The notes beneath the pieces are model-generated. The model did no database searches. It worked only from the letters and a program-made list of their open reading frames with translations, and was not told the origin of the DNA. A program made the position numbers and the translations under genes. From Chitinophaga cymbidii (lineage in GTDB: Bacteria > Bacteroidota > Bacteroidia > Chitinophagales > Chitinophagaceae), in NCBI RefSeq assembly GCF_007992715.1, contig NZ_BKAU01000005.1, positions 868,001-932,000 on the forward strand: a stretch of DNA of 64,000 bases, in the 5' to 3' direction. Shown piece after piece: positions 1 to 64,000 of this stretch (its first letter is position 1; each line of letters starts with the position of its first letter).

Positions 1-326
1 AGCTGCTTTTTGGAAATGGTCAATTCCATGGTAACGGCAACCGTTCTGTTATTCTCTACAGTTACGCTACGGGTAATGGTCTCATAGCCTGGCAACGATA
101 TTTGCAGTTCATAGCTTCCTTCATTTATATTGCGCAGCGTGAATTTCCCTTTCTCGTCCGTTAATGTGCCGCGGTTGGTTCCCTTTAAGGCTACTCTAAC
201 ACCGGGCGCGGGGTCACCATCGACCGTAAATACCTGTCCGGTTACTATGCCCTTTCCGTCTTCAGTATTGGCAAAAGAGAGTACTGTAGCTGATATACAG
301 CATAGCAATAGTATAAAAAATCTCAT
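1..326 (-). CDS. TonB-dependent receptor, N-terminal part (cut by window start)
   Basis: The reverse strand is open from an ATG at 326-324 to the window edge, so only the first 108 residues are present. A signal peptide (MRFFILLLCCISATVLSFA) is followed by a carboxypeptidase-regulatory-like beta-sandwich: GQVFTVDGDPAPGVRV, the GTNRGTLTDEKGKF turn, YELQISLPGYE, and a final EL strand. In Bacteroidota this layout precedes the plug and barrel of outer-membrane TonB-dependent receptors, often siderophore receptors, which import ligands using ExbBD-TonB energy. Plug and barrel lie outside the window, so the ligand cannot be told. Alternatives are other surface proteins that carry this domain. Confidence 0.75.
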   Translation of the reverse strand, partial: MRFFILLLCCISATVLSFANTEDGKGIVTGQVFTVDGDPAPGVRVALKGTNRGTLTDEKGKFTLRNINEGSYELQISLPGYETITRSVTVENNRTVAVTMELTISKKQ

Positions 327-370
327 GTTGATATATTTGGCACGAAAGTATACAAGACTCCGGTAGATGG

Positions 371-453
371 TTTACGAGATGCGGAAAAAAAAGTTTCATA
401 GCGGGGGCGACGCGGGGATGGGGTGGGAGCGGGATTTACGAGATGCGGAAAAA
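371..453. repeat. 19-bp direct repeat pair in a 365-bp intergenic region
   Basis: The stretch 327-691 between two divergent genes has no convincing gene. It holds two exact copies of TTTACGAGATGCGGAAAAA, at 371-389 and 435-453, 64 bp apart from start to start and separated by a G-rich segment. They lie 45-130 bp upstream of the TonB receptor start, so they could be regulatory sites or a local duplication. Nothing in the sequence decides between these. Confidence 0.6.
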
Positions 454-621
454 GATTTACATAACTGGATAGGTGTATTTTTGATACTGGTTCTGATTCC
501 TTTCGGAAGTCGTGAACCGACCCTGGTTTATAAGGGAGTTGCCAACTTTGTTTATTGATGAGTTTGTCTATATCTAAATGGGGCGTTTGGGCATGAATCG
601 CTCTAAATAAAACATATTTGA

Positions 622-652
622 TTGGCTTTTTCATTTGAATTTGTTATATTTG
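622..652 (+). promoter_or_regulatory. Putative Bacteroidota promoter of the lipoprotein gene
   Basis: TTGG at 622-625 and TATATTTG at 645-652 are separated by 19 bp. This fits the Bacteroidota primary-sigma consensus (TTG, about 19-21 bp, TAnnTTTG). The -7 element ends 39 bp before the start codon at 692. Prediction by pattern only. Confidence 0.5.
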
Positions 653-691
653 GTTAGCCCATAATATATGTCCATGCTTCAATAAATCCCT

Positions 692-1252
692 ATGAAAAAG
701 GTCATTTTATCACTGTTTGTTTTATCCGTTATCGTGACAAGTTTACATTGTAAAAAGGAGAGAGGTTCCAAGCCTCCGGCTGGGGATCAGCTTCCTCCTA
801 TTACCCAGGAAGGTAAACATACAATCGGATTTAAGATAGGTGATGAAGTAATAATACCAAAAGGCTTTACGGGAGTCAGTAATCCAACTGTGATCTACGA
901 TCCTACCCTCGAAGGCGGGTCGCTTAGTATTAGCATGTACCATATTAATAAGAAAGATTCCATTGAACAGTTCCTTATCATCGGTGCCAAGAACCTATAT
1001 AAAACAGGAACCTATCGGATTGCCTCCCCCATGGAAGATGTAGGCATCAAGTTTTCAAAGATTTTCGTTAACACAAATACAGGCTGCGATTACAATTTCC
1101 GGGATGATGATGTTAAGCAAACGGGTAGTTTGAAAATTACACGCCTGGACCTTTCTGCGCAGATTATTTCAGGGACCTTTTCCGTTGTGATGATCAAAAG
1201 TGGGTGCGATACTATATCTATTAAAGACGGCCGCTTTGATCTCAGACTATAA
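692..1252 (+). CDS. Putative lipoprotein, DUF6252-like
   Basis: The 186-aa product starts with a short hydrophobic signal ending in SLHCKKE, a relaxed lipobox with Cys20, so it is probably an anchored lipoprotein. The mature part has alternating strands with GKHTIGFKIGDEVIIPKG near the start and a C-terminal GSLKITRLD...ISGTFS...GCDTISIKDGRFD pattern. From memory this resembles small Bacteroidota lipoproteins of the DUF6252 type, whose role is unknown. It stands alone 38 bp ahead of the T9SS protein gene in the same direction, so they may be co-transcribed. The family name is a recollection, not a search result. Confidence 0.7.
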   Translation: MKKVILSLFVLSVIVTSLHCKKERGSKPPAGDQLPPITQEGKHTIGFKIGDEVIIPKGFTGVSNPTVIYDPTLEGGSLSISMYHINKKDSIEQFLIIGAKNLYKTGTYRIASPMEDVGIKFSKIFVNTNTGCDYNFRDDDVKQTGSLKITRLDLSAQIISGTFSVVMIKSGCDTISIKDGRFDLRL

Positions 1253-1290
1253 ATGCTGGCAATTTTCATTAACTAAATAATATTTTTGCC

Positions 1291-4200
1291 ATGACCCGAA
1301 AATTTACCCTTTTCGTATGCCTGATTGTGTACGCAAAGATCGCTTTATCCCAAACCTCTGCTGACTCTCTGCGCCAGGACATTAACCGGATTGTACAGCC
1401 GCTCGACAAGTCCCAGGTACCCTTTGGGATGCTTGAAGAATATGGCCTGGGACTACTCCCACTGGATGTATTTAAAGGCACGCTTACTGACAGTACCGTG
1501 GCAGATATCAAAATCTGGCGCGGTTTGTATGCGAGCCTGTATACCAGCAGAATTTATGGAGCGAATCCGATGGCTACCTTGCAGGCAGTCAATACTACAT
1601 TGCAAACGGAGTTGCAGTCGGACAGTACCTCAATTCCGGTAGCCATCATGGATTATAACTATAGCGCATTTCGACCTGATGCCATCAGTGCTGGCTTGAT
1701 ATCGTCACAGAATGGACAACTTTTTGATGTTCCCAACAGACCTGTAAGCCCATATTTACAAAGGAACTGTTTTGCAGCGGCACCTCTTAAATACTGGAGT
1801 AGTGGACAACCTTCCCTTCTTTTTAAGCAAAATTTATACTATAGTAATCGTGGAAAAACGATATCGACTATCAAAGTCAATTTTGGAGACGGAGGCGGGC
1901 TACGTACCGCTTCATTTGGAGTGCCTTTGACGGCAAATTATGCTAATAATGGAACCTATAATATCGCAGTGCAGGTTACTTATACCGACAACTCTATCAT
2001 GCAATGTTATGCCAAGCTTGAAGTAGTAGACGTAGGAATAGGAACCGCACGGTATAATCAATTTCCAGATGACCAACAGTTTTTCTTTGGGACGGTAAAT
2101 CATAGCGGAGCCACCGTTTCCATTGCCTATAGCCAAAGTAATACAACATGGCAGATCAGGAAGCCGCTGATCGTTGTGGAGGGATATGATGTAAGTGCCA
2201 TTGCGCCAAACGTACAAAGTAATTATGAATATCGCCATTTTATAGCTGCCTTAGAGGGACCGGGAGCCACTTATGATTTCAATGATGAGCTGGATATGGC
2301 AGACTACGACATTGTGTTTGTTGATTTTTGGGACGGCACTGATGATATCAGGCGCAATGCAGTTTTGGTGGAGGAGGTAGTTACCTGGGTTAACCAACAG
2401 AAAGCACTTGCCGGCAGTACGGAGCAAAATGTTGTACTTGGACTCAGCATGGGCGGTTTAGTAGCCAGATATGCGTTGGCAAATATGACAAAACAAAGTA
2501 TCAATACGGGCACGCGCCTGCTGATCACACATGATAGTCCTCATAGAGGCGCTAATGTTCCTATCGGGGTACAGCACCTGATCTCCATTCTGAATTTGGC
2601 TGATTTCTTGCCGGACGGTATGAAAATCACCGACTTGGTACCCGAACTAACCGAAGCTCAGGCGGTAGCAGATGCGCCTGCTACGCAACAGCTGCTGCTA
2701 TTGCGATCAGAGATCACAGTTCCCGGTTTTTATAGTGTTGCGTTTAATACCTTTTTGGATAATGAGTATCGTACGATGATCACATTCCCGACTACTGGTC
2801 CGCAACCAACCTACCGGATGATAGCAACCAGCCTTGGATCACAATGCGGTAACCCAATACTTGCACCCGCAACAAAATTACTGGATATAAGAGGTAAATT
2901 TCGTTTATCTGTCCTGATATTTAGGTCGAACTATTATCTGGATTTACAAGCATGGGCGTTAAATGGTACCAATGGGCTGTCTGATGTAACGGACATCAGG
3001 TTTCATACGAATAAGACACTATTATTTCTACCGATTAGCCGCACTCTTTACCACAGAAATATAAAATGGGATCCGGGAGCTAATAATGTCCCTGCCTGGG
3101 ATATTCTCCCCGGGGGAACACAAAGCACACTATCGCAAGTAGGGGGCGCCCCATCACAGATACCTGACCATAGAAAGAATGTTTTTTGGTTTATCTGGGC
3201 TAAGGTATCTTCAGAGGTGAATGTGGCATTGGGGGAGAGTTTTTGTTTTGTACCGGTTGTTAGCGCGTTGGATGTCTCGACAATTACTTCCAGTAGCTTG
3301 AACGGCAGGTATATTAATGGCTACACCCAATACACTTCAAGGATGAGCACCTTTATTGCGCAGGAACAATTCTCCGGAGGAGGTAGCCAACATTTTAATC
3401 AAGAACATTTGGCTTTTACAGCGAGGAATGCCAGATGGATGTTTAATGAAATGGAGGGGCTTTCCAATGCAGAGAATTGCGCAACGGAATGCACAATGGA
3501 GGTTGCCTCTAATATTACCGGCCCTGATGAGTTCTGCACTACCGGTAGTTACCAGGTAGGAGGATCCATTCCGCCTGGTTCGTCTATTACATGGACGGCC
3601 TCTCCTGTGGGTGTAGTCACTTTTTCCCCAAGCGGAAACAGTGTCAATGTCACAAAGGTTGCAAGCGCATTCGGGCAGCCGGTAACGATCAATGCATTCC
3701 TGAATAATTCCTGCGGGAATCACCGTATATCTACGAGAAACATTGATGTTGGGGCGCCTTCTGTGTATGATGGTGTATCTGTCCTGGGAGGAAATGTCAG
3801 CGGGGCGATTATCAACATGGACAATACTTTTGGGACAATTACATTAGCGCCCGCAAACTCATACACTTCAGCTACCTGGACCCAGGTATCGGGCAGCTAT
3901 CCTCAGTTTAGATTTTTCCCTGGGAATAGTGGCCGTTATGTAAACATTGATTTTAGATTTAATGCTCCTACCGGAGCTGCGGCATATCTTAATGTAGTGG
4001 CTAATCATGCATGTGGACAATCGTACGGTCAATTTAATATTTATTACAATGGAAGTGGGGGACTTATGGTAGCGCCGAATCCTGCCATTAATTCTGTTCG
4101 GGTGGAATTGGGCGGAATTCATAACAACGGGGAAACCAGTATTGCGCTTGGATCCAATACTTACAAGAACGGTATTCAACGAATTCAGATGGTAGATAAA

Positions 4201-4347
4201 ATGGGAAATATCGTTATGGAAAGATTGTATTCGGGAAACGTAAATGCCACGACATTGGACGTGTCGTCCTTGCGTAACGACATATACATTATTCGTGTAT
4301 TCGATGGGCAGCAGTGGGTTTCAAGGCAAATTGTCGTGCAGCATTAG
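1291..4347 (+). CDS. Secreted lipase/esterase-like protein with T9SS sorting domain
   Basis: The 1018-aa product has a signal peptide (cleavage near ALSQ, residue 21) and a C-terminal type A sorting domain (about residues 925-1018: LMVAPNPAINSVRVELGG, the DVSSLRNDIYIIRVF strand, a basic end). It should therefore be exported by the type IX system. Residues about 300-430 look like an alpha/beta-hydrolase of the lipase/PGAP1 kind: KPLIVVEGYD, YDIVFVDFWDG, and GLSMGG with predicted nucleophile Ser386, then ITHDSPHRGANVP. A PKD-like segment precedes it (about 200-250), and Ig-like or adhesion-like repeats follow after about residue 730. The catalytic acid and histidine cannot be placed by eye. The substrate, lipid or ester, is unknown. 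Confidence 0.75.
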   Translation: MTRKFTLFVCLIVYAKIALSQTSADSLRQDINRIVQPLDKSQVPFGMLEEYGLGLLPLDVFKGTLTDSTVADIKIWRGLYASLYTSRIYGANPMATLQAVNTTLQTELQSDSTSIPVAIMDYNYSAFRPDAISAGLISSQNGQLFDVPNRPVSPYLQRNCFAAAPLKYWSSGQPSLLFKQNLYYSNRGKTISTIKVNFGDGGGLRTASFGVPLTANYANNGTYNIAVQVTYTDNSIMQCYAKLEVVDVGIGTARYNQFPDDQQFFFGTVNHSGATVSIAYSQSNTTWQIRKPLIVVEGYDVSAIAPNVQSNYEYRHFIAALEGPGATYDFNDELDMADYDIVFVDFWDGTDDIRRNAVLVEEVVTWVNQQKALAGSTEQNVVLGLSMGGLVARYALANMTKQSINTGTRLLITHDSPHRGANVPIGVQHLISILNLADFLPDGMKITDLVPELTEAQAVADAPATQQLLLLRSEITVPGFYSVAFNTFLDNEYRTMITFPTTGPQPTYRMIATSLGSQCGNPILAPATKLLDIRGKFRLSVLIFRSNYYLDLQAWALNGTNGLSDVTDIRFHTNKTLLFLPISRTLYHRNIKWDPGANNVPAWDILPGGTQSTLSQVGGAPSQIPDHRKNVFWFIWAKVSSEVNVALGESFCFVPVVSALDVSTITSSSLNGRYINGYTQYTSRMSTFIAQEQFSGGGSQHFNQEHLAFTARNARWMFNEMEGLSNAENCATECTMEVASNITGPDEFCTTGSYQVGGSIPPGSSITWTASPVGVVTFSPSGNSVNVTKVASAFGQPVTINAFLNNSCGNHRISTRNIDVGAPSVYDGVSVLGGNVSGAIINMDNTFGTITLAPANSYTSATWTQVSGSYPQFRFFPGNSGRYVNIDFRFNAPTGAAAYLNVVANHACGQSYGQFNIYYNGSGGLMVAPNPAINSVRVELGGIHNNGETSIALGSNTYKNGIQRIQMVDKMGNIVMERLYSGNVNATTLDVSSLRNDIYIIRVFDGQQWVSRQIVVQH

Positions 4348-4509
4348 CTAACGTCAACTAGATGATGCAATCTCGAAACGTCTAAAAATCCGTTTGGCTT
4401 ACTTTTAAAACGGATGGCTAAACCGATTCTTTAGTTTCTTAATTTGGTCACTTACAAATTCTCCTATAGGTCAAGGTGTTTAATTCATCTAGTATAGTAC
4501 TTTACAACA

Positions 4510-4540
4510 AACGCCCCGGGACCCCCCGGGGCGTTACGTT
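4510..4540 (-). terminator. GC-rich hairpin between convergent genes
   Basis: Perfect 11-bp arms AACGCCCCGGG (4510-4520) and CCCGGGGCGTT (4525-4535) enclose a 4-base loop. The minus-strand continuation is T-rich (GTTTGTTGT), so it most likely ends the leftward pair 5523-4544. It may also stop the rightward T9SS gene. Upstream, a weaker hairpin (ATCCGTTT 4388-4395 with AAACGGAT 4408-4415) lacks a T-run. Confidence 0.65.
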
Positions 4541-4543
4541 TTC

Positions 4544-4753
4544 CTATTCTTCACCTTTCACCACCGCCTGGCTCACGGCCGTCATCACACTGCCGGCAAC
4601 GATCAGGTATCCGCCGATGCGGATAACGATCTCCGGCAAAGCTTCGGGTGTAGTGGCCAGTACACCGCCCGCTGCTACTAACGACAGGCCGATGGCGCGG
4701 AGCTTACGGAAGAATGGGGGCGTTTTTGACATGAATCGCTCTTTGATGCCCAT
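4544..4753 (-). CDS. Small two-helix membrane protein, holin-like in size
   Basis: The 69-aa product has a basic N-terminus (MGIKERFMSKTPPFFRKLR) and two hydrophobic helices, about residues 21-38 and 45-62, joined by a short TPEALPE turn. It ends in an acidic tail. This topology is shared by phage holins and by many small stress membrane proteins, and nothing else phage-like is nearby, so no function is claimed. A second start, MSKT at 4732, is possible. It lies 26 bp downstream of the 247-aa gene and probably forms an operon with it. Confidence 0.6.
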   Translation of the reverse strand: MGIKERFMSKTPPFFRKLRAIGLSLVAAGGVLATTPEALPEIVIRIGGYLIVAGSVMTAVSQAVVKGEE

Positions 4754-4779
4754 AGTGTTCCGTTTTAGGAGGTGAAAGA

Positions 4780-5523
4780 TCAGGCAACGTTGTCAGACAC
4801 CGCTACGAAGGCAAGCGCATTGCTCTGTTTGGCGCCCACTGCATAGTCCTTTCCGTTGGTGTGCTGGTAGAAGGAAAGTCCCAATGCGAGGATCAGCGTG
4901 TTATCGCCGATCACCGGCACCTGTACCTCCAGTTCCAGCTGCGGGTTCACTTCGTTCGCGATCACCAGCATGCCCGATTCGAGCGTTGCGGTAATATGAT
5001 CGCGGTTGCCGAAGTTGATCGCCGCGCCCGCAAGTGTGAACTTGTAGTGCGTAGCCGCTTCGCTGCTTTCGATCAGTTTGGACGGGTTGAGGGCGGGGAC
5101 CACCACCTTCATGTTCCCGGTTTCCCGGTCGATCGTAGTTGTGTACGGCACTTTGAGCGCGGTGCTGAGGGCTTTGTTGTCGTTCAGCTCAAAGCCTTCC
5201 AGCAGTTCCATGTCCGCCTCCACGAAGTTGCGCAGGCCGCGCGGGCTCACGGAGTCCGTTTTCAGGATCATGCCCAGTTCGGACGAGAGCCGTTTGGTGA
5301 GGGCCGGCGCATCGATGTCGTTGATGATCGATGCGAAGGAACGGCGGATCAGCTTGCCCGCTTGTGCGGCGCGTGCGAACTCGCTCAGGTTTTCCGTTAC
5401 GCGCTCGCTGATGGTTTTTCTGCCTGCAGGTTTCTGGCGGGCGAAGTTGCCGTCTTTGGTGTGGTAGAACACCACGTTGCCAAGAGCGCCTTCCAGTTGC
5501 ATCAGGCCTATTTGTTTAGCCAT
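4780..5523 (-). CDS. Uncharacterised Bacteroidota protein (MAKQ..LEG..G..FY family)
   Basis: The open frame extends upstream to 5571, but the ATG at 5523 (MAKQIGLMQLEGALGNVVFY) is the likely start because this N-terminus is typical of a family I recall as multi-copy in Bacteroidota genomes. The 247-aa protein has an N-terminal part with many Arg/Lys residues (about 20-60) and a beta-strand-rich second half (about 125-245). No signal peptide or catalytic motif is visible. It is encoded just upstream of the small two-helix membrane protein, and a small HTH gene diverges upstream, an arrangement that suggests an accessory cassette. The function is unknown. Confidence 0.65.
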   Translation of the reverse strand: MAKQIGLMQLEGALGNVVFYHTKDGNFARQKPAGRKTISERVTENLSEFARAAQAGKLIRRSFASIINDIDAPALTKRLSSELGMILKTDSVSPRGLRNFVEADMELLEGFELNDNKALSTALKVPYTTTIDRETGNMKVVVPALNPSKLIESSEAATHYKFTLAGAAINFGNRDHITATLESGMLVIANEVNPQLELEVQVPVIGDNTLILALGLSFYQHTNGKDYAVGAKQSNALAFVAVSDNVA

Positions 5524-5796
5524 TGTAGTAAGTTTTAAGAGAAGTAAATGGACGCTGTTGAAGGCCAGCATCCGTTCAGCCTTTCATCATAACATCCCGG
5601 CGACGTCTTTCCGGTCTGTTATGTTCCGGTACCGATGATGCAAAGCTCGCACGCAAACTGATCGTTTCAAAATCACCGTGCCGGATGTGCCGAATATGCC
5701 GAATATGCCGTTTTTGCCGCATGAAAACAGGAAATTTCGTATATTCATCAACCATATTTGACCCTGTTCCAAGCTTAACCCTACAAATCCCTGCAT

Positions 5797-6042
5797 ATGG
5801 AAATCTCTATGCATTTGCTTATGACAATCATGGAATGTTACTTCCTTGCAGCTGCAAAGCTGGTCATCCACGCAAAAGAAGTCGCCCAGATCGCAGATGT
5901 GGCGGAACGCACCGCCAGGAAGATCCTGCACCAGATCCGTGTAAAGCTGAACAAGACGAAGGATATGTTCGTCACCATCGAGGAGTTTTGCGCGCACAAG
6001 GGTTTGAACGCCGATGAAGTAAGGCGGCAGCTCCGGGGTTGA
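5797..6042 (+). CDS. Small helix-turn-helix protein
   Basis: The 81-aa product contains VIHAKEVAQIADVAERTARKILHQIRVKL (two helices and a turn at about residues 23-52), consistent with a DNA-binding HTH. It is followed by the stretch FVTIEEFCAHKGLNADEVRRQL. Small proteins of this pattern are common in Bacteroidota beside variable cassettes. The start is uncertain: ATG at 5797 or 5830. It diverges from the 247-aa gene (5523), leaving about 270 bp between them, and it ends 12 bp before an 11-bp-spaced repeat array, a possible operator or transcript end. Confidence 0.6.
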   Translation: MEISMHLLMTIMECYFLAAAKLVIHAKEVAQIADVAERTARKILHQIRVKLNKTKDMFVTIEEFCAHKGLNADEVRRQLRG

Positions 6043-6054
6043 CCCGTATCAAAC

Positions 6055-6115
6055 CCGGGGATTACCGGGGGATTATCCATGGATCATCCATGGCATATCC
6101 ATGGTATACCCATAG
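6055..6115. repeat. Helically phased short repeats (CCGGGG / CCATGG array)
   Basis: CCATGG occurs at 6077-6082, 6088-6093 and 6099-6104, and a degenerate CCCATAG at 6109-6115: exactly 11 bp apart, each within ATATCCATGG-like units. Two CCGGGG-ATTA units (6055 and 6065) precede them at 10-12 bp spacing. A spacing near one DNA turn puts all copies on the same face of the helix, as expected for cooperative protein binding. The array sits just after the small HTH gene. Confidence 0.7.
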
Positions 6116-6175
6116 ATACGAAAAGTAGCCGGTACTGATTTAACACGGCTGAGGGAATCGTATATGCTTTCCGGT

Positions 6176-6433
6176 TTATTTTCTATTGGAGCTGAGGATG
6201 ATCATCAGGATGATGATGAGCGCATACCAGATAGGGGTGATCTGTTTCTTTTCCTCTCTTTTGCGAATGATGAAAATGGGAGAAACCGCGATGGTACACA
6301 AAAATGTTTGTGCGATGATGGGGAAGTTTGCTTTTCTTCTTTTGTGAAAGTGTTTGTTGACCTCCAGGAACAAACAAAAAGGGCCTGAAGGAACCATGAT
6401 GTTCAGGCATAGTACGAGGATGATTTTCTTCAT
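6176..6433 (-). CDS. Possible small membrane protein
   Basis: The 85-aa frame has three hydrophobic stretches (about residues 3-25, 38-55 and 68-81) separated by basic loops (HKRRK, RKREEKK), a pattern typical of real small membrane proteins. It starts 71 bp downstream of the XRE regulator on the same strand, so they could form an operon. No family is recognised, the coding signal is short, and a chance frame cannot be excluded. Confidence 0.4.
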   Translation of the reverse strand: MKKIILVLCLNIMVPSGPFCLFLEVNKHFHKRRKANFPIIAQTFLCTIAVSPIFIIRKREEKKQITPIWYALIIILMIILSSNRK

Positions 6434-6504
6434 CTTTTCTAATGGATTTTGGTTTACAGGGTTAACAGTAAATGCAGCCAGATGTTTAGCATGCGGCGGG
6501 ATTT

Positions 6505-6837
6505 TTACTTCAAAATTTGCTGCAATCGATTTTTTGTGATGAAAGCTTCTATAACGGCGAGGATGTGGTGGATGTCTTCGGTGGGGAGTGTTTCTATTTC
6601 GTGGAGTTTGGTGGTGAGGGGGCGGGAATCGTTGCGGAGGTCGATGCCGAATACGAGGCTGTCGAGCGAGGTGTTGAGGGCTTTGGCGATTTTGGCGGCC
6701 ATGTCTATGGAGGGGCTGATGGCGTCGCGTTCGTAGCGGCTGATCATGTCTTTACTCGTACCTACGGTATCTGCGAGGTCTTGCTGCTTGATGTCTTTAC
6801 TTTTTCTGATTTGGGCGATTCTGGTGCCGAATGTCAT
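6505..6837 (-). CDS. XRE-family transcriptional regulator
   Basis: The 110-aa product begins MTFGTRIAQIRKSKDIKQQ and contains a full lambda-repressor-like HTH: QQDLADTVGTSKDMISRYE for helices 2-3, and SIDMAAKIAKALNTSLDSL for the last helices. A C-terminal helix (about residues 80-110) may dimerise. The frame is open up to a TTG at 6870, but that codon lies inside a candidate -7 element (6868-6875), so ATG 6837 is preferred. It diverges from the SymE gene and may regulate itself and its small downstream partner. The target operator is not identified. Confidence 0.85.
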   Translation of the reverse strand: MTFGTRIAQIRKSKDIKQQDLADTVGTSKDMISRYERDAISPSIDMAAKIAKALNTSLDSLVFGIDLRNDSRPLTTKLHEIETLPTEDIHHILAVIEAFITKNRLQQILK

Positions 6838-6867
6838 AAGGTGTGTTTTATGTTCATCGAAGGTAGA

Positions 6868-6875
6868 CAAAATTA
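6868..6875 (-). promoter_or_regulatory. Candidate -7 element for the XRE regulator gene
   Basis: On the minus strand the bases read TAATTTTG, a perfect TAnnTTTG. They lie 30 bp upstream of ATG 6837. No clear -33 TTG is visible at the usual distance. Confidence 0.4.
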
Positions 6876-6983
6876 TCTTTCCGTCATTTCTATTAGTAGC
6901 TATTTAAATATAATACTAGTTGTATTAATCATTTATTTCTATGTTAAATAGATCAAAATATCTTCTTTGATGGTAAATATGAC

Positions 6984-7014
6984 TTGCTTGATTGTAGATT
7001 AATAAGTATCTTTA
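6984..7014 (+). promoter_or_regulatory. Candidate promoter of the SymE-like gene
   Basis: TTG at 6984-6986 and TATCTTTA at 7007-7014 are 20 bp apart, close to the Bacteroidota promoter pattern. The -7 element ends 19 bp before the start codon at 7034, which implies a very short 5' leader. Confidence 0.4.
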
Positions 7015-7033
7015 TTATACAAATATTCTAATT

Positions 7034-7300
7034 ATGATAGACAATAAAGTAAAGCGGCTTATTACAGTCGGACGTAAAGTTGAAAACAAATATGGTAAGC
7101 TTGTAGGTGTTCCTTTTCTGCGGATTGCGGGCAGGTGGTTGGAAAAGGCGGGGTTTTGCATCGGGGATATTGTGGAGGTGGATATAGCGGATGGATGCCT
7201 TGTGATCAGGAAGACGAAGAATACCTGGAGGGTTGAGAGAAAGATAGCAGTGGAAGTAGAAAAATTTATGGTGAATGAGGCGGGGGAGCGAATTGCATAA
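7034..7300 (+). CDS. symE: SymE-family toxin-like protein
   Basis: The 88-aa product carries the SymE core: PFLRIAGRWLEKAGFCIGD followed by VDIADGCLVIRK (about residues 31-61). This is an AbrB-like swapped-hairpin fold. In E. coli, SymE is an SOS-induced toxin that damages or condenses nucleic acid and is repressed by the antisense RNA SymR. Here no LexA box is visible and no antisense gene is proven. A Lys/Glu-rich tail follows the core. The gene ends inside its own terminator stem. Many Bacteroidota SymE-like proteins are untested, so activity as a toxin is inferred from family. Confidence 0.75.
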   Translation: MIDNKVKRLITVGRKVENKYGKLVGVPFLRIAGRWLEKAGFCIGDIVEVDIADGCLVIRKTKNTWRVERKIAVEVEKFMVNEAGERIA

Positions 7301-7317
7301 CCCCGCCATTTTTTTTA
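7279..7317 (+). terminator. Rho-independent terminator of the SymE-like gene
   Basis: GGCGGGG (7279-7285) pairs with CCCCGCC (7301-7307) across a 15-base loop and is followed by ATTTTTTTT. The left arm lies within the last codons of the coding sequence. Confidence 0.8.
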
Positions 7318-7514
7318 TGCGAAAATGATTCGCAGTTGCGATCTTATTTTTATATTGCGATATGTTTGAACCTCGTTAGTGCCCTAAGACCACGTGTAGA
7401 ATTTTCTTGAAATAAATATGTGCATAACAAAATGAGGGGTTCACCCTCAATGATAAATTATTAATCTTTTTAAGGTACACCAAGTGATCTTATTTGTTCA
7501 CCTAAAATATCGTT

Positions 7515-7844
7515 ATGGGAAAATTTATCATTTCTACCCGCAGTAATGGCGAATTTCAGTTTGTTCTGAAGGCCGGTAATCATGAAACTATTCTGACCAG
7601 TGAAGGTTATACTGCCAAAGCAGGTTGCCAGAATGGAATTGAGTCTGTAAAGAAGAATTCCACGAATGAGGGGAATTATGATAAGAAGGTTTCTGCCAAT
7701 GGGAAGCATTATTTTACGCTGAAGGCGGCAAATAGCCAGGTGATCGGGACCAGTGAGATGTACGAATCTTCCAATAGCAGGGATAACGGGATTGCTTCCG
7801 TTATGAAAAATGCGCCGGGGGCGGAGGTGGAGGAGAAACTATAA
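7515..7844 (+). CDS. DUF1508 (YegP-like) protein
   Basis: The 109-aa product has two tandem copies of the about 50-residue YegP repeat: FIISTRSNGEFQFVLKAGNHE...SEGYTAKAGCQNGIESVKKN, then ANGKHYFTLKAANSQVIGTSEMY...NGIASVMKN. The family folds as small alpha/beta repeats and is widespread, with no settled function. It is a lone gene between the SymE locus and the zinc-ribbon/DUF4145 pair. The stop codon is part of a 15-base motif (TAATCCACCAATTTT) that recurs with one change 87 bp downstream. Confidence 0.9.
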   Translation: MGKFIISTRSNGEFQFVLKAGNHETILTSEGYTAKAGCQNGIESVKKNSTNEGNYDKKVSANGKHYFTLKAANSQVIGTSEMYESSNSRDNGIASVMKNAPGAEVEEKL

Positions 7845-8230
7845 TCCACCAATTTTTTAGTGAAACTTGATGAAAACTATTCTAACAGTAACTTTCAATT
7901 CCATTGCAAAGTCACAATTTGGAATTCATAATCCACCTATTTTCCCACATGAAGGGGGAAAGTGGATTCATTAAATACTTATGTATAAATTTATCGCAAT
8001 TCAATCAAAATCAATTGCCCCATATGCAGCGATCCTGTGCCAAGTTATGTACCGATGGTTATAGAAGTGGCAAATTGAAGTATTCGAGTCACCCGATTCC
8101 GCTGTCTGATCGTCTTTATGTTCAGAAAGCCCAAATCCAAAAGAAACTTGGAATGTAAAGGGAAATCCCAATATTACGAGGTAAATGAAGTCGTCACAGT
8201 GATATTATTAAAATTTTAGAATAGAGAACG
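7845..8230. other. Intergenic region with a repeated motif and hairpin
   Basis: No convincing gene is seen in this 386-bp AT-rich gap. The motif TAATCCACC(A/T)ATTTT occurs at 7842-7856 and 7929-7943. The second copy forms one side of an imperfect hairpin: AATCCAC (7930-7936) and TTTCCC (7941-7946) pair with GGGAAA (7956-7961) and GTGGATT (7962-7968). An 84-codon frame at 7904-8158 has a composition unlike protein and was not called. Confidence 0.5.
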
Positions 8231-9385
8231 ATGGAAGCAACCCAGAAAGCAATTTGTTATAACTGTTCCAAACCTCTAGGACTGACCGGGTATTTTTGCG
8301 GTGGATGCCTGACACAAGTTAAGTGCAAATCTTGTAGTTCACCATTGGAAAAAGATGATGCAGGCTGTGTCAATTGCGGAGTTCCCAAAGAGGTTAAAAC
8401 CAATGCCACATCAAATACAAACACATTTCGAATGCATGAAAGCGCTGGAGAAAGAATCATAGATGCAACATTTAGTGATAATGCAGCCAAAGAATTAGCA
8501 GGCATAATAAAAGAAAATTATGCTGTAAGATTAGGGAGCCAGCAGATTGGTAATTTAACTCAGTTGCCTACAACCAATGAAATCAACCCACTGGTTGACA
8601 CTTTTCAAAATGCAGAAGTTATAACACCGGAATCAAGTGTTCCGTCTCCAACCGATAGTTCAGAGTTATTACATATTGATGACGTAGAACGTTCACTAGA
8701 TTGTTCAGAAAAACATTGGATTCTTATTTACGCTTTTTATATAAGTGAGTATGGTAAAAACACGTTCAATAAGGGATCTGTACAAAAACGATATAAAGAA
8801 TCAAGAGATGCTGACTCAAGAATGTCTAACTTCTCTAATAGATGGAAAAGTCTGTTCCCTGACTTAATTAAAACCATAAGAACCGATGAGTTGAGATTAA
8901 CTGACAAAGGAATAAACACAGCAAAGGACCTTATTGCGGGTAAATGGGTTTCGCAAGCAAGTACGGCCACAGGTGGCAAAAAATCCAAGGGAAAAAAGGA
9001 AGAAGATGAAGGAGGAAAAAGACAGGTTGTCAGAAAATCATCCAATAGCTCAACTGGCTCAAAAAGATTAACCAATATTGATTTCTATCCTTCAGGACAG
9101 GAAAGTCTTGAAGTTTTTTTCAAGAAATTTGCAGTGAAAAATGACAATGAGAGAAACTTGCTCTTTGTGTATTATTTTCAAGAAATATTAAAAAACGCTA
9201 ATATTACTTTGGATCATCTATATACATGCTATGACCATCTTAATCTCAGGATTCCCGAAAATATGGATAAAAGTATAGGCAACACCAAGTCAAGAACTGG
9301 TTGGGTGGAAACAAAAGACAGGTTGAATTTGGCCTTAACAACCGCAGGTAGGAATAAAATGAAGTTTTGGGATAAAAAGAGTTAA
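8231..9385 (+). CDS. Zinc-ribbon protein with two winged-helix-like domains
   Basis: The 384-aa product opens with two zinc ribbons made of four CxxC pairs (Cys9/12, 23/26, 32/35, 46/49). After a polar linker come two copies of an alpha-rich domain that looks like a winged helix: about 150-245 (SEKHWILIYAFYISEYG ... LRLTDKGINTAKDL) and about 290-383 (NERNLLFVYYFQEILKNAN ... LNLALTTAGRNKM). They are separated by a Gly/Lys-rich linker (about 247-285). A related copy starts the next protein. The stop is 2 bp before the next start, so the two are surely co-translated. No catalytic motif is seen. DNA or RNA binding is inferred. Not recognised as a named family. Confidence 0.8.
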   Translation: MEATQKAICYNCSKPLGLTGYFCGGCLTQVKCKSCSSPLEKDDAGCVNCGVPKEVKTNATSNTNTFRMHESAGERIIDATFSDNAAKELAGIIKENYAVRLGSQQIGNLTQLPTTNEINPLVDTFQNAEVITPESSVPSPTDSSELLHIDDVERSLDCSEKHWILIYAFYISEYGKNTFNKGSVQKRYKESRDADSRMSNFSNRWKSLFPDLIKTIRTDELRLTDKGINTAKDLIAGKWVSQASTATGGKKSKGKKEEDEGGKRQVVRKSSNSSTGSKRLTNIDFYPSGQESLEVFFKKFAVKNDNERNLLFVYYFQEILKNANITLDHLYTCYDHLNLRIPENMDKSIGNTKSRTGWVETKDRLNLALTTAGRNKMKFWDKKS

Positions 9386-9387
9386 AT

Positions 9388-10131
9388 ATGACCTTAGATC
9401 AATTTATTCGTAAAGTACCTGAATTTGATGCCCTTTCTGCTGGAAACAAGATTGAATATTTTACATACTATTTAACCGTATCGAAAGGTGCAGAAGGTAT
9501 TAAAGCGAAAGATATTGACGATTGCTTTGATGTTTTAAAAACGCCCAAATATTCAAATTCCCGTCAATACCTGGCGACACATTCAAAAAAAGCGAAGGGC
9601 AAAATACCTAAGTTCATCTTTCAAAAGGGACTTTATCATTTAGAAAGAAGAAGAAGGACTGAAATTGATAAAGTATTGGGGACGCCTAAGCCCATTGCGC
9701 CAAGTGACAACTATTTTCCGTTAGAACTATTCAAAGGTACACGTGGTTATTTAGAAAGTATTGCCGGGCAAGCCGCAGCCTGCTATGATCATGGTCTTTT
9801 CGATGCCTGCTCGGTAATGACCAGAAAGTTGCTTGAGGTATTAATTATAGAAGCCTTTGAACGACATGGGATATCGGAAAATATAAAGAATGGTGCAGGG
9901 AACTTTTATTATTTGAGTGACCTGATAAATCATTTCATAAATGAAACCAACTGGAATATTGGCCGAAATGCAAAGTCCTCTTTACCTAAACTAAAGCAAA
10001 TGGGCGATTTGAGTGCGCACAATAGACGTTTTTTTGCCAAAAAAATAGACGTTGATAAACAAAAGGATGATTTAAGAATTGTGCTTGAAGAGCTTATTCA
10101 TCTTATTGATTATACTAATTGGGAAAAATAG
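9388..10131 (+). CDS. Winged-helix-like plus DUF4145-like protein
   Basis: The 247-aa product begins with the same alpha-rich module as its upstream partner (about residues 15-95: NKIEYFTYYLTVSKGAEGI ... FQKGLYHLERRRRTEI). The second half (about 110-245) resembles DUF4145: AAACYDHGLFDACSVMTRKLLE, a YLSDLINHF helix, LPKLKQMGDLSAHNRRF, then a final LEELIHLI helix. DUF4145 domains are HEPN-like helical bundles frequently attached to restriction enzymes. Here the usual Arg of the HEPN R...H motif is a Lys, so RNase activity is doubtful. It forms a tight two-gene operon with the zinc-ribbon protein. A role in anti-phage defence is a guess from domain company. Confidence 0.8.
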   Translation: MTLDQFIRKVPEFDALSAGNKIEYFTYYLTVSKGAEGIKAKDIDDCFDVLKTPKYSNSRQYLATHSKKAKGKIPKFIFQKGLYHLERRRRTEIDKVLGTPKPIAPSDNYFPLELFKGTRGYLESIAGQAAACYDHGLFDACSVMTRKLLEVLIIEAFERHGISENIKNGAGNFYYLSDLINHFINETNWNIGRNAKSSLPKLKQMGDLSAHNRRFFAKKIDVDKQKDDLRIVLEELIHLIDYTNWEK

Positions 10132-10280
10132 TTTTTACTGCTTATTAGCATTCGAACCGATATTAAGTAGTGTTTTTACGCGAATGTAGAGCCATGAACA
10201 GCGTTTCGGAAGAAGAATATATTTATACTTGTAACCTTTGCCAGCAAGGCAAAAGCTACTAACTCCTAATCTCAATAATT

Positions 10281-11069
10281 ATGTATACGTACTCTCCCCA
10301 GCATTCACCCTCTATCTATTTCAATTGCCGAATTAACAAAAAAGCCGTATTAATCTCACAACAGATCAAAATACCTTATTCTACGCCTTCTACTTTTTAC
10401 TCGGTTCTAAACTGGAACGCGGGTGAATCATATTCTAGTGGATATGCGGGATTTCAGCAATTGGAGAATGGAGATAAAACGGCCCATTTCTCATTATGGA
10501 GCTTGGAAGAAGATCATCCGCAATTCAAACCTGTTAGACAAGTTGAGGGTGGAATTTTTGACCCTTTTACAAATGAAAAAAGGGGAAGAAAATTTGTTGC
10601 CCCCTTTGATTTTATGGAAAATGTATGGTACAAATTTGATATAGAAATAACACATCCTGATGCGAACAACACAATATACAGTTTTGTAATAACTAATGTG
10701 CAAAACGGAGAAAGCATTCAAATCGTAGAAATGAACTACCCTGTGCCTATTTCTGCATTCTTACGGTGCGTTTCTTGAGGATTTTGGTTACAATAATTAT
10801 TCATCGCGCGAAATGCACATCAAGCAAGGAATGCTTAGAGAATCGAAAAATGGCGATATTATAAATTGGGGACAACAAGAATTGAGTTTCAGTAGCGAAG
10901 GCGAAATGAATTTAAACGGAGGTGCGACAGATAGTTATCTATTTCTACAAAGTGGCGATGGCATAGAACTGTCTACGCCTAACTACACAACTTTTCGGGA
11001 TCCCAGCTACACTTAACAGCTTTCACTAGCAATGCTTCACAAGTGCTTTTATCTCCAAAACTAAGATAA
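10281..11069 (+). pseudogene. DUF3472-like gene with two frameshifts
   Basis: The first segment (10281-10778) reads as a DUF3472-like sandwich protein (SVLNWNAGESYSSGYAGFQ, FSLWSLEEDHPQF, APFDFMENVWYKFDIEI). It stops early, yet the +1 frame continues the domain without a break: SYGAFLEDFGYNNYSSREMH, leading into the frame at 10813-11016. Near 11000 the first frame takes over again and ends with SPKLR at 11069. Two offsetting single-base indels therefore best explain the locus, as a decayed gene or an assembly error. No signal peptide is visible, unlike many DUF3472 proteins. It lies 28 bp ahead of the HNH nuclease gene. Confidence 0.7.
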
Positions 11070-11097
11070 GAACCTGCTACACAAAAAATACTATACC

Positions 11098-11970
11098 GTG
11101 TTTAAAGCAACAGATATTCACTGGGTAAAAAATGTAAAGCGCAATGGCGGAACAGACTGGGCATATTACGAAAATGCAGACGATACAACCATTCACTTAA
11201 ACTTCTCCGACGATCAGCGAAAAGGGGCGGCTTTGGTTAGTCCAGGGGAAATTATATTATTATTTCAGCGTGTAGACAACCTCCCTGGCGTACCTAAGAG
11301 AACCTATCTGACACATCTCGTTACGCCGATAGATTCCGTCCTATACAAGGATTCAAATTCAAACCATCGCTTCCAATATATACGAAATGTAGCAATTATT
11401 GCAAGAGCAGAGCCCAGAACTGCAATATCTACAATCCCTAAGGAACTCAACTTCTACAAACCCCAATGGGGAAAGGTTTGTGATATACAACTACTTAACT
11501 CACTTAAACCCAGATATTCGATTCAGCAAGACGTCTGGACATACTTTTCTCAATACTTAAATCCCAACTTGGGGTCGCTACTGGACCAAGTGGAAATACC
11601 TGAAGAACTAATAGATGAGGATATATCAGTGAAGGAAGGTTCAGAACGCATTATATTGCTACAGCACTTAAGCCGTGAGCGAAACAAAATGATTGTAGGG
11701 CTCGCTAAATCTCGGGCCTTACGTCAAGGCGCAGGTTATATTCAATGCGAATGCTGCGGATTTGACTTTGCGCGACGGTACGGTTCCCATGGATCTAAAT
11801 TTATCGAATGTCACCACGGCATACCTATTGCAAGTGGCGGAGAGCGAATGACAAAAATTGAAGATTTGCATATGGTTTGCAGCAACTGTCACCGAATGTT
11901 ACATCGTAAGACTGATCAAGGAGTTTATCTCAGCATACAAGAACTTAAGACCTTATTACACTTGATCTGA
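11098..11970 (+). CDS. HNH endonuclease with N-terminal recognition-like domain
   Basis: The 290-aa product starts with GTG; no ATG lies in frame between the preceding stop (11062) and this codon. The C-terminal third holds an HNH/McrA-type nuclease: zinc ligands CECC at about 219-223, catalytic ECHHGIPIASGG with His239-His240, and the MVCSNCHRMLH motif. Residues 1-150 form a mixed alpha/beta domain (GTDWAYYENADDTTIHL, VSPGEIILLFQRV, TYLTHLVTPID) reminiscent of PUA/EVE-like readers found in modification-dependent restriction enzymes. That comparison is by eye only. No methyltransferase gene is nearby, which fits a type IV-like enzyme. Alternatively it could be a solitary homing-type nuclease. 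Confidence 0.8.
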   Translation: MFKATDIHWVKNVKRNGGTDWAYYENADDTTIHLNFSDDQRKGAALVSPGEIILLFQRVDNLPGVPKRTYLTHLVTPIDSVLYKDSNSNHRFQYIRNVAIIARAEPRTAISTIPKELNFYKPQWGKVCDIQLLNSLKPRYSIQQDVWTYFSQYLNPNLGSLLDQVEIPEELIDEDISVKEGSERIILLQHLSRERNKMIVGLAKSRALRQGAGYIQCECCGFDFARRYGSHGSKFIECHHGIPIASGGERMTKIEDLHMVCSNCHRMLHRKTDQGVYLSIQELKTLLHLI

Positions 11971-11979
11971 CGCTGCCCC

Positions 11980-12056
11980 TGAATCTTTTTCCTTTTGGAA
12001 TGCCTTTCCCTGCCCGGAGGACGTTTAAAAAGGAATGTAAAGATTCATATTTTTTT
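11980..12056 (+). terminator. Hairpin with T-run after the HNH gene
   Basis: TGAATCTTT (11980-11988) pairs with AAAGATTCA (12039-12047), with further partial pairing inside (CCTTTT with AAAAGG). It is followed by TATTTTTTT. It separates the rightward HNH gene from the leftward radical SAM operon. Confidence 0.5.
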
Positions 12057-12117
12057 ATGACGATGGTTCAGATGCAGTCCTATAGATATTGTAAGATCAA
12101 ATAGTAGCAACTACAAT

Positions 12118-13020
12118 TTATATGGATAAACTGTCTGCATTTATCGACAATAGCATTTGTTCAAGGCTATTGTAAGCATCAATTCGAATTCCTTCATTGC
12201 TGAAGGAATTGCGACGGTATTTTCCGTCTATACCAATAAAACCATAGTCGGTTTCTTGTTTTTGTCCAGAAAACAGGAAGGGTTGCTTAAGGAATTCTTC
12301 AGCATCAACAGAAGTGCGGATGGGTATTACTTGATAGTTCCTTTCAATCCAGTTGTTAAGCACGTCCCAATCATTTTCATTTAATACAAACTTACCCTTA
12401 TTTAACATAGGTAATAATAATAATTCAAAGGCACCATACTCTATAAGCATGATTTTAACATCTTCGAGATACGGTAAAGTTAATTTGTTAATAACAGTAT
12501 TAATCCCAAAAGGAACATGGCCTTTTAATAATCGTAATTTGGGAAGGAGGTCGTGAAGCTTCTTATTTCTTAATTGGCTATAAATAGGCTCTGGCCCGTC
12601 AATTGAAATTCTAACGAAAGATACATAATCTTTAATTTCCTCAATAAATTTCTCATTTAGATGATGCCCGTGCGTTGTTATGCTAATCCCCATGCCAGTT
12701 TCGAGCCAAATTTCTCTACATATGCTCACTATATCTGGATGCAAAGTTGGTTCTCCACCGCCTAATGCGACATCAAATGTACCCAACTTGTCTAGTTGCT
12801 TGCAATATTTTATAATATCGTTTTTGGAAAGAAACTTATCCTTTAGATTTACGTAACAATATGAGCAGGAAAAATCGCATTTATCGGTGATTGCTATGCT
12901 AATAGTACGTGGTGCTATACTGAACGCGGATTTCTCTATTTTAACTTCATCAAATAATATATGCAATCCACTTCTTCGACAGTAGTAGTGTAGTCCTTGT
13001 GGCTCAAACCTTAGTTTCAT
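12118..13020 (-). CDS. Radical SAM enzyme, last gene of the TIR-like operon
   Basis: The 300-aa product has the radical SAM [4Fe-4S] motif CDFSCSYC (Cys48, Cys52, Cys55), the GGGEPTLHP SAM-binding motif (about 87-95), ITTHGHHL and RISIDGPEP strands of the TIM barrel. No C-terminal cysteine cluster is present, so there is no SPASM domain. The ATG at 13020 is preferred over the one at 13038 because it overlaps the stop of the preceding gene as ATGA, implying translational coupling. The N-terminus (FEPQGLHYYCRRSGLH) precedes the barrel and may bind a substrate or partner. The reaction is unknown. It does not show viperin features. Genes upstream suggest work together with the 119-aa protein. Confidence 0.9.
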   Translation of the reverse strand: MKLRFEPQGLHYYCRRSGLHILFDEVKIEKSAFSIAPRTISIAITDKCDFSCSYCYVNLKDKFLSKNDIIKYCKQLDKLGTFDVALGGGEPTLHPDIVSICREIWLETGMGISITTHGHHLNEKFIEEIKDYVSFVRISIDGPEPIYSQLRNKKLHDLLPKLRLLKGHVPFGINTVINKLTLPYLEDVKIMLIEYGAFELLLLPMLNKGKFVLNENDWDVLNNWIERNYQVIPIRTSVDAEEFLKQPFLFSGQKQETDYGFIGIDGKYRRNSFSNEGIRIDAYNSLEQMLLSINADSLSI

Positions 13021-13376
13021 ATAATTGTGATTCTGCATTTTCCTGCAAATCTTAATAGCTTTATAATTCCTCCAAGATTATCCATTCTGAGCTTGGATAT
13101 TTTCAAATTCCCGTCTTCTATTTTGATGTCTGGATCGTTATCAATGCCTATGAAATATTCATCGTTAGTAATTCCAATATAACGGACATTCGGATCAAAT
13201 TCTTTTGCCCAATGATCATTAAAATCCTCTATTGATGCGTGACGCTCTTCCCAAGCTCCTAGAATGAAATCCTGGATCATTTCATAGTGCTTTTCTAAAT
13301 TTTTGGGCTCACTGAATTCTCCTATAATTGTTATATTGGAGGAATGCGAACTATTGAACTCTCGCCAGATTTTCAT
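13017..13376 (-). CDS. 119-aa partner protein, DUF6375-like N-terminus
   Basis: The product begins MKIWREFNSSHSSNITIIGEF, which from memory recalls DUF6375 proteins (MKIW...S.HS.N...IG.F). It continues with an acidic middle (FILGAWEERHASIEDFNDHW, DNDPDIKIEDG) and a final hydrophobic-basic segment. No catalytic motif is seen. Its stop overlaps the radical SAM start by 4 bp, and the TIR-like gene ends 24 bp upstream. It could be a substrate, carrier or dedicated partner of the radical SAM enzyme, but this is inference from gene order. The family match is unverified. Confidence 0.75.
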   Translation of the reverse strand: MKIWREFNSSHSSNITIIGEFSEPKNLEKHYEMIQDFILGAWEERHASIEDFNDHWAKEFDPNVRYIGITNDEYFIGIDNDPDIKIEDGNLKISKLRMDNLGGIIKLLRFAGKCRITII

Positions 13377-13400
13377 ATTATTTGATTTAATTTATAGTAA

Positions 13401-14546
13401 TTATTTGAACAATATAGTTTCTTCTGGGTTCCTAATTGCTGAAAGTATATTCTCGGCAACTTTATCAATTAGCTTTTGCCCCCAAAATGGATCGTGTACA
13501 TCGTAATATATCACTCTTATATGCTGCAAATCGAATGGTACATCTCCCTCATTTGATGATATTAAAACTACAGGCTTTTTCAATGCATGGGCAAGACCAA
13601 GCTCATAAAAAACATTAGCATTTCGTCCTGTCAATTCACCAATTAAAACCTTTGCAGTGTTTATTCCCTCCCATATTTGGTCAATTATTTTTCCGACTCC
13701 GAAAATTTCATTGTCGGCACGAATTGGCTTTAGCCCAGCTTTTTCTATAGCAGGTTCGTATATTTTTTTATAGTAATCTCCGATAGGACTAGCAAATGGC
13801 ATCATAACAAAGCAGCTGTCATCAGCAGAAAGACTCGTATTTCTACTAAGTTTTCTTATTTCTGAATCAGTATCAACAAGGGTCTTATCTCCTTCACTTG
13901 ATATATCTAGTAATCTATACTTATCACCAGTTTTTTCTACGAGTCTAGCAGTTGTAAGCGATGCTAGAAATATATCAATAAATTCAGTCAGTTTCTCCTG
14001 AGGAACTTTAAACGTCTCAATTAGAGCATTCTCGAAAAAAGTACGGTCAGGTAGATTCTCTCCCCGGTAATGTTTATATACCTCACTGATTACAGGAGCA
14101 TTTAAGATCGCTTGCCGATATCCTTTAACCTCATCATCTTGTGTTTGTGGTCTTAAAATTCTTTTCGATAAATCGGTCAGTTTAAACTGCTTCTGTCCTG
14201 TGCGCTCAAGAAAACCGTATTTAATTGCCGAACTAATCTCCACTGCAGGAGGACCTGATGAAACTCCTTTTACCCCAATATATTTTGAAACTTCAGCTTC
14301 TGATGTATCCTTACCTGCGTTTTGCTCTAAAATCGTTCGAGGAATTCTTAGCGATTTCTCAACCTCATGGCGAGGAAAATTGGAAGTTGGAGCCGGATTT
14401 TTTGGTCGATTGTTTTTTGAAGAATTATTCTTTTTTACCGTTTTTTTTGCTGCACTTTTCCTTCCTGCCTTTTTTGAAATTGTGTTTTTTGTAGTCGCTT
14501 TGTTAATTAATGCATTTTTATCCTTTAAATTTTTAGTTTCTACCAT
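13401..14546 (-). CDS. TIR/deoxyribosyltransferase-like effector with winged-helix region and lysine-rich tail
   Basis: The 381-aa product (ATG 14546 chosen over 14591) has three parts. Residues about 4-55 are Lys/Ser/Asn-rich (SKKAGRKSAAKKTVKKNN), like a histone-type nucleic-acid-binding tail. Residues about 60-215 are a DUF5343-like winged-helix region (VSKYIGVKGVSSGPPAVEI, YGFLERTGQKQFKLTDLSK). Residues about 245-375 are a TIR-like or nucleoside 2-deoxyribosyltransferase-like domain: CFVMMPFASPIGDYY, KPIRADNEIFGVGKI, GELTGRNANVFYELGLAHA with probable catalytic Glu315. Relatives act on NAD or nucleotides in several immune systems. First gene of a three-gene operon with the 119-aa and radical SAM proteins. 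NADase activity is inferred. Confidence 0.8.
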   Translation of the reverse strand: MVETKNLKDKNALINKATTKNTISKKAGRKSAAKKTVKKNNSSKNNRPKNPAPTSNFPRHEVEKSLRIPRTILEQNAGKDTSEAEVSKYIGVKGVSSGPPAVEISSAIKYGFLERTGQKQFKLTDLSKRILRPQTQDDEVKGYRQAILNAPVISEVYKHYRGENLPDRTFFENALIETFKVPQEKLTEFIDIFLASLTTARLVEKTGDKYRLLDISSEGDKTLVDTDSEIRKLSRNTSLSADDSCFVMMPFASPIGDYYKKIYEPAIEKAGLKPIRADNEIFGVGKIIDQIWEGINTAKVLIGELTGRNANVFYELGLAHALKKPVVLISSNEGDVPFDLQHIRVIYYDVHDPFWGQKLIDKVAENILSAIRNPEETILFK

Positions 14547-14591
14547 AAATGCCTTTTTACAATTTATAGATTTGGAATATATAATCAGCAT

Positions 14592-15335
14592 TGCCTCAGA
14601 GTATCGCCTATCAAATACACATGCAAAGTAATTATAATGAAATGAATCCTGAATTAGGAAATCCTGTTAGCGATATTTGTAGCTAATAATATTAAGGAAA
14701 ACTGGCTTATGAGGAGGATGAATCTCGTAAAGGTATAAATTCAGTTCGTGAAAGCTGATATTTGATCAGTAAATAATTGTAAGCGATTAAATTGCCGCAC
14801 TGACCTTAATAACCGATAGTGCATAATGCCATCATCCTTCCGTTGCCATGTCCTCTGGCCGGCGACATTCCTCTCGGAACGCAACCAGTGTTTTTGATAG
14901 GCAAGGGTTAGGGTTCTCGGCCTCGTCCCGCTGGGGCTCATAAAAGTGGACCGGAAGCCATTCCGCGATTCCCGTCTTGCTGATGTCTACATTGGGACCC
15001 CGGCAAAGTTCTCATCGAAGACAAGTATTTTGTACTAGAGATAATAGACACAACCACTTATCAAAAGCTAGGAGTGAAATATAGAGAAGAAGTGTGAAAT
15101 ACTGGCTTCGATGGAATACTGGTCAGAAATACTTTGATCCTAATGAAATTGAAGGAACTCATCTTGGTAATTTCCCGGTAACTAGCTACCGTATAGGCTT
15201 CCTGCGATATGCACAAAAGGAAACCCTGCAAAATGAGTATGCTATAGTTAGGAAAATGAGGCATTTCGAAGTGGAAAAATAAATAAGACGTTTTCGCTGA
15301 CTTCGAGCCTGAATGCCGTTTCAGGCGAAAATGAA
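14592..15335. other. Gene-poor junction between accessory block and tRNA-Pro
   Basis: About 740 bp without a convincing gene. The sequence GGGTTCTCGGCCTCGTCCCGCTGGGGCTCA (14911-14940, two overlapping halves) looks like a worn tRNA 3' end with T-arm and GGGGCTC acceptor strand, but no matching 5' half is visible. A 62-codon frame (15094-15282) has an ATG and a plausible composition but no recognisable family. It is followed by a hairpin: GCCTGAA (15307-15313) with TTCAGGC (15320-15326), extended by TTTTCGC and GCGAAAA. This region may be a scar of integration events. Confidence 0.4.
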
Positions 15336-15371
15336 AAAGGACGGGATAGCTTTGAAACTATCCTGTCCTTT
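15336..15371 (-). terminator. Rho-independent terminator downstream of tRNA-Pro
   Basis: Read on the minus strand, a 14-bp stem with one internal G-T wobble (arms at 15371-15358 and 15349-15336) encloses an 8-base loop. The second arm runs into a run of five T. It lies just after the tRNA 3' end. Confidence 0.8.
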
Positions 15372-15375
15372 AAAG

Positions 15376-15449
15376 TCGGGATGACTGGATTCGAACCAGC
15401 GGCCTCTTCGTCCCGAACGAAGCGCGCTACCGGGCTGCGCTACATCCCG
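15376..15449 (-). tRNA. tRNA-Pro (anticodon CGG)
   Basis: The minus strand folds as a complete 74-nt tRNA. The acceptor stem CGGGATG pairs with CATCCCG, with discriminator base A. A D-arm follows (GCGC...GCGC around CAGCCCGGTA). The anticodon stem is CTTCG/CGAAG with loop TTCGGGA, giving anticodon CGG (codon CCG). The T-arm is CTGG-TTCGAAT-CCAG. The CCA end is not encoded. The tRNA lies 64 bp downstream of queG in the same direction and borders the accessory block, tRNA 3' ends being frequent integration targets. Confidence 0.95.
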
Positions 15450-15513
15450 AATGGGCTGCAAATTTACTCTTTGCTTCCAAATTTCAAAAAATTATTTCCA
15501 AACCGCCCCTCCA

Positions 15514-16440
15514 TCACTTCCCCAGGAACTTCAAATTCCGCCGTATCCCCGCATATTTACTCCGCTTCAGCGGCGATTTCGCAAAGATCCGCCTGAATTC
15601 CTCCTCCGTCAGCTCCTCCCACTGTGATGTCGTAAAATTCAGCACCTCAGGTATCGGCGCGAACTCCGGAACGGTGTTAGGCCGCGAAAACCGGTTCCAC
15701 GGGCACACATCCTGGCACAGGTCGCATCCGAACATCCAGTTATCAAATTTCCCTTCCATCCCGGAAGGTATCAGCATATCCTTCAGTTCTATCGTATAGT
15801 AGGAGATGCACCGGCTGCCGTCTACCACCGTGGGGGATACCAGCGCCTCCGTGGGGCAGGCGTCCAGGCAGCGCGTGCAGGACCCGCAGTAGTCGCCGGT
15901 GGGAGGGTCGTATACCAGCGGAATGTCCACGATCAGCGTGGCGATGAAAAAGAAAGACCCGGCCTGCTTGTGTATCAGGTTGCCGTTCTTGCCGATCCAG
16001 CCCAGGCCGCTTCGCTGCGCCCAGCTGCGTTCCAGCACGGGCGCGGAGTCCACGAACCCCCGTCCCTGTATCTCCCCGAATTCCGCCCGCAACTCCGCCA
16101 GGAAGGAATTTAACCGGGCGCGGATCACCTCGTGGTAATCCTGCCCGTAGGCGTATTTGGCTACTTTGGGGGCGTCAGATACCTGCGTTGCGGCGGGGTA
16201 GTAGTTCAGCAGCAGCGTGATCACGCTCTGCGCCCCCTCCACCAGCAACCGCGGGTCTATCCGCTTGTCGAAATAATTCTCCATGTACTGCATGTTACCG
16301 TGCATGCCTTGCTTCAGCCATTGCTCCAGCCGGTAAGCGTCTTCCGTGAGCTGCTCCGCCTTCGCAATGCCGCAATGGTCAAAGCCCAGTGCGCGGGCCT
16401 TTTCCTTTACCAGCAGGGTATTTTTGTCCAGTAACTGCAT
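15514..16440 (-). CDS. queG: Epoxyqueuosine reductase QueG
   Basis: The 308-aa product catalyses the last step of queuosine synthesis in tRNA anticodons, reducing epoxyqueuosine to queuosine in a cobalamin-dependent reaction. Visible features are the N-terminal cobalamin-binding region (GFDHCGIAKAEQL, WLKQGMHGNMQYM, SWAQRSGLGWIGKNGNLI) and two [4Fe-4S] motifs near the C-terminus, CGSCTRCLDACP and CDLCQDVCPWN. Length is normal for QueG proteins without the extra C-terminal HEAT-like extension. It diverges from the DUF3857 pair. Its substrate tRNAs do not include the adjacent tRNA-Pro. Confidence 0.97.
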   Translation of the reverse strand: MQLLDKNTLLVKEKARALGFDHCGIAKAEQLTEDAYRLEQWLKQGMHGNMQYMENYFDKRIDPRLLVEGAQSVITLLLNYYPAATQVSDAPKVAKYAYGQDYHEVIRARLNSFLAELRAEFGEIQGRGFVDSAPVLERSWAQRSGLGWIGKNGNLIHKQAGSFFFIATLIVDIPLVYDPPTGDYCGSCTRCLDACPTEALVSPTVVDGSRCISYYTIELKDMLIPSGMEGKFDNWMFGCDLCQDVCPWNRFSRPNTVPEFAPIPEVLNFTTSQWEELTEEEFRRIFAKSPLKRSKYAGIRRNLKFLGK

Positions 16441-16546
16441 ATCGCCGCAAAGTTAACACATTCCGGCCCGCCACCGGCCTCATTTTATAACGGAAAATTT
16501 ATACATTTACCCCGAAAACTAATCCCTGACCTGATAATTGACCCGC

Positions 16547-18574
16547 ATGCCTACTAGAAATATCTGCCTGGGAACTGCCCTGATGCTGCTTTCCTGCACC
16601 ACGTTTGCACAGGACAAAAGCCCGGCCCGCTTCGGCAAGGTTTCCGCCGAAGACTTCAAACAGACCCGTTACGACCTCGATACCGGCGCCAGCGCTGTTA
16701 TTATGGCGGACATCGGCTCCACGGCCTTTGATTCCGGCAGCGAATGGTTCGAGCAGGTGTACAAACGCTATAAACGCATCAAAATACTCAACAAGAACGG
16801 GTACGACCTGGCGGATGAAGAGATCTACCTCCACCAGCAGGGCAGCAAGGAAGAATCCCTGCAGCACCTCAAAGCCGTGACCTACAACCTGGAAAACGGC
16901 AAGGTGGTGGAAACGAAGCTGGAATCCAAAGCGGTGTTCACCGAGAAGCTGGACAAAAACACCATCATCAAAAAATTCACCCTTCCCAACGTAAAGGAAG
17001 GCTCCATCATCGAAATATCGTATACCATCAATTCCGAATTTCCCTATTACCTGCGCTCCTGGGCTTTCCAGGGCCAGCATCCGGTGCTGTGGAGCGAATA
17101 TGAGGTGGAGCTGCCGGAGTATTACGAATACATCTTCCTGAGCCAGGGCTATAATCCTTTTTATATCAAGGACAGCGAGAATTCCCGGAAGACCTACAAC
17201 CTGCGTGTCCGTTCCCAGACTGGTTACGGTTACAGCGGCGTGAATTCGGAGAACGTGTCCGTATCGCCGGGCGTTACGCGGCACCGCTGGGTGATGAAAG
17301 ACGTGGCGCCGTTGAAGGAGGAGGGTTTTGTGACCACGCTCCGCAACCACATTGCTTCCATCGAATTCCAGCTGGCGTCTATCCGCTATCCGAACTATCC
17401 CGTGCAGCCGGTGATGAGCACCTGGCCGAAGTTCATGGAAGAGATGATGAAGGATGAGGAGTATGCGGGCCCGCTGACCAACAATAACGGCTTCCTGGTG
17501 CGTACGGTGGATGAGGTCGTCAAAGGCGCGTCAGATCAGCTCGACAAAGCGAAGCGCATCTATGCTTTTGTGCGCGATAACTATACCTGCACGGATTTCT
17601 CTGCCGTGTATGCGAAGCAGTCTCTGAAAACCACGTTCAGCAAGAAAAGTGGCAATGTGTCCGAGATCAACCTGCTGCTGGTGGCCATGCTGAAGGTGGC
17701 GGACCTGGATGCGGCGCCGGTGTTGCTGAGTACGCGCGATCATGGCAAGGTCTATGCCCTGTATCCGATCGCGGCGCGCTTTAACTATACCGTGGCGAAT
17801 GTGCATATTGCGGAGCATGATTACCAGATGGATGCTACCCGGCCTTACCTCGGCTTCGGAAAGCTGCATGCGGACTGCTATAACGGTCACGCACGTATGG
17901 TGAATGCGGAGGCTGTGCCGCTGGCCTTTGAGCCGGATTCGCTCCGGGAGATGGAGGTGACGGGCGTTTTTATTTCGCCGGATGAAAAGGGCGGGTTTAC
18001 AGGCCATTTCCAGCAGCAGGCGACCTATCTCAATTCTTACAGCCTGCGCGAGAAGGTCCGTCAGAAAGGGGAGGATGCGTATTTCAAAGAACTGGAAAAG
18101 GATTTTCGCGCGCCCATCAAGCTGAGCAATGGCAAGATCGACAGCCTGGACAGGTACAGCTTTCCGGCGGTGGTGGAATATGATTTCAAACTGGATATGG
18201 AGGATGAGAATGGCATGATCTACCTCAATCCCATGTTCTCCGAAGCCATGCGCAGCAATCCTTTCAAGTCGGCCGTCCGCCGCTACCCTGTGGAAATGCA
18301 GGCGGTGCCGGATGTGAACTATACGTTAAGCATGCAACTCCCCGAAAACTACACGGTGGAAGATATGCCGAAGTCCACCATCGTGAAGTTCAACGACGGC
18401 GAAGGCGTTTTCCAGTTCCTCACCGGCCAGCAGGGCAACATGCTGCAGATGCGCTCCCGCCTGAAGCTGAGCCGCGCTACCTATAGCCCGGAGGAATATG
18501 AAAGCCTGCGCCAGTTCTTCGACATCGTGGTGAAGAAACATGCCGAACAAATTGTTTTAAAGAAGAAATCATGA
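16547..18574 (+). CDS. DUF3857 protein with degenerate transglutaminase domain
   Basis: The 675-aa product (ATG 16547; a TTG at 16538 is also in frame) has a signal peptide (LMLLSCTTFAQ), an N-terminal DUF3857 domain (about 50-250) and a transglutaminase-like domain (about 300-450). Aligned with the next gene, its core lacks the catalytic residues: the GYGDCKAL segment is SGNVSEIN (Val371 at the Cys position) and FNHAI is FNYTV (Tyr414 at the His position). It is thus probably a non-catalytic binding protein of the periplasm or surface. Its stop overlaps the start of the second DUF3857 gene (ATGA), so the two are coupled. The process served is unknown. Confidence 0.85.
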   Translation: MPTRNICLGTALMLLSCTTFAQDKSPARFGKVSAEDFKQTRYDLDTGASAVIMADIGSTAFDSGSEWFEQVYKRYKRIKILNKNGYDLADEEIYLHQQGSKEESLQHLKAVTYNLENGKVVETKLESKAVFTEKLDKNTIIKKFTLPNVKEGSIIEISYTINSEFPYYLRSWAFQGQHPVLWSEYEVELPEYYEYIFLSQGYNPFYIKDSENSRKTYNLRVRSQTGYGYSGVNSENVSVSPGVTRHRWVMKDVAPLKEEGFVTTLRNHIASIEFQLASIRYPNYPVQPVMSTWPKFMEEMMKDEEYAGPLTNNNGFLVRTVDEVVKGASDQLDKAKRIYAFVRDNYTCTDFSAVYAKQSLKTTFSKKSGNVSEINLLLVAMLKVADLDAAPVLLSTRDHGKVYALYPIAARFNYTVANVHIAEHDYQMDATRPYLGFGKLHADCYNGHARMVNAEAVPLAFEPDSLREMEVTGVFISPDEKGGFTGHFQQQATYLNSYSLREKVRQKGEDAYFKELEKDFRAPIKLSNGKIDSLDRYSFPAVVEYDFKLDMEDENGMIYLNPMFSEAMRSNPFKSAVRRYPVEMQAVPDVNYTLSMQLPENYTVEDMPKSTIVKFNDGEGVFQFLTGQQGNMLQMRSRLKLSRATYSPEEYESLRQFFDIVVKKHAEQIVLKKKS

Positions 18575-20478
18575 TGAAGCGACTGATCTTCCTGCTTCTG
18601 GTAGGTGTACAGGCATCGGCGGCTGACCCGGAATATCCGGTAGCGGCCATCCCGCCGGCGCTGCTGAAGAATGCCAACGCGGTAGTCCGCGTACAGGAAT
18701 TGCATATCGATATGAAAGGATTGAAGGATATGCGGATCGTGACCCGCTATGCCGTGACCATCCTCAACGAAAGCGGCAGCAAACATGCGGCCTTTTATGA
18801 TTATTACGATCAGTTAAGGGAGATAAAAAGCATCAAAGGCGCACTGTACGATGCGTCCGGCAAGCAGATCCGCAAGCTGAAGCAAAGCGAGATCAAGGAT
18901 GAAAGCGCCGTGAGCGATTTTAGTTTGATGGAAGATGACCGCCTGAAGCGCCACGACTTCTATCACCGCACCTATCCCTACACGGTGGAATATGAAACGG
19001 AAGTCCGCAGCACGCAGACTTTCTACTTCCCCCGCTGGATTCCGCAAGACGATATCCTGCTGTCCGTGCAGGAAAGCCGCCTGAACATCACCGTGCCGGC
19101 GGATTACCTGCTGCGGTACAAACAGTTTTCCTATAAAGGCGAACCGGTGCAGACGCCCGGCAAAGGCACTAAGACCTTCAGCTGGGAAGTAAAAGAATTG
19201 CCGGCGCTGGAAGATGAGCCCATGGCTGCTGCTTTGCGTTACCGTACTACCGTGGTGTACCTGGCCCCGAGTGATTTTTCATACGGTACATATACCGGGA
19301 AGATGAACAGCTGGGACGATTTCGGCAGGTTCGTAGGATTGCTGAATGCGGGCCGCGACGTATTGCCGGAGAAAACGAAAGCTGAAATACATGCGCTGGT
19401 AGACGATCTGAAGGAAGACCGTGAAAAGATACGCCGCCTCTACAAATACATGCAGGAACGCACGCGCTACATCAGCATCCAGCTGGGCGTCGGCGGCTTC
19501 CAGCCTTTTGATGCCACCTACGTATCCACCAAAGGGTACGGCGATTGCAAGGCGCTGAGCAATTACATGTACGCCCTGCTGAAGGAAGCGGGCATCCGTT
19601 CGCATTATGTGCTGGTGCAGGCAGGGCAGGGGAAGAACGACCTGGTGGAAGATTTCGCCGTGAACCAGTTCAACCATGCCATTCTCTGTGTGCCTTCCGC
19701 AAAAGATACGATCTGGCTGGAATGCACCAGCCAGATATCGCCGTTCGGCTATCTCGGCCAGTTCACGAACAACCGCCCCGTATTGCTGGTCACCGAAAAC
19801 GGCGGCAAGCTCGTGTACACCCCGGATTACCGGATGGAAGTGAACCAGCAGAACCGCCTGATCAAAGCCGTGATCAATGAACAGGGCCACCTGGCTGGCA
19901 GCTCCCGCACGCAGCTCACGGGCATGCAGCAGGACTGGTACCACGGCTTCGTGCACAGCATTTCCCCGGAAAAGCAGCTCGAAATACTGAAAGAAAGACT
20001 GAACCTCCCCAGCTACGACATCAAAAAATTCCACTACAACGAATTCCCCGATGCATCCCCCGTACCGTCCATGGATGAACTGCTGGACATCACCGCCCCC
20101 AACTACGCCTCCATCAGCGGCAAGCGCCTCTTCATCGTTCCCAATGTGCTGAACCGCTCCGGTGCAAAGCTGGACGAGGCCCCCAACCGCAAGGCGCCCA
20201 TCCGCCTGAGCAATCCTTACCGGGACGTGGACACGGTGGAGATCGCTATCCCCAACGGCTACACGCCGGAATCGATATTTAAGGACGTAAGCCTGGAAAG
20301 CCCTTTCGGAAAGTACGCCGCGAGTGCAAAAGTGGAGGGGAATAAAATTACCTATATCCGGGTGATGGAAAGGAGGGAGGGGCTGTTCCCGGCAACGGAA
20401 TATGCGGCGCTGGAATCGTTCTTTAATTCGGTTTATAAGGCGGACAGGAGCAGGATTGTTTTTGTGAAGGGGGAGTAG
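18571..20478 (+). CDS. DUF3857 transglutaminase-like protein
   Basis: The 635-aa product has a signal peptide (MMKRLIFLLLVGVQASA), DUF3857 (about 50-240) and a transglutaminase core with intact residues: GYGDCKALSNYMYALL with Cys326, FNHAI with His369, and WLECTSQ supplying the acidic residue. A C-terminal DUF2569-type beta domain is possible (about 500-635). Such proteins are exported and common in Bacteroidota; cysteine-dependent hydrolase or crosslinking activity is expected but substrates are unknown. It is translationally coupled to an upstream paralogue that has lost these residues, suggesting an enzyme/pseudo-enzyme pair. Confidence 0.88.
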   Translation: MMKRLIFLLLVGVQASAADPEYPVAAIPPALLKNANAVVRVQELHIDMKGLKDMRIVTRYAVTILNESGSKHAAFYDYYDQLREIKSIKGALYDASGKQIRKLKQSEIKDESAVSDFSLMEDDRLKRHDFYHRTYPYTVEYETEVRSTQTFYFPRWIPQDDILLSVQESRLNITVPADYLLRYKQFSYKGEPVQTPGKGTKTFSWEVKELPALEDEPMAAALRYRTTVVYLAPSDFSYGTYTGKMNSWDDFGRFVGLLNAGRDVLPEKTKAEIHALVDDLKEDREKIRRLYKYMQERTRYISIQLGVGGFQPFDATYVSTKGYGDCKALSNYMYALLKEAGIRSHYVLVQAGQGKNDLVEDFAVNQFNHAILCVPSAKDTIWLECTSQISPFGYLGQFTNNRPVLLVTENGGKLVYTPDYRMEVNQQNRLIKAVINEQGHLAGSSRTQLTGMQQDWYHGFVHSISPEKQLEILKERLNLPSYDIKKFHYNEFPDASPVPSMDELLDITAPNYASISGKRLFIVPNVLNRSGAKLDEAPNRKAPIRLSNPYRDVDTVEIAIPNGYTPESIFKDVSLESPFGKYAASAKVEGNKITYIRVMERREGLFPATEYAALESFFNSVYKADRSRIVFVKGE

Positions 20479-20481
20479 GGT

Positions 20482-20779
20482 TTAAAAAATCAGGGGGTTC
20501 ATTTTTGTATGCCGCACACGCACGATGCGGATTTCTTTCCCTTTATAGCGATAAGGTAATTCTGCAGCGATGCAGTTCAAAGGCGCGGAAACTGCCATCA
20601 TTTTCCGTTTTGTATTTATCAGGAGGGCATTGTTCGGGATGAGATAGCAAACCATCTATTTTTAGCAGGATTGCACGACTTGTTTTTGCAGCATTAGCTG
20701 GTGAATCTTTCTCGATATGACGGATCAGGGTTTCAAACTGATGGAGCGCATGGCGGTCCCATTTGATATGCAATGCCAT
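20482..20779 (-). pseudogene. ParE/RelE-type toxin with C-terminal frameshift
   Basis: The start (MALHIKWDRHALHQFETLIRHI) and middle (ILLKIDGLLSHPEQCPPDKY, FRAFELHRCRI) match ParE/RelE-superfamily toxins. The uninterrupted frame ends at 20543, losing the family's last strands. If one of the two A bases at 20553-20554 (plus strand) is removed, the reading continues as YRYKGKEIRIVRVRHTKMN and stops at 20484-20482, restoring a normal toxin end of about 98 residues. A single-base insertion or a sequencing error therefore inactivates the toxin. The cognate antitoxin gene lies 3 bp upstream. Confidence 0.75.
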
Positions 20780-20782
20780 GCG

Positions 20783-21016
20783 TTAGTGCTTTAATCCATA
20801 ACGTTTCATTATGTCTTCATGTGCAACAAAGTTACCGGCTTCAATATCCGAATCGGCTTCCTCCACCTCACTATTATATTCTTCCAGCGTCTGTCGCGCA
20901 ACACCCTCTTTACGCCCTTTCAGGAACGTTTTCAACATCTGAATCACAGACTTTTTCTCTGCGTCATTTAGTCGCGTAAAGTAGTCCTGCATCTCCTGAT
21001 CTAAAGCCTTCGCCAT
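20783..21016 (-). CDS. Antitoxin of a ParE/RelE-type module
   Basis: The 77-aa product is mainly alpha-helical and acidic: an N-terminal helix (MAKALDQEMQDYFTRLNDAEKKS), a middle KGRKEG turn, then EEYNSEVEEADSDIEAG and a short end. This size and the position 3 bp before a ParE-like gene mark it as the antitoxin that would neutralise the toxin and repress the operon. No ribbon-helix-helix motif is evident, so the DNA-binding mode is unclear. It appears intact although its toxin is frameshifted. Confidence 0.75.
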   Translation of the reverse strand: MAKALDQEMQDYFTRLNDAEKKSVIQMLKTFLKGRKEGVARQTLEEYNSEVEEADSDIEAGNFVAHEDIMKRYGLKH

Positions 21017-21061
21017 TTGAGTTCATTTTATACAAATTTAAGGTTTTCTGATCAGTTCCCG

Positions 21062-22255
21062 TCACTTCTCCCTAACCCCCACCGAAATCCTCCGATCCAG
21101 CTTCCGCTCCTCATTCGGCGCATCCGCCGCCGCCTTCGCGAACATCGATCCATACCCTTCCGCCCCCATCAACTGCACCGGCCGCACATTCCCCGCCTGC
21201 AAAGAACGCAGCACCGCATCCGCCCGTTCCTGCGACAGCCGCATGTTCGCTACGCTGTCGCCTACACGGTCCGTATAGCCGCCTATTTTCACCTTCGTTT
21301 TGGGAAATGCATGCAGGATAGCCACCAGGTTCTGCACCTGCAGCTGGCTTTCTTCCGTCAGCTCCGCGCTGCCGGTCCTGAAATTGAGATTATCGAAATC
21401 AAACCACTGGTCTTTGCCGCCTTTGGTATCCGGGTCTTTCAGAAAGGTGACCAGCTGATCTTCAATGCCGCCTTTATAAGCTTCCAGCACTTTGCCGTCC
21501 GGCAGGGTCACTTTGATGGATTCGCGGGCGGGTGATTCCTCCATCACGGCATCAATGGCGGAGTCTTCCATCTGGCCGGTGGTCACGGAATCCATCGTAT
21601 TCGTATTGCCGCCGGTGTTACATCCCCGCAGCCAGTACCACAACAATAGCAGCACGGCCACCAGGAAGATCAGCATCCATATCCATCTCGTCCGTACCCT
21701 GCTTTCTGCAACGCCGGTGACATCACCCGGGCCGGTTAGTTTACGGCTGATATCACCGAGGTTGCCGATGCCCAGCACGTCTTTCAACCCCAGGCCGGCG
21801 GGCACGGCATGCAGTATAGCTTCTTTCTGGTTGTTGAGAAAAGACAGCAGGCTGGTGGCGTTGAGGTCTTCCCCGCCGGCTTGCTGGCCTACTACGCCCA
21901 CAGTGGCGGGCGCTGCGGTTTGCAGCAGGGTGTCCGCGGAAGATTCTTTAATGCCTGCATACCTGGCAATGGTGCCCGTGACCTGGCCGGCCCTGTTACC
22001 GAAAAGCGACCGCAGGATGTCCGCACCCTTACCCGGAAGATTACCGGCCAGGCTTATTTCCTTCACCATATCAGCCAGGCCCCCCGCATCCGTGGTAGTG
22101 CCCGCCTTGTGCAGCAGGCCGGTGAGAATGGCGGGGATAATGCCCCCGAGCGCTTTTTGTACGCTGGACTCGCTTTCGCCCAACTGGGTGGCTGCTTTTT
22201 GGGAAAACTCTTGGTTGAAAAGGTTTTTCAGGGTGTCAAGCAGATCGAATGCCAT
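21062..22255 (-). CDS. OmpA-family protein with DUF937 (YidB-like) N-terminus
   Basis: The 397-aa product has an N-terminal DUF937 domain (about 1-150: FSQKAATQLGESESSVQKAL, GGIIPAILTGLL), one membrane helix (about 192-210: WMLIFLVAVLLLLWYWL) and a C-terminal OmpA-like peptidoglycan-binding domain (about 285-395: FRTGSAELTEES, KIGGYTDRVGD, LSQERADAVL). It thus links a membrane-anchored helical domain to the cell wall. Such fusions are common in Bacteroidota, with no proven role. It is a single gene with its own promoter region of about 200 bp shared with divergent clpB. Confidence 0.92.
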   Translation of the reverse strand: MAFDLLDTLKNLFNQEFSQKAATQLGESESSVQKALGGIIPAILTGLLHKAGTTTDAGGLADMVKEISLAGNLPGKGADILRSLFGNRAGQVTGTIARYAGIKESSADTLLQTAAPATVGVVGQQAGGEDLNATSLLSFLNNQKEAILHAVPAGLGLKDVLGIGNLGDISRKLTGPGDVTGVAESRVRTRWIWMLIFLVAVLLLLWYWLRGCNTGGNTNTMDSVTTGQMEDSAIDAVMEESPARESIKVTLPDGKVLEAYKGGIEDQLVTFLKDPDTKGGKDQWFDFDNLNFRTGSAELTEESQLQVQNLVAILHAFPKTKVKIGGYTDRVGDSVANMRLSQERADAVLRSLQAGNVRPVQLMGAEGYGSMFAKAAADAPNEERKLDRRISVGVREK

Positions 22256-22466
22256 AACAGTGGATTTGAGGTTATAGAATCATGGTAACAAACGAAATAA
22301 CAATGTAAACATCAGGAGGGTTGACTTTTCCGGAAATAATTACAGTCGTTTCCCTTTTTTCCTGAAAATTGAGCAGTCCGGCACCATTTTTCCTGTCATA
22401 ATTGCTGCATTTACCAGTTGGATCAACATTTGCAAAACTACCGTACAAGGAGAAAAGATTAGCAAA

Positions 22467-25067
22467 ATGAATCTGAATAATTTTACCATCAAATCACAGG
22501 AAACGCTGCAGCATGCGCAACAGCTGGCTTTCAATGACAAGAATACCGCCATTGAAACGGGCCACCTGCTGAAGGCATTGCTGGCGGACGAAGATAACAG
22601 CATCGAATACCTGCTGAAAAAGAACGGTGTAAATACGGCGTTCCTGGAAAGCAAGGTGGACGAGCAAATCAAAAAATATACCGTCATCGTCAACGGCGAA
22701 GGCGGACAAACGCTCAGCCGCGATGCGAATAACGCGCTGCTGCGGGCGGGCGCAAGCATACAGGAATTCAAGGATGAATTCGTGAGTGTGGAACATCTTT
22801 TACTGGGACTACTGGGCGGAAGCGACGACACGGCCAAATTGCTGAAGTCGGCCGGCCTCACCGAAAAAGGTCTGAAAGCGGCGATCACCGAACTGCGGAA
22901 GGGAGGTACCGTTAATTCACAGACCGCGGAGGCGCAGTACAACAGTCTTGAGAAATATGCCAAGAACCTCAACGAACTGGCCCGCGCGGGCAAGCTCGAT
23001 CCGGTGATCGGCCGGGATGAAGAGATCAGGCGCACCCTGCATATTCTGTCCCGCCGCTCCAAGAACAACCCCATCCTCGTGGGGGAACCGGGCGTGGGTA
23101 AAACGGCTATCGCGGAAGGGCTGGCGCATCGTGTAGTCAATGGCGATGTACCGGAAAACCTGCATAACAAGATCATTTATGCGCTGGACATGGGTGCGCT
23201 CATGGCAGGCGCCAAATACCGCGGCGAGTTCGAGGAAAGGCTCAAAGCGGTGGTAAAAGAGGTGTCCGACAGCAATGGCGGCATCATCCTCTTTATTGAT
23301 GAAATTCATACCCTCATCGGCGCGGGCGCCATGGAAGGCGCGATGGACGCGGCCAACATTCTGAAGCCCGCCCTGGCGCGCGGTGAGCTGCGTGCGATCG
23401 GCGCTACTACGCTGAACGAATACCAGAAATATTTTGAAAAGGACAAAGCGCTGGAGCGCCGCTTCCAGAAAGTGCTGATCGACGAGCCGAGCGTGGAAGA
23501 CGCGATTTCCATCCTGCGCGGTCTGAAAGAAAGATATGAGAACCACCACCATGTGCTGATCAAGGACGAAGCGATCATTGCGGCGGTGGAGCTTTCCCAC
23601 CGGTATATTACCGACCGCTTTTTGCCGGACAAGGCGATCGACCTGATCGACGAAAGCGCGGCCAAGCTGCGGCTGGAAATGAACTCCATGCCCGAAGAGC
23701 TGGATGAGCTGGAACGCCGCATCCGCCAGCTGGAAATCGAAAAAGAAGCGATCAAGCGGGAAAATGATGAGGACAAATTGCGCGAATTAAGCGCGGAGAT
23801 CGCCCGCCTGAGCGATGAAAGGAATACTTTCAAATCGAAATGGAAAGAGGAAAAAGAGCTGGTAGACAAGGTGCAGAACGCCAAAGCGGCGATCGAAGAC
23901 CTGAAGCTGGCGGCAGAACAGGCGGAAAGGAACGGTGATTACGGAAAGGTAGCGGAGATCCGCTACGGCAAGATAAAAGAACAGGAAGAACAGGTGCTGC
24001 AGCTGACCGTGGAACTGAATGCAATATCTGCCCAACATAAACGTCTTCTTAAAGAGGAGGTAGATGCGGAGGATATTGCGGAGAATGTGGCGAAGGCTAC
24101 GGGCATCCCGGTGTCGCGCATGCTGCAGAGCGAACGCGATAAATTGCTGACGCTGGAAGATGAGCTGCATAAAAGGGTAGTGGGACAGGATGAAGCGATC
24201 ACCGCCGTGGCGGATGCTATCCGCAGAAGCCGCGCCGGGTTGCACGACCCGAAGCGCCCCATCGGTTCGTTCATCTTCCTCGGTACTACCGGGGTGGGTA
24301 AAACAGAACTGGCGAAAGCGCTGGCGGATTTCCTTTTCGATGATGAAAGTATGATGACCCGCATAGACATGAGCGAATACCAGGAGAAACATGCGGTCAG
24401 CCGCCTGGTCGGCGCGCCTCCGGGATACGTGGGATATGATGAAGGCGGGCAACTCACCGAAGCAGTTCGACGTAAACCTTATTCCGTAGTGCTGCTGGAC
24501 GAGATCGAAAAAGCGCATCCCGATGTGTTCAACATCCTCCTGCAGGTGCTCGATGACGGCCGCCTGACGGACAACAAGGGACGTGTGGTGAACTTCAAGA
24601 ACACCATCATCATCATGACCAGCAATATGGGCAGCCACATCATCCAGGAAAACTTCGAAAAGATCAACGAAGGCAACCGGGATGAGATCGTGGACGGCAC
24701 AAAAGAAGAAGTAATGAACCTGCTGCGGCAGACCATCCGCCCGGAATTCCTCAACCGTGTGGACGAGGTGATCATGTTCCAGCCGCTGCTGCGCTCCGAA
24801 GTGAGAGGAATTATTAACATACAATTACAACAACTGAAGGAGCTGGTCGCTAAAAATGGCATGATATTGGAATTTTCTGATTATGCGCTGGACTACCTGG
24901 CGGAACAGGGTTACGATCCGCAGTTTGGCGCCAGGCCGTTGAAACGCCTGATCCAGAAAGAGATCGTGAACCTCCTGAGCAAGAAGATACTGGCCGGGGA
25001 TGTGGACAAATCGAAACCCGTGCTGGTGGATGTGTTTGATGGCGTAGTGGTGATCAGGAACAAATAA
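22467..25067 (+). CDS. clpB: ATP-dependent disaggregase ClpB
   Basis: The 866-aa product is a full-length Hsp100 that rescues aggregated proteins with DnaK. Domains in order: Clp N-domain (1-145), first AAA+ with Walker A GEPGVGKT (about 206) and Walker B ILFIDEIH, coiled-coil M-domain (about 400-530, Glu/Lys-rich), second AAA+ with Walker A GTTGVGKT (about 610) and [14 protein letters not shown], and a C-terminal D2-small domain ([14 protein letters not shown]). The M-domain separates ClpB from ClpA/ClpX, and no ClpP-binding loop is expected. No CIRCE element was found upstream. A strong terminator follows. Confidence 0.98.
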
Positions 25068-25108
25068 ATTTTTCTACATAAATACGACGATATACAGTTA
25101 CAGGTAAT

Positions 25109-25138
25109 ACCCGGATGATTCTTCATCCGGGTTTTTTT
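25109..25138 (+). terminator. Rho-independent terminator of clpB
   Basis: ACCCGGATGA (25109-25118) pairs perfectly with TCATCCGGGT (25123-25132) around a 4-base loop, followed by seven T residues. Confidence 0.95.
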
Positions 25139-25169
25139 ATTCGTATCTTGGTAAATAAACTGCAATCTT

Positions 25170-25655
25170 ATGTACCCGATCGGTGAAAGAGAAAAGAAAT
25201 TCATGGCGATGGCCGTGGCTTTGTCCGAACGTGGCATGGCGGCCGGTGATGGCGGGCCTTTCGGTTCGGTCATCGTAAAAGGAGATGAAGTGGTGGGAGA
25301 GGGATGGAACCAGGTGCTGAAGCTGAACGACCCCACCGCGCATGCGGAAGTGATCGCTATCCGCGACGCCTGCCAGCGGCTGCAAACCTTCCAGCTGAAC
25401 GATTGCGAGATCTTCACTTCTTGCGAGCCCTGCCCCATGTGCCTCGGCGCTATCTACTGGGCGCGCCCGGCCCGTGTGTTCTACGCCAACACCAAGGAAG
25501 AGGCGGCGGCCATTCATTTTGACGATTCTTTTATTTACGAGGAGATCAACGTGCCGCATGGGCAAAAGAAGATACCTTTCATTGCCTTCCCCAATGAAGC
25601 GGCCAGGGATGTATTCCGCGTCTGGAAAGAGAAAGGGGATAAAACACTGTATTAA
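25170..25655 (+). CDS. guaD: Guanine deaminase-like cytidine-deaminase-fold enzyme
   Basis: The 161-aa product has the deaminase zinc site: HAE (with the catalytic Glu) at about 58-60 and PCPMC at about 87-91. The surrounding sequence closely follows Bacillus GuaD: GGPFGSVIVKGDEVVGEG, NDPTAHAEV, TSCEPCPMCLGAIYWARP, FDDSFIYEEI. GuaD turns guanine into xanthine. The tRNA adenosine deaminase TadA is the main alternative, but the C-terminal DDSFIYEE segment favours guanine deaminase. Its stop codon overlaps that of the convergent anti-sigma gene (shared TTAA at 25652-25655). Confidence 0.88.
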   Translation: MYPIGEREKKFMAMAVALSERGMAAGDGGPFGSVIVKGDEVVGEGWNQVLKLNDPTAHAEVIAIRDACQRLQTFQLNDCEIFTSCEPCPMCLGAIYWARPARVFYANTKEEAAAIHFDDSFIYEEINVPHGQKKIPFIAFPNEAARDVFRVWKEKGDKTLY

Positions 25656-26008
25656 CGGGCGGTGTTGAAGATATGCACCATCCAGAACAGCGCCAGCGCC
25701 AGGAAAACAATGATCAGCGCCACCACGGCGATGTAGAGATAAAAGTTCACCTTCCTTTTTTTGTGCGTTTTCCGGCGGAGCTGCTGCAAAATGTTCCACT
25801 TGGCCTGCCGCAGCCACGCGGGGATCTGTTCTTTCTGACGGATCGCCATCAACCCTTCCACTGCTTCACTGCACATTTCACAGTCGGCCAGATGCGCTTC
25901 CACCTTGTGCCGCTCTTCAGGGCTCAGCTGGTCCTGCACATACGCCATCAGCTGCTCCTGGGAGGGGCAGGCTGTTTCCGTGAATATGTCAGAAAATTGT
26001 TCGTTCAT
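25652..26008 (-). CDS. Membrane anti-sigma factor with ZAS domain
   Basis: The 118-aa product has a zinc-type anti-sigma domain (H-x3-C-x2-C in KVEAHLADCEMCSEAV, about residues 38-53) and one membrane helix near the C-terminus (about 92-114, YIAVVALIIVFLALALFW). It should hold the ECF sigma factor encoded 23 bp upstream at the inner membrane. The periplasmic part is very short, so the signal would be sensed through a partner or through the membrane. Confidence 0.85.
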   Translation of the reverse strand: MNEQFSDIFTETACPSQEQLMAYVQDQLSPEERHKVEAHLADCEMCSEAVEGLMAIRQKEQIPAWLRQAKWNILQQLRRKTHKKRKVNFYLYIAVVALIIVFLALALFWMVHIFNTAR

Positions 26009-26031
26009 AATATTGCATTCGCTAATGCAAG

Positions 26032-26598
26032 TTAGCGTTTATTTTTACTGTACTTTTCCAATAATAGCTTCAGGTTGCGTTTTCCGTTCTGGATGTAGCT
26101 TTTTACCTGCAGCAACGTATATCCCGTGATGTCCGCCACTTCCTGGTATGATTTCTTTTCCAGGTAGAACAACCGCACGCAGGCGCCCTGCTCCGCATTC
26201 AGCTGGTCCATGGCGAGTTGCATGTTTTCCAGCATCACGTCTTTCCGCACATGCGCCGAATGATCTTCCTGCTCGGCGGCTTCGGGCATGTGGCTTTCCT
26301 TCAGCTCTACGTCCTTATGATGCCGCAGCTGCATCAGGCAATGATTGCGCGCTACCTGGTAGATCCAGGCTTTGAAAAAGATCACATCGTGTTTATGAAT
26401 GTCAGACAGCACCTTCAGGAAGATCTGCTGCACACTGTCCCGCGCGTCTTCTTCATTCTTCAGGTATTTCATGCATAAACCCAGCAGCAGGATGGCATAA
26501 CGGTCGAACAGTATGCCGATCCAGTCGCTGTTGCCATCGGTTTTATACCGTTGCAGCAAGTCCTGGTCCGTATAATTTTGATCGCTCGGAGAATTCAC
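26032..26598 (-). CDS. ECF RNA polymerase sigma factor
   Basis: The 188-aa product has region 2 (GILFDRYAILLLGLCMKYL, EEDARDSVQQIFLKVL, FFKAWIYQVARNHCL) and region 4 (LNAEQGACVRLFYLEKKSY, VADITGYTLLQVKSYIQNG). It directs polymerase to an unknown regulon and is paired with the ZAS anti-sigma factor downstream (23 bp apart). A second sigma/anti-sigma-like module follows immediately upstream in the same orientation. Confidence 0.92.
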   Translation of the reverse strand: MNSPSDQNYTDQDLLQRYKTDGNSDWIGILFDRYAILLLGLCMKYLKNEEDARDSVQQIFLKVLSDIHKHDVIFFKAWIYQVARNHCLMQLRHHKDVELKESHMPEAAEQEDHSAHVRKDVMLENMQLAMDQLNAEQGACVRLFYLEKKSYQEVADITGYTLLQVKSYIQNGKRNLKLLLEKYSKNKR

Positions 26599-26665
26599 GG
26601 TGTAAAGTTAGCGTTCTGCATTAAAAGATGCGTACGCAGAGGGATTCCATAAATGCGAAGTATAA

Positions 26666-27733
26666 TTAATTCATATTGTCCAGCTGCGCCTGCGCCTTGT
26701 CTTTCATATTGCCTTCCATCTTCACGATCTCCTTCAGCAAACGGCGGGCTTTACCGTTCTGGCCTTTTACGCGGTAGCAAAGGGCGAGCTGGTATTTGGC
26801 GCGCTCGGAATATTTGTAGTTGCTGGAAAGTTTTCTGAACTGGTCGATCGCTTCGTTGATATTGCCCTGCTGCTGGTACTGCATGGCGGCGCGGAATAAG
26901 GATTCATCGCCGGAAACAGTGGGTGTTGACGGTTTGGGCGTTTCTTTTTCCTTTTCTTTTTCCTCGGCCGGTTCGGGCGCCGGCTCTTTGGGCTTCTCTT
27001 CCTTAGCAGCTACTTTGGGCGGCTCTTTTTGCGCGGTATCCGGTGTTTTGGGTGCGGGCGGCGGTGTTTTTGCCACGGTACGTGCAGCCGTGTCCGTTGG
27101 TGGCTTGTGTTTGATGGTGTCTTTTATAATTTTTTTCACTGCCGCGGCGGAATCATTCCGCAGCGGAGTTGCTTTCCTAATCGTATCCCTATGCGCCACA
27201 GCGGCGACGGGGGCGCGGCTGATGCCCGGTTTTCCTGTGGGTTCTTCATGATAGTTGCTGTCCATATGCACGGCCGGCGTCTGCAATGCCACAGCATCGG
27301 AGGCTTTCGCCGGCAATATCATCAGCGCGGGGCGGTTCTTCAGGTGCTGCCGCAATAAAAAGACGCTGCCGCCGCCGATCACAATGAACATGACCACCCA
27401 GAAGGAGGAGAGCAGGCCGTCTTTTGCGCGGGCGTATTGCTGCGTGCGGTGCTGCTTCTTTTGCACTTTGGGCGGCGGTGCATATTCCCGGTGTAAAAAG
27501 TTGCTCAGCTCGGTGCTGTACCGTTCAAACGGCTCATGATGGCGCAGGTCCTGCAAGGCCAGCACGGCGGCGCAGCAGAGGTCGCAATCCACGAGGTGCT
27601 GCTCTACGAGGTGTTTTTCCACTTCCGTCATATTGCCTTGCACGTAACGGGGAAGCTGGTCCCTGTTCATGCAGCGAACGGGTGTAAAGATCTTGAAGAT
27701 CCTTTCCTGTCTGTTGTTGGGATGATTGTTCAT
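26666..27733 (-). CDS. Anti-sigma-like membrane protein with C-terminal TPR
   Basis: The 355-aa product starts with a ZAS-like zinc motif (HLVDCDLCCAAV, H-x3-C-x2-C, about residues 45-56). It has a membrane helix (about 112-130), a long Pro/Lys/Glu-rich linker (about 170-275) and a C-terminal TPR region (about 275-350: GDESLFRAAMQYQQQGNINE, AKYQLALCYRVKGQNGKAR) in the periplasm. It is the likely partner of the sigma factor encoded just upstream, with which it overlaps by 4 bp (ATGA). The TPR end could bind a periplasmic ligand. It reads MNNHPNNRQ from ATG 27733; ATG 27670 is an alternative. Confidence 0.82.
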   Translation of the reverse strand: MNNHPNNRQERIFKIFTPVRCMNRDQLPRYVQGNMTEVEKHLVEQHLVDCDLCCAAVLALQDLRHHEPFERYSTELSNFLHREYAPPPKVQKKQHRTQQYARAKDGLLSSFWVVMFIVIGGGSVFLLRQHLKNRPALMILPAKASDAVALQTPAVHMDSNYHEEPTGKPGISRAPVAAVAHRDTIRKATPLRNDSAAAVKKIIKDTIKHKPPTDTAARTVAKTPPPAPKTPDTAQKEPPKVAAKEEKPKEPAPEPAEEKEKEKETPKPSTPTVSGDESLFRAAMQYQQQGNINEAIDQFRKLSSNYKYSERAKYQLALCYRVKGQNGKARRLLKEIVKMEGNMKDKAQAQLDNMN

Positions 27734-28293
27734 AAGCCAGGTCCATCAATTTGCGCGGCAAGTTTCTTTTTGGCTTTACTTAACTGATTCCTGATCTTCT
27801 CTGCCGTACTGTTATGAATACGCGCCAGTTCGCGGAGCGAATGGTGCTCAATGTAAAATTGTGTGATCAGTTTCCGCTCTGTGGCATCGAGCTTTTCCAG
27901 CGCTGCTTCCAGCTGCCGGGCGAGTGTTTCCCTTTCTATCGGGTTGGTGCCGGCATGCTCTACGCGGGCTTCCAGGTGCTGAACGGCCTGCGCGTGGCGT
28001 GGTTCGTAGGGCGTGGTATGCAAAGCGCTGCCGGTGGCAAAATAATTCAATACCAGTGTGTGAACGGCCTGGTTAACTTTGCCGTACAGGAACTGGAAAC
28101 GGGCATATAACTGTTGGGTAATGGCCGGGAATACAACTTCGGCCCGTTGTTCCTGGTTCAGCCGGGGAAGGCAGGCAGCAACGAGCAGGTGACTGTACCG
28201 GTCCAGCAGCACACCGGCCGCTTCACGGTCTTCCAGCTTCCTGATACGGTACAGCAATTCTTTGTCACTCAGGTTATTTAGCAAAAGGTGCAT
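27730..28293 (-). CDS. ECF-like sigma factor
   Basis: The 187-aa product has a sigma region 2-like start (LSDKELLYRIRKLEDREAA, LLDRYSHLLVAAC) and a clear region 4 (EKLDATERKLITQFYIEHHS, LRELARIHNSTAEKIRNQL). Region 2 is weaker than in the neighbouring sigma factor, so core-binding affinity may be altered. It is translationally coupled to the anti-sigma/TPR gene. It belongs to the divergent sigma-like proteins common in Bacteroidota. Confidence 0.75.
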   Translation of the reverse strand: MHLLLNNLSDKELLYRIRKLEDREAAGVLLDRYSHLLVAACLPRLNQEQRAEVVFPAITQQLYARFQFLYGKVNQAVHTLVLNYFATGSALHTTPYEPRHAQAVQHLEARVEHAGTNPIERETLARQLEAALEKLDATERKLITQFYIEHHSLRELARIHNSTAEKIRNQLSKAKKKLAAQIDGPGL

Positions 28294-28367
28294 AAGCCTT
28301 ATTAATTATATTTACACATCCGGGTAGTAAAAGTTCGATGCCGGTTCATATTATTTAAACAATTAAC

Positions 28368-29129
28368 ATGCCATTTGCAATCACAGTCGTGCCGGTGATG
28401 CCCCTCCGGGCGGAACCGGCCCATAAAAGCGAAATGATCTCCCAGGCGTTGTTCGGGGAATGCGTTGAAACCGAGGAGGTTAATGCGGATGGTTGGGTGA
28501 AGGTCAAATTACAGTTTGATGGATATGAGGGCTGGGCCACGGCTTCGCACCTGGAAACCATTACGTTGGAGCAGTTTGAAGCGCCGGCCACGCACATGGC
28601 TACGCAATGGGCATCCCGGTTGACCGTAAATGGCCAGCCGATGTATATTCCCTATGGCTGCCTGCTGAAAATGGGAGCGGGGCCCTGGGGGAATGTAAAG
28701 GTGACGGGAGAAACGGGCATTGAGCCTTTTGCGGCGCCTCATTCGCCGCGGACGGCCTGGCGGGCCATTGCGCATACCTTCCTGAATACGCCTTATTTAT
28801 GGGGCGGGAAATCGGTGTTCGGGATTGACTGTTCCGGATTTACCCAATCCGTGTATAAAATCCTCGGTATCCCTTTACTGCGCGACGCTTACCAGCAGGC
28901 GACGCAGGGTGAAACGGTGTCCCTCCTGCAGGAGGCCGCGCCGGGCGACCTGGCGTTCTTCGATAACGAGGCGGGCAGGATCACGCATGTGGGATTGATG
29001 CTGAGCGATCACGAGATCATCCACGCCGCCGGAAAAGTGAGGATAGACCCGATCGATCATCTCGGCATTATGAATGCCGATACCGGCCAGCGGACGCACA
29101 AGCTGCGCATCATCAAAAGAATGTTATAA
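28368..29129 (+). CDS. NlpC/P60 peptidoglycan hydrolase with SH3 domain
   Basis: The 253-aa product has an N-terminal bacterial SH3 domain (about 5-65: VVPVMPLRAEPAHKSEMIS, LFGECVE, GWVKVKL, GYEGWAT). A linker and a C-terminal NlpC/P60 domain (about 130-250) follow, with Cys in GIDCSGFTQSVYK, His in HVGLMLSDHEI and downstream HAAGKV. It resembles the dipeptidyl-peptidase VI family that cuts gamma-D-Glu-diamino acid bonds in murein peptides. No signal peptide is apparent, so it probably acts on cytoplasmic recycling peptides, as in Bacillus YkfC-like enzymes. Confidence 0.92.
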   Translation: MPFAITVVPVMPLRAEPAHKSEMISQALFGECVETEEVNADGWVKVKLQFDGYEGWATASHLETITLEQFEAPATHMATQWASRLTVNGQPMYIPYGCLLKMGAGPWGNVKVTGETGIEPFAAPHSPRTAWRAIAHTFLNTPYLWGGKSVFGIDCSGFTQSVYKILGIPLLRDAYQQATQGETVSLLQEAAPGDLAFFDNEAGRITHVGLMLSDHEIIHAAGKVRIDPIDHLGIMNADTGQRTHKLRIIKRML

Positions 29130-29165
29130 AAGAATGCTTAATCTGTCTTCATCCGGTATCCGGAT

Positions 29166-29200
29166 AAAAAGAGGCTGACCGCTGGATGTGGTCAGCCTCT
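29166..29200 (-). terminator. Rho-independent terminator of ppa
   Basis: Perfect 11-bp arms AGAGGCTGACC (29170-29180) and GGTCAGCCTCT (29190-29200) have a 9-base loop. Read leftward the stem is followed by TTTTT. It lies between the convergent NlpC/P60 gene and ppa. Confidence 0.9.
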
Positions 29201-29258
29201 GATGTTGATGCTCCCGCCTTCCTGCCACGATGCGGCCGGCTGGCAAGGTAGTGAAAGG

Positions 29259-29801
29259 TCATTGCTGACCGCCAAATGTCTTGTTATACAGCTCAAAGCT
29301 TTCCAGGATGATCCTTTCCGCTACGGCCTTGTTCTGGAACTCCGCTACTTTCACGGTCTTGTTTTCCAGTTTCTTGTATTCCTCGAAGAAGTGACGCATT
29401 TCATGAATGAAGTGCGGCGGCAGTTCGGAGATGTCGTTGATGTGGTTCACGCTCATGTCGTGCGCGGCCACGGCAATGATCTTGTCGTCCGCTTCCCCGC
29501 TGTCGATCATCTGCATCACGCCGATCACCTTGGCGTCCATGATACAAAGCGGCACACAGTCTATCTGGGAAAGGATGAGAATGTCCAGCGGATCATGGTC
29601 ATCGCAATATGTTTTCGGAATGAATCCGTAGTTGGCCGGATAATACACGGAAGAATACAGTACCCTGTCCAGTTTCAGCAGGCCGCTTTCCTTGTCCAGT
29701 TCATATTTCGCACGGGAGCCTTTCGGTATCTCTATGATGCCGGTTACTTCGTGGGGAACGTTCTCACCGGGACTAACGCTGTGCCATGGGTTTGTTGTCA
29801 T
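29259..29801 (-). CDS. ppa: Inorganic pyrophosphatase (family I)
   Basis: The 180-aa soluble enzyme hydrolyses pyrophosphate and drives biosynthesis. Family I motifs are present: [35 protein letters not shown] with the metal-binding Asp cluster, and [12 protein letters not shown]. Length matches bacterial hexameric enzymes. It is a single gene followed by a strong terminator. Confidence 0.97.
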
Positions 29802-29880
29802 AACTAAATACTTGATTTTTACGCTAAAGGCGCAAAATTAAGGAACAAACACGTAATACCTGTAAAAATGTGAAAAGGCG

Positions 29881-30366
29881 TTACTGAACGGGTATGGAAT
29901 CGGGCAGCATGCTGCTGGAATCCGTGACGGCTCCGGGGGCCATGGACTTCATGTCTATTCCGGGCGGCGCTACATATGTAGGGAGGATGCTTTCAAGTGT
30001 CAGGGATATTTTCCAGTTTCCGCTTTCTTTAACCAGCTGCAGGGTTTCCTGTTGCTTCGCCGAGGAGTTCAGGATGGTAACGGTCGCTTTGTCACCTTCC
30101 TCTGCATGGTCCACTACTTCCAGCTTGGCGTTCTTGATCTTTTCACGTTCGTTCTCGTTGCGCTTGCCGTCGAAAATGGAATATAGCAGGATGACCTGTT
30201 GCGATTCCTTGGTGGCGTATTCTTTAGCACGCTCGAAGTTCGATTCCTGTATGGCGTGCATAAATTCCAGTGCAACCTCTTGTGGCTCAGGTCTCTTTTT
30301 ACAGCTGATCGTGAAAAATAATCCGGATACGCACATCAAATATACAATTCGCCTGTAATAGCTCAT
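29881..30366 (-). CDS. DUF4878 lipoprotein
   Basis: The 161-aa product has a lipoprotein signal ending in LFFTISC (Cys22), then a DUF4878 domain (about 28-125: EVALEFMHAIQESNFERAKEYA, ESGNWKISL), a cone-shaped NTF2-like fold. A Ser/Pro/Met-rich tail follows. It is exported and anchored; function unknown. It lies alone between ppa and phoH. Confidence 0.85.
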   Translation of the reverse strand: MSYYRRIVYLMCVSGLFFTISCKKRPEPQEVALEFMHAIQESNFERAKEYATKESQQVILLYSIFDGKRNENEREKIKNAKLEVVDHAEEGDKATVTILNSSAKQQETLQLVKESGNWKISLTLESILPTYVAPPGIDMKSMAPGAVTDSSSMLPDSIPVQ

Positions 30367-30457
30367 GTGGTTGATAGGTTAAAGTTATAGTGTCATTAAC
30401 AAAATTAACAGGAATCATTTAATTGCGCAACTTACAATAATGGCTGTTAAGATCGTG

Positions 30458-31420
30458 TTAATTGTGATCTTCGCTGGCCGCGTCGTAAGCCTTGATGATG
30501 GCTTTCACCAGGCGGTGGCGCACTACGTCTTCTTCATCCAGTTCGAGGTAGCCGATGCCGTCTATATTCCGGAGAATACGTGTTGCGCGGCCTAATCCGC
30601 TTTTCTGGTTTTTCGGAAGGTCGATCTGCGTCAGGTCGCCTGTGATGATGGCCTTTGCAGATGCGCCGATCCTCGTGAGGAACATTTTCATCTGCAGGTC
30701 CGTGGAGTTCTGCGCTTCATCCAGGAGAATGAACGCATTGTCCAGCGTACGGCCACGCATATATGCCAAAGGAGCTATTTCAATAATGCGGTTGGTCATG
30801 AAATAATTGAGCTTGTCCGCCGGGATCATATCGTCCAGCGCATCGTAAAGCGGACGGAGGTAAGGGTCGATCTTCTCCTTGAGGTCGCCGGGCAGGAAAC
30901 CCAGGCTTTCGCCGGCTTCCACCGCGGGGCGGGTAAGGATGATCTTTCTCACGGCCTTGTTCTTCAGCGCCCTTACGGCCAGGGCCACTGCGGTGTAGGT
31001 TTTACCCGTACCTGCCGGCCCGATCGCAAAAACGATATCATTCTTGTCCGCCAGCGCCACCATTTTCTTCTGGTTGGCCGTTTTCGCCCGTACGGTGCGC
31101 CCGTTGGGGCCGAATACCAGCACTTCATTGGGGTTGCGGTCCTGGAAATGATCGATGCCGATGCCTTCTTCTTCGCCCAGTATCTGCTCAAAATAATTTT
31201 CGGTAAGATGGCCGTTCCTTTCCAGGTAACTCACGATCTGCCCGATCTTCTCTTTTGCGGTGGCCACTTCTTCCGGTGCGCCGGACAGCTTCAGCTGCGT
31301 GCCCCGGGATAAGATCTTTAATAATGGGAACTTCTTTTTCAATAAGTCCAGCTTTCCGTTATTCACCCCGAAAAACTCAATGGGGTTCACGCTATCAAGG
31401 TTAATGATCGATTCTGTCAA
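30458..31420 (-). CDS. phoH: PhoH-family ATPase
   Basis: The 320-aa product has an N-terminal KH-like segment (about 15-75) and the PhoH P-loop domain: Walker A GPAGTGKTYTAVALA (about 137-151), VEAGESLGFLPGDL, Walker B AFILLDEAQNS and ITGDLTQIDLP. PhoH-like proteins are predicted RNA helicases or nucleoside triphosphate-driven RNA-processing factors, often near ybeY. No ybeY is nearby here. The gene stands 84 bp downstream of purE on the same strand. Confidence 0.95.
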   Translation of the reverse strand: MTESIINLDSVNPIEFFGVNNGKLDLLKKKFPLLKILSRGTQLKLSGAPEEVATAKEKIGQIVSYLERNGHLTENYFEQILGEEEGIGIDHFQDRNPNEVLVFGPNGRTVRAKTANQKKMVALADKNDIVFAIGPAGTGKTYTAVALAVRALKNKAVRKIILTRPAVEAGESLGFLPGDLKEKIDPYLRPLYDALDDMIPADKLNYFMTNRIIEIAPLAYMRGRTLDNAFILLDEAQNSTDLQMKMFLTRIGASAKAIITGDLTQIDLPKNQKSGLGRATRILRNIDGIGYLELDEEDVVRHRLVKAIIKAYDAASEDHN

Positions 31421-31504
31421 TGCGGTTCGATTTATGATTTCTGCATTTCGGACTGGACTTCAAATGAGGACCGGCCGTTGCCCGCCGGTCCCCGTTCGCA
31501 TGTC

Positions 31505-31960
31505 TTAGATCCGGTATCCGTTCTGTTTGAACGCTTCTACACGTTCTGCTGTTTTTTTGTTGCTCAGCGCAATGATCCTTGCCGCCAGGATGGCTGCATT
31601 GCGGGCGCCGGCCTTGCCTACCGCCAGGGTGCCTACCGGCAGCCCCGCGGGCATCTGTACGATGGAATAGAGAGCGTCTATACCGCCGGGCAGGCCGCCG
31701 TCCAGGGGCACACCCAGTACAGGTAGGGATGTGTAGGCGGACACAACGCCGGGTAAGGCTGCCGCCATACCAGCTGCTGCAATAATCACACCATAACCCT
31801 GCGGCTGTGCGTTGATCACCAGCTCTCTCACCTTGTCGGGATTCCGGTGCGCGGAAGCCACGATCAGGTCGCTTTCAATATCAAAGAACTGTAAATACGT
31901 TTGAGATTCCTGCATCACCGGCTTGTCGCTCTCGGAGCCCATGAGAATTAATACTTTCAT
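31505..31960 (-). CDS. purE: N5-carboxyaminoimidazole ribonucleotide mutase
   Basis: The 151-aa enzyme of class I PurE converts N5-CAIR to CAIR in purine synthesis. Key motifs are MGSESDKPVM (about 7-16), ASAHRNPDKV (class I histidine), and the PVLGVPLDGGLPGGIDAL active-site loop. The partner PurK is not in the window. Adjacent phoH downstream could share its transcript. Confidence 0.97.
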   Translation of the reverse strand: MKVLILMGSESDKPVMQESQTYLQFFDIESDLIVASAHRNPDKVRELVINAQPQGYGVIIAAAGMAAALPGVVSAYTSLPVLGVPLDGGLPGGIDALYSIVQMPAGLPVGTLAVGKAGARNAAILAARIIALSNKKTAERVEAFKQNGYRI

Positions 31961-32139
31961 CCTGCGATTTGATTTTTAATCTACTATAGTTTAACGTTAA
32001 AAAGAAACTATTTGTTTCGTGGTTCAAAGATATTTAAAAGTAGTCACCCTACCGCATGAATGCCCATGTGAATTTTTTATGATCTGCCCGATATCCCTGT
32101 TTACCATGATAATAGCAATAAATTGTATAATATAATGAG

Positions 32140-32147
32140 TACATTTG
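32140..32147 (+). promoter_or_regulatory. Candidate -7 element of the histidine kinase gene
   Basis: TACATTTG is a perfect TAnnTTTG and lies 37 bp upstream of ATG 32185. No good -33 TTG is seen 19-21 bp away. Confidence 0.4.
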
Positions 32148-32184
32148 ACGGATCGCAACCGCCTATGCCAAATTGAACCGTCTA

Positions 32185-34809
32185 ATGAACAATGCTTTGC
32201 TGAACCAGGTGGTCGAAGCCTTCCCGGATGCGGTAGCAGTGTTTGACACCGACCTCAGGTTCGTATCCTGCAACCGGGTTTTCGCGGCAGATCATATCCG
32301 GTACCTGGGCACTGAAATGAAGCCGGGAGACAGTATGTACAAGCTTTGCGAAGCCTGTTGTCCCGAACTTTTACAGCAATCCCTCTACAACTGGGAGCGC
32401 GCCATCGCCGGCGAACGCCTTACCTTCGCCGTGGCCGTAGGTGAGCCGCCCGTGCATTTCCAGATCAGCCTCAGCCCCCTCTTTAACGAGCAGCAGGTGC
32501 AGGAGGCCGTGATCATGGTATGCCGCAACATCCAGCCGGAGCTGGATGCCCGCGAGAACGAACGCTTCTTCCGGAGCGTGCTCGAAAACCTGCCCGTCGG
32601 CCTCCAGCAGTTCTCGCCGGACGGCTGGAGCAGGGATATCAACGAAATGCAGCGCCAGATACTTGGGGAAACCCATCCCGCCGTCAATAACCTTCCTTAT
32701 AATGTGCATGAAGACCCGATCAACCGGCGCAGCGGCCTGAACGAGCTGCTGGGAGAGGTGGTGCGCCGGAAAGCGCCGGTGAAAAAGGAAATGCTCCTGA
32801 AATACAAGGAAGAGAAGGAGGAAGGACAGGACGTGACCCGCCTCGTGCCGCTTTACTACGAGGGTACCGGCTTCCCGGTGATGGGCATGAACGGCGAGAT
32901 CGCCTACCTGTTCCTTATCCTCAGCGAGATCACCGAAAAGAAGCTGGCGCAGATCAGCCTTGAAAAAAGCGAGCGCCTGCTGTACAACATCGTGGAAAAT
33001 CTTCCCGTTGGATATATCCAGTTCGATAACTTCGGCTTCATCCACCGCGTGAACCAGACGCAGCGCCGGTTCTTCGCCCATTCCGGGCTGGAAGAGCAGC
33101 CGGAAGCTTATAATATGATCAGCGATCCTTTCGCCCGCCTGTTTGACATGGAGGAGCTTTTCATGCAGGTTTTGCAAAAAGGCAAAATGATGCGGGCGGA
33201 GAAAAAGCTGGAATTTGAAATGGACATCGCCGGCGGCAAAATGAACCGCGAGGTTTTCCTGGACGTGACCATGTTCCCGGTGGAAGACCCGGTGGATAAA
33301 GACCAGATCGTGGTGGCGCTGGTGAACGATATCACCGAAAAGAAAAGACAGGAGCTGGAGAACGCCAAGGCACAGGAGTTCCTGCTGCAAACGGGTGAAA
33401 CGGGCAAGATCGGGGGCTGGGAATACGATATGACCACCGGCCTCCTGCGCTGGAGCGCGCAGACCTACAAGATCCATGAGCTGCCGCCTTTTGCCACCAT
33501 CACCCTCGAAAAGGCGCTGAGCTTTTACACCCACGAGTCCCGCAAGAAAGTGAGCCAGGCCGTGAACGCCTGTATTGAACGGGGCAAGGCGTTCGACCTG
33601 CCGGTATCGCTGAACACGGCGCGGAACAACCTGCTGCAGGTGCGCGCCATCGGCAAGCCGGAGTACCGCAATGGCCGCATCGTGCGGTTATATGGGGTGA
33701 TACAGGACGTAACGGAACAGTTCAAGATACGCGACCAGCTGACCCGCAATACGGAGCTGATGCGGCTTTTCTTTGATACGATAGACATGGGGTATGCGGT
33801 GATGGACAAGGACGGCAAGGTGAACTTCATCAACCGCAAGGCGCAGGAGATCGTAGATCACGGCAAGGTGATCGGCAAGAACATCTTCGAGGTGTTCCCC
33901 ATGCTGGAAGGCTCTACCTTCCATGCCCGCGTGCGGCAGTGCATGCAGCTGCAGGCGCCGGTTTCGTTTTCATATTACCTTCCCGCGCCGGACAAATGGT
34001 ACGAGTTCCTGCTGGCGCCGATGCAGGACGGCAATATTTCCATCTTCACCCGCAACATCACGGACAGTAAAAAGATGCAGCGGGAGCTGAGAAAGGCGAA
34101 CGACCAGCTGTCTTCCCTCAACAAATACCTCGTCAACCAGAACAAGCAGCTGGAAGACTTCGCGCATATCACCTCCCACAACCTCCGCGCGCCGATCGCC
34201 AACCTGAAAGCGCTGATGCAGATCATGAACGAAACGGACAGCGAGGAAGAAAAGGAGCTGTACAACAGCATGTTCCAGGAGGTGATCCGGAATATCGACG
34301 AAACGCTGAACGACCTGATCGAGATCGTGCAGATACGGAAAGACCTCAACGTGGAGCGGGAGCGCCTTTCCTTTGAAGAACGCCTGCAGAAGGTGAAAGA
34401 CATTCTTTTTGTGGATATCGAAACGAGCGGCATTGAGGTGATAACGGATTTCGGGGAGGCGCCGGACATTGTGTACCCGCGTATTTACCTGGACAGCCTG
34501 CTGCAAAACCTGCTCACCAACGCGATCAAATACCGCCGGCCGGGCATCCGCCCGAGCATGCGCTTCCGGAGCCGCCTGGAAGATGGCGCGGTGGTGCTGA
34601 CGGCGGAGGATAACGGGATAGGGATCGATATGGAGCGGTATGGCGCCAAGCTTTTCGGGTTCAGAAAAACATTTCACAAGAATAAAGACGCCAAAGGCAT
34701 CGGCCTGTATATCACCAAAAGCCAGATCGAAGCGATGGGCGGAAGTATACAGGCGGAAAGCCATATAGGTACAGGAACCAAATTTATCATTACCTTCAGC
34801 CCCGAATAA
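32185..34809 (+). CDS. Multi-PAS sensor histidine kinase
   Basis: The 874-aa soluble kinase has about five PAS domains in a row (near 8-110, 120-250, 255-385, 390-510, 520-640), with no membrane helix, so it senses an internal signal. A dimerisation helix follows, with phospho-acceptor His665 in FAHITSHNLRAPIANL, and an ATPase domain (LLQNLLTNAIKYRRP as N-box, DNGIGIDM as G1 box, GIGLYITKSQIEAMGGS as G2). ATG 32185 is preferred to TTG 32173. The response regulator gene starts 6 bp later, so they form a two-component pair. The signal is unknown. Confidence 0.92.
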   Translation: MNNALLNQVVEAFPDAVAVFDTDLRFVSCNRVFAADHIRYLGTEMKPGDSMYKLCEACCPELLQQSLYNWERAIAGERLTFAVAVGEPPVHFQISLSPLFNEQQVQEAVIMVCRNIQPELDARENERFFRSVLENLPVGLQQFSPDGWSRDINEMQRQILGETHPAVNNLPYNVHEDPINRRSGLNELLGEVVRRKAPVKKEMLLKYKEEKEEGQDVTRLVPLYYEGTGFPVMGMNGEIAYLFLILSEITEKKLAQISLEKSERLLYNIVENLPVGYIQFDNFGFIHRVNQTQRRFFAHSGLEEQPEAYNMISDPFARLFDMEELFMQVLQKGKMMRAEKKLEFEMDIAGGKMNREVFLDVTMFPVEDPVDKDQIVVALVNDITEKKRQELENAKAQEFLLQTGETGKIGGWEYDMTTGLLRWSAQTYKIHELPPFATITLEKALSFYTHESRKKVSQAVNACIERGKAFDLPVSLNTARNNLLQVRAIGKPEYRNGRIVRLYGVIQDVTEQFKIRDQLTRNTELMRLFFDTIDMGYAVMDKDGKVNFINRKAQEIVDHGKVIGKNIFEVFPMLEGSTFHARVRQCMQLQAPVSFSYYLPAPDKWYEFLLAPMQDGNISIFTRNITDSKKMQRELRKANDQLSSLNKYLVNQNKQLEDFAHITSHNLRAPIANLKALMQIMNETDSEEEKELYNSMFQEVIRNIDETLNDLIEIVQIRKDLNVERERLSFEERLQKVKDILFVDIETSGIEVITDFGEAPDIVYPRIYLDSLLQNLLTNAIKYRRPGIRPSMRFRSRLEDGAVVLTAEDNGIGIDMERYGAKLFGFRKTFHKNKDAKGIGLYITKSQIEAMGGSIQAESHIGTGTKFIITFSPE

Positions 34810-34815
34810 CAAACT

Positions 34816-35208
34816 ATGAAGCCGTTGCATTCGATCTTTATAGTCGACGACGATCCCATTCACCAGCAGATCACACAGATCATGCTGGACAGATTGAGCA
34901 TCTCTAATGACGTAACCAAATTCTCCGACGCACAAGACGTGCTCGAACATCTCCGCACCCATACCAATGATGCGGCAGCTTTGCCGGACGTGATCCTGCT
35001 GGACCTTAACATGCCTATTATGGACGGTTGGGAGTTCCTGGAAGCATTCTCGCTCCTGCGGCCGCAATTGTGCAAAGACATTAAAGTCTATGTGCTCACA
35101 TCATCGATCGATGATACGGACAAGGAAAGGGTGAACAAATTCGATTTCGTGGCGGGGTATCTTACCAAGCCGCTGACGAACGATGTGATCATGAAACTGG
35201 GACGATAA
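34816..35208 (+). CDS. Single-domain response regulator
   Basis: The 130-aa product is a CheY-like receiver: acidic pair in FIVDDDPIHQQ (about 9-19), phospho-acceptor Asp in VILLDLNMPIMDGWEF (about 60), conserved Thr/Ser in YVLTSSIDD (about 92-100) and Lys in AGYLTKPL (about 118). No output domain is present, so it acts by protein contact. It is encoded 6 bp after its probable kinase. Confidence 0.93.
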   Translation: MKPLHSIFIVDDDPIHQQITQIMLDRLSISNDVTKFSDAQDVLEHLRTHTNDAAALPDVILLDLNMPIMDGWEFLEAFSLLRPQLCKDIKVYVLTSSIDDTDKERVNKFDFVAGYLTKPLTNDVIMKLGR

Positions 35209-35251
35209 AACCGGGGTGTGCTGCCGCTGGCGTTTAACGGGCGGGCGGCTG

Positions 35252-35902
35252 TTATTGTTTTAATGCTTTGATGGTGGCTATCGGGTCTTTGGAAGCAAAG
35301 ACGGTATTGCCGGCCACCAGGACGTCTGCACCCGCATCCAGGATGGACCTGGCATTGTCCAGCGTAACACCGCCGTCTATTTCGATCAGGGCGGAAGAGC
35401 CGGTCTGATCGATAAGCGCGCGCAGCGCGCGGATCTTCGCGTAGGTCTGTTCAATGAAATGCTGCCCGCCGAAGCCAGGGTTCACGCTCATGAGCAGCAC
35501 CACGTCCGCATCGCGGATCACGTTTTCCAGCAAACCGATGGAAGTATGCGGGTTCACCGCAATGCCCGCTTTCATGCCCAGGGAGCGGATCTGCTGCAGG
35601 TTGCGGTGCAGGTGCACGCAGGCTTCTATATGCACGGTGAGTATCTGCGCACCCGCTTTCTGAAATGCTTCGGCATACTTTTCCGGCTCCTCGATCATGA
35701 GGTGCACGTCGCAGACCTTCTTCGCTATTTTACTGATCTGGGAGATGACCGGCAGCCCGAAGCTGATGTTGGGCACAAAGCGCCCGTCCATAACGTCCAG
35801 GTGCAGCCAGTCTGCTTCACTGTTATTGACCATTTCCACCTCTTTTCCTATTTCGAGGAAGTTGGCGGCAAGCAGGGAAGGGGCGATGAGCGGTGTTTTC
35901 AT
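35252..35902 (-). CDS. rpe: Ribulose-phosphate 3-epimerase
   Basis: The frame extends to 36091, but the family start is the ATG at 35902 (MKTPLIAPSLLAANFL), giving 216 residues, the usual length. The enzyme interconverts ribulose 5-phosphate and xylulose 5-phosphate. Motifs: LHLDVMDGRFVPNISFG with catalytic Asp, DVHLMIEEPEKY, LMSVNPGFGGQ, and IEIDGGVTLDN with the second Asp. It runs in the same direction as the TPR lipoprotein gene 34 bp upstream. Confidence 0.97.
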   Translation of the reverse strand: MKTPLIAPSLLAANFLEIGKEVEMVNNSEADWLHLDVMDGRFVPNISFGLPVISQISKIAKKVCDVHLMIEEPEKYAEAFQKAGAQILTVHIEACVHLHRNLQQIRSLGMKAGIAVNPHTSIGLLENVIRDADVVLLMSVNPGFGGQHFIEQTYAKIRALRALIDQTGSSALIEIDGGVTLDNARSILDAGADVLVAGNTVFASKDPIATIKALKQ

Positions 35903-35936
35903 GATCCTTACTGATGATTGATGAACAGGTGCAAAC

Positions 35937-36752
35937 CTACTGAAAATTGTTGGCCTTCGCGGAATCGAGCAGCGCTTTTGCTTCGGGATAATCTTTGCGG
36001 AAAGACAGGGCTTTGGTGAGATCGTCCAGCCCCGCGGGTTTGTTGCCCAGCTGCAGGAAGGTCCTGCCGCGGAAGTAAAAGGCTTCCGCATCGGTAGGGT
36101 CCGCTTTGGCGGCGAGGTTGTAGTACCGGAACGCTTCTTTGATATCCTTTTCTCTTTCAGCGAGCTGGCCGAGACGGATATATGCCGGGCTGAACGAAGG
36201 GTCCAGGCGGATCGCCAGCAGGTACCGGTCCGCGGCCATCCTGCGGTCCAGCAATATTTCCTGCGTGCGCCCGAAGCCGTATTGCGCTTCGGCGGAGGTG
36301 GAGTCCAGCTTTTGCGCCAGCAGGTAATAGGCGGCCGCTTCTTTAGGTTGATGTTTGGCCAGCAGCAGGTCCGCGTTCATCATCACGGCCTGGTATTCGC
36401 TGCGATCGCCGGCCTGTGCGATCGCTTTGGTAAGATGGGCGATCGTGGCGATGGTATCGTTGCGGTTCAGCGCGATGAGCGCTTTGATGTAAAAAGCTTT
36501 GTCCAGCGACGCGGAGTCTTTGGCGAAGATGATCGCCTGGCTGTCCGCCGCCGCGTATTGCCCGCTTTCGATGAGCGCATTGGCCAGGTACATGCGGATA
36601 TTATCGTCCTGCGGCCTTTCTTCCAGCGCCACCCGCATGTCGCGGATAAAAGTGGTCAGGGAATCTTCCACGGCCTGTACGCCGGCTTCCCGCGCGGGTT
36701 GCTGGCAGGCGGCGAATAATATCAGCAGAAAACTTACCGGTAACAGTTTCAT
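35937..36752 (-). CDS. TPR-repeat lipoprotein
   Basis: The 271-aa product has a lipoprotein signal (LLILFAACQQP, lipobox Cys16) and at least five TPR motifs (about 40-265; for example AEAQYGFGRTQEILLDRRMA, SPAYIRLGQLAEREKDIKEA, AEAFYFRGRTFLQLGNKPA). It is likely an outer-membrane lipoprotein that scaffolds proteins. The partner is unknown. Confidence 0.88.
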   Translation of the reverse strand: MKLLPVSFLLILFAACQQPAREAGVQAVEDSLTTFIRDMRVALEERPQDDNIRMYLANALIESGQYAAADSQAIIFAKDSASLDKAFYIKALIALNRNDTIATIAHLTKAIAQAGDRSEYQAVMMNADLLLAKHQPKEAAAYYLLAQKLDSTSAEAQYGFGRTQEILLDRRMAADRYLLAIRLDPSFSPAYIRLGQLAEREKDIKEAFRYYNLAAKADPTDAEAFYFRGRTFLQLGNKPAGLDDLTKALSFRKDYPEAKALLDSAKANNFQ

Positions 36753-36820
36753 CTTTCAAACATAGACAAGATATTCTGTATATCAAAAACAGGGAAGCGA
36801 TGCATTTTGCCGGCCCTGTC

Positions 36821-38116
36821 TTATTGCATCAGCCATTCCTTCATCTGCCCGTAATCAGCGTCCATTTTCACGGAGACTTTTTGTTTGCCGGACAATTCCT
36901 GCACCTGCTCCGGCGCCGTTACCTGCTGCTGCAGGCTTTCCGGCATGGTGTTGAGGAACTTCACCGGATGCGCTGTTTCCAGGAATATGCCGGTGTTGTT
37001 GGGATGCTTTTGCTGGTATTGCTTCAGGCCGAGGTAGCCTACGGCGCCGTGAGGGTCCATCAGGTATTCGTGTTTCGCAAATACTTCTTCCATGGCGGCA
37101 ACGGTCTGTTCGTCCGTAAAGCGGTAAGCGGTGAGGCTTGCTTTCAGCGCGCGTTCGTTCTGCGCGAACATCTGCAGGATGCGCGCGAAGTTGCTGGGGT
37201 CCGCTACGTCCATCGCGTTGGAAAGCGTGGCTACGGCCGGCTGCGGCTCATAGGCGCCGTTCCTGAAATAGCGGGGTACGGTATCGTTCACATTGGTGGC
37301 GGCTATGAAATGATGAATGGGCAGTCCCATGGCGGCGGCCATCATGCCGGCGCAGATATTGCCGAAGTTGCCGCTGGGCACGGACATCACGGTTTCTTTC
37401 TTCCACTGTTTCGCTTCGCGGTAAGCCATGAAATAGTAGAACATCTGCGGCAGCCAGCGGGCTACATTGATGGAATTGGCGGAGGTCAGCGGGCGGCGGG
37501 TTTGCAGCTCGTCGTCCAGGAAAGCGGTTTTCACCAGCCGCTGGCAATCGTCGAACGTGCCGTTGATCTCAAGCGCGCTGATGTTGCCGCCCAGGGTGGT
37601 GAGCTGCTTTTCCTGCAGGTCGCTTACTTTTCCGGAAGGGTAGAGAATGACTACCTGCACACCGGGTACATTGTAAAAACCATGGGCCACAGCACCGCCG
37701 GTATCGCCGGAAGTGGCTACCAGCACGGTCACCGGCTTGTCTTCACCTCTGCGGAAATACCCGAGGCAACCCGCCATAAAATGCGCGCCCACGTCCTTGA
37801 ACGCGAGGGTAGGGCCGTGAAATAACTCGAGCGCATACACGTTTTCTTCCACTTTGCGTAAAGGAAAAGGGAAGGAGAGCGTATCGGCGATGATCTTTTT
37901 AAGGTCTTTTTCAGGGATGTCGTCGCCAACAAAGGGCTGTATGGCGCTGAGGGCAATAAATAGCGGATCGTACTCTTCAATCGTGTCTTTCAACCGCTTC
38001 TCCAGCTTCGGTATCTCGGCGGGAAAATACAATCCCCTGTCCGGCGCCAGGCCCTGAATAACGGCTTCCCGGAAGGAAACCCTGTGCTGATGATTCTGTA
38101 AGCTATAATACTGCAT
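36821..38116 (-). CDS. thrC: Threonine synthase
   Basis: The 431-aa PLP enzyme makes threonine from O-phosphohomoserine. The family start YYSLQNHQHRVSFREAV, the PLP lysine in HGPTLAFKDVGAHF and the VLVATSGDTGGAVAHGF phosphate-binding loop are visible. It is the third gene of thrABC, 36 bp after thrB. Confidence 0.96.
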   Translation of the reverse strand: MQYYSLQNHQHRVSFREAVIQGLAPDRGLYFPAEIPKLEKRLKDTIEEYDPLFIALSAIQPFVGDDIPEKDLKKIIADTLSFPFPLRKVEENVYALELFHGPTLAFKDVGAHFMAGCLGYFRRGEDKPVTVLVATSGDTGGAVAHGFYNVPGVQVVILYPSGKVSDLQEKQLTTLGGNISALEINGTFDDCQRLVKTAFLDDELQTRRPLTSANSINVARWLPQMFYYFMAYREAKQWKKETVMSVPSGNFGNICAGMMAAAMGLPIHHFIAATNVNDTVPRYFRNGAYEPQPAVATLSNAMDVADPSNFARILQMFAQNERALKASLTAYRFTDEQTVAAMEEVFAKHEYLMDPHGAVGYLGLKQYQQKHPNNTGIFLETAHPVKFLNTMPESLQQQVTAPEQVQELSGKQKVSVKMDADYGQMKEWLMQ

Positions 38117-38152
38117 GTGTAAATAAAGTAAAATTTAACGGTTTATGCCAGC

Positions 38153-39094
38153 TCAATCTATCACGCGCACACCGGCGGTGCTGATGCGGCTGACGTGGAT
38201 CCTGTAGTCTACGCCCAATGGCGCGTAGATGCTTTCCATCATGGCTGCTACGGCATTAGCATTGTCTGCGCCCTTGCTGAGCATGAATACGGAAGGCCCG
38301 CTGCCGGAGATGCCGCCGCCGAGCGCGCCTGCTTCCTTGCAGCGGAGCTTCAGGTCGTGGAAGGCGGGGATGAGGATAGAGCGGATGGGCTCTACGATCA
38401 CGTCTTCCAGCGCGCGGCTGATGAGGGCGTAGTCTTCGCGGTAAAGCCCCGCTACCAAAGCGCCTACGTTGCCCCATTGCCGGATGGCGTCGCGGAGCAG
38501 CACCTGTTGCTTGAGGATGCCGCGGGCGTCGGAGGTTTTCACTTCTATCTGCGGATGGATCACGGTGACCCAGAGATCTTCCGGTGTGTGCAGGCGTATC
38601 ACGTCCAGCGGCTGATAGCTTCTCACGAGCGTGAAACCGCCCATGATGGCCGGCGCTACGTTGTCCGCATGCGGAGTGCCGCAGGCGAGGCGTTCGCCTT
38701 CCATGGCGAAGCGTATCAGTGATTCCGGCGGGAAGTGATCGTTCAGCAGCTTGTTGGCGCCGGCTACCGCGCCCGCCGCGCTGGCCGCGCTGGAACCGAT
38801 GCCACTGCCGGGCTGGATGTTCTTTTTGATGGATACTTCAATGCCCAGCTCCGGTTGCCCGTATTCCTGCAGCATGGCCATCAACGCCACGCCGGCCACG
38901 TTCTGCGCTGCTTCCAGCGGAAGGTCAGCGCCTTCTATGGCGGTGATGCGCACGCCGGGCTGGTCGCTGATCCGCAGCTCCATTTCATCGCCGGTGCCGT
39001 CCATCGCCAGACCTATCACGTCAAAACCGCAGGCCACGTTGGCAACGGTGGCGGGAGAAAATACTTTTACGGATGATAATTGTTGCTTGCTCAT
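38153..39094 (-). CDS. thrB: Homoserine kinase
   Basis: The 313-aa GHMP kinase phosphorylates homoserine. Motifs: KVFSPATVANVACGFD (motif 1) near the start, PGSGIGSSAASAAGAVAGAN (motif 2, ATP-binding) at about 93-112, and GGGISGSGPSVFMLS (motif 3) near residue 260. It sits 8 bp downstream of thrA and 36 bp upstream of thrC. The three genes should be made together. Confidence 0.97.
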   Translation of the reverse strand: MSKQQLSSVKVFSPATVANVACGFDVIGLAMDGTGDEMELRISDQPGVRITAIEGADLPLEAAQNVAGVALMAMLQEYGQPELGIEVSIKKNIQPGSGIGSSAASAAGAVAGANKLLNDHFPPESLIRFAMEGERLACGTPHADNVAPAIMGGFTLVRSYQPLDVIRLHTPEDLWVTVIHPQIEVKTSDARGILKQQVLLRDAIRQWGNVGALVAGLYREDYALISRALEDVIVEPIRSILIPAFHDLKLRCKEAGALGGGISGSGPSVFMLSKGADNANAVAAMMESIYAPLGVDYRIHVSRISTAGVRVID

Positions 39095-39102
39095 ATATTG
39101 TT

Positions 39103-41544
39103 TTATCGTACGGTCCTGATAATATCTGCAAATATGCCCGATGCCGTTACGTCCGCGCCGGCGCCGGCGCCTTTGACGATCAGCGGTTGCTCCGCGTACC
39201 GGCTGGTGGTGAATAACACGATGTTGTCTTTCCCCTCGAGCTGATAGAAGGGATGCTCACGCCCGACCGACTGCAGGCCCACCGACGCTTCGCCATTGTG
39301 GTAACGCGCCACGAACTTCAGCCTTTCCCCTTTGTCCGACGCATTTTGCAGCAATTGCTGGAAATGCGCGGCATGTACATCGAGCTGTTCATAAAAAGCA
39401 TTTACATCTTTTGCGTGCAGCGCTTCGTCCGGCAGGAAGGAATGATTGACGATGTCTTTCATTTCCAGTACGGCGCCGCTTTCCCTGGCGAGGATGAGTA
39501 TCTTGCGCATCACGTCTTTCCCGCTGAGGTCGATGCGCGGGTCCGGCTCCGTGTAACCTTCGTCCTGCGCGGCTTTCACCACTTTGCGGAAGTTGGCGCC
39601 GTTCACGAAGTTGTTGAACACGAAGTTAAGGCTGCCGCTCAGCACCGCTTCGATGGTATTCACCTTGTCACCGCTGCGCACGAGGTCGTTCAGGGTGTTG
39701 ATCACCGGCAGGCCGGCGCCAACGTTGGTTTCAAAGAGGAAGGAGGCGTTGAATTTGCGGGCCAGGTCCTTCAGCTTTTTATAGTTCGCATATTCGGAGG
39801 AACAGGCGATCTTGTTGCAGGTGACTACAGAGATGCCGTGCTGGAGGAAGGTACTGTACAGCCCTGCGACCTCATCGCTGGCGGTGTTGTCTACAAACAC
39901 GCTGTTGCGGAGGTTCATGTCCCGCACGCGCTGCGCGAACTGGGTGAGGTCCATTTCATGACCCGCTTCCAGGTCTGCTTTCCAGTTATCCAGGTGGATG
40001 CCGGTTTCGGAGAAGCGCATTTTGCGGCTGTTGGCGATGCCCATGATGCGCACCTGCAGCCCCAGTTCCTGCAGCAGGTAGCTTTGCTGCGATTGCAGCT
40101 GCTCCAGCAGCTTGCCGCCTACGTTGCCGGTGCCGGCGACGAATACGTTCACCTGCCGGGTTTCGGATTCGAAAAACACTTCGTGTATAACGTTCAGCGC
40201 TTTTTTTACGTCCGCTTTATTGATCACGGCGGAGATGTTCTTTTCGGTGGAGCCCTGCGCGATGGCCCGCACGTTGATGGCATTGCGCCCGAGCGCGCCG
40301 AAGAGCTTGCCGCTGAGGCCGTGGTAATTCTTCATGTTATCGCCCACAACGGCTACGATGGCGAGGTCCCTTTCCACCAGCAGCGGTTCGATGCGTTTGT
40401 CGTGTATCTCCTGCGCAAATTCACTGTCTATCGCCGCTTTCGCCTTGAGCATGTCGCTTTCATGCACGCCGGTGGTGATGGAGTGTTCCGACGAGCTTTG
40501 GGTGATGAGGATCACGTTGACCTTTTCGCGCAGCAATGCGTCGAACAGGCGTTTGGAGAAGCCGGGGATGCCTACCATGCCGCTGCCTTCCAGCGTGAGC
40601 AGCGCTATTTTCTGGATGCCGGAGATGCCGGTTACAGGGAAGGGCTTTTCGCCGTTGTCCTGTATCAGGGTGCCGTAATCGTCCGGCGCAAAAGTATTTT
40701 TGATCCAGATGGGGATGCGGCGGTTCATCACCGGCTGAATGGTGGGCGGGTAGATGACTTTGGCGCCGAAGTGGGACAGCTCCATCGCTTCCTCGTAGGA
40801 GATGCGGGGGATGGCGATGGCTTGCGGCACAAGGCGCGGGTCGGCGGTCATCATGCCGCTTACGTCCGTCCATATTTCCAGTACGCTGGCGTCCATGGCC
40901 GCTGCCACGATGGCGGCGGTATAGTCGGAGCCGCCGCGCCCGAGGGTGGTGGTTTCTTTGTCCGGGCCGGATGCGATGAAGCCGGGGAGTATCACGTATT
41001 CGGAGGGCTGGTGCTGGAAGAAGCTGGTAACCTGGTGGTCGGTGACCTCAAAGTCCACCAGCGCATGACCGAACTGGGCGTCGGTGGAGATCAGCTCGCG
41101 GCTGTCTTTCCAGCCCGCGGGCAGTCCCATCTGCTTCAGCTTCTCCGCCACGATCCAGGAGGAGAGCAGTTCTCCGAAGCTCATGAGCTTGTCCAGCGAC
41201 CGCCTGCTCAGCTCACCTACCTGGAAGATGCCGTCGCACAAAGATTCCAGCTGGTTGAGCTGTTTCTTGACCTGGCTGAGCAGGCTGCTTTGCACGGTAA
41301 TGGGAAAGAGCCCCCGGATGGCTTCCAGGTGCCTGTTTTCGATCTCCTGTAATATCGTCCTGTATTGTTCCTGCCCTTGCCCCGCCTGCTGGCCGGCTGC
41401 AATGAGCTTGTCGGTGACGCCGCTCATGGCGGATACCACCACCGCCATCCGGCCTTTGCGTTTGTAAGATGCTATAATGCTGCAAACCTGTTCTATAGCT
41501 TGTGTACTGCCGACTGAAGTACCGCCGAATTTTAAAACCTGCAT
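39103..41544 (-). CDS. thrA: Bifunctional aspartokinase/homoserine dehydrogenase
   Basis: The 813-aa product joins aspartokinase (about 1-285: LKFGGTSVGS, GRGGSDYTAAIVAAA), two ACT regulatory domains (about 300-460) and homoserine dehydrogenase (about 465-813: VFVAGTGNVGGKLL, NKIACSSEYANYK, GYTEPDPRIDLSGKDV). It catalyses the first and third steps of threonine and methionine synthesis from aspartate. The ACT domains imply feedback by threonine. It heads thrABC; a Thr/Ile-rich leader with a hairpin lies upstream. Two long reverse frames over this gene are shadows. Confidence 0.97.
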   Translation of the reverse strand: MQVLKFGGTSVGSTQAIEQVCSIIASYKRKGRMAVVVSAMSGVTDKLIAAGQQAGQGQEQYRTILQEIENRHLEAIRGLFPITVQSSLLSQVKKQLNQLESLCDGIFQVGELSRRSLDKLMSFGELLSSWIVAEKLKQMGLPAGWKDSRELISTDAQFGHALVDFEVTDHQVTSFFQHQPSEYVILPGFIASGPDKETTTLGRGGSDYTAAIVAAAMDASVLEIWTDVSGMMTADPRLVPQAIAIPRISYEEAMELSHFGAKVIYPPTIQPVMNRRIPIWIKNTFAPDDYGTLIQDNGEKPFPVTGISGIQKIALLTLEGSGMVGIPGFSKRLFDALLREKVNVILITQSSSEHSITTGVHESDMLKAKAAIDSEFAQEIHDKRIEPLLVERDLAIVAVVGDNMKNYHGLSGKLFGALGRNAINVRAIAQGSTEKNISAVINKADVKKALNVIHEVFFESETRQVNVFVAGTGNVGGKLLEQLQSQQSYLLQELGLQVRIMGIANSRKMRFSETGIHLDNWKADLEAGHEMDLTQFAQRVRDMNLRNSVFVDNTASDEVAGLYSTFLQHGISVVTCNKIACSSEYANYKKLKDLARKFNASFLFETNVGAGLPVINTLNDLVRSGDKVNTIEAVLSGSLNFVFNNFVNGANFRKVVKAAQDEGYTEPDPRIDLSGKDVMRKILILARESGAVLEMKDIVNHSFLPDEALHAKDVNAFYEQLDVHAAHFQQLLQNASDKGERLKFVARYHNGEASVGLQSVGREHPFYQLEGKDNIVLFTTSRYAEQPLIVKGAGAGADVTASGIFADIIRTVR

Positions 41545-41624
41545 GTAAATGATAGATGTTAATTGAGGAAATGGGCAAACCCTGCCTGAAGTGTACCAGT
41601 AACTGGTCGATGGGACGATATGTG

Positions 41625-41647
41625 AAAATTAACCCCGCGATGGGGTT
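41625..41647 (-). terminator. Attenuator-like hairpin of the thr leader
   Basis: On the minus strand AACCCC (41647-41642) pairs with GGGGTT (41636-41631) across a 5-base loop, followed by AATTTT. The stem overlaps the last codons and stop of the leader peptide, so a ribosome stalled at the Thr codons would change its folding. The T-run is short, so termination strength is uncertain. Confidence 0.55.
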
Positions 41648-41730
41648 GTGGTTGTTGTGGTAATAATAGTGCCGTGCACTCCGGAAGAGAGTGGAGCTAT
41701 ACGGATAATATGTGAGTTAAATAAATGCAC
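41629..41730 (-). CDS. thrL: Threonine operon leader peptide
   Basis: Upstream of thrA on its strand, a short frame ends GTIITTTTTTPSRG and stops 84 bp before the thrA start. It carries two Ile and six Thr codons in a row (41641-41670 region), the hallmark of threonine/isoleucine attenuation leaders such as E. coli ThrL. No ATG is in frame; GTG at 41730 gives 33 residues and GTG at 41679 gives 16. A hairpin overlaps the stop. Low charged Thr-tRNA or Ile-tRNA would stall ribosomes here and favour thrABC expression. Leader identity is strong; the exact start is not. Confidence 0.7.
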   Translation of the reverse strand: MHLFNSHIIRIAPLSSGVHGTIITTTTTTPSRG

Positions 41731-41883
41731 TATTATTTTGTGACTTTTGTATTACAAAGGTGTAAAAATTAAAACGAAAATACAAATGGTATTGTCAAAA
41801 TTTAGAAAAAATCTAAAATAGCGGCTGGTAAAACTTTTCTTTACAATCGTAAAAATAACCGTAATTTTAGGCGGTTAACGAAC

Positions 41884-41964
41884 ATGCATTCTTTACGCAC
41901 ATACAAGTATCAGCAAAGCTATTGCTACCTCATGGCAACCCTGGCCATGGATTCTGCCGTCTAA
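41884..41964 (+). CDS. Tyrosine-containing mini-ORF upstream of hmgA (speculative)
   Basis: A 26-codon frame with ATG start includes TYKYQQSYCYL: four Tyr codons within ten positions. Its stop lies 97 bp before hmgA. A hairpin (CATGGC 41931-41936 with GCCATG 41944-41949) falls inside its later codons. The next genes degrade tyrosine, so a sensing leader is conceivable, but the run of Tyr codons is not long and no terminator T-run follows. It may be chance. Confidence 0.25.
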   Translation: MHSLRTYKYQQSYCYLMATLAMDSAV

Positions 41965-42061
41965 CCACGTTCCCGCTTCTTCGTAAATTCGTATTGGTTT
42001 ATTATTTGCACGACTATGCCTGTCTCAGGGCTGGTATTGTTTATTATAATTAACTTTTTTT

Positions 42062-43219
42062 ATGCCACATTATCATACGCTCGGGCAGATCCCACACAAG
42101 CGGCATACACAGTTCCGCAAACCGGACGGCAAACTGTATTCCGAGCAGTTATTTTCCACGGAAGGCTTTTCGTCCCACTACTCCCTCCTGTACCACTGTC
42201 ACCCCCCTACGGAGATCGTAAAGGTGGATGAGCCGTACAGCGTAACGCCGGTGGTGGCCGAAGAGAAGATGCTGAAGCACCGCAGTTTCCAGGGTTTCAA
42301 CATCGTGCCGGAAAATGACTATCTCAAAAGCCGCAAGGCCGTGCTCGTCAATAATGATTGCCATATTTCCCTCGCCGCGCCCCGGCAGAGCATGAAGGAA
42401 TACTTCTATAAAAATGCGGATGCGGACGAGATACTTTTCATTCACGAAGGCAGCGGGGTGCTCCGCACGCAGTACGGGCAACTGGAATTCGGATATGGCG
42501 ATTATGTGGTGATCCCCCGCGGAACGATCTACCAGGCGGAGTTTTCCAATGCGGACAACCGCCTTTTTATCGTGGAGTCGTTCAGCCCCATCCGTTTCCC
42601 GAAACGTTACCTGAGCCATTACGGGCAGCTGCTGGAAAATTCACCTTTCTGCGAGCGGGACATCCGCCAGCCGCAGCACCTGGAAACCATCGACCAGGCC
42701 GGTGATTTCACCATACTCATTAAAAAGAAGGGCATCATGTATCCCATTCATTACGGCCATCATCCGTTTGATGTGGTGGGATGGGATGGATGCGAATACC
42801 CGTATGCTTTGTCCATTCACGATTTTGAACCCATCACGGGCCGCGTGCATCAGCCGCCGCCGGTACACCAGACCTTCGAAGGGCACAACTTCGTGGTCTG
42901 CTCGTTCTGCCCCCGGCTGTTCGACTACCACCCGCAGGCCGTGCCGGCACCGTATAACCACAGCAACATTGACAGTGATGAGGTGTTATATTATGTAGAC
43001 GGGGATTTCATGAGCCGCAAGCACGTGACGCGCGGCATGATCACCCTGCATCCCGCCGGTATCCCGCATGGCCCGCACCCCGGAGCGGTGGAAAAGAGCC
43101 TCGGTGCGAAGGAAACGAAAGAGCTGGCCGTGATGGTGGATACCTTTCATCCGTTGCAGATCACCAGAGACGCTTTGATCATCGAAGATGAAAAGTATGT
43201 GATGAGCTGGGCGGAATAG
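42062..43219 (+). CDS. hmgA: Homogentisate 1,2-dioxygenase
   Basis: The 385-aa iron enzyme opens the ring of homogentisate to maleylacetoacetate in tyrosine breakdown. The cupin-like core shows metal-ligand regions FIHEGSGVLRTQYG and GDYVVIPRGTIYQ. The C-terminal half carries HQTFEGHNFVVCSFCPR, NHSNIDSDEVLYYVDG and HPAGIPHGPHPGA, where the iron His/Glu ligands lie. Length is slightly below that of human HGD. It leads an operon-like row with an aldo/keto reductase and hppD, which makes its substrate. Confidence 0.94.
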   Translation: MPHYHTLGQIPHKRHTQFRKPDGKLYSEQLFSTEGFSSHYSLLYHCHPPTEIVKVDEPYSVTPVVAEEKMLKHRSFQGFNIVPENDYLKSRKAVLVNNDCHISLAAPRQSMKEYFYKNADADEILFIHEGSGVLRTQYGQLEFGYGDYVVIPRGTIYQAEFSNADNRLFIVESFSPIRFPKRYLSHYGQLLENSPFCERDIRQPQHLETIDQAGDFTILIKKKGIMYPIHYGHHPFDVVGWDGCEYPYALSIHDFEPITGRVHQPPPVHQTFEGHNFVVCSFCPRLFDYHPQAVPAPYNHSNIDSDEVLYYVDGDFMSRKHVTRGMITLHPAGIPHGPHPGAVEKSLGAKETKELAVMVDTFHPLQITRDALIIEDEKYVMSWAE

Positions 43220-43242
43220 ATATTTTTGGGAAAAATTAAAGC

Positions 43243-44235
43243 ATGGAATACAGACAACTCGGACAAAGCGATTTACAGGTTTCTGCCATCACTTTTGGTG
43301 CATGGGCGATTGGCGGATGGATGTGGGGCGGCGCGGAGCGCAAGGATGCGAGGGAGGCTATCAGGGCTTCGATTGATGAGGGGGTGACCTCCATCGACAC
43401 CGCGCCGATATACGGACAGGGCACCAGTGAAGAGATCGTGGGTGAAGCATTGCAAGGCGTTAACCGGGACAAAGTGCAGATACTCACAAAGTTCGGCATG
43501 ACCTGGGAAGGCACGAAAGGCGCACTGGCAATGAAAAGCAAGGATAACAACGGAAAAGACATCGATGTTCACAAATACGCCGGCAAGGAAAGCGTGATAA
43601 AGGAATGTGAAGACTCCCTGCGCCGCCTGCGTACGGATTACATCGACCTGTACCAGATCCACTGGCCCGACGTGACAACGCCCATCGAAGAAACTTTTGA
43701 GGCGGTGCTGCGGTTGAAGGAGCAGGGGAAGATCCTGGCGGCAGGGGTTTGCAATTACAGCATGGACCAGATGAAGCAGGCGGACAAAGTGATCCCGCTC
43801 GCTTCCAACCAGGTGCCTTTCAGCATGGTGGAAAGGACCATCGAAAAAGAACTGGTGCCTTACTGCATCGAAGCGAAGAAGGGCATTCTGGCGTATAGCC
43901 CCCTGCAGCGCGGCATACTCACGGGAAAGATCAAACCGGGACACGCATTTGGTGAAGGTGACAGCCGCTCGTCCAACAGGTTCTACCAGGCGGACAACAT
44001 CGCCCGCATCAATGCATTCCTGGCGCTCATCAAGCCGCTGGCGGAATCAAAGAACGCCACACTGGCACAGCTCGTGATCCGCTGGACGATCGAACGCCCC
44101 GGCATTACCGTAGCGCTTGCAGGTGCGCGGAACGCAGGCCAGGCAGTACAGAACGCACAGGCGATCAATGTGAAGCTCTCTTCCGAAGAGATCGACTTCA
44201 TCAACAAACACCTGTATGCGCTCAGTTTAGTATAA
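43243..44235 (+). CDS. Aldo/keto reductase
   Basis: The 330-aa NADPH-dependent TIM-barrel oxidoreductase has the AKR tetrad in context: SIDTAPIYGQGTSEE (Asp, Tyr), VQILTKFG (Lys) and YQIHWPD (His). It also has an NADP-binding end (ITVALAGARNAGQ). It sits 23 bp after hmgA and 33 bp before hppD, so it is part of this tyrosine catabolic cluster by position. Its substrate is unknown and it is not a known step of the homogentisate route. Confidence 0.92.
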   Translation: MEYRQLGQSDLQVSAITFGAWAIGGWMWGGAERKDAREAIRASIDEGVTSIDTAPIYGQGTSEEIVGEALQGVNRDKVQILTKFGMTWEGTKGALAMKSKDNNGKDIDVHKYAGKESVIKECEDSLRRLRTDYIDLYQIHWPDVTTPIEETFEAVLRLKEQGKILAAGVCNYSMDQMKQADKVIPLASNQVPFSMVERTIEKELVPYCIEAKKGILAYSPLQRGILTGKIKPGHAFGEGDSRSSNRFYQADNIARINAFLALIKPLAESKNATLAQLVIRWTIERPGITVALAGARNAGQAVQNAQAINVKLSSEEIDFINKHLYALSLV

Positions 44236-44268
44236 AAAATCAAAACCAACCATACCAAACAATCTTTT

Positions 44269-45399
44269 ATGAATACAGCAGAAGTTAAGCCGAAGACGGC
44301 TCAGGACCAACCCGATTTTCTGCCGCTGAATGGTACTGACTATGTGGAGTTTTACGTAGGTAATGCCAAGCAGGCAGCGCATTTTTACAAAACAGCATTC
44401 GGTTTCCAGTCGCTCGCCTACGCAGGTCCGGAAACCGGCGTGAAAGACCGCGCATCCTATGTGCTGGTGCAGAACAAGCTCCGCTTTGTGCTCACCACGC
44501 CGTTGCGCCCCGGCAACGAGATCGCCCGTCACATTGATGCGCATGGCGACGGTGTGAAAGTGCTGGCGATCTGGGTAGACGATGCGCGCTCCGCCTTCGA
44601 GGAAACCGTGAAGCGCGGCGCAAAGCCTTACCTGGAGCCGGTAACGGAGAAAGATGAATTCGGTGAAGTGGTGCGCAGCGGTATTCACACCTACGGAGAT
44701 ACCGTGCATCTGTTCATCGAACGGAAAAACTACAACGGACCGTTCCTGCCCGGGTACAAAGCATGGGCCAGCGATTATAACCCTTCCGATACCGGTTTGC
44801 AGTATGTGGATCACTGCGTGGGAAATGTAGGCTGGAATGAAATGAACACCTGGGTAGATTTTTACGCCACAACGATGGGTTTCCGCAACCTCGTGTCCTT
44901 CGACGACAAGGATATTTCCACCGAATATTCCGCGCTGATGAGCAAGGTGATGAGCAACGGCAACGGCCGCATCAAATTCCCCATCAACGAGCCCGCTGAA
45001 GGCAAGAAGAAATCCCAGATCGAAGAATACCTCGATTTTTACGGCAGCCCCGGTGTGCAGCACGTCGCCATCGCGACCAATGACATTGTGCAAACCGTCA
45101 GTGAATTGCAGCGCCGTGGCATCGAATTCCTGAAGGTGCCCGCATCGTATTATGAAACGCTGCTGGACAGGGTGGGCAAGATCGACGAAGAGATCGCACC
45201 GCTGCAGCAGCTCGGCATCCTCGTGGACCGTGATGATGAGGGTTATCTGCTTCAGATCTTCACCAAACCTCTGCAAGACAGACCTACCGTGTTCTTCGAG
45301 ATCATCCAGCGCAAGGGCGCAAAATCATTCGGCAAAGGCAACTTTAAAGCCCTCTTTGAATCTATTGAGCGCGAACAGGCGTTAAGAGGCAATTTGTAA
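44269..45399 (+). CDS. hppD: 4-hydroxyphenylpyruvate dioxygenase
   Basis: The 376-aa non-haem iron enzyme converts 4-hydroxyphenylpyruvate to homogentisate. Two vicinal-oxygen-chelate halves are visible: NGTDYVEFYVGNAKQAAHFY at the start, then LQYVDHCVGNVGWNEMNTWVD with the first His ligand (about 183). The second His is in GSPGVQHVAIATNDI, and the Glu ligand lies in RPTVFFEIIQRKG near the C-terminus. It feeds HmgA, encoded upstream. A terminator follows. Fumarylacetoacetase is not in the window. Confidence 0.97.
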   Translation: MNTAEVKPKTAQDQPDFLPLNGTDYVEFYVGNAKQAAHFYKTAFGFQSLAYAGPETGVKDRASYVLVQNKLRFVLTTPLRPGNEIARHIDAHGDGVKVLAIWVDDARSAFEETVKRGAKPYLEPVTEKDEFGEVVRSGIHTYGDTVHLFIERKNYNGPFLPGYKAWASDYNPSDTGLQYVDHCVGNVGWNEMNTWVDFYATTMGFRNLVSFDDKDISTEYSALMSKVMSNGNGRIKFPINEPAEGKKKSQIEEYLDFYGSPGVQHVAIATNDIVQTVSELQRRGIEFLKVPASYYETLLDRVGKIDEEIAPLQQLGILVDRDDEGYLLQIFTKPLQDRPTVFFEIIQRKGAKSFGKGNFKALFESIEREQALRGNL

Positions 45400-45438
45400 A
45401 TGATACGGATTGAATGTTACAATAAGATCAACCTCGCA

Positions 45439-45466
45439 AGGCCGCCTTTTCAGGCGGTCTTTTTTT
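45439..45466 (+). terminator. Rho-independent terminator of the tyrosine cluster
   Basis: AGGCCGCC (45439-45446) pairs with GGCGGTCT (45453-45460), one G-T pair, 6-base loop, followed by seven T residues. Confidence 0.9.
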
Positions 45467-45539
45467 GTGCGGATTAATTTATGGCCTATATTTAACCAAT
45501 GTTTTTTTAAACATTTTGTTAACCTAAACAACGAACGAT

Positions 45540-46100
45540 ATGCCAGTAAAAAAGCCTTCTCTCAAGGCGTTGCCAGCGAAGACCGGCAAACGGCGCAAAC
45601 CGCTTACACCGGAAGAAAAGATCATCAGAAAGATCGTAGTACTGCGAAACGAGAAAATTATGCTCGACGTTGACCTTGCAGAGCTCTATGGTGTTGAAAC
45701 CAGAGTTTTGAAGCAGGCTGTACGCCGCAATGCTGACCGTTTTCCGGAAGATTTCATGTTCGAACTCCGCGCTGATGAAGTGGATGAGCTGGTATCACAA
45801 AATGTGATACCAGACAAAAAGCAGTTGGGTGGCGCATTTCCGTTCGCGTTCACTGAAACAGGCATCGCCATGTTGTCGTCTGTTTTGAAGAGCGAACGGG
45901 CCATCGAAATGAACATTTTCATCATGAGAACCTTTGTGGCACTGCGAAAGATGTCGATCAACTATGACGAGGTCATGAACGCTTTGAAGTCCATGCGCAT
46001 GCAGTACGACAAACAATTTGAGGATATATTCCGCGCTTTGGAGCTACTGATAAGGCCTCCGGAGTCTCCGCGTACATTGATAGGATTTCGAAAGCCTTGA
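45540..46100 (+). CDS. ORF6N-domain protein
   Basis: The 186-aa product has a Lys/Arg-rich start and an ORF6N domain (about 40-135: ENEKIMLDVDLAELYGVET, VLKQAVRRNADRFPEDFMF, AFTETGIAMLSSVLKSERA). It ends with a helical tail. ORF6N/KilA-N-like domains are nucleic-acid-binding modules first known from phages and spread widely through Bacteroidota chromosomes. The codons for LVSQNVIP form a perfect 11-bp-arm palindrome (45789-45813), and its core is repeated in a 41-bp palindrome 9 bp after the stop. That suggests autoregulation or selfish spread, but neither is shown. Confidence 0.88.
   Translation: MPVKKPSLKALPAKTGKRRKPLTPEEKIIRKIVVLRNEKIMLDVDLAELYGVETRVLKQAVRRNADRFPEDFMFELRADEVDELVSQNVIPDKKQLGGAFPFAFTETGIAMLSSVLKSERAIEMNIFIMRTFVALRKMSINYDEVMNALKSMRMQYDKQFEDIFRALELLIRPPESPRTLIGFRKP
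45789..45813. repeat. Palindrome inside the ORF6N gene
   Basis: CTGGTATCACA (45789-45799) and TGTGATACCAG (45803-45813) are perfect inverted arms around AAA. The same CTGGTATCACAA half occurs in the palindrome beyond the gene end. Confidence 0.85.
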
Positions 46101-46108
46101 TGGTGGCT

Positions 46109-46149
46109 GGTTTGGCCTGGTATCACAACTTGTGATACCAGGCCAAACC
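46109..46149. repeat. Near-perfect 41-bp palindrome after the ORF6N gene
   Basis: The arms 46109-46128 and 46130-46149 are 20-bp exact reverse complements around a single C. Its inner TGGTATCACAA/TTGTGATACCA matches the palindrome within the gene. No T-run follows, so it is not a normal Rho-independent terminator. It may be a cruciform, a protein-binding site or a mobile palindrome element. Confidence 0.85.
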
Positions 46150-46265
46150 CCGTACTACAGTGCCTTACAGCCGTTTCATTTTTAACTTTTCCAGTGTTTT
46201 AGGCACTTTCAAGCGAAAATCTTACACTTTCCCCACTAAAATCGTTAAATTTGACGTTTATATCT

Positions 46266-46454
46266 ATGGAACTAAAAGAACTCTTCGGATATTTATTCAT
46301 CCTTGCGGGGCTTTTACAGCTATTGACCGCTTACCTGATTTTCGCCGGAAATCACCACTATGTGTTACGTTTCGCCAAAAGAAAGGTAGGTATGGTAATA
46401 TATATTATTTTTGCATTTATACTATTTTACCTGGCATATTATTTCCTGGTATGA
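46266..46454 (+). CDS. Small two-helix membrane protein coupled to L,D-transpeptidase
   Basis: From ATG 46266 (MELKELFGYL) the 62-aa product has two hydrophobic helices (about 6-25 and 43-60) with a basic loop (RFAKRK) between. An upstream ATG at 46251 is in frame but less likely. Its TGA overlaps the next ATG (ATGA at 46451-46454), so the L,D-transpeptidase would be translated after it. Function unknown, perhaps a membrane partner. Confidence 0.65.
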   Translation: MELKELFGYLFILAGLLQLLTAYLIFAGNHHYVLRFAKRKVGMVIYIIFAFILFYLAYYFLV

Positions 46455-47293
46455 AATCTGGAAAGCATAAACATATGAAGCGTATCGTATTTGGCATGTT
46501 GCTTTTGGCAGGCGCATTGAACGCACAGGCACAGCAGTCCTTCCTCGAGAATCAGAAGTTGTACCCGAGGGTGGGAGAGGCATTCCGTGAAAAAGAGGAA
46601 GCGCTGAAAAAAGAATTCGCTAAAAAAGGGATCAGCTATCCCGCCAAACAGATGTATATCCGCTCCTTCAAGCTGGACAGCGAGCTGGAGATCTGGGTAC
46701 GGAACAACGTAACCGATACTTTCACCCTGCTGAAAACATACCGCGTGTGCTCCCTCTCCGGTAAAATGGGGCCGAAGCGCAAGGAAGGAGACCGGCAGGT
46801 ACCCGAAGGCTTCTATTATATCAATGATTTTAACCCGAACAGCAGTTTCCACCTGTCGCTGGGTATCAACTATCCAAATTACTCAGACAAGATACTGAGC
46901 GACCAGAAAAAGCCCGGTGGCGACATCTACATCCACGGCAGCTGCCTCACCATCGGCTGTATTCCGTTAACAGATGATTTTATCGAAGAAGTATATATTC
47001 TTGCAGTAAATGCCAAGAACAACGGTCAGGATTTTATTCCTGTGCATGTTTTCCCGGTACGTTTCGGGAATACCCGCTCCCTGGACTATCTCGGCAGCAT
47101 TTCCCTGACGGATAATGAAGCCCAGAAATTCTGGGTCAACCTGAAAGAAGCGTACGACTATTTCGAAAAGACACGCAAAATCCCTGTAGTGATGGTGAAC
47201 AGCCAGGGCAAATACGTGTACACCGGCCGCGGCGCTTCCGGACAGGCACTGGCGCAGGCCAGGTCAGAAAATGCCACAGGTTCCGGCAAATAG
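46451..47293 (+). CDS. YafK-like murein L,D-transpeptidase
   Basis: The 280-aa product has a signal peptide (MKRIVFGMLLLAGALNAQA, from either ATG 46451 or 46475; the ATGA overlap favours 46451) and a YkuD/YafK catalytic domain (about 80-215). The motif IYIHGSCLTIGCIPL carries the catalytic His and Cys. Upstream features are MYIRSFKLDSELEIWV and MGPKRKEGDRQVPEGFYYI. Such enzymes exchange or cut 3-3 or lipoprotein links in peptidoglycan. The frame extends upstream to 46160, but that part is not protein-like. Confidence 0.9.
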   Translation: MKSGKHKHMKRIVFGMLLLAGALNAQAQQSFLENQKLYPRVGEAFREKEEALKKEFAKKGISYPAKQMYIRSFKLDSELEIWVRNNVTDTFTLLKTYRVCSLSGKMGPKRKEGDRQVPEGFYYINDFNPNSSFHLSLGINYPNYSDKILSDQKKPGGDIYIHGSCLTIGCIPLTDDFIEEVYILAVNAKNNGQDFIPVHVFPVRFGNTRSLDYLGSISLTDNEAQKFWVNLKEAYDYFEKTRKIPVVMVNSQGKYVYTGRGASGQALAQARSENATGSGK

Positions 47294-47320
47294 CGATACA
47301 TATTATAAAAATACACCAAC

Positions 47321-47346
47321 ATGGGGCGCAAACAACGGCGCCCCAT
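47321..47346 (+). terminator. Terminator hairpin after the L,D-transpeptidase
   Basis: ATGGGGCGC (47321-47329) pairs with GCGCCCCAT (47338-47346), 8-base loop, followed by GCTATTTTA, a modest T-run. Confidence 0.65.
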
Positions 47347-47464
47347 GCTATTTTAGCACAACATCGTGTTAATTTTACACATTCTTGCTCCGCTTGGCCT
47401 AAATAATTTTGGAATCTCGTTTTTTTTTCGAAACTTTCCGGGAAGGTCAAATTAATTTACGTTT

Positions 47465-48037
47465 ATGAATAGAAGAGATGCCATCAGGAATGTCGCGATC
47501 CTTATGGGAACAGCGCTTTCCGCTTCCACGTTAGCCGCACTCGAAGGCTGTACCTCCGGTACGAAGAATTACACGCTAGAAACACCCGAAACCAAAGCTC
47601 TGCTGGCAGAAATTGCCGAAACCATCATTCCCGAAACTTCTACGCCCGGCGCAAAAGCTGCCAAAGTAGAAGAATTCATCCTTGTAATGGTGAATGACTG
47701 CTATGATGAAAAAGCGCAGAAAGTATTTGTGGAAGGTTTGAGCAAAGTCAACGAGGAAAGCAAAAAACGCTTCTCCGGGAAAGACTTCATGAGTATCACA
47801 CCGGAACAGCGTACCGAGCTGCTGACGGCTGTTGATCAGGAGCGGATAGATTACAATAAGCGTAAGGACAAGAAAAAAGATGATCCGGCTCACTACTTCC
47901 AGTACATGAAGGAATTAACGTTGCTCGGATACTTCACTTCCGAGCCCGGCTGCACCAAAGCGCTCCGCTATGTAGCGGTGCCCGGCCGCTTCGATGGCTG
48001 CGTCCCCTATAAAAAAGGAGACCGGGCCTGGGCTTAA
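47465..48037 (+). CDS. Gluconate 2-dehydrogenase subunit 3-like protein
   Basis: The 190-aa product starts with a Tat-like signal (MNRRDAIRNVAILMGTALSA) and a lipobox-like GCTSG, then the subunit 3 fold (about 45-185: LLAEIAETIIPETSTPGAKA, YFQYMKELTLLGYFTSEPG). In gluconate dehydrogenases this small subunit escorts the GMC flavoprotein across the membrane. It lies 36 bp before two GMC genes that have no signal of their own, which fits hitch-hiker Tat export. The cytochrome c subunit is absent here. Confidence 0.92.
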   Translation: MNRRDAIRNVAILMGTALSASTLAALEGCTSGTKNYTLETPETKALLAEIAETIIPETSTPGAKAAKVEEFILVMVNDCYDEKAQKVFVEGLSKVNEESKKRFSGKDFMSITPEQRTELLTAVDQERIDYNKRKDKKKDDPAHYFQYMKELTLLGYFTSEPGCTKALRYVAVPGRFDGCVPYKKGDRAWA

Positions 48038-48073
48038 ACCAATCTTTCTTTATCATCTTTAAACACTTCTCTA

Positions 48074-49768
48074 ATGAACCTGAATATAAAAGCACAGGAC
48101 CAGAACACCTATGACGCCATCGTAATCGGCTCAGGGGTGAGCGGCGGATGGGCAGCCAAGGAACTCACCGAAAAAGGTCTGAAAGTATTGATGCTGGACC
48201 GCGGCAAGAACCTCGAGCACGGCAAATACGAAACCGCCACCATGGACCCCTGGCAATTCAAACACCGCGGCAAGATCACCCAGGAGCAACGCAAAACCCA
48301 CGAAAAGCTCAGCCGCGACTACCCATACAGCGAACACAACGAAAAATACTGGATCAACGACAGCGAAAGCCCTTATAAAGAAGACAAACGCTTCGACTGG
48401 TACCGTCCCGATATCGTAGGTGGTAAATCCATCATGTGGGGCCGCCAGAGCTACCGCCTGTCAGACATCGACTTTTCCGCCAATGCCAAAGACGGTATTG
48501 CGGTTGACTGGCCGATCCGCTACGCGGACATCGCGCCCTGGTACGACTATGTAGAACGCTTCGCGGGCATCAGCGGCCAGAAAGAAGGTCTGCCGCAGCT
48601 GCCGGACGGCCAGTTCATGCCGCCGATGGATATGAACTGCGTGGAGAAAGACGTAAAGGCAAAGATCGAATCAAACTTTTCAGGCCGTAAAATGACCATC
48701 GGCCGTGTAGCCAATATCACGCAGGACCTGCCCGGCCGTACCAAATGCCAGTTCAGGAACCTCTGCAGCAGAGGCTGTCCCTTCGGCGCTTACTTCAGCA
48801 CCCAGTCATCCACGCTCCCCGCGGCAAACGCAACCGGCAACCTCACCCTTCGCCCGGATTCCATCGTGAACTCCCTCATCTATGATGATGCAAAAGGCAA
48901 GGCCACCGGCGTGCGCGTGATCGACAAACATACCAAGGAAGTGATCGAATACTATGCAAAGATCATTTTCGTAAACGGCTCCACACTCGGCTCCACCTTC
49001 GTACTGCTCAACTCCATCTCCAAACGTTTCCCCAACGGATTCGGCAACGACAGCGGCGTACTGGGCAAATACCTGATGGACCACCACTTCCGCACCGGCG
49101 CATCCGGCATCGCGGAAGGCTACGATGATAAATACATGTACGGCCGCCGGGCGAACGGCATCTACGTTCCCCGCTACCGCAACATCGGTTCGGACAAACG
49201 TGATTACCTGCGCGGCTTCGGCTACCAGGGCGGCGCCAGCCGCGGCGGCTGGAGCAGGGGCGTTGCCGAAATGGGCGTGGGCAAAGACTTCAAGGAAATG
49301 CTCACAGAGCCCGGCGAATGGAGCATGGGCCTCGGCGGATTCGGAGAATGCCTGCCGTATGAAGATAACTACGTAACGCTGGACAATTCCGTGAAAGACG
49401 CATGGGGCCAGCCGGTATTACGCTTCAACGCGGAGTTCAAGGAGAACGAAGCGAAAATGCGGAAAGACATGGCGAACGATGCCGCGGAAATGCTCGAAGC
49501 AGCAGGTATAAAAAATGTGAAGACGTACGACAGAGGCTCATGGCCCGGCATGGCGATCCACGAAATGGGCACCGCCAGGATGGGACGCGATCCGAAAACA
49601 TCCGTGCTCAACTCATTCAACCAGGTACACGCCGCGAAGAACGTTTTCGTGACAGACGGCGCCTGCATGACCTCCGCGTCCTGCGTGAACCCTTCGCTCA
49701 CCTACATGGCGTTAACGGCGAGAGCGGCCGACCACGCGGTGAAAGAACTGAAGAAAGGAAATCTCTGA
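48074..49768 (+). CDS. GMC-family oxidoreductase (first copy)
   Basis: The 564-aa FAD enzyme has the dinucleotide-binding start DAIVIGSGVSGGWAAKEL (about 14-31) and GMC-type C-terminal signature: AIHEMGTARMGRDPKTSVLN with the catalytic His, then CVNPSLTYMALTARA. A CRNLCSRGCPFGAYF cysteine segment (about 230) is typical of the membrane-bound sugar dehydrogenase group. It is likely a large subunit that oxidises a sugar or sugar acid and passes electrons to an unseen acceptor. A paralogue follows after 21 bp. Confidence 0.9.
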   Translation: MNLNIKAQDQNTYDAIVIGSGVSGGWAAKELTEKGLKVLMLDRGKNLEHGKYETATMDPWQFKHRGKITQEQRKTHEKLSRDYPYSEHNEKYWINDSESPYKEDKRFDWYRPDIVGGKSIMWGRQSYRLSDIDFSANAKDGIAVDWPIRYADIAPWYDYVERFAGISGQKEGLPQLPDGQFMPPMDMNCVEKDVKAKIESNFSGRKMTIGRVANITQDLPGRTKCQFRNLCSRGCPFGAYFSTQSSTLPAANATGNLTLRPDSIVNSLIYDDAKGKATGVRVIDKHTKEVIEYYAKIIFVNGSTLGSTFVLLNSISKRFPNGFGNDSGVLGKYLMDHHFRTGASGIAEGYDDKYMYGRRANGIYVPRYRNIGSDKRDYLRGFGYQGGASRGGWSRGVAEMGVGKDFKEMLTEPGEWSMGLGGFGECLPYEDNYVTLDNSVKDAWGQPVLRFNAEFKENEAKMRKDMANDAAEMLEAAGIKNVKTYDRGSWPGMAIHEMGTARMGRDPKTSVLNSFNQVHAAKNVFVTDGACMTSASCVNPSLTYMALTARAADHAVKELKKGNL

Positions 49769-49789
49769 TCCTATCGGAGCACTACACAC

Positions 49790-51487
49790 ATGAACCTAAA
49801 CATTAAAGCAGAACAGGAGCATACATACGACGCCATCGTAGTGGGGTCGGGCATCAGCGGCGGCTGGGCAGCCAAGGAGCTGTGCGAGAAAGGGCTCAAA
49901 ACCCTCGTGCTGGAAAGAGGCCGCAACGTGGAGCACATCAAGGATTACCCCACCGCCACCATGGCCCCCTGGGAATTCAAATACCGCGGCTGGCATTCGC
50001 GCGAAATGAAGGAAAAACACCCCATCCAGAGCCGCTGCTATGCTTTTGAAGAGGCCACGCAGCACTTCTGGGTGAATGATGTGGAGAATCCTTACAACGA
50101 AATAAAACCCTTCAACTGGCTCCGCGGATACCACGTAGGTGGCCGCTCGCTCATGTGGGGCAAGCAATGCTACCGCTGGAGCGACCTGGATTTTGAAGCG
50201 AATGCAAAAGACGGGCATGGGGTGGACTGGCCGATCCGTTATAAAGATGTAGCACCATGGTACACGTATGTGGAATCGTTCGTAGGTATCAGCGGTCAGG
50301 CCGAAGGGTTGCCGCAGCTGCCGGACGGCGTATTCCTGCCACCGATGGAAATGAACTGTGTGGAAAAACACGTGGCGGCGCGCATCAAAGAAAAGTACAA
50401 GGACCGCATTATGACGATCGGGCGCGCGGCGCATCTGACCAAGGGACTGCATGACCGCGGCCCCTGCCAGTACCGCAACATGTGCGCGCGGGGTTGTCCG
50501 TTTACCGGCTATTTCTCCAGCAACGGCGCCACTTTGCCCGCCGCGGCGAAAACCGGGAATATGACGCTTCGCCCGTATTCCATTGTGCTGGACGTGATCT
50601 ACGACGAAAAAACACAAAAGGCCAAAGGCGTACGCATCATGGATGCCGAAACGAAACAAACGATGGAATACTTCGCGAAGATCATCTTCCTGAACGCATC
50701 CACACTCGGCACCGCCGCCATCCTCCTCAATTCAGTGTCCAGCCGCTTCCCCACTGGGCTCGGCAACGACAGTGACCAGGTAGGCCGCAACCTGATGGAC
50801 CATCACTTCGGCGTAGGCGCCGGTGGTATCATGGAAGGCTTCGAAGACAAATATTTCTTTGGCCGCAGGCCCAACGGCATTTACATCCCGCGCTTCCGCA
50901 ATACCAACGCTTCCACGAAACGCGATGACTATGTACGCGGATTCGGCTACCAGGGCGGCGCCAGCCGTGGCCGTGGCAACGGCAGCGAAGGCATCGGCAT
51001 CGCGCTGAAAGAATCACAGAGCGAAGCGTCCGGCGAATGGAGCATGTGGATCGGCGCCTGGGGCGAACATCTGCCGTATGAGGATAATACAGTAAGGCTG
51101 AATAAAGATAAAAAAGACAAATACGGATTGCCCACGCTGGACATCGACTGCAGTTTCCGCGATAACGAGCTGGCCATGCGGAAAGACATGCTGGACAGCG
51201 CGAAGGAAATGCTTGAATCCGCGGGACTGAAGAACGTGGGTGGCAGTGATGACATGCCGCCTCCGGGGCATTGCATCCACGAAATGGGTACCGCACGCAT
51301 GGGCCGCGATCCGAAAACATCCGTGCTCAACGGCTGGAACCAGATGCATGCCGTAAAGAACGTCTTTATCACAGACGGCGCCTGCATGGCCTCCTCCGCC
51401 TGCCAGAATCCTTCCATCACCTACATGGCGCTAACAGCAAGAGCAACGGATTATGCCGTGAAAGAACTGAAAAAACAAAATATCTGA
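49790..51487 (+). CDS. GMC-family oxidoreductase (second copy)
   Basis: The 565-aa paralogue of the preceding protein begins with an almost identical MNLNIKA.. start and DAIVVGSGISGGWAAKEL. Its catalytic segment is CIHEMGTARMGRDPKTSVLN, and it ends CQNPSITYMALTARA. The cysteine segment CRNMCARGCPFTGYF is kept. Clear divergence in the substrate half suggests two related substrates or a heteromer, exported together with the subunit 3 protein. A 16-bp-stem terminator follows. Confidence 0.9.
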   Translation: MNLNIKAEQEHTYDAIVVGSGISGGWAAKELCEKGLKTLVLERGRNVEHIKDYPTATMAPWEFKYRGWHSREMKEKHPIQSRCYAFEEATQHFWVNDVENPYNEIKPFNWLRGYHVGGRSLMWGKQCYRWSDLDFEANAKDGHGVDWPIRYKDVAPWYTYVESFVGISGQAEGLPQLPDGVFLPPMEMNCVEKHVAARIKEKYKDRIMTIGRAAHLTKGLHDRGPCQYRNMCARGCPFTGYFSSNGATLPAAAKTGNMTLRPYSIVLDVIYDEKTQKAKGVRIMDAETKQTMEYFAKIIFLNASTLGTAAILLNSVSSRFPTGLGNDSDQVGRNLMDHHFGVGAGGIMEGFEDKYFFGRRPNGIYIPRFRNTNASTKRDDYVRGFGYQGGASRGRGNGSEGIGIALKESQSEASGEWSMWIGAWGEHLPYEDNTVRLNKDKKDKYGLPTLDIDCSFRDNELAMRKDMLDSAKEMLESAGLKNVGGSDDMPPPGHCIHEMGTARMGRDPKTSVLNGWNQMHAVKNVFITDGACMASSACQNPSITYMALTARATDYAVKELKKQNI

Positions 51488-51532
51488 CGTTTACAGTAGC
51501 GTAAAAAACGTAAAATGTAACGTACGTAGAAT

Positions 51533-51580
51533 AAAAGGGAAAGAGAAAATAGCTGTTACGACGCTTTCTTTTTCCCTTTT
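51533..51580 (+). terminator. Strong terminator of the GMC operon
   Basis: A 16-bp stem, arms 51533-51548 and 51565-51580 with one G-T pair, encloses a 16-base loop; the right arm is itself T-rich and is followed by ACTTTTT. Confidence 0.8.
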
Positions 51581-51659
51581 ACTTTTTGCTTTTATAAGAA
51601 AATAAGGCTAACTTAAAGTAGGTTTTTCACATTATTCGTCAACTCAAAATTAGCTTACC

Positions 51660-52100
51660 ATGGGAAGAGTCAGAAATATCTTGGTGGGCAAAGGAAATGA
51701 GGTTTATTCCGTACACCCGGACAGTACGGTGTATGAAGCCCTGAAGGTTCTTGTAGACAGGAACGTAGGTGCGCTGGTAGTAATTGAAAACAACAAATTC
51801 CTCGGCATTTTCTCAGAACGTGATTACGCACGCAGGGTTATCCTCAAAGGCCGCGCATCCAAAGAGACCACTATCCGCGAAATTATGACGGAGCATCCGA
51901 TCACTGTTACAGAAGATGAAACCATAGAAACATGCATGTGCAAAATGACCGATAAAAGAATCCGGCATTTACCAGTAGTAAATGATGAAGGAACATTAGT
52001 CGGCTTGATATCCATTGGTGACGTTGTAAAGTTCATCATGGATGAGCAGAAGGAAATTATTGAGAACCTCGAATGTTACATCCACGGCACTCACCACTAG
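51660..52100 (+). CDS. Two-CBS-domain protein
   Basis: The 146-aa product consists of a CBS pair: domain 1 about 8-65 (NEVYSVHPDSTVYEALKVL, NVGALVVIE) and domain 2 about 75-135 (IMTEHPITVTEDETIETCM, RIRHLPVVNDEGTLVGLIS, IGDVVK). CBS pairs sense adenosyl nucleotides and regulate partners. It has no fused domain and no obvious target here. It stands alone between the GMC and nuo operons. Confidence 0.93.
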   Translation: MGRVRNILVGKGNEVYSVHPDSTVYEALKVLVDRNVGALVVIENNKFLGIFSERDYARRVILKGRASKETTIREIMTEHPITVTEDETIETCMCKMTDKRIRHLPVVNDEGTLVGLISIGDVVKFIMDEQKEIIENLECYIHGTHH

Positions 52101-52262
52101 CTAGGCATTTCCACGACCAACACACAACCCATTGAATTTGTTTTATTGTTAGATCTGACAAGGACGTTCAGTAATGAAGCGCGCGTTAAAGCTAGTTTGG
52201 ATATGCAATAAAACAAGCCTCAGCAAAGGATCAAACAGATCTGAATAATAAAACGTACAGCC

Positions 52263-52715
52263 ATGAGTCCGATGTGGCCTTTCCTTGTTTTTGCCGGCAT
52301 CATAATGGTGCTCGTCCTCGTCATCCTTGGACTGTCCTATATATTGGGGCAGCATCATAAAGACCGCGCTACCGGCGAGGCTTACGAATCCGGTATCCTC
52401 TCCACCGGCTCCGCCCGCTTGCGCTTTCCCTCCCAGTTTTACCTCGTTGCCATGTTGTTCGTCATCTTCGATATTGAGACCGTTTTCGTGATCTCATGGG
52501 CCATTGCGTTTGGCGAACTCGGATGGGCGGGCTTCATCGGCGTATCCGTATTTATTTTGATCTTGTTGGTTGTATTGATTTATGAATGGCGCAATGGCGC
52601 GCTGGACTTCGGTCCCGACGGAAAGAAGATACTCCGCGCCTACAAAAAGATGCGCAGGAAAAGCAGTTCCATTTCCATCATCAAAAAACAGCAGCATGAA
52701 GTGGTGGCTCACTGA
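52263..52715 (+). CDS. nuoA: NADH-quinone oxidoreductase subunit A
   Basis: The 150-aa product has three membrane helices (about 4-27, 66-90, 94-118). Between the first two is the conserved [21 protein letters not shown] loop, which contacts the quinone site. It is the first gene of a long complex I operon. The C-terminal tail is longer than in E. coli. It overlaps nuoB by 20 bp. Confidence 0.95.
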
Positions 52716-53334
52716 ACCGAAAGACGCAGCGCCGGACCGCAACGGCCATTTCTCCATTGAGGAAACAATGGGGCAAAGCGTAATGCTCACGTCCGTGGAC
52801 CGCTTGCTGGCCTGGGGCCGGAAGAACTCGATGTGGCCTTTCCACTTCGGACTATCCTGCTGTTTCGTGGAAATGGCCACCGGCATGACGCCCAAATACG
52901 ATCTCGCGCGCTTCGGTGCGGAAGTGATCCGCGGCACGCCCCGCGAAGCGGACGTGATGGTCATTGCCGGCACGGTATTCATCAAAATGGCGCCCATCAT
53001 CAAACGGCTATACGAACAAATGATGGAACCCCGCTGGGTCATCTCCATGGGCTCCTGCGCCAACTCCGGCGGCATGTACGACATCTATAGCGTTGTGCAG
53101 GGCGTGGATAAATTTCTGCCGGTGGATGTATATGTGCCCGGATGCCCGCCGCGGCCGGATGCCTTCATGCACGGGCTGGTGCTCTTACAGCAGTCCGTAG
53201 GCAAGGAAAAGCGCCCGCTCAGCTGGGTGATCGGGGAACAGGGCGTTATCAGGCCGGAGAAGATTTCCATGAAAGACGTGAACCGCGGGAAACGCCAACA
53301 AATGACCGATTTCAAAACAACGGATGAAATATGA
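52696..53334 (+). CDS. nuoB: NADH-quinone oxidoreductase subunit B
   Basis: The frame opens at 52582, but [13 protein letters not shown] from ATG 52696 is the likely start (212 aa). Cluster N2 ligands are visible: the tandem Cys pair in [13 protein letters not shown], Cys in [13 protein letters not shown] and in [11 protein letters not shown]. It carries electrons to quinone at the matrix-side junction of complex I. The start overlaps nuoA by 20 bp; the end overlaps the MBL gene by 4 bp (ATGA). Confidence 0.96.
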
Positions 53335-54119
53335 AAGTGAAAAGGATCACAGCAAACGTATATGAGATACCGTTAGGTCGTGTGAACAGCTTCCTCTTGG
53401 AAGATGACGAGCTGACGCTGATCGATACCGGCGCTCCCGGCCAGACCGGCCGTATCCTGGACGCGGTGCGGCAGACAGGGCGCGGGGTGGAGGAGATCCG
53501 CCACATCCTTTTAACACATAGTCATCCTGATCATAGCGGCAATGCGGCGGAGCTGAAGCAACTCACCGGCGCCAGACTCTATATGCATCCCGCGGAAGTG
53601 CCGCTGGTGCGGCAGGGAGACGTGCCAAAGCCGGACGATCCTTATTTTCCCGGCCTTGTGCAAAAGCTGATGTATAATCTCATGATCAAAAATAGTCCCG
53701 GCGCCATCCGGCCGGTGGAAGTGGACGAAGAGATAGGGGATGGCGACTGGCTGCCGCTGGCCGGCGGCATTCACGTGATACATGTACCCGGCCACAGCGC
53801 GGGACAGCTGGCTTTCTTCATGCCGGGACAAAGAAATGTGCTCTTTGCCGCGGATACGGCGATGAACATGTTCGGCCTTGGCTATTCCGTCTTTTATGAA
53901 GATGAAGAAATGGCGATGCATAGCCTGGAAAGATTATCGACTTTTGATTTTGACATAGCCTGTTTCGGTCACGGCCGCAGTATGCTGCATGAGGCCGCGG
54001 AACGTTTCAGGCACAAGTTCCTGAAGCCCCCGGTGCAGAGCGCCGGCAGGCAACCGCAGTATCTTGTACTGCAGGAAGATGATATCATCCGGCTCCAGGA
54101 ACCGGAAGAAAGAATTTAA
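53331..54119 (+). CDS. MBL-fold metallohydrolase within the nuo operon
   Basis: The 262-aa product has the metallo-beta-lactamase metal site: [10 protein letters not shown] (about 63-72), [12 protein letters not shown] (about 146-157) and FAADTAMN (about 170-177), with a final His in IACFGHGRS. It begins inside the last codons of nuoB (ATGA overlap), so it is made with complex I, yet it is not a complex I subunit. It could be a hydrolase (glyoxalase II-like or acyl-type) or a repair or assembly factor. No evidence chooses between them. Confidence 0.9.
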
Positions 54120-54196
54120 ACTGGTACAGAAGCTCATGTAAGCAAGGGAAAAGTTCTACAGCATGGCGCATCGATGAACGCAGTAAAAACGTGATC

Positions 54197-55936
54197 ATGC
54201 CCGCGAGTATCTTTAACACCCTCTGCTCCCGGTTCGGTGAGAATATTTTCCACGAACAGCTCACCCGGGATGAGACGCCCACGATCTGGACGCCGTCGGG
54301 AAAGATCATTGCCGTGCTGGAATACCTGCGTTCCGAAGCCGAACAGCCGTACAACATGCTCTACGACCTCACGGCTGTCGATGAACGCGCCCTCAGCAGC
54401 AAATACAACGGCACAGGAGATTTCACCCTCGTTTACCACCTCTTTTCATTTGAACGCAACGAATTTGTCCGCCTCAAGGTCGCCCTCCGCGGAGAATACC
54501 CTTCCGTTCCCAGCATCACCCACCTCTGGCCCTGCGCCAACTGGTACGAACGCGAAGTGTTCGACATGTTCGGTATCCGCTTCGATGGGCATCCCTTGCT
54601 GAAGCGTATACTCATGCCCGTTACATGGAAAGGGCATCCCCTCCGCAAGGAACACCCCGCCCGCGCCACAGAGATCGGCCCCTTCCAGCTGTTTGACGAG
54701 AAAATGGACAGGGAACAGGAAGCCCTGCAGTTCTCACCCGAAGAATGGGGCCTCAAGCGCCGCAGCGAAGACGCGGATTTCATGTTCCTCAACATCGGCC
54801 CCCAACACCCCGGCACCCACGGCGTACTACGCATCATCCTGCAACTGGACGGCGAGGACATTGTGGACGCCGTTCCGGACATCGGCTTTCACCACCGCGG
54901 TGCTGAGAAGATGGGGGAACGGCAATCATGGCACACCTACATTCCATATACTGACAGAATAGATTACCTGGGCGGAGTGAACAATAATCTTGCTTACCTG
55001 CTCACGGTCGAAAAGCTCGCCGGCATCCAGGTCCCTGCACGCGCAGAAACGATCAGGGTCATGCTCTGCGAGCTTTTTCGCATTGCCAGCCACCTTGTAT
55101 GGTACGGCACCTTCGCGCAGGACGTAGGCCAGCTCTCGCCCGTGTTCTATATGTTCACCGACCGCGAAAAAGTATTCGAGATCATAGAAGCCATCTGCGG
55201 CGGCCGCATGCATCCCAACTGGTTCCGCATCGGCGGCGTGGCGCAGGACCTGCCTAACGGATGGGATACCCTCGTCCGCAATTTCATCAATTACTTCCCG
55301 AAGAAACTCAAGGAATACGACAAGATGGTGATGCGCAACGCCCTGTTCAAAGCGCGCACCGTCGGCATCGGCGTGTACACCCTCGAAGAAGCGATCGACT
55401 GGGGCGTTACCGGCCCCGGCCTGCGCGCCTGCGGCCTGGAATGGGACATGCGCAAGCAGCGCCCCTACAGCGGCTATGAAAATTACCAGTTCGATATACC
55501 CATCGCGGAGAACGGCGATTGCTACGATCGTGCAGTCGTTCGCGTGAACGAAATGTGGCAAAGCCTGCGCATCATTGAGCAGTGCCTGGACAATATGCCC
55601 GCCGGCGCGTATAAATCCGATCACCCCCTCGCCACACCGCCGCTGAAGCAGTTCACGATGCAGGACATCGAAACGCTGATCCATCACTTCCTTAACGTGA
55701 GCTGGGGACCCGTGATCCCGCCCGGCGAAGCGATGGTGGTCACCGAAGCCACCAAAGGCTGGAACAGCTATTACCTCACAAGCGACGGCAACACATCGCC
55801 CTACCGTGTGAGGGTGCGCACCCCGTCGTTCGCGCACATGCAGATGATACCATATATCAGTCGCGGCTACACGGTGGCCGACCTGTTATCCATACTCGGC
55901 GCCATGGATTATGTGCTGGCCGACATAGACCGATAA
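54197..55936 (+). CDS. nuoCD: NADH-quinone oxidoreductase fused subunits C and D
   Basis: The 579-aa product (ATG 54197; a GTG at 54191 is in frame) joins NuoC (about 1-165: [36 protein letters not shown]) to NuoD (about 190-579: [36 protein letters not shown]). It ends [19 protein letters not shown]. The CD fusion is also known in E. coli. It forms the peripheral arm and quinone site. Upstream, 77 bp separate it from the MBL gene. Confidence 0.96.
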
Positions 55937-55947
55937 AATGAACTGAC

Positions 55948-56412
55948 ATGCTAACCACATCAGAAAAGGAACAGATCGAACAGGAGATCCGGCAGGTGCC
56001 GGTAAAAAAGGCAGCCTGCATAGAAGCCTTGAAGATCGTACAGCAGCACCGCAGATGGGTGTCGGACGAAGGGATCAGGGATGTGGCGGACATACTGGAG
56101 ATGAGCCCGGAGGAAGTGGACAGCGTTGCCACCTTCTACAACCTCATATTCCGGCAGCCCGTGGGCCGGCATATCATTCTCCTGTGCGACAGCATCAGCT
56201 GTTATGTAATGGGGTTCCGCGATCTGCACCGCCAGCTCGTTAACCTGCTTGGCATTCAATACGGCCAGACCACACCGGACGGCCGCTTCACCTTACTTCC
56301 CAATCCATGCCTCGGTACCTGCGACCATGCGCCCGCCCTCATGGTGGACCAGGACCTGTACCGCGACCTGGCGCCGGATGTATTGGAAAATATTCTCGCT
56401 AAATATACCTGA
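55948..56412 (+). CDS. nuoE: NADH-quinone oxidoreductase subunit E
   Basis: The 154-aa thioredoxin-like subunit binds the [2Fe-2S] cluster N1a. Ligands are seen in LCDSISCYVMG (Cys pair, about 84-95) and NPCLGTCDHAPALMV (Cys pair, about 119-133). The N-terminal helix region (ALKIVQQHRRWVSDEG) is typical. It lies between nuoCD (11 bp) and nuoF (1 bp). Confidence 0.95.
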   Translation: MLTTSEKEQIEQEIRQVPVKKAACIEALKIVQQHRRWVSDEGIRDVADILEMSPEEVDSVATFYNLIFRQPVGRHIILLCDSISCYVMGFRDLHRQLVNLLGIQYGQTTPDGRFTLLPNPCLGTCDHAPALMVDQDLYRDLAPDVLENILAKYT

Positions 56413-56413
56413 C

Positions 56414-57688
56414 ATGGAACGTCCGCTGACACAACATATCACCTTCCCTCCATTGGGGCTGCGCCAGTACGAAGCCGTCGGCGGATACCAGGCCGCGCGC
56501 AAAGCCATCCGGCATATGACGCCGCCGGAAGTGACCGCGCTCGTGAAGGAATCCAACCTCAAAGGCAGAGGCGGCGCGGGTTTCAGCACCGGAATGAAAT
56601 GGAGTTTTGTGCCGATGGACGTAAGCGGCCCCAAATACCTCGTGGCGAATGCGGACGAAATGGAGCCCGGCACGTTCAAAGACCGCTGGCTGCTGGAAGG
56701 CAACCCGCATCAGCTGATAGAAGGGATGATCGTATCGGCGTTCGCGATACAGGCCACGGAATCTTTCGTATTCCTGCGGTGGGCGTACAAAGCAGCCGCT
56801 GAAGAAATTCGCAAGGCCATCCAGGAAGCATATGATGCCGGGTACCTCGGCAAGAACATACTGGGAAGTGATTACTCGCTCGACATGCATTTGCACACCG
56901 GCGTGGGCCGGTACATGTGCGGAGAGGAAACCGCACTGCTCAATTCACTGGAAGGGAAACGCGCCACGCCCCGCGCCAAGCCACCGTTCCCGCAGGTGAG
57001 CGGCCTCTTCGGCAAACCCACCATCGTCAACAACGTGGAAACGCTTTCCTACATCCCGCATATCGTGAACAAAGGCGCCGCCTGGTTCCAGTCATTAAGC
57101 CATACCGCGGACGGGGGTACGAAAATTTACGGCGTAAGCGGAAAGGTGAACAAGCCCGGCGCCTGGGAACTGCCCATGGGCGTAACCATGCGCGAGCTGA
57201 TAGAAGAGCATGCGGGCGGGATGAAGAACGGCTACCGCTTTCGCGGCGTGTTGCCCGGAGGTGCGTCCACAGACTTTTTGGTAGAAGAGCACATGGACGT
57301 AAAAATGGATTTTGCCGGTGTAGCCGCTGCCGGCAGCAGGCTCGGCACCGGTACAATGGTGGTGCTGGACGATCAGACCTGTCCCGTTGGGTTCGTGCAC
57401 AACCTCGAGCATTTCTTTGCGCAGGAATCCTGCGGTTTCTGCACGCCCTGCCGCGAAGGTCTGCCGTGGACGGAGAAGCTGCTCTGGGCCATAGAACAGG
57501 GGCAGGGCAGGGAAGAAGACCTGGCTTTGCTGGCATCGCATGCCACGCTGCTGGGGCCCGGTAACACCTTCTGCGCGCTGGCGCCCGGCGCCATGGAGCC
57601 GCTGCAAAGCGCCCTGAAGTATTTCCGGGATGATTTTGAAAGACACATCAAAGAACAAAAATGTCCTTATGGCGACCATATACATTGA
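56414..57688 (+). CDS. nuoF: NADH-quinone oxidoreductase subunit F
   Basis: The 424-aa subunit holds the NADH site, FMN and cluster N3. It starts at ATG 56414 (MERPLTQHIT), not at the longer frame opening. NADH/FMN motifs are LKGRGGAGFSTGMKWSFVP and YLVANADEMEPGTFKDR; MCGEETALLNSLEGKR follows. Near the C-terminus are the [4Fe-4S] ligands ESCGFCTPCREGLPW. It overlaps nuoG by 20 bp. Confidence 0.96.
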   Translation: MERPLTQHITFPPLGLRQYEAVGGYQAARKAIRHMTPPEVTALVKESNLKGRGGAGFSTGMKWSFVPMDVSGPKYLVANADEMEPGTFKDRWLLEGNPHQLIEGMIVSAFAIQATESFVFLRWAYKAAAEEIRKAIQEAYDAGYLGKNILGSDYSLDMHLHTGVGRYMCGEETALLNSLEGKRATPRAKPPFPQVSGLFGKPTIVNNVETLSYIPHIVNKGAAWFQSLSHTADGGTKIYGVSGKVNKPGAWELPMGVTMRELIEEHAGGMKNGYRFRGVLPGGASTDFLVEEHMDVKMDFAGVAAAGSRLGTGTMVVLDDQTCPVGFVHNLEHFFAQESCGFCTPCREGLPWTEKLLWAIEQGQGREEDLALLASHATLLGPGNTFCALAPGAMEPLQSALKYFRDDFERHIKEQKCPYGDHIH

Positions 57689-60389
57689 CAACAAAGCCTA
57701 CACGGTAAAGGACGGCAGGAACCTCCTGGAAGTCTGCCTGCAACTGGGCATCAACCTGCCCTATTTCTGCTGGCATCCCTCGCTGGGCTCCGTGGGAGCC
57801 TGCCGGCAATGCGCCATCAAAGTATTCAAGGATGAAGACGATAAAAAAGGCAGGATCATGATGAGCTGCATGGAGCCCGTGCGTGACAATGTGCGTATAT
57901 CCGTAGACGATAGTGAGGCGGCGGCATTCAGGGAACACGTCATCGGCTGGCTGATGACCAATCATCCCCATGACTGCGCGGTGTGTGATGAAGGCGGTTC
58001 CTGTCACCTGCAGGACATGACGGTGATGACCGGCCACAGCTACCGTGATTACCGTTTTACGAAACGCACCTACCGCAACCAGGACCTCGGCCCCTTCCTC
58101 AACCACGAAATGAACCGCTGCATACAATGCTACCGCTGTGTGCGCTTCTATAAAGATTATGCCGGCGGCAAGGACCTCGATGTATTTGCCGCGCACAATC
58201 ATGTTTACTTTGGCAGGCAGCAGCCCGGCCGGCTGGAAAACGAGTTCAGCGGCAACCTCGCGGAAGTTTGTCCCACCGGCGTATTCACCGACAAAACACT
58301 CAAATCGCACTATACCCGCAAGTGGGACATGACCTATGCCCCCTCCGTATGCCAGGGCTGTTCCCTGGGCTGTAACACGGTTGCCGGCGAGCGCTATGGC
58401 TCCATCCGGCAGATCACCAGCCGCTATAACGGCGAGGTGAACGGATATTTTCTCTGCGACAGGGGCCGCTACGGGTATGAATTTGTCAACAGCCCGCAGC
58501 GTATCCATCAACCCGCCATCCGCCCGCATCATAACGGTACACCGTCCAGCGACTGGATCGTGGCGCAGGCGGCGGACAAGCTGCGCAATGGAAAAGCCAT
58601 CGGCATCGGTTCCCCGCGCGCGAGCCTCGAATCGAACTTCGCATTGCGCCAGCTGGTAGGCGCCGATCATTTTTATATCGGCATGTCTGACATGGAACAC
58701 GATCACACCGCATTGGCGCTGAAGATACTGCGGGACGGCCCGGTGCGCACGCCTTCGCTGCATGAAGTGGAGAAAGCGGACATGGTACTCATCCTCGGGG
58801 AAGACCTCACCAATACCGCGCCGATGCTGGCCCTGGCGGTACGGCAGGCTGTGCGGCAGGAGCCGATGCAGGATGCTATTCAGACGGTACACATCGCCGA
58901 ATGGCAGGATGCCGCGGTGCGGGAAGCCATGCAGGACAAAAAAGGCCCACTTTTCATCCTTCATACTTTTCCCACCAAGCTCGATGAGCTGGCGGCAAGA
59001 ACGCAGCGCGGCGCGCCGGATAACCTCGCACGTATAGCCTTTGCCGTGAGCCATGCACTGGGCGCCGAAATACCGGCCGTCAACGGTCTGAACGATGAGG
59101 AACGGGAACTGGTAAAGGAGATCGTGCAGGCGCTGGAAGCAGCCGAACGCCCGCTGGTCATCAGCGGCTATGGCAGTGGCAACGACGCTTATATGAAAGC
59201 AGCCGCCAACATCACATGGGCGCTGCACAAAAAAGGCAAACAACCGATGTTGAGCCTCACCGTGCCCGAATGCAACAGCCTGGGGCTTGAAATGCTGGGC
59301 GGTCATCGCCTGGATTCCGCGCTGGACGTGCTGCGGCATGGAGATGCCGATACGCTCGTCATTCTCGAAAATGATCTTTACCGCCGCGCGGATAAACATA
59401 TTGTGGATGAAATGTTCCGCCTTGCGAAGGAAGTGATCGTTGTAGATCACCTCTACAATCCCACCGCGGAACGCGCCACCTTGATATTACCCGCCGGCAC
59501 CTTCGCGGAAGCGGACGGCACCATCGTGAACAACGAAGGCCGCGCCCAGCGCTACTACCAGGTGTACGTGCCGAAAGACCAGGTACAGGAAAGCTGGCGC
59601 TGGTTCCTGCAGATCGCGGAGAAAGCGGGCATCCCCCGGCTGAACGGCCTGCAAAACCTCGACGATATCGTGTGGGCGATGACGGTAGCCGTGCCCGCAC
59701 TGGAAAGTATACAGGAGCTCGCGCCCGCGGCGGACTTTCGCATGGCCGGCCAGAAGATACCACGGGAACCGCACCGCTACAGCGGGCGCACGGCCATGCT
59801 GGCTAACGAGAACGTCAGCGAGCCAAAGCCGCCGGAAGATGTGGACACCCCGTTGTCCTTTACCATGGAAGGTTTCCGCGGGGAACCGCCTGCGCCGCTG
59901 ATCCCGTTCTTCTGGTCGCCCGGATGGAATTCCGTGCAGTCGGTCAACAAGTTTCAATCAGAAATAGGCGGTGCGCTGCATGGTGGCGATCCCGGCAAAC
60001 GTCTACTCGAAGCCCATGTAAACGGACGCATTCCTTTCTTTACGGAAGCGCCGGAACCTTTCGTGCCGATGCCGGGGCACGTGCATCTCATGCCCATTTA
60101 TCACATCTTCGGATCGGATGAGCTGAGCATGCATACCAGCGGTATCGCCGGTGGCGCGCCGGAGCCGTTCGTGATCTATCTCAACCCGGAAGACCTCCAT
60201 CAATGGGGCGCTTCACCGGGCACATGGGTAAATTTTGAAGTGGACGATCATCCATATACGATGGCGGTGGAAGCCAACAACTGGCTGCCCCGCGGCATCG
60301 CCGCGCTGAATGCCGGCATACGCGGCGCGGAAGTGGTGGATATGCCGCAGTGTATCCGCTTCAGCAACGTCAGAACAGAAACGATTTAA
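57669..60389 (+). CDS. nuoG: NADH-quinone oxidoreductase subunit G
   Basis: The 906-aa iron-sulfur subunit starts at ATG 57669 ([13 protein letters not shown]). Ligand groups in order: [2Fe-2S] N1b ([19 protein letters not shown]), [4Fe-4S] N5 region ([15 protein letters not shown]), N4 ([12 protein letters not shown]), and a fourth group (CQGCSLGCN) of the N7-like type. A molybdopterin-oxidoreductase-like domain without cofactor follows. It passes electrons from NuoF toward NuoB. A 600-codon reverse frame over this gene is a shadow. Confidence 0.95.
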
Positions 60390-60400
60390 ATCATTGGCTT

Positions 60401-61357
60401 ATGCAACAGGCAGTAAATTATTGGTGGATCATCGGCGGCGTGTTGTTCGTGCTGCTCAATACCGCGGCCGGCCTGATATGGCTGGAACGCAGGATGCTGG
60501 CCTTGTGGCAGGACCGCTACGGACCTAACCGCGCGGGCCCCTTCGGTCTGTTCATCGTGCTGGCGGACACTATCAAGCTGTTCTTCAAGGAAGACTGGAT
60601 ACCGCCATTCGCGGACAAGATCGTGTTTGTATTCGCGCCGGCGGTGGTGGTAGCCAGCGTGCTCATGAGCTTTGCCGTGATCCCTTTCGGCCCGAATGTG
60701 CTGGTAGCTGATTTCAACATCGGTCTGCTGTTCTTCCTCGCCATGTCGTCGATCGGCGTGTACAGTGTTGTTTTAGGTGGATGGGCCTCCAATAACAAAT
60801 ATTCACTGCTGGGCGCCATGCGCGGCGCTTCGCAGATGATCAGCTACGAAGTGTTCATGGGGCTGGCGCTGATGGGCGTGGTGCTGCTGAGCGGCACCTT
60901 CAACCTGCGGGAGATCGTGGAAGCACAGCGCGGCATGTGGTACATCATTCCGCAATTCCTCGGCTTCGTCATCTTCCTGATCGCGGGCGTAGCGGAAACC
61001 CACCGGCTGCCGTTTGATATTCCTGAAGCGGAAAGCGAGCTGGTAGCGGGTTTTCACGCGGAATATTCCGGTATGAAGTTCGGTATGTTCTTCATCGGAG
61101 AATACCTCGGCATCACCCTCGTTTCTTCCATGATCGTAACGCTGTATTTCGGCGGTTGGCTGGGACCGGCTTTCCTGCCGGGCGTGGTCTGGTTCATCCT
61201 GAAAACATTCGTGTTCATCAGCCTCTTCATCCTGCTAAGGGCCAGCATGCCCCGGCCGCGCTATGATCAGCTGATGGAATACGGCTGGAAAGTGCTGTTC
61301 CCCTTATCGTTATTAAACCTGCTGGCAACAGCAGCCATTATACTCATTTTAAAATAA
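60401..61357 (+). CDS. nuoH: NADH-quinone oxidoreductase subunit H
   Basis: The 318-aa membrane subunit starts at ATG 60401 ([13 protein letters not shown]). It has about eight helices. The conserved cytoplasmic loop [13 protein letters not shown] (about 45) and [21 protein letters not shown] (about 205-225) line the quinone chamber; the second is quoted in two parts here, [13 protein letters not shown] and SELVAGFH. It joins the peripheral and membrane arms. Confidence 0.95.
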
Positions 61358-61362
61358 TTGCG

Positions 61363-61878
61363 ATGTTTAGTCTGATAAGAAGCATGTGGCTGGTATTCCT
61401 GCATATGTTCCACAAGCGGGAAACTTACCAGTACCCTGAAGAGAAAGCCCCTCTGCCGGCCCGCTGGCGCGGACGCATCGCGCTGACCCGTGACCCGGAC
61501 GGCGGGGAACGTTGCGTAGGATGTTACCTCTGCGCCGCCGCCTGCCCGGTTGACTGCATCTCGCTGCAGGCCGCGGAAGCCCCGGACGGCAGAAGGTATC
61601 CCTCATTCTTCCGCATCAACTTTTCCCGCTGCATCTTTTGCGGCTTTTGCGAAGAAGCCTGTCCCACCTACGCCATCCAGCTATTGCCCGATTTCGAAAT
61701 GGCGGAATACAACCGTCAAAATCTTGTATATGAAAAGGAAGATCTGACGATCAACAGCCAGGGCAAATACCCCGGTTATAACTATTACAAGGTCGCCGGT
61801 ATGACCATCAGCGGGAAAGACAAAGGTGAAGCCGCGAAGGAAGAACCGCCGGTAGACATTAAAAGCCTGTTACCATAA
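61363..61878 (+). CDS. nuoI: NADH-quinone oxidoreductase subunit I
   Basis: The 171-aa ferredoxin-like subunit binds clusters N6a and N6b through two CxxCxxCxxxCP motifs: [15 protein letters not shown] (about 50-64) and [15 protein letters not shown] (about 88-102). It hands electrons to NuoB. The spacing to nuoH is 5 bp and to nuoJ 10 bp. Confidence 0.97.
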
Positions 61879-61888
61879 AACACCGGAC

Positions 61889-62419
61889 ATGGGACCTGCA
61901 TTTTTCATAGCCGCCGCAATAGCCGTGTTTTCCACGCTGATGGTGATCACCCGGTATAACATCATGCACGCATTGTTATACCTGGTCGTTTCGTTCTTGA
62001 GCATTGCCGTGATATTCTATTTGTACGGAGCGCCTTTTATGGCGGCCTTGGAGGTGATCGTATATGCAGGCGCCATCATGGTGCTGATCATATTTTTTGT
62101 GATGATGCTGAACCTCGGCCCGCAAACGGCCAGTGAAGAGCGGCTGTGGCTGACGCCACGCATATGGATAGGGCCGTCGTTATTGTGCGTGGTGCTGCTG
62201 GTGGAGCTGGGATATCTCATCCTGCTGCCTTCCGAGCCGGTGGACGAGATCGTGACGGTAGACCCGAAAGCCGTTGGCCTCAGCCTTTTCGGCCCATATG
62301 TACTGGCCGTGGAACTGGCCGGTATGCTGCTGATGGCGGGCATTGTGGGAGCTTATCACCTCGGCAGGCAAAAGAAAAAGATCACCCATCGTTTCCTTGA
62401 AAAAACAGCAGAAGAATGA
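61889..62419 (+). CDS. nuoJ: NADH-quinone oxidoreductase subunit J
   Basis: The 176-aa product has five hydrophobic helices. The broken helix 3, important for coupling, is in [20 protein letters not shown] (about 52-71). It overlaps nuoK by 4 bp (ATGA at 62416-62419). The C-terminal part is basic. Confidence 0.94.
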
Positions 62420-62721
62420 TATCCGCTACTACAGCAGGGCTTATCCTTGCAGGTATTTTATTTACGCTCGGACTGATCAGCATCCTCATCCGCCGTAACA
62501 TCATTTTCATGCTGATCTCCGTGGAGATCATGCTGAATGCGGCCGGACTGGCCTTTATCGTGGCAGAATCAAGATGGGGGCAGCCGGAGGGGCAGGTCAT
62601 GTTCATGTTCATTCTGGCGATGGCGGCGGCGGAAGTGTCGGTAGGACTGGCGCTGATCCTGCAATTATATCATCAGTTAAAAACACTGGACAGTGATGAA
62701 GCCAGCATCATGCGCGGATAA
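62416..62721 (+). CDS. nuoK: NADH-quinone oxidoreductase subunit K
   Basis: The 101-aa product has three helices with the expected membrane Glu residues in [13 protein letters not shown] (about 35-47) and [13 protein letters not shown] (about 71-83). These take part in proton transfer. Length is typical. Confidence 0.95.
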
Positions 62722-62736
62722 CTAAATACGGACCTT

Positions 62737-64000
62737 ATGCAATGGATCTATCTCATCCCGGCATTGCCCTTCCTGGGCGCATTGATACTGATCCTGTTCT
62801 CCCGGAGGATCGGTAAGGCAGGCGTATCCGTCATCGGCTGCGGCAGTGTGGGCATTGCCGCGCTCATCACGCTTATGGCGGGATATCAGCTGACGGCGCA
62901 GGGGCTGGACCAGTTCACCCTGCCGTTGTGGAACTGGTTGTCCATCGGAAATTTTAACATCGGCATTACCCTGCACCTGGACGCATTGTCACTGGCCTTT
63001 ACGTTTGTGATCACGTTCGTGGGATTTCTTATCCATGTGTATTCCACCGGCTATATGTCGGATGACCCTGATTTCGCGCGTTTCTTCGCCTGCATGAACC
63101 TGTTTGTGGGCGCCATGCTGATGCTGGTGCTGGCCGATAACCTGCTGTTATTGTATTTCGGATGGGAAGGCGTGGGGCTGTGCAGTTACCTGCTGATCGG
63201 CTTCTGGTATAAAGATCCCGCCAACGGCGCCGCCGCGCGCAAGGCGTTCATCGTTACTCGTGTAGGCGATACCGCTATGGCCATTGCGCTGTTCCTGCTG
63301 GTGCAGCATACGCAAACACTGCAACTTTCCGCTATCCTGGAAAAAGCGCCGGCGCTGTGGGCTAGCGGCGATCCCACCGTTGTGCTGATCGCGTTCCTGC
63401 TCATTGGCGGCGCTGTGGGCAAGTCCGCGCAACTGCCGCTGCAAACCTGGTTGCCGGACGCGATGGCCGGTCCAACGCCCGTGAGCGCGCTGATACATGC
63501 CGCCACCATGGTAACGGCAGGCGTGTACCTCATTGCACGGACGAACGTGCTGTTCACATTATCTCCCGCCGCGCAGGCCACGGTGGGGATCATCGGGGCG
63601 GTAACCCTGCTGCTGGCAGGATGCAGTGCGCTGGTGCAAACAGATATCAAAAGAGTGCTGGCTTATTCCACCATCAGCCAGATCGGGTATATGTTCCTGG
63701 CATTGGGCGTGGGCGCCTGGTCTGCCGCCATTTTTCATTTTATCACGCATGCGTTCTTTAAAGCCCTGTTGTTCATGGGTGCGGGCGCTATCATTGTAGC
63801 GTTGCATCATGAGCAGGATATGTTTAAAATGGGCGGTCTGCGAAAGTCTTTGCCCGGCGTGTTCTGGGTGTTCCTCATTGGCTCGGCGTCGCTTGCGGCC
63901 ATTCCTTTCATTACCGCCGGTTTTTACAGCAAGGACCAGATCGTGTGGCTGGCGTGGACATCCCCGCTCGGAAGCCCCTGGTACTGGATCGCAGCGGTCA
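62737..64000 (+). CDS. nuoL: NADH-quinone oxidoreductase subunit L, N-terminal two thirds (cut by window end)
   Basis: The frame starts at ATG 62737 (MQWIYLIPALPFLGALI) and is open to the window end, 421 codons so far. It is a Na+/H+ antiporter-like proton-pumping subunit. Visible motifs are YFGWEGVGLCSYLLIGFWY with the key Glu (about residue 145), WLPDAMAGPTPVSALIHAA (about 246-264) with the coupling region, and VLAYSTISQIGYM. More nuo genes (M, N) probably follow. Confidence 0.95.
   Translation, partial: MQWIYLIPALPFLGALILILFSRRIGKAGVSVIGCGSVGIAALITLMAGYQLTAQGLDQFTLPLWNWLSIGNFNIGITLHLDALSLAFTFVITFVGFLIHVYSTGYMSDDPDFARFFACMNLFVGAMLMLVLADNLLLLYFGWEGVGLCSYLLIGFWYKDPANGAAARKAFIVTRVGDTAMAIALFLLVQHTQTLQLSAILEKAPALWASGDPTVVLIAFLLIGGAVGKSAQLPLQTWLPDAMAGPTPVSALIHAATMVTAGVYLIARTNVLFTLSPAAQATVGIIGAVTLLLAGCSALVQTDIKRVLAYSTISQIGYMFLALGVGAWSAAIFHFITHAFFKALLFMGAGAIIVALHHEQDMFKMGGLRKSLPGVFWVFLIGSASLAAIPFITAGFYSKDQIVWLAWTSPLGSPWYWIAAV

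Follow-up and report, generated by a model that had tools for sequence, protein, structure and literature searches.

Few regulatory circuits are understood as well as amino acid attenuation, for which the usual explanation is a competition between two hairpins. In Escherichia coli, thrL is a short Thr/Ile-rich leader ORF located just 5′ of thrABC, and the position of the ribosome on its codon run serves as the sensor. The tnaC leader is linked to Rho, and its peptide arrest is triggered by free tryptophan, not by an uncharged tRNA. The role of the Bacteroid-trp motif is attenuation of trp. This motif (RF01692) is listed as a candidate cis-regulatory RNA of Bacteroidetes (Table 1 of PMC2864571). 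As of 2010, to the knowledge of one study, leader peptides had been shown only in Proteobacteria and Actinobacteria, with the exception of one atypical leader, and that study added a case from Firmicutes (PMC2965389). Strong clues for leader-peptide attenuation 5′ of amino acid operons have been described in Flavobacterium psychrophilum, in a paper whose main text does not contain the word threonine (PMC9723704), and leader-like short ORFs are mentioned in Bacteroides (PMC7366714). As an idea, leader-peptide attenuation in Bacteroidota is already known and is not new. Attenuation usually needs a terminator that forms outside the region covered by the ribosome (PMC4833913, which cites a 2010 comparative survey of attenuators by Lopatovskaya et al.). 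No account of the element described here was found in searches of an open-licence library, a scope beyond which subscription papers lie.

The window analyzed here, a stretch of 64,000 nt from Chitinophaga cymbidii, belongs to a genome of 6.63 Mb and carries thrA, thrB and thrC on the − strand, 3′ of a putative leader. All three genes were matched to NCBIfam above the curated cut-off; the closest named relatives of thrA are those of Chitinophaga (identity up to 88%). A divergent gene on the + strand, which begins at 42062, matches homogentisate dioxygenase below the cut-off.

39103 to 41544, − strand: thrA, bifunctional aspartate kinase/homoserine dehydrogenase, the first gene of the operon
38153 to 39094, − strand: thrB, homoserine kinase
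36821 to 38116, − strand: thrC, threonine synthase

The leader region consists of the following parts, of which P0, P1, the CATAT boxes and P3 are absent from the original prediction for this locus.

41629 to 41730, − strand: leader peptide ORF MHLFNSHIIRIAPLSSGVHGTIITTTTTTPSRG, with a GTG start, 33 codons and a TAA stop (sequence reading and family comparison)
41644 to 41670, − strand: Thr-Ile-Ile-Thr x6, a regulatory codon run that overlaps P2 by its last two Thr codons
41727 to 41737, − strand: P0 5′ arm AATAATAGTGC, which includes the GTG start codon (duplex comparison, alignment fold and window fold)
41662 to 41672, − strand: P0 3′ arm GCACTATTATT, at the start of the Thr/Ile run (duplex comparison, alignment fold and window fold)
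41704 to 41712, − strand: U-box CATATTATC, a CATAY box inside the leader ORF (family comparison)
41679 to 41696, − strand: P1, a hairpin within the leader ORF, 5′ of the Thr run (scan with shuffle control, window fold)
41631 to 41647, − strand: P2, hairpin AACCCC-ATCGC-GGGGTT adjoining the stop codon, the proposed attenuator hairpin (family comparison, alignment)
41614 to 41622, − strand: D-box CATATCGTC, a conserved CATAT box after P2 (family comparison)
41595 to 41607, − strand: P3, hairpin ACCAG-TTA-CTGGT after the D-box (scan, alignment fold and window fold)

Direct reading of the − strand gives a leader frame that ends in ...GVHGTIITTTTTTPSRG / GTIITTTTTTPSRG, with TAA at 41631-41629. Its terminal codons are ACT ATT ATT ACC ACA ACA ACC ACA ACC CCA TCG CGG GGT TAA, and thus include six consecutive Thr codons, two Ile codons 5′ of them and one further Thr codon before those, so that the short frame on the thrA strand is as originally predicted. 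The prediction that a GTG start is required is likewise borne out, because no in-frame ATG occurs in the leader ORF of the window. The GTG at 41730-41728, which bounded the predicted region on its right-hand side, is the upstream start, and a second in-frame GTG lies 16 codons 5′ of the stop. The predicted AACCCC/GGGGTT hairpin overlapping the run, with a TTTT sequence, is found by reading at 41647-41631, followed by AATTTT.

Extraction from all loci yielded 149 distinct leaders, of which 112 are nonredundant; an ATG or GTG near 29 codons was preferred as the start, with correction where an internal start had been chosen. The 149 leaders start with GTG (84), ATG (60) or TTG (5), and GTG starts nearly all extracted Chitinophaga leaders, so that the absence of ATG in the window looks like a trait of the genus. 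The last 16 codons of the 149 leaders contain on average 6.3 Thr and 2.8 Ile codons, values inflated by selection, and the earlier part has 11% Thr and 13% Ile. An open Thr frame, starting from an ATG or GTG 50-115 nt before P2, is present in 104 of the 112 nonredundant leaders, compared with 3 and 6 for the other frames; this frame was picked by Thr content, and openness and start position played no part in the choice.

The script that produced the 149 leaders rewards a perfect hairpin, a NATAY box, ACN/ATY codons and a stop codon and, except at two Solitalea loci, drops scores below 26; therefore, the counts of P2 pairing, Thr content and NATAT are inflated, and a fair test on 89 family loci provides a check without this selection. 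In the fair test, neither hairpin nor box defines the leader, which is simply the stop-terminated ORF 40-260 nt 5′ of thrA whose last 12 codons are richest in Thr. Five or more Thr codons among the last 12 were found at 68 of the 89 loci, as opposed to 2 of 445 shuffled upstream sequences, and 15 of the 21 loci that fell below this threshold are counted carriers of the element with shorter or more Ile-rich runs. Of these 68 leaders, 67 have an ATG or GTG at a distance of 15-45 codons 5′ of the stop; a hairpin about the stop codon beats shuffles in 67 and swapped arms in 61, and the stop is followed within 37 nt by CATAT in 54, against 3.2 expected. Because the sequences are related, the z and P values given here are not probabilities for independent samples. 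The presence of a short ORF with a run of codons for the end product 5′ of thrABC is strongly supported by this comparison, and the ORF is predicted to be translated.

The thrA gene was sought in 147 genomes of the family and found in 102, and the upstream DNA was read for 93 (G142, G030 and G124 among them); one locus (L041) is cut by a contig end, which leaves 92 assessable genomes. By script and reading, a Thr/Ile leader with the element precedes thrA in 84 of the 92, including two loci accepted by eye after a script miss (L035 and L086, the latter with a partial box). Four others have a different arrangement with a strong terminator-like hairpin, which on reading is clearly classical at L257 and L258 and probably so at L089 and L090, and at four more (L070, L078, L082 and L088) no such leader precedes thrA; these eight genomes indicate that the element is dispensable. 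Within the genus, the element is found 5′ of thrA in 25 of 25 genomes, 24 of them by model R1 and the 25th (G154) by reading. In the window, R1 matches at 41653-41592(-) with an E value of 9e-6. No other match lies in the window at E up to 1, and none besides it was reported for the genome, where 136 of 1250 first-look candidates were scored. Loss of the Thr run where thrABC is kept, which by the original prediction would refute it, is not the pattern in the genus and the family; beyond the family, the run is patchy. A Thr/Ile leader peptide that controls thrABC, the core of the original prediction, is strongly supported by this conservation.

Outside the family, no ORF passed the Thr-run filter in an order sample of 26 loci, and reading shows a Thr-containing leader at no fewer than 10 of 22 loci in a class sample (L152, L153, L157, L160, L161, L163, L164, L166, L169 and L170). 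A stop-proximal hairpin together with a CATAT-like box occurs at four loci of the class sample (L152, L153, L157 and L159). Applied to 80 named contigs, the script detected the element in Chitinophaga, Niastella, Puia, Segetibacter, Flavitalea and others, as well as in two Solitalea, where the box reads TATAT, and did not find it at three Hymenobacter and five Blattabacterium loci. At two loci of the class sample (L163 and L164), thrA is preceded by a different stop-in-hairpin form, whose loop contains the stop codon (ACGGGGTAACCCGT and ACGGGGTGACCCGT). Chitinophaga vietnamensis has two thrA genes (L197 and L199) about 22 kb apart on one contig, in opposite orientation and with the element before both; this pair is possibly a recent duplication.

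A platform shared with other amino acid operons was considered and rejected: in 40 relatives, R1, with which 136 first-look candidates were scored per genome, gave 37 matches, of which 24 lie before thrA in the same genus. The remaining 13 have E values of 0.08 or worse, and the six that were read (L115 and L117-L121) have no adjacent thrA by script. By eye, no leader precedes ilvD in the C. cymbidii genome. No match to RF01692 was obtained in this genome and 14 relatives at E 0.01, nor in the window, and a search of positions 41400-42100 of the window against Rfam 15 at E up to 1 returned only a chance microRNA match; 16 loci searched at the gathering threshold gave 0 matches.

The window sequence by itself folds into P0, P1, P2 and P3, and 1 of 200 dinucleotide shuffles folds equally well (z -2.87). 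In alignment A1, which comprises 78 sequences picked for perfect stems, 29 cells of P2 are changed on both sides, a number reached in 0 of 500 shuffles, and slid controls are far lower; the outermost pair is broken in 34 of the 78. The stop codon is located 5′ of the P2 3′ arm in 83 of 112 leaders and in or just past that arm in most Chitinophaga. P1 and P3, which had no part in the selection of sequences, pair better than shuffles in 113 and 98 of the 149 leaders, respectively. In an anchored scan of native against swapped sequences (5735 window pairs), the top three signals are P2, P1 and P3 (z 7.2, 6.5 and 6.0), and P0 is weaker (z 4.1). The two arms of P0 come from the leader start region and from the beginning of the Thr run, and its native duplex is stronger than the swapped one in 107 of 149 and 74 of 112 leaders, so that P0 is absent or undetected in about a third. 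Given 35 Chitinophaga-type sequences and no structure, RNAalifold returned P0, P2 and P3 and did not recover P1; in this alignment, P3 covaries, and P0 and P2 are nearly invariant. The half-swap control, which is cut at each native loop, favors the native pairing, a bias from which the shuffle control and the anchored scan are free. A further weak hairpin (z 4.3), often CCGG..CCGG by eye, lies between P3 and thrA (41545-41594 in the window, and at equivalent positions in Chitinophaga).

Each box precedes a hairpin, the U-box P1 and the D-box P3. In the selected leaders, for which NATAY was a selection criterion, NATAT is present in 108 of 112 (CATAT in 90), mostly 6-10 nt past P2. The upstream box was not a selection criterion, and 85 of 112 leaders have a CATAY 6-33 nt downstream of their start, compared with 13.9 expected in shuffles. 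It falls in one reading frame in 56 of the 85 and in other frames in 29, which suggests that it is conserved as nucleotides rather than as peptide and disfavors a peptide role for the HI(I/T)S segment. The distance from the downstream box to the ATG of thrA is variable (5th to 95th percentile, 72 to 140 nt). Long stretches here in L069 and L075 (211 and 225 nt from box to ATG), and in L041, share pieces such as AAAGCTGGTAT near thrA. A boxA/nut-type box common to rrn leaders was also considered and rejected, because neither CATAT nor CATAC occurs within 330 nt upstream of 16S in seven rrn operons of two family members; this comparison rests on the two relatives, since the 16S search found no gene in the C. 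cymbidii genome and four genus members.

A candidate promoter is located upstream of the leader.

41783 to 41786, − strand: candidate −33 element TTTG, 20 nt 5′ of CACCTTTG (read from the sequence)
41755 to 41764, − strand: candidate −7 element TACACCTTTG, TAnnTTTG-like, in which CACCTTTG occupies 41762-41755

TTTG is the −33 element. The −7 consensus of Bacteroidota is given as TAnnTTTG (PMC9723704). A sequence of this type, with at most one of six positions mismatched, is found 5′ of 87 of the 112 leaders against 45.2 expected, and an exact one in 10, so that support for the promoter motif is modest. TACCTTTG is present upstream of rrn in both relatives examined. Transcription of the leader would start near 41750; the promoter-like motif argues against a thrA transcript that begins downstream of 41629, which by the original prediction would speak against the leader.

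The comparison, in which a short ORF starting with GTG or ATG and a Thr/Ile run ending at or inside P2 are followed by a CATAT box and P3, supports a model in which the leader is a Thr/Ile-sensing attenuator of thrABC that probably acts by direct occlusion of P2, a mechanism that we hold with moderate confidence. The functional class itself, a leader-peptide attenuator responsive to Thr and Ile, is well supported by the comparative data. The ribosome would translate the leader while RNA polymerase advances. A shortage of charged tRNA-Thr (or tRNA-Ile) would stall the ribosome at the end of the run, on top of the 5′ arm of P2, and the polymerase would proceed into thrABC with P2 blocked. When Thr is plentiful, the ribosome would reach the stop codon and depart, and the freed P2 would fold just behind the polymerase at the CATAT box, whereby transcription would be cut short, possibly by weak intrinsic termination, by a pause or by Rho. 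Afterwards, P0 may hide the start codon of the leader and reset the switch after one round of translation. The cell would thus probably make threonine only when it is short of it. Because P2 overlaps the last Thr codons and sits at the stop codon, the RNA structure would be coupled to the position of the leader ribosome; of the 6.3 Thr codons per leader, 3.6 lie inside P2 or within 12 nt of it, so that a ribosome paused at these codons would sit on the 5′ arm of P2. Among the points against occlusion, it assigns no role to the CATAT boxes, P1 and P3, which are conserved, and P2 would stay uncovered by a ribosome stalled at the earliest Thr codons. A more tentative interpretation, which is possible, is that the leaders form a distinct attenuator class of Bacteroidota. 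In this class, the place of the terminator/antiterminator pair would be taken by one hairpin whose loop holds the stop codon, and a module of CATAY box plus small hairpin, present in the ORF and again after P2, would act on the polymerase or bind a dedicated factor to synchronize and stop transcription.

A terminator-like site occurs in 42 of 112 leaders against 4.6 expected from shuffles of the leader region, and 35 of these sites are P2; the other 70 leaders have none. The T tail after P2 is weak (mean of 3.3 T in the next 8 nt), and most species lack a clear U tract there, which makes it doubtful that P2 terminates transcription unaided. The attenuation mechanism of E. coli thrL, in which an antiterminator hairpin competes with an intrinsic terminator, would employ identical sensor logic. 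This form does occur before thrA at L160, L161, L166, L257 and L258 and as a textbook histidine attenuator (L259) 5′ of hisG at 540973 in the same genome (leader MNNNVHTHHHHTYQCGRQGML, terminator GGCTTACCGCATCCCGGTAAGCCTTTTTTG and complementary antiterminator ATGCGGTA), from which the organism seems to use the classical form elsewhere; moreover, P2 is scored as terminator-like in about a third of leaders, including that of the window. However, the search rule for terminators gave no site on the − strand between 41400 and 42000 of the window (two terminator-like matches lie on the + strand), no intrinsic terminator other than P2 is consistently placed between leader and thrA in relatives, and the positive controls L160, L161 and L166 score far above the 112 leaders. 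Nor was antiterminator pairing above background found among the 5735 window pairs of the anchored scan and 45 region pairs of the duplex test, which returned only P0, P1, P2, P3 and the weaker downstream hairpin. A weak P1-P2 signal (z 3.9 and less in the anchored scan) could hide an alternative fold, and the duplex test (-1.3) gave it no support. On this evidence, the classical mechanism is improbable for the present leader.

Absence of a convincing intrinsic terminator would also fit Rho-dependent attenuation of the tnaC kind, in which the Thr run and the RNA downstream of it, C-rich and G-poor, form a loading site that a stalled ribosome masks and a finished ribosome exposes, so that Rho removes a polymerase paused at P2 or the D-box. 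The base composition agrees (29% C and 9% G on average in the 30 nt before P2, 18% C and 10% G after P3), and P2 with the CATAT box could act as the pause. Against this, the C-richness stems from the Thr codons themselves, a G-poor 5′ UTR is not specific, and the P0 and P2 helices would partly hide the loading site; we regard this explanation as rather unlikely. The lack of a strong terminator, and the position of the conserved CATAT box and P3 between leader and thrA, could also point to control of thrA translation or mRNA stability, exerted by the leader ribosome through P3 or the 5′ UTR. The variable spacing from box to ATG and the region after P3, which pairs with no other part above swapped controls, make such control very unlikely. 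Finally, the missing ATG and the shortness of the ORF might suggest a chance codon run in an untranslated region, which the conservation, the frame statistics and the conserved structure in our view refute.

Sensing by occlusion, as favored above, relates to the known systems as follows. The likeness to E. coli thrL that was originally proposed holds for the sensor, that is, a Thr/Ile leader 5′ of thrABC read by the position of the ribosome, and fails for the mechanism, because no antiterminator pairing was found, the hairpin lacks a proper U tract in most relatives and no strong U-tract terminator was identified, and no Rfam match was obtained; conversely, the stop codon in or beside the hairpin, P0, the CATAT boxes and P3 are features of the present leader that set it apart from thrL. 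The leaders at L160, L161, L166, L257 and L258, from the same phylum, share the Thr/Ile leader 5′ of thrA but differ in having a strong GC hairpin with 7-8 T of 8 (scored for the first three, by reading for the last two) tens of nt past the leader stop, to the 5′ arm of which the leader 3′ ends are complementary by reading. Classical and P2-type attenuators of thrA thus coexist in one phylum and in one family. As in tnaC, a leader ribosome may block termination by covering RNA, a role for Rho being hypothetical here. P2 departs from what PMC4833913 gives as usual, in that it would not form outside the region covered by the ribosome. The hisG leader is likewise a leader-peptide attenuator of an amino acid operon, of the textbook type and in the same organism, and the thr and his leaders therefore constitute a natural paired comparison inside one genome. 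The thr leader, which most genomes of the family conserve and which gave no match in Rfam 15, is a concrete candidate for how the RNA polymerase of Bacteroidota is paused or terminated; the work usually ascribed to two competing hairpins seems, in this group of Bacteroidota, to be carried out by a single hairpin at the stop codon together with a conserved box.
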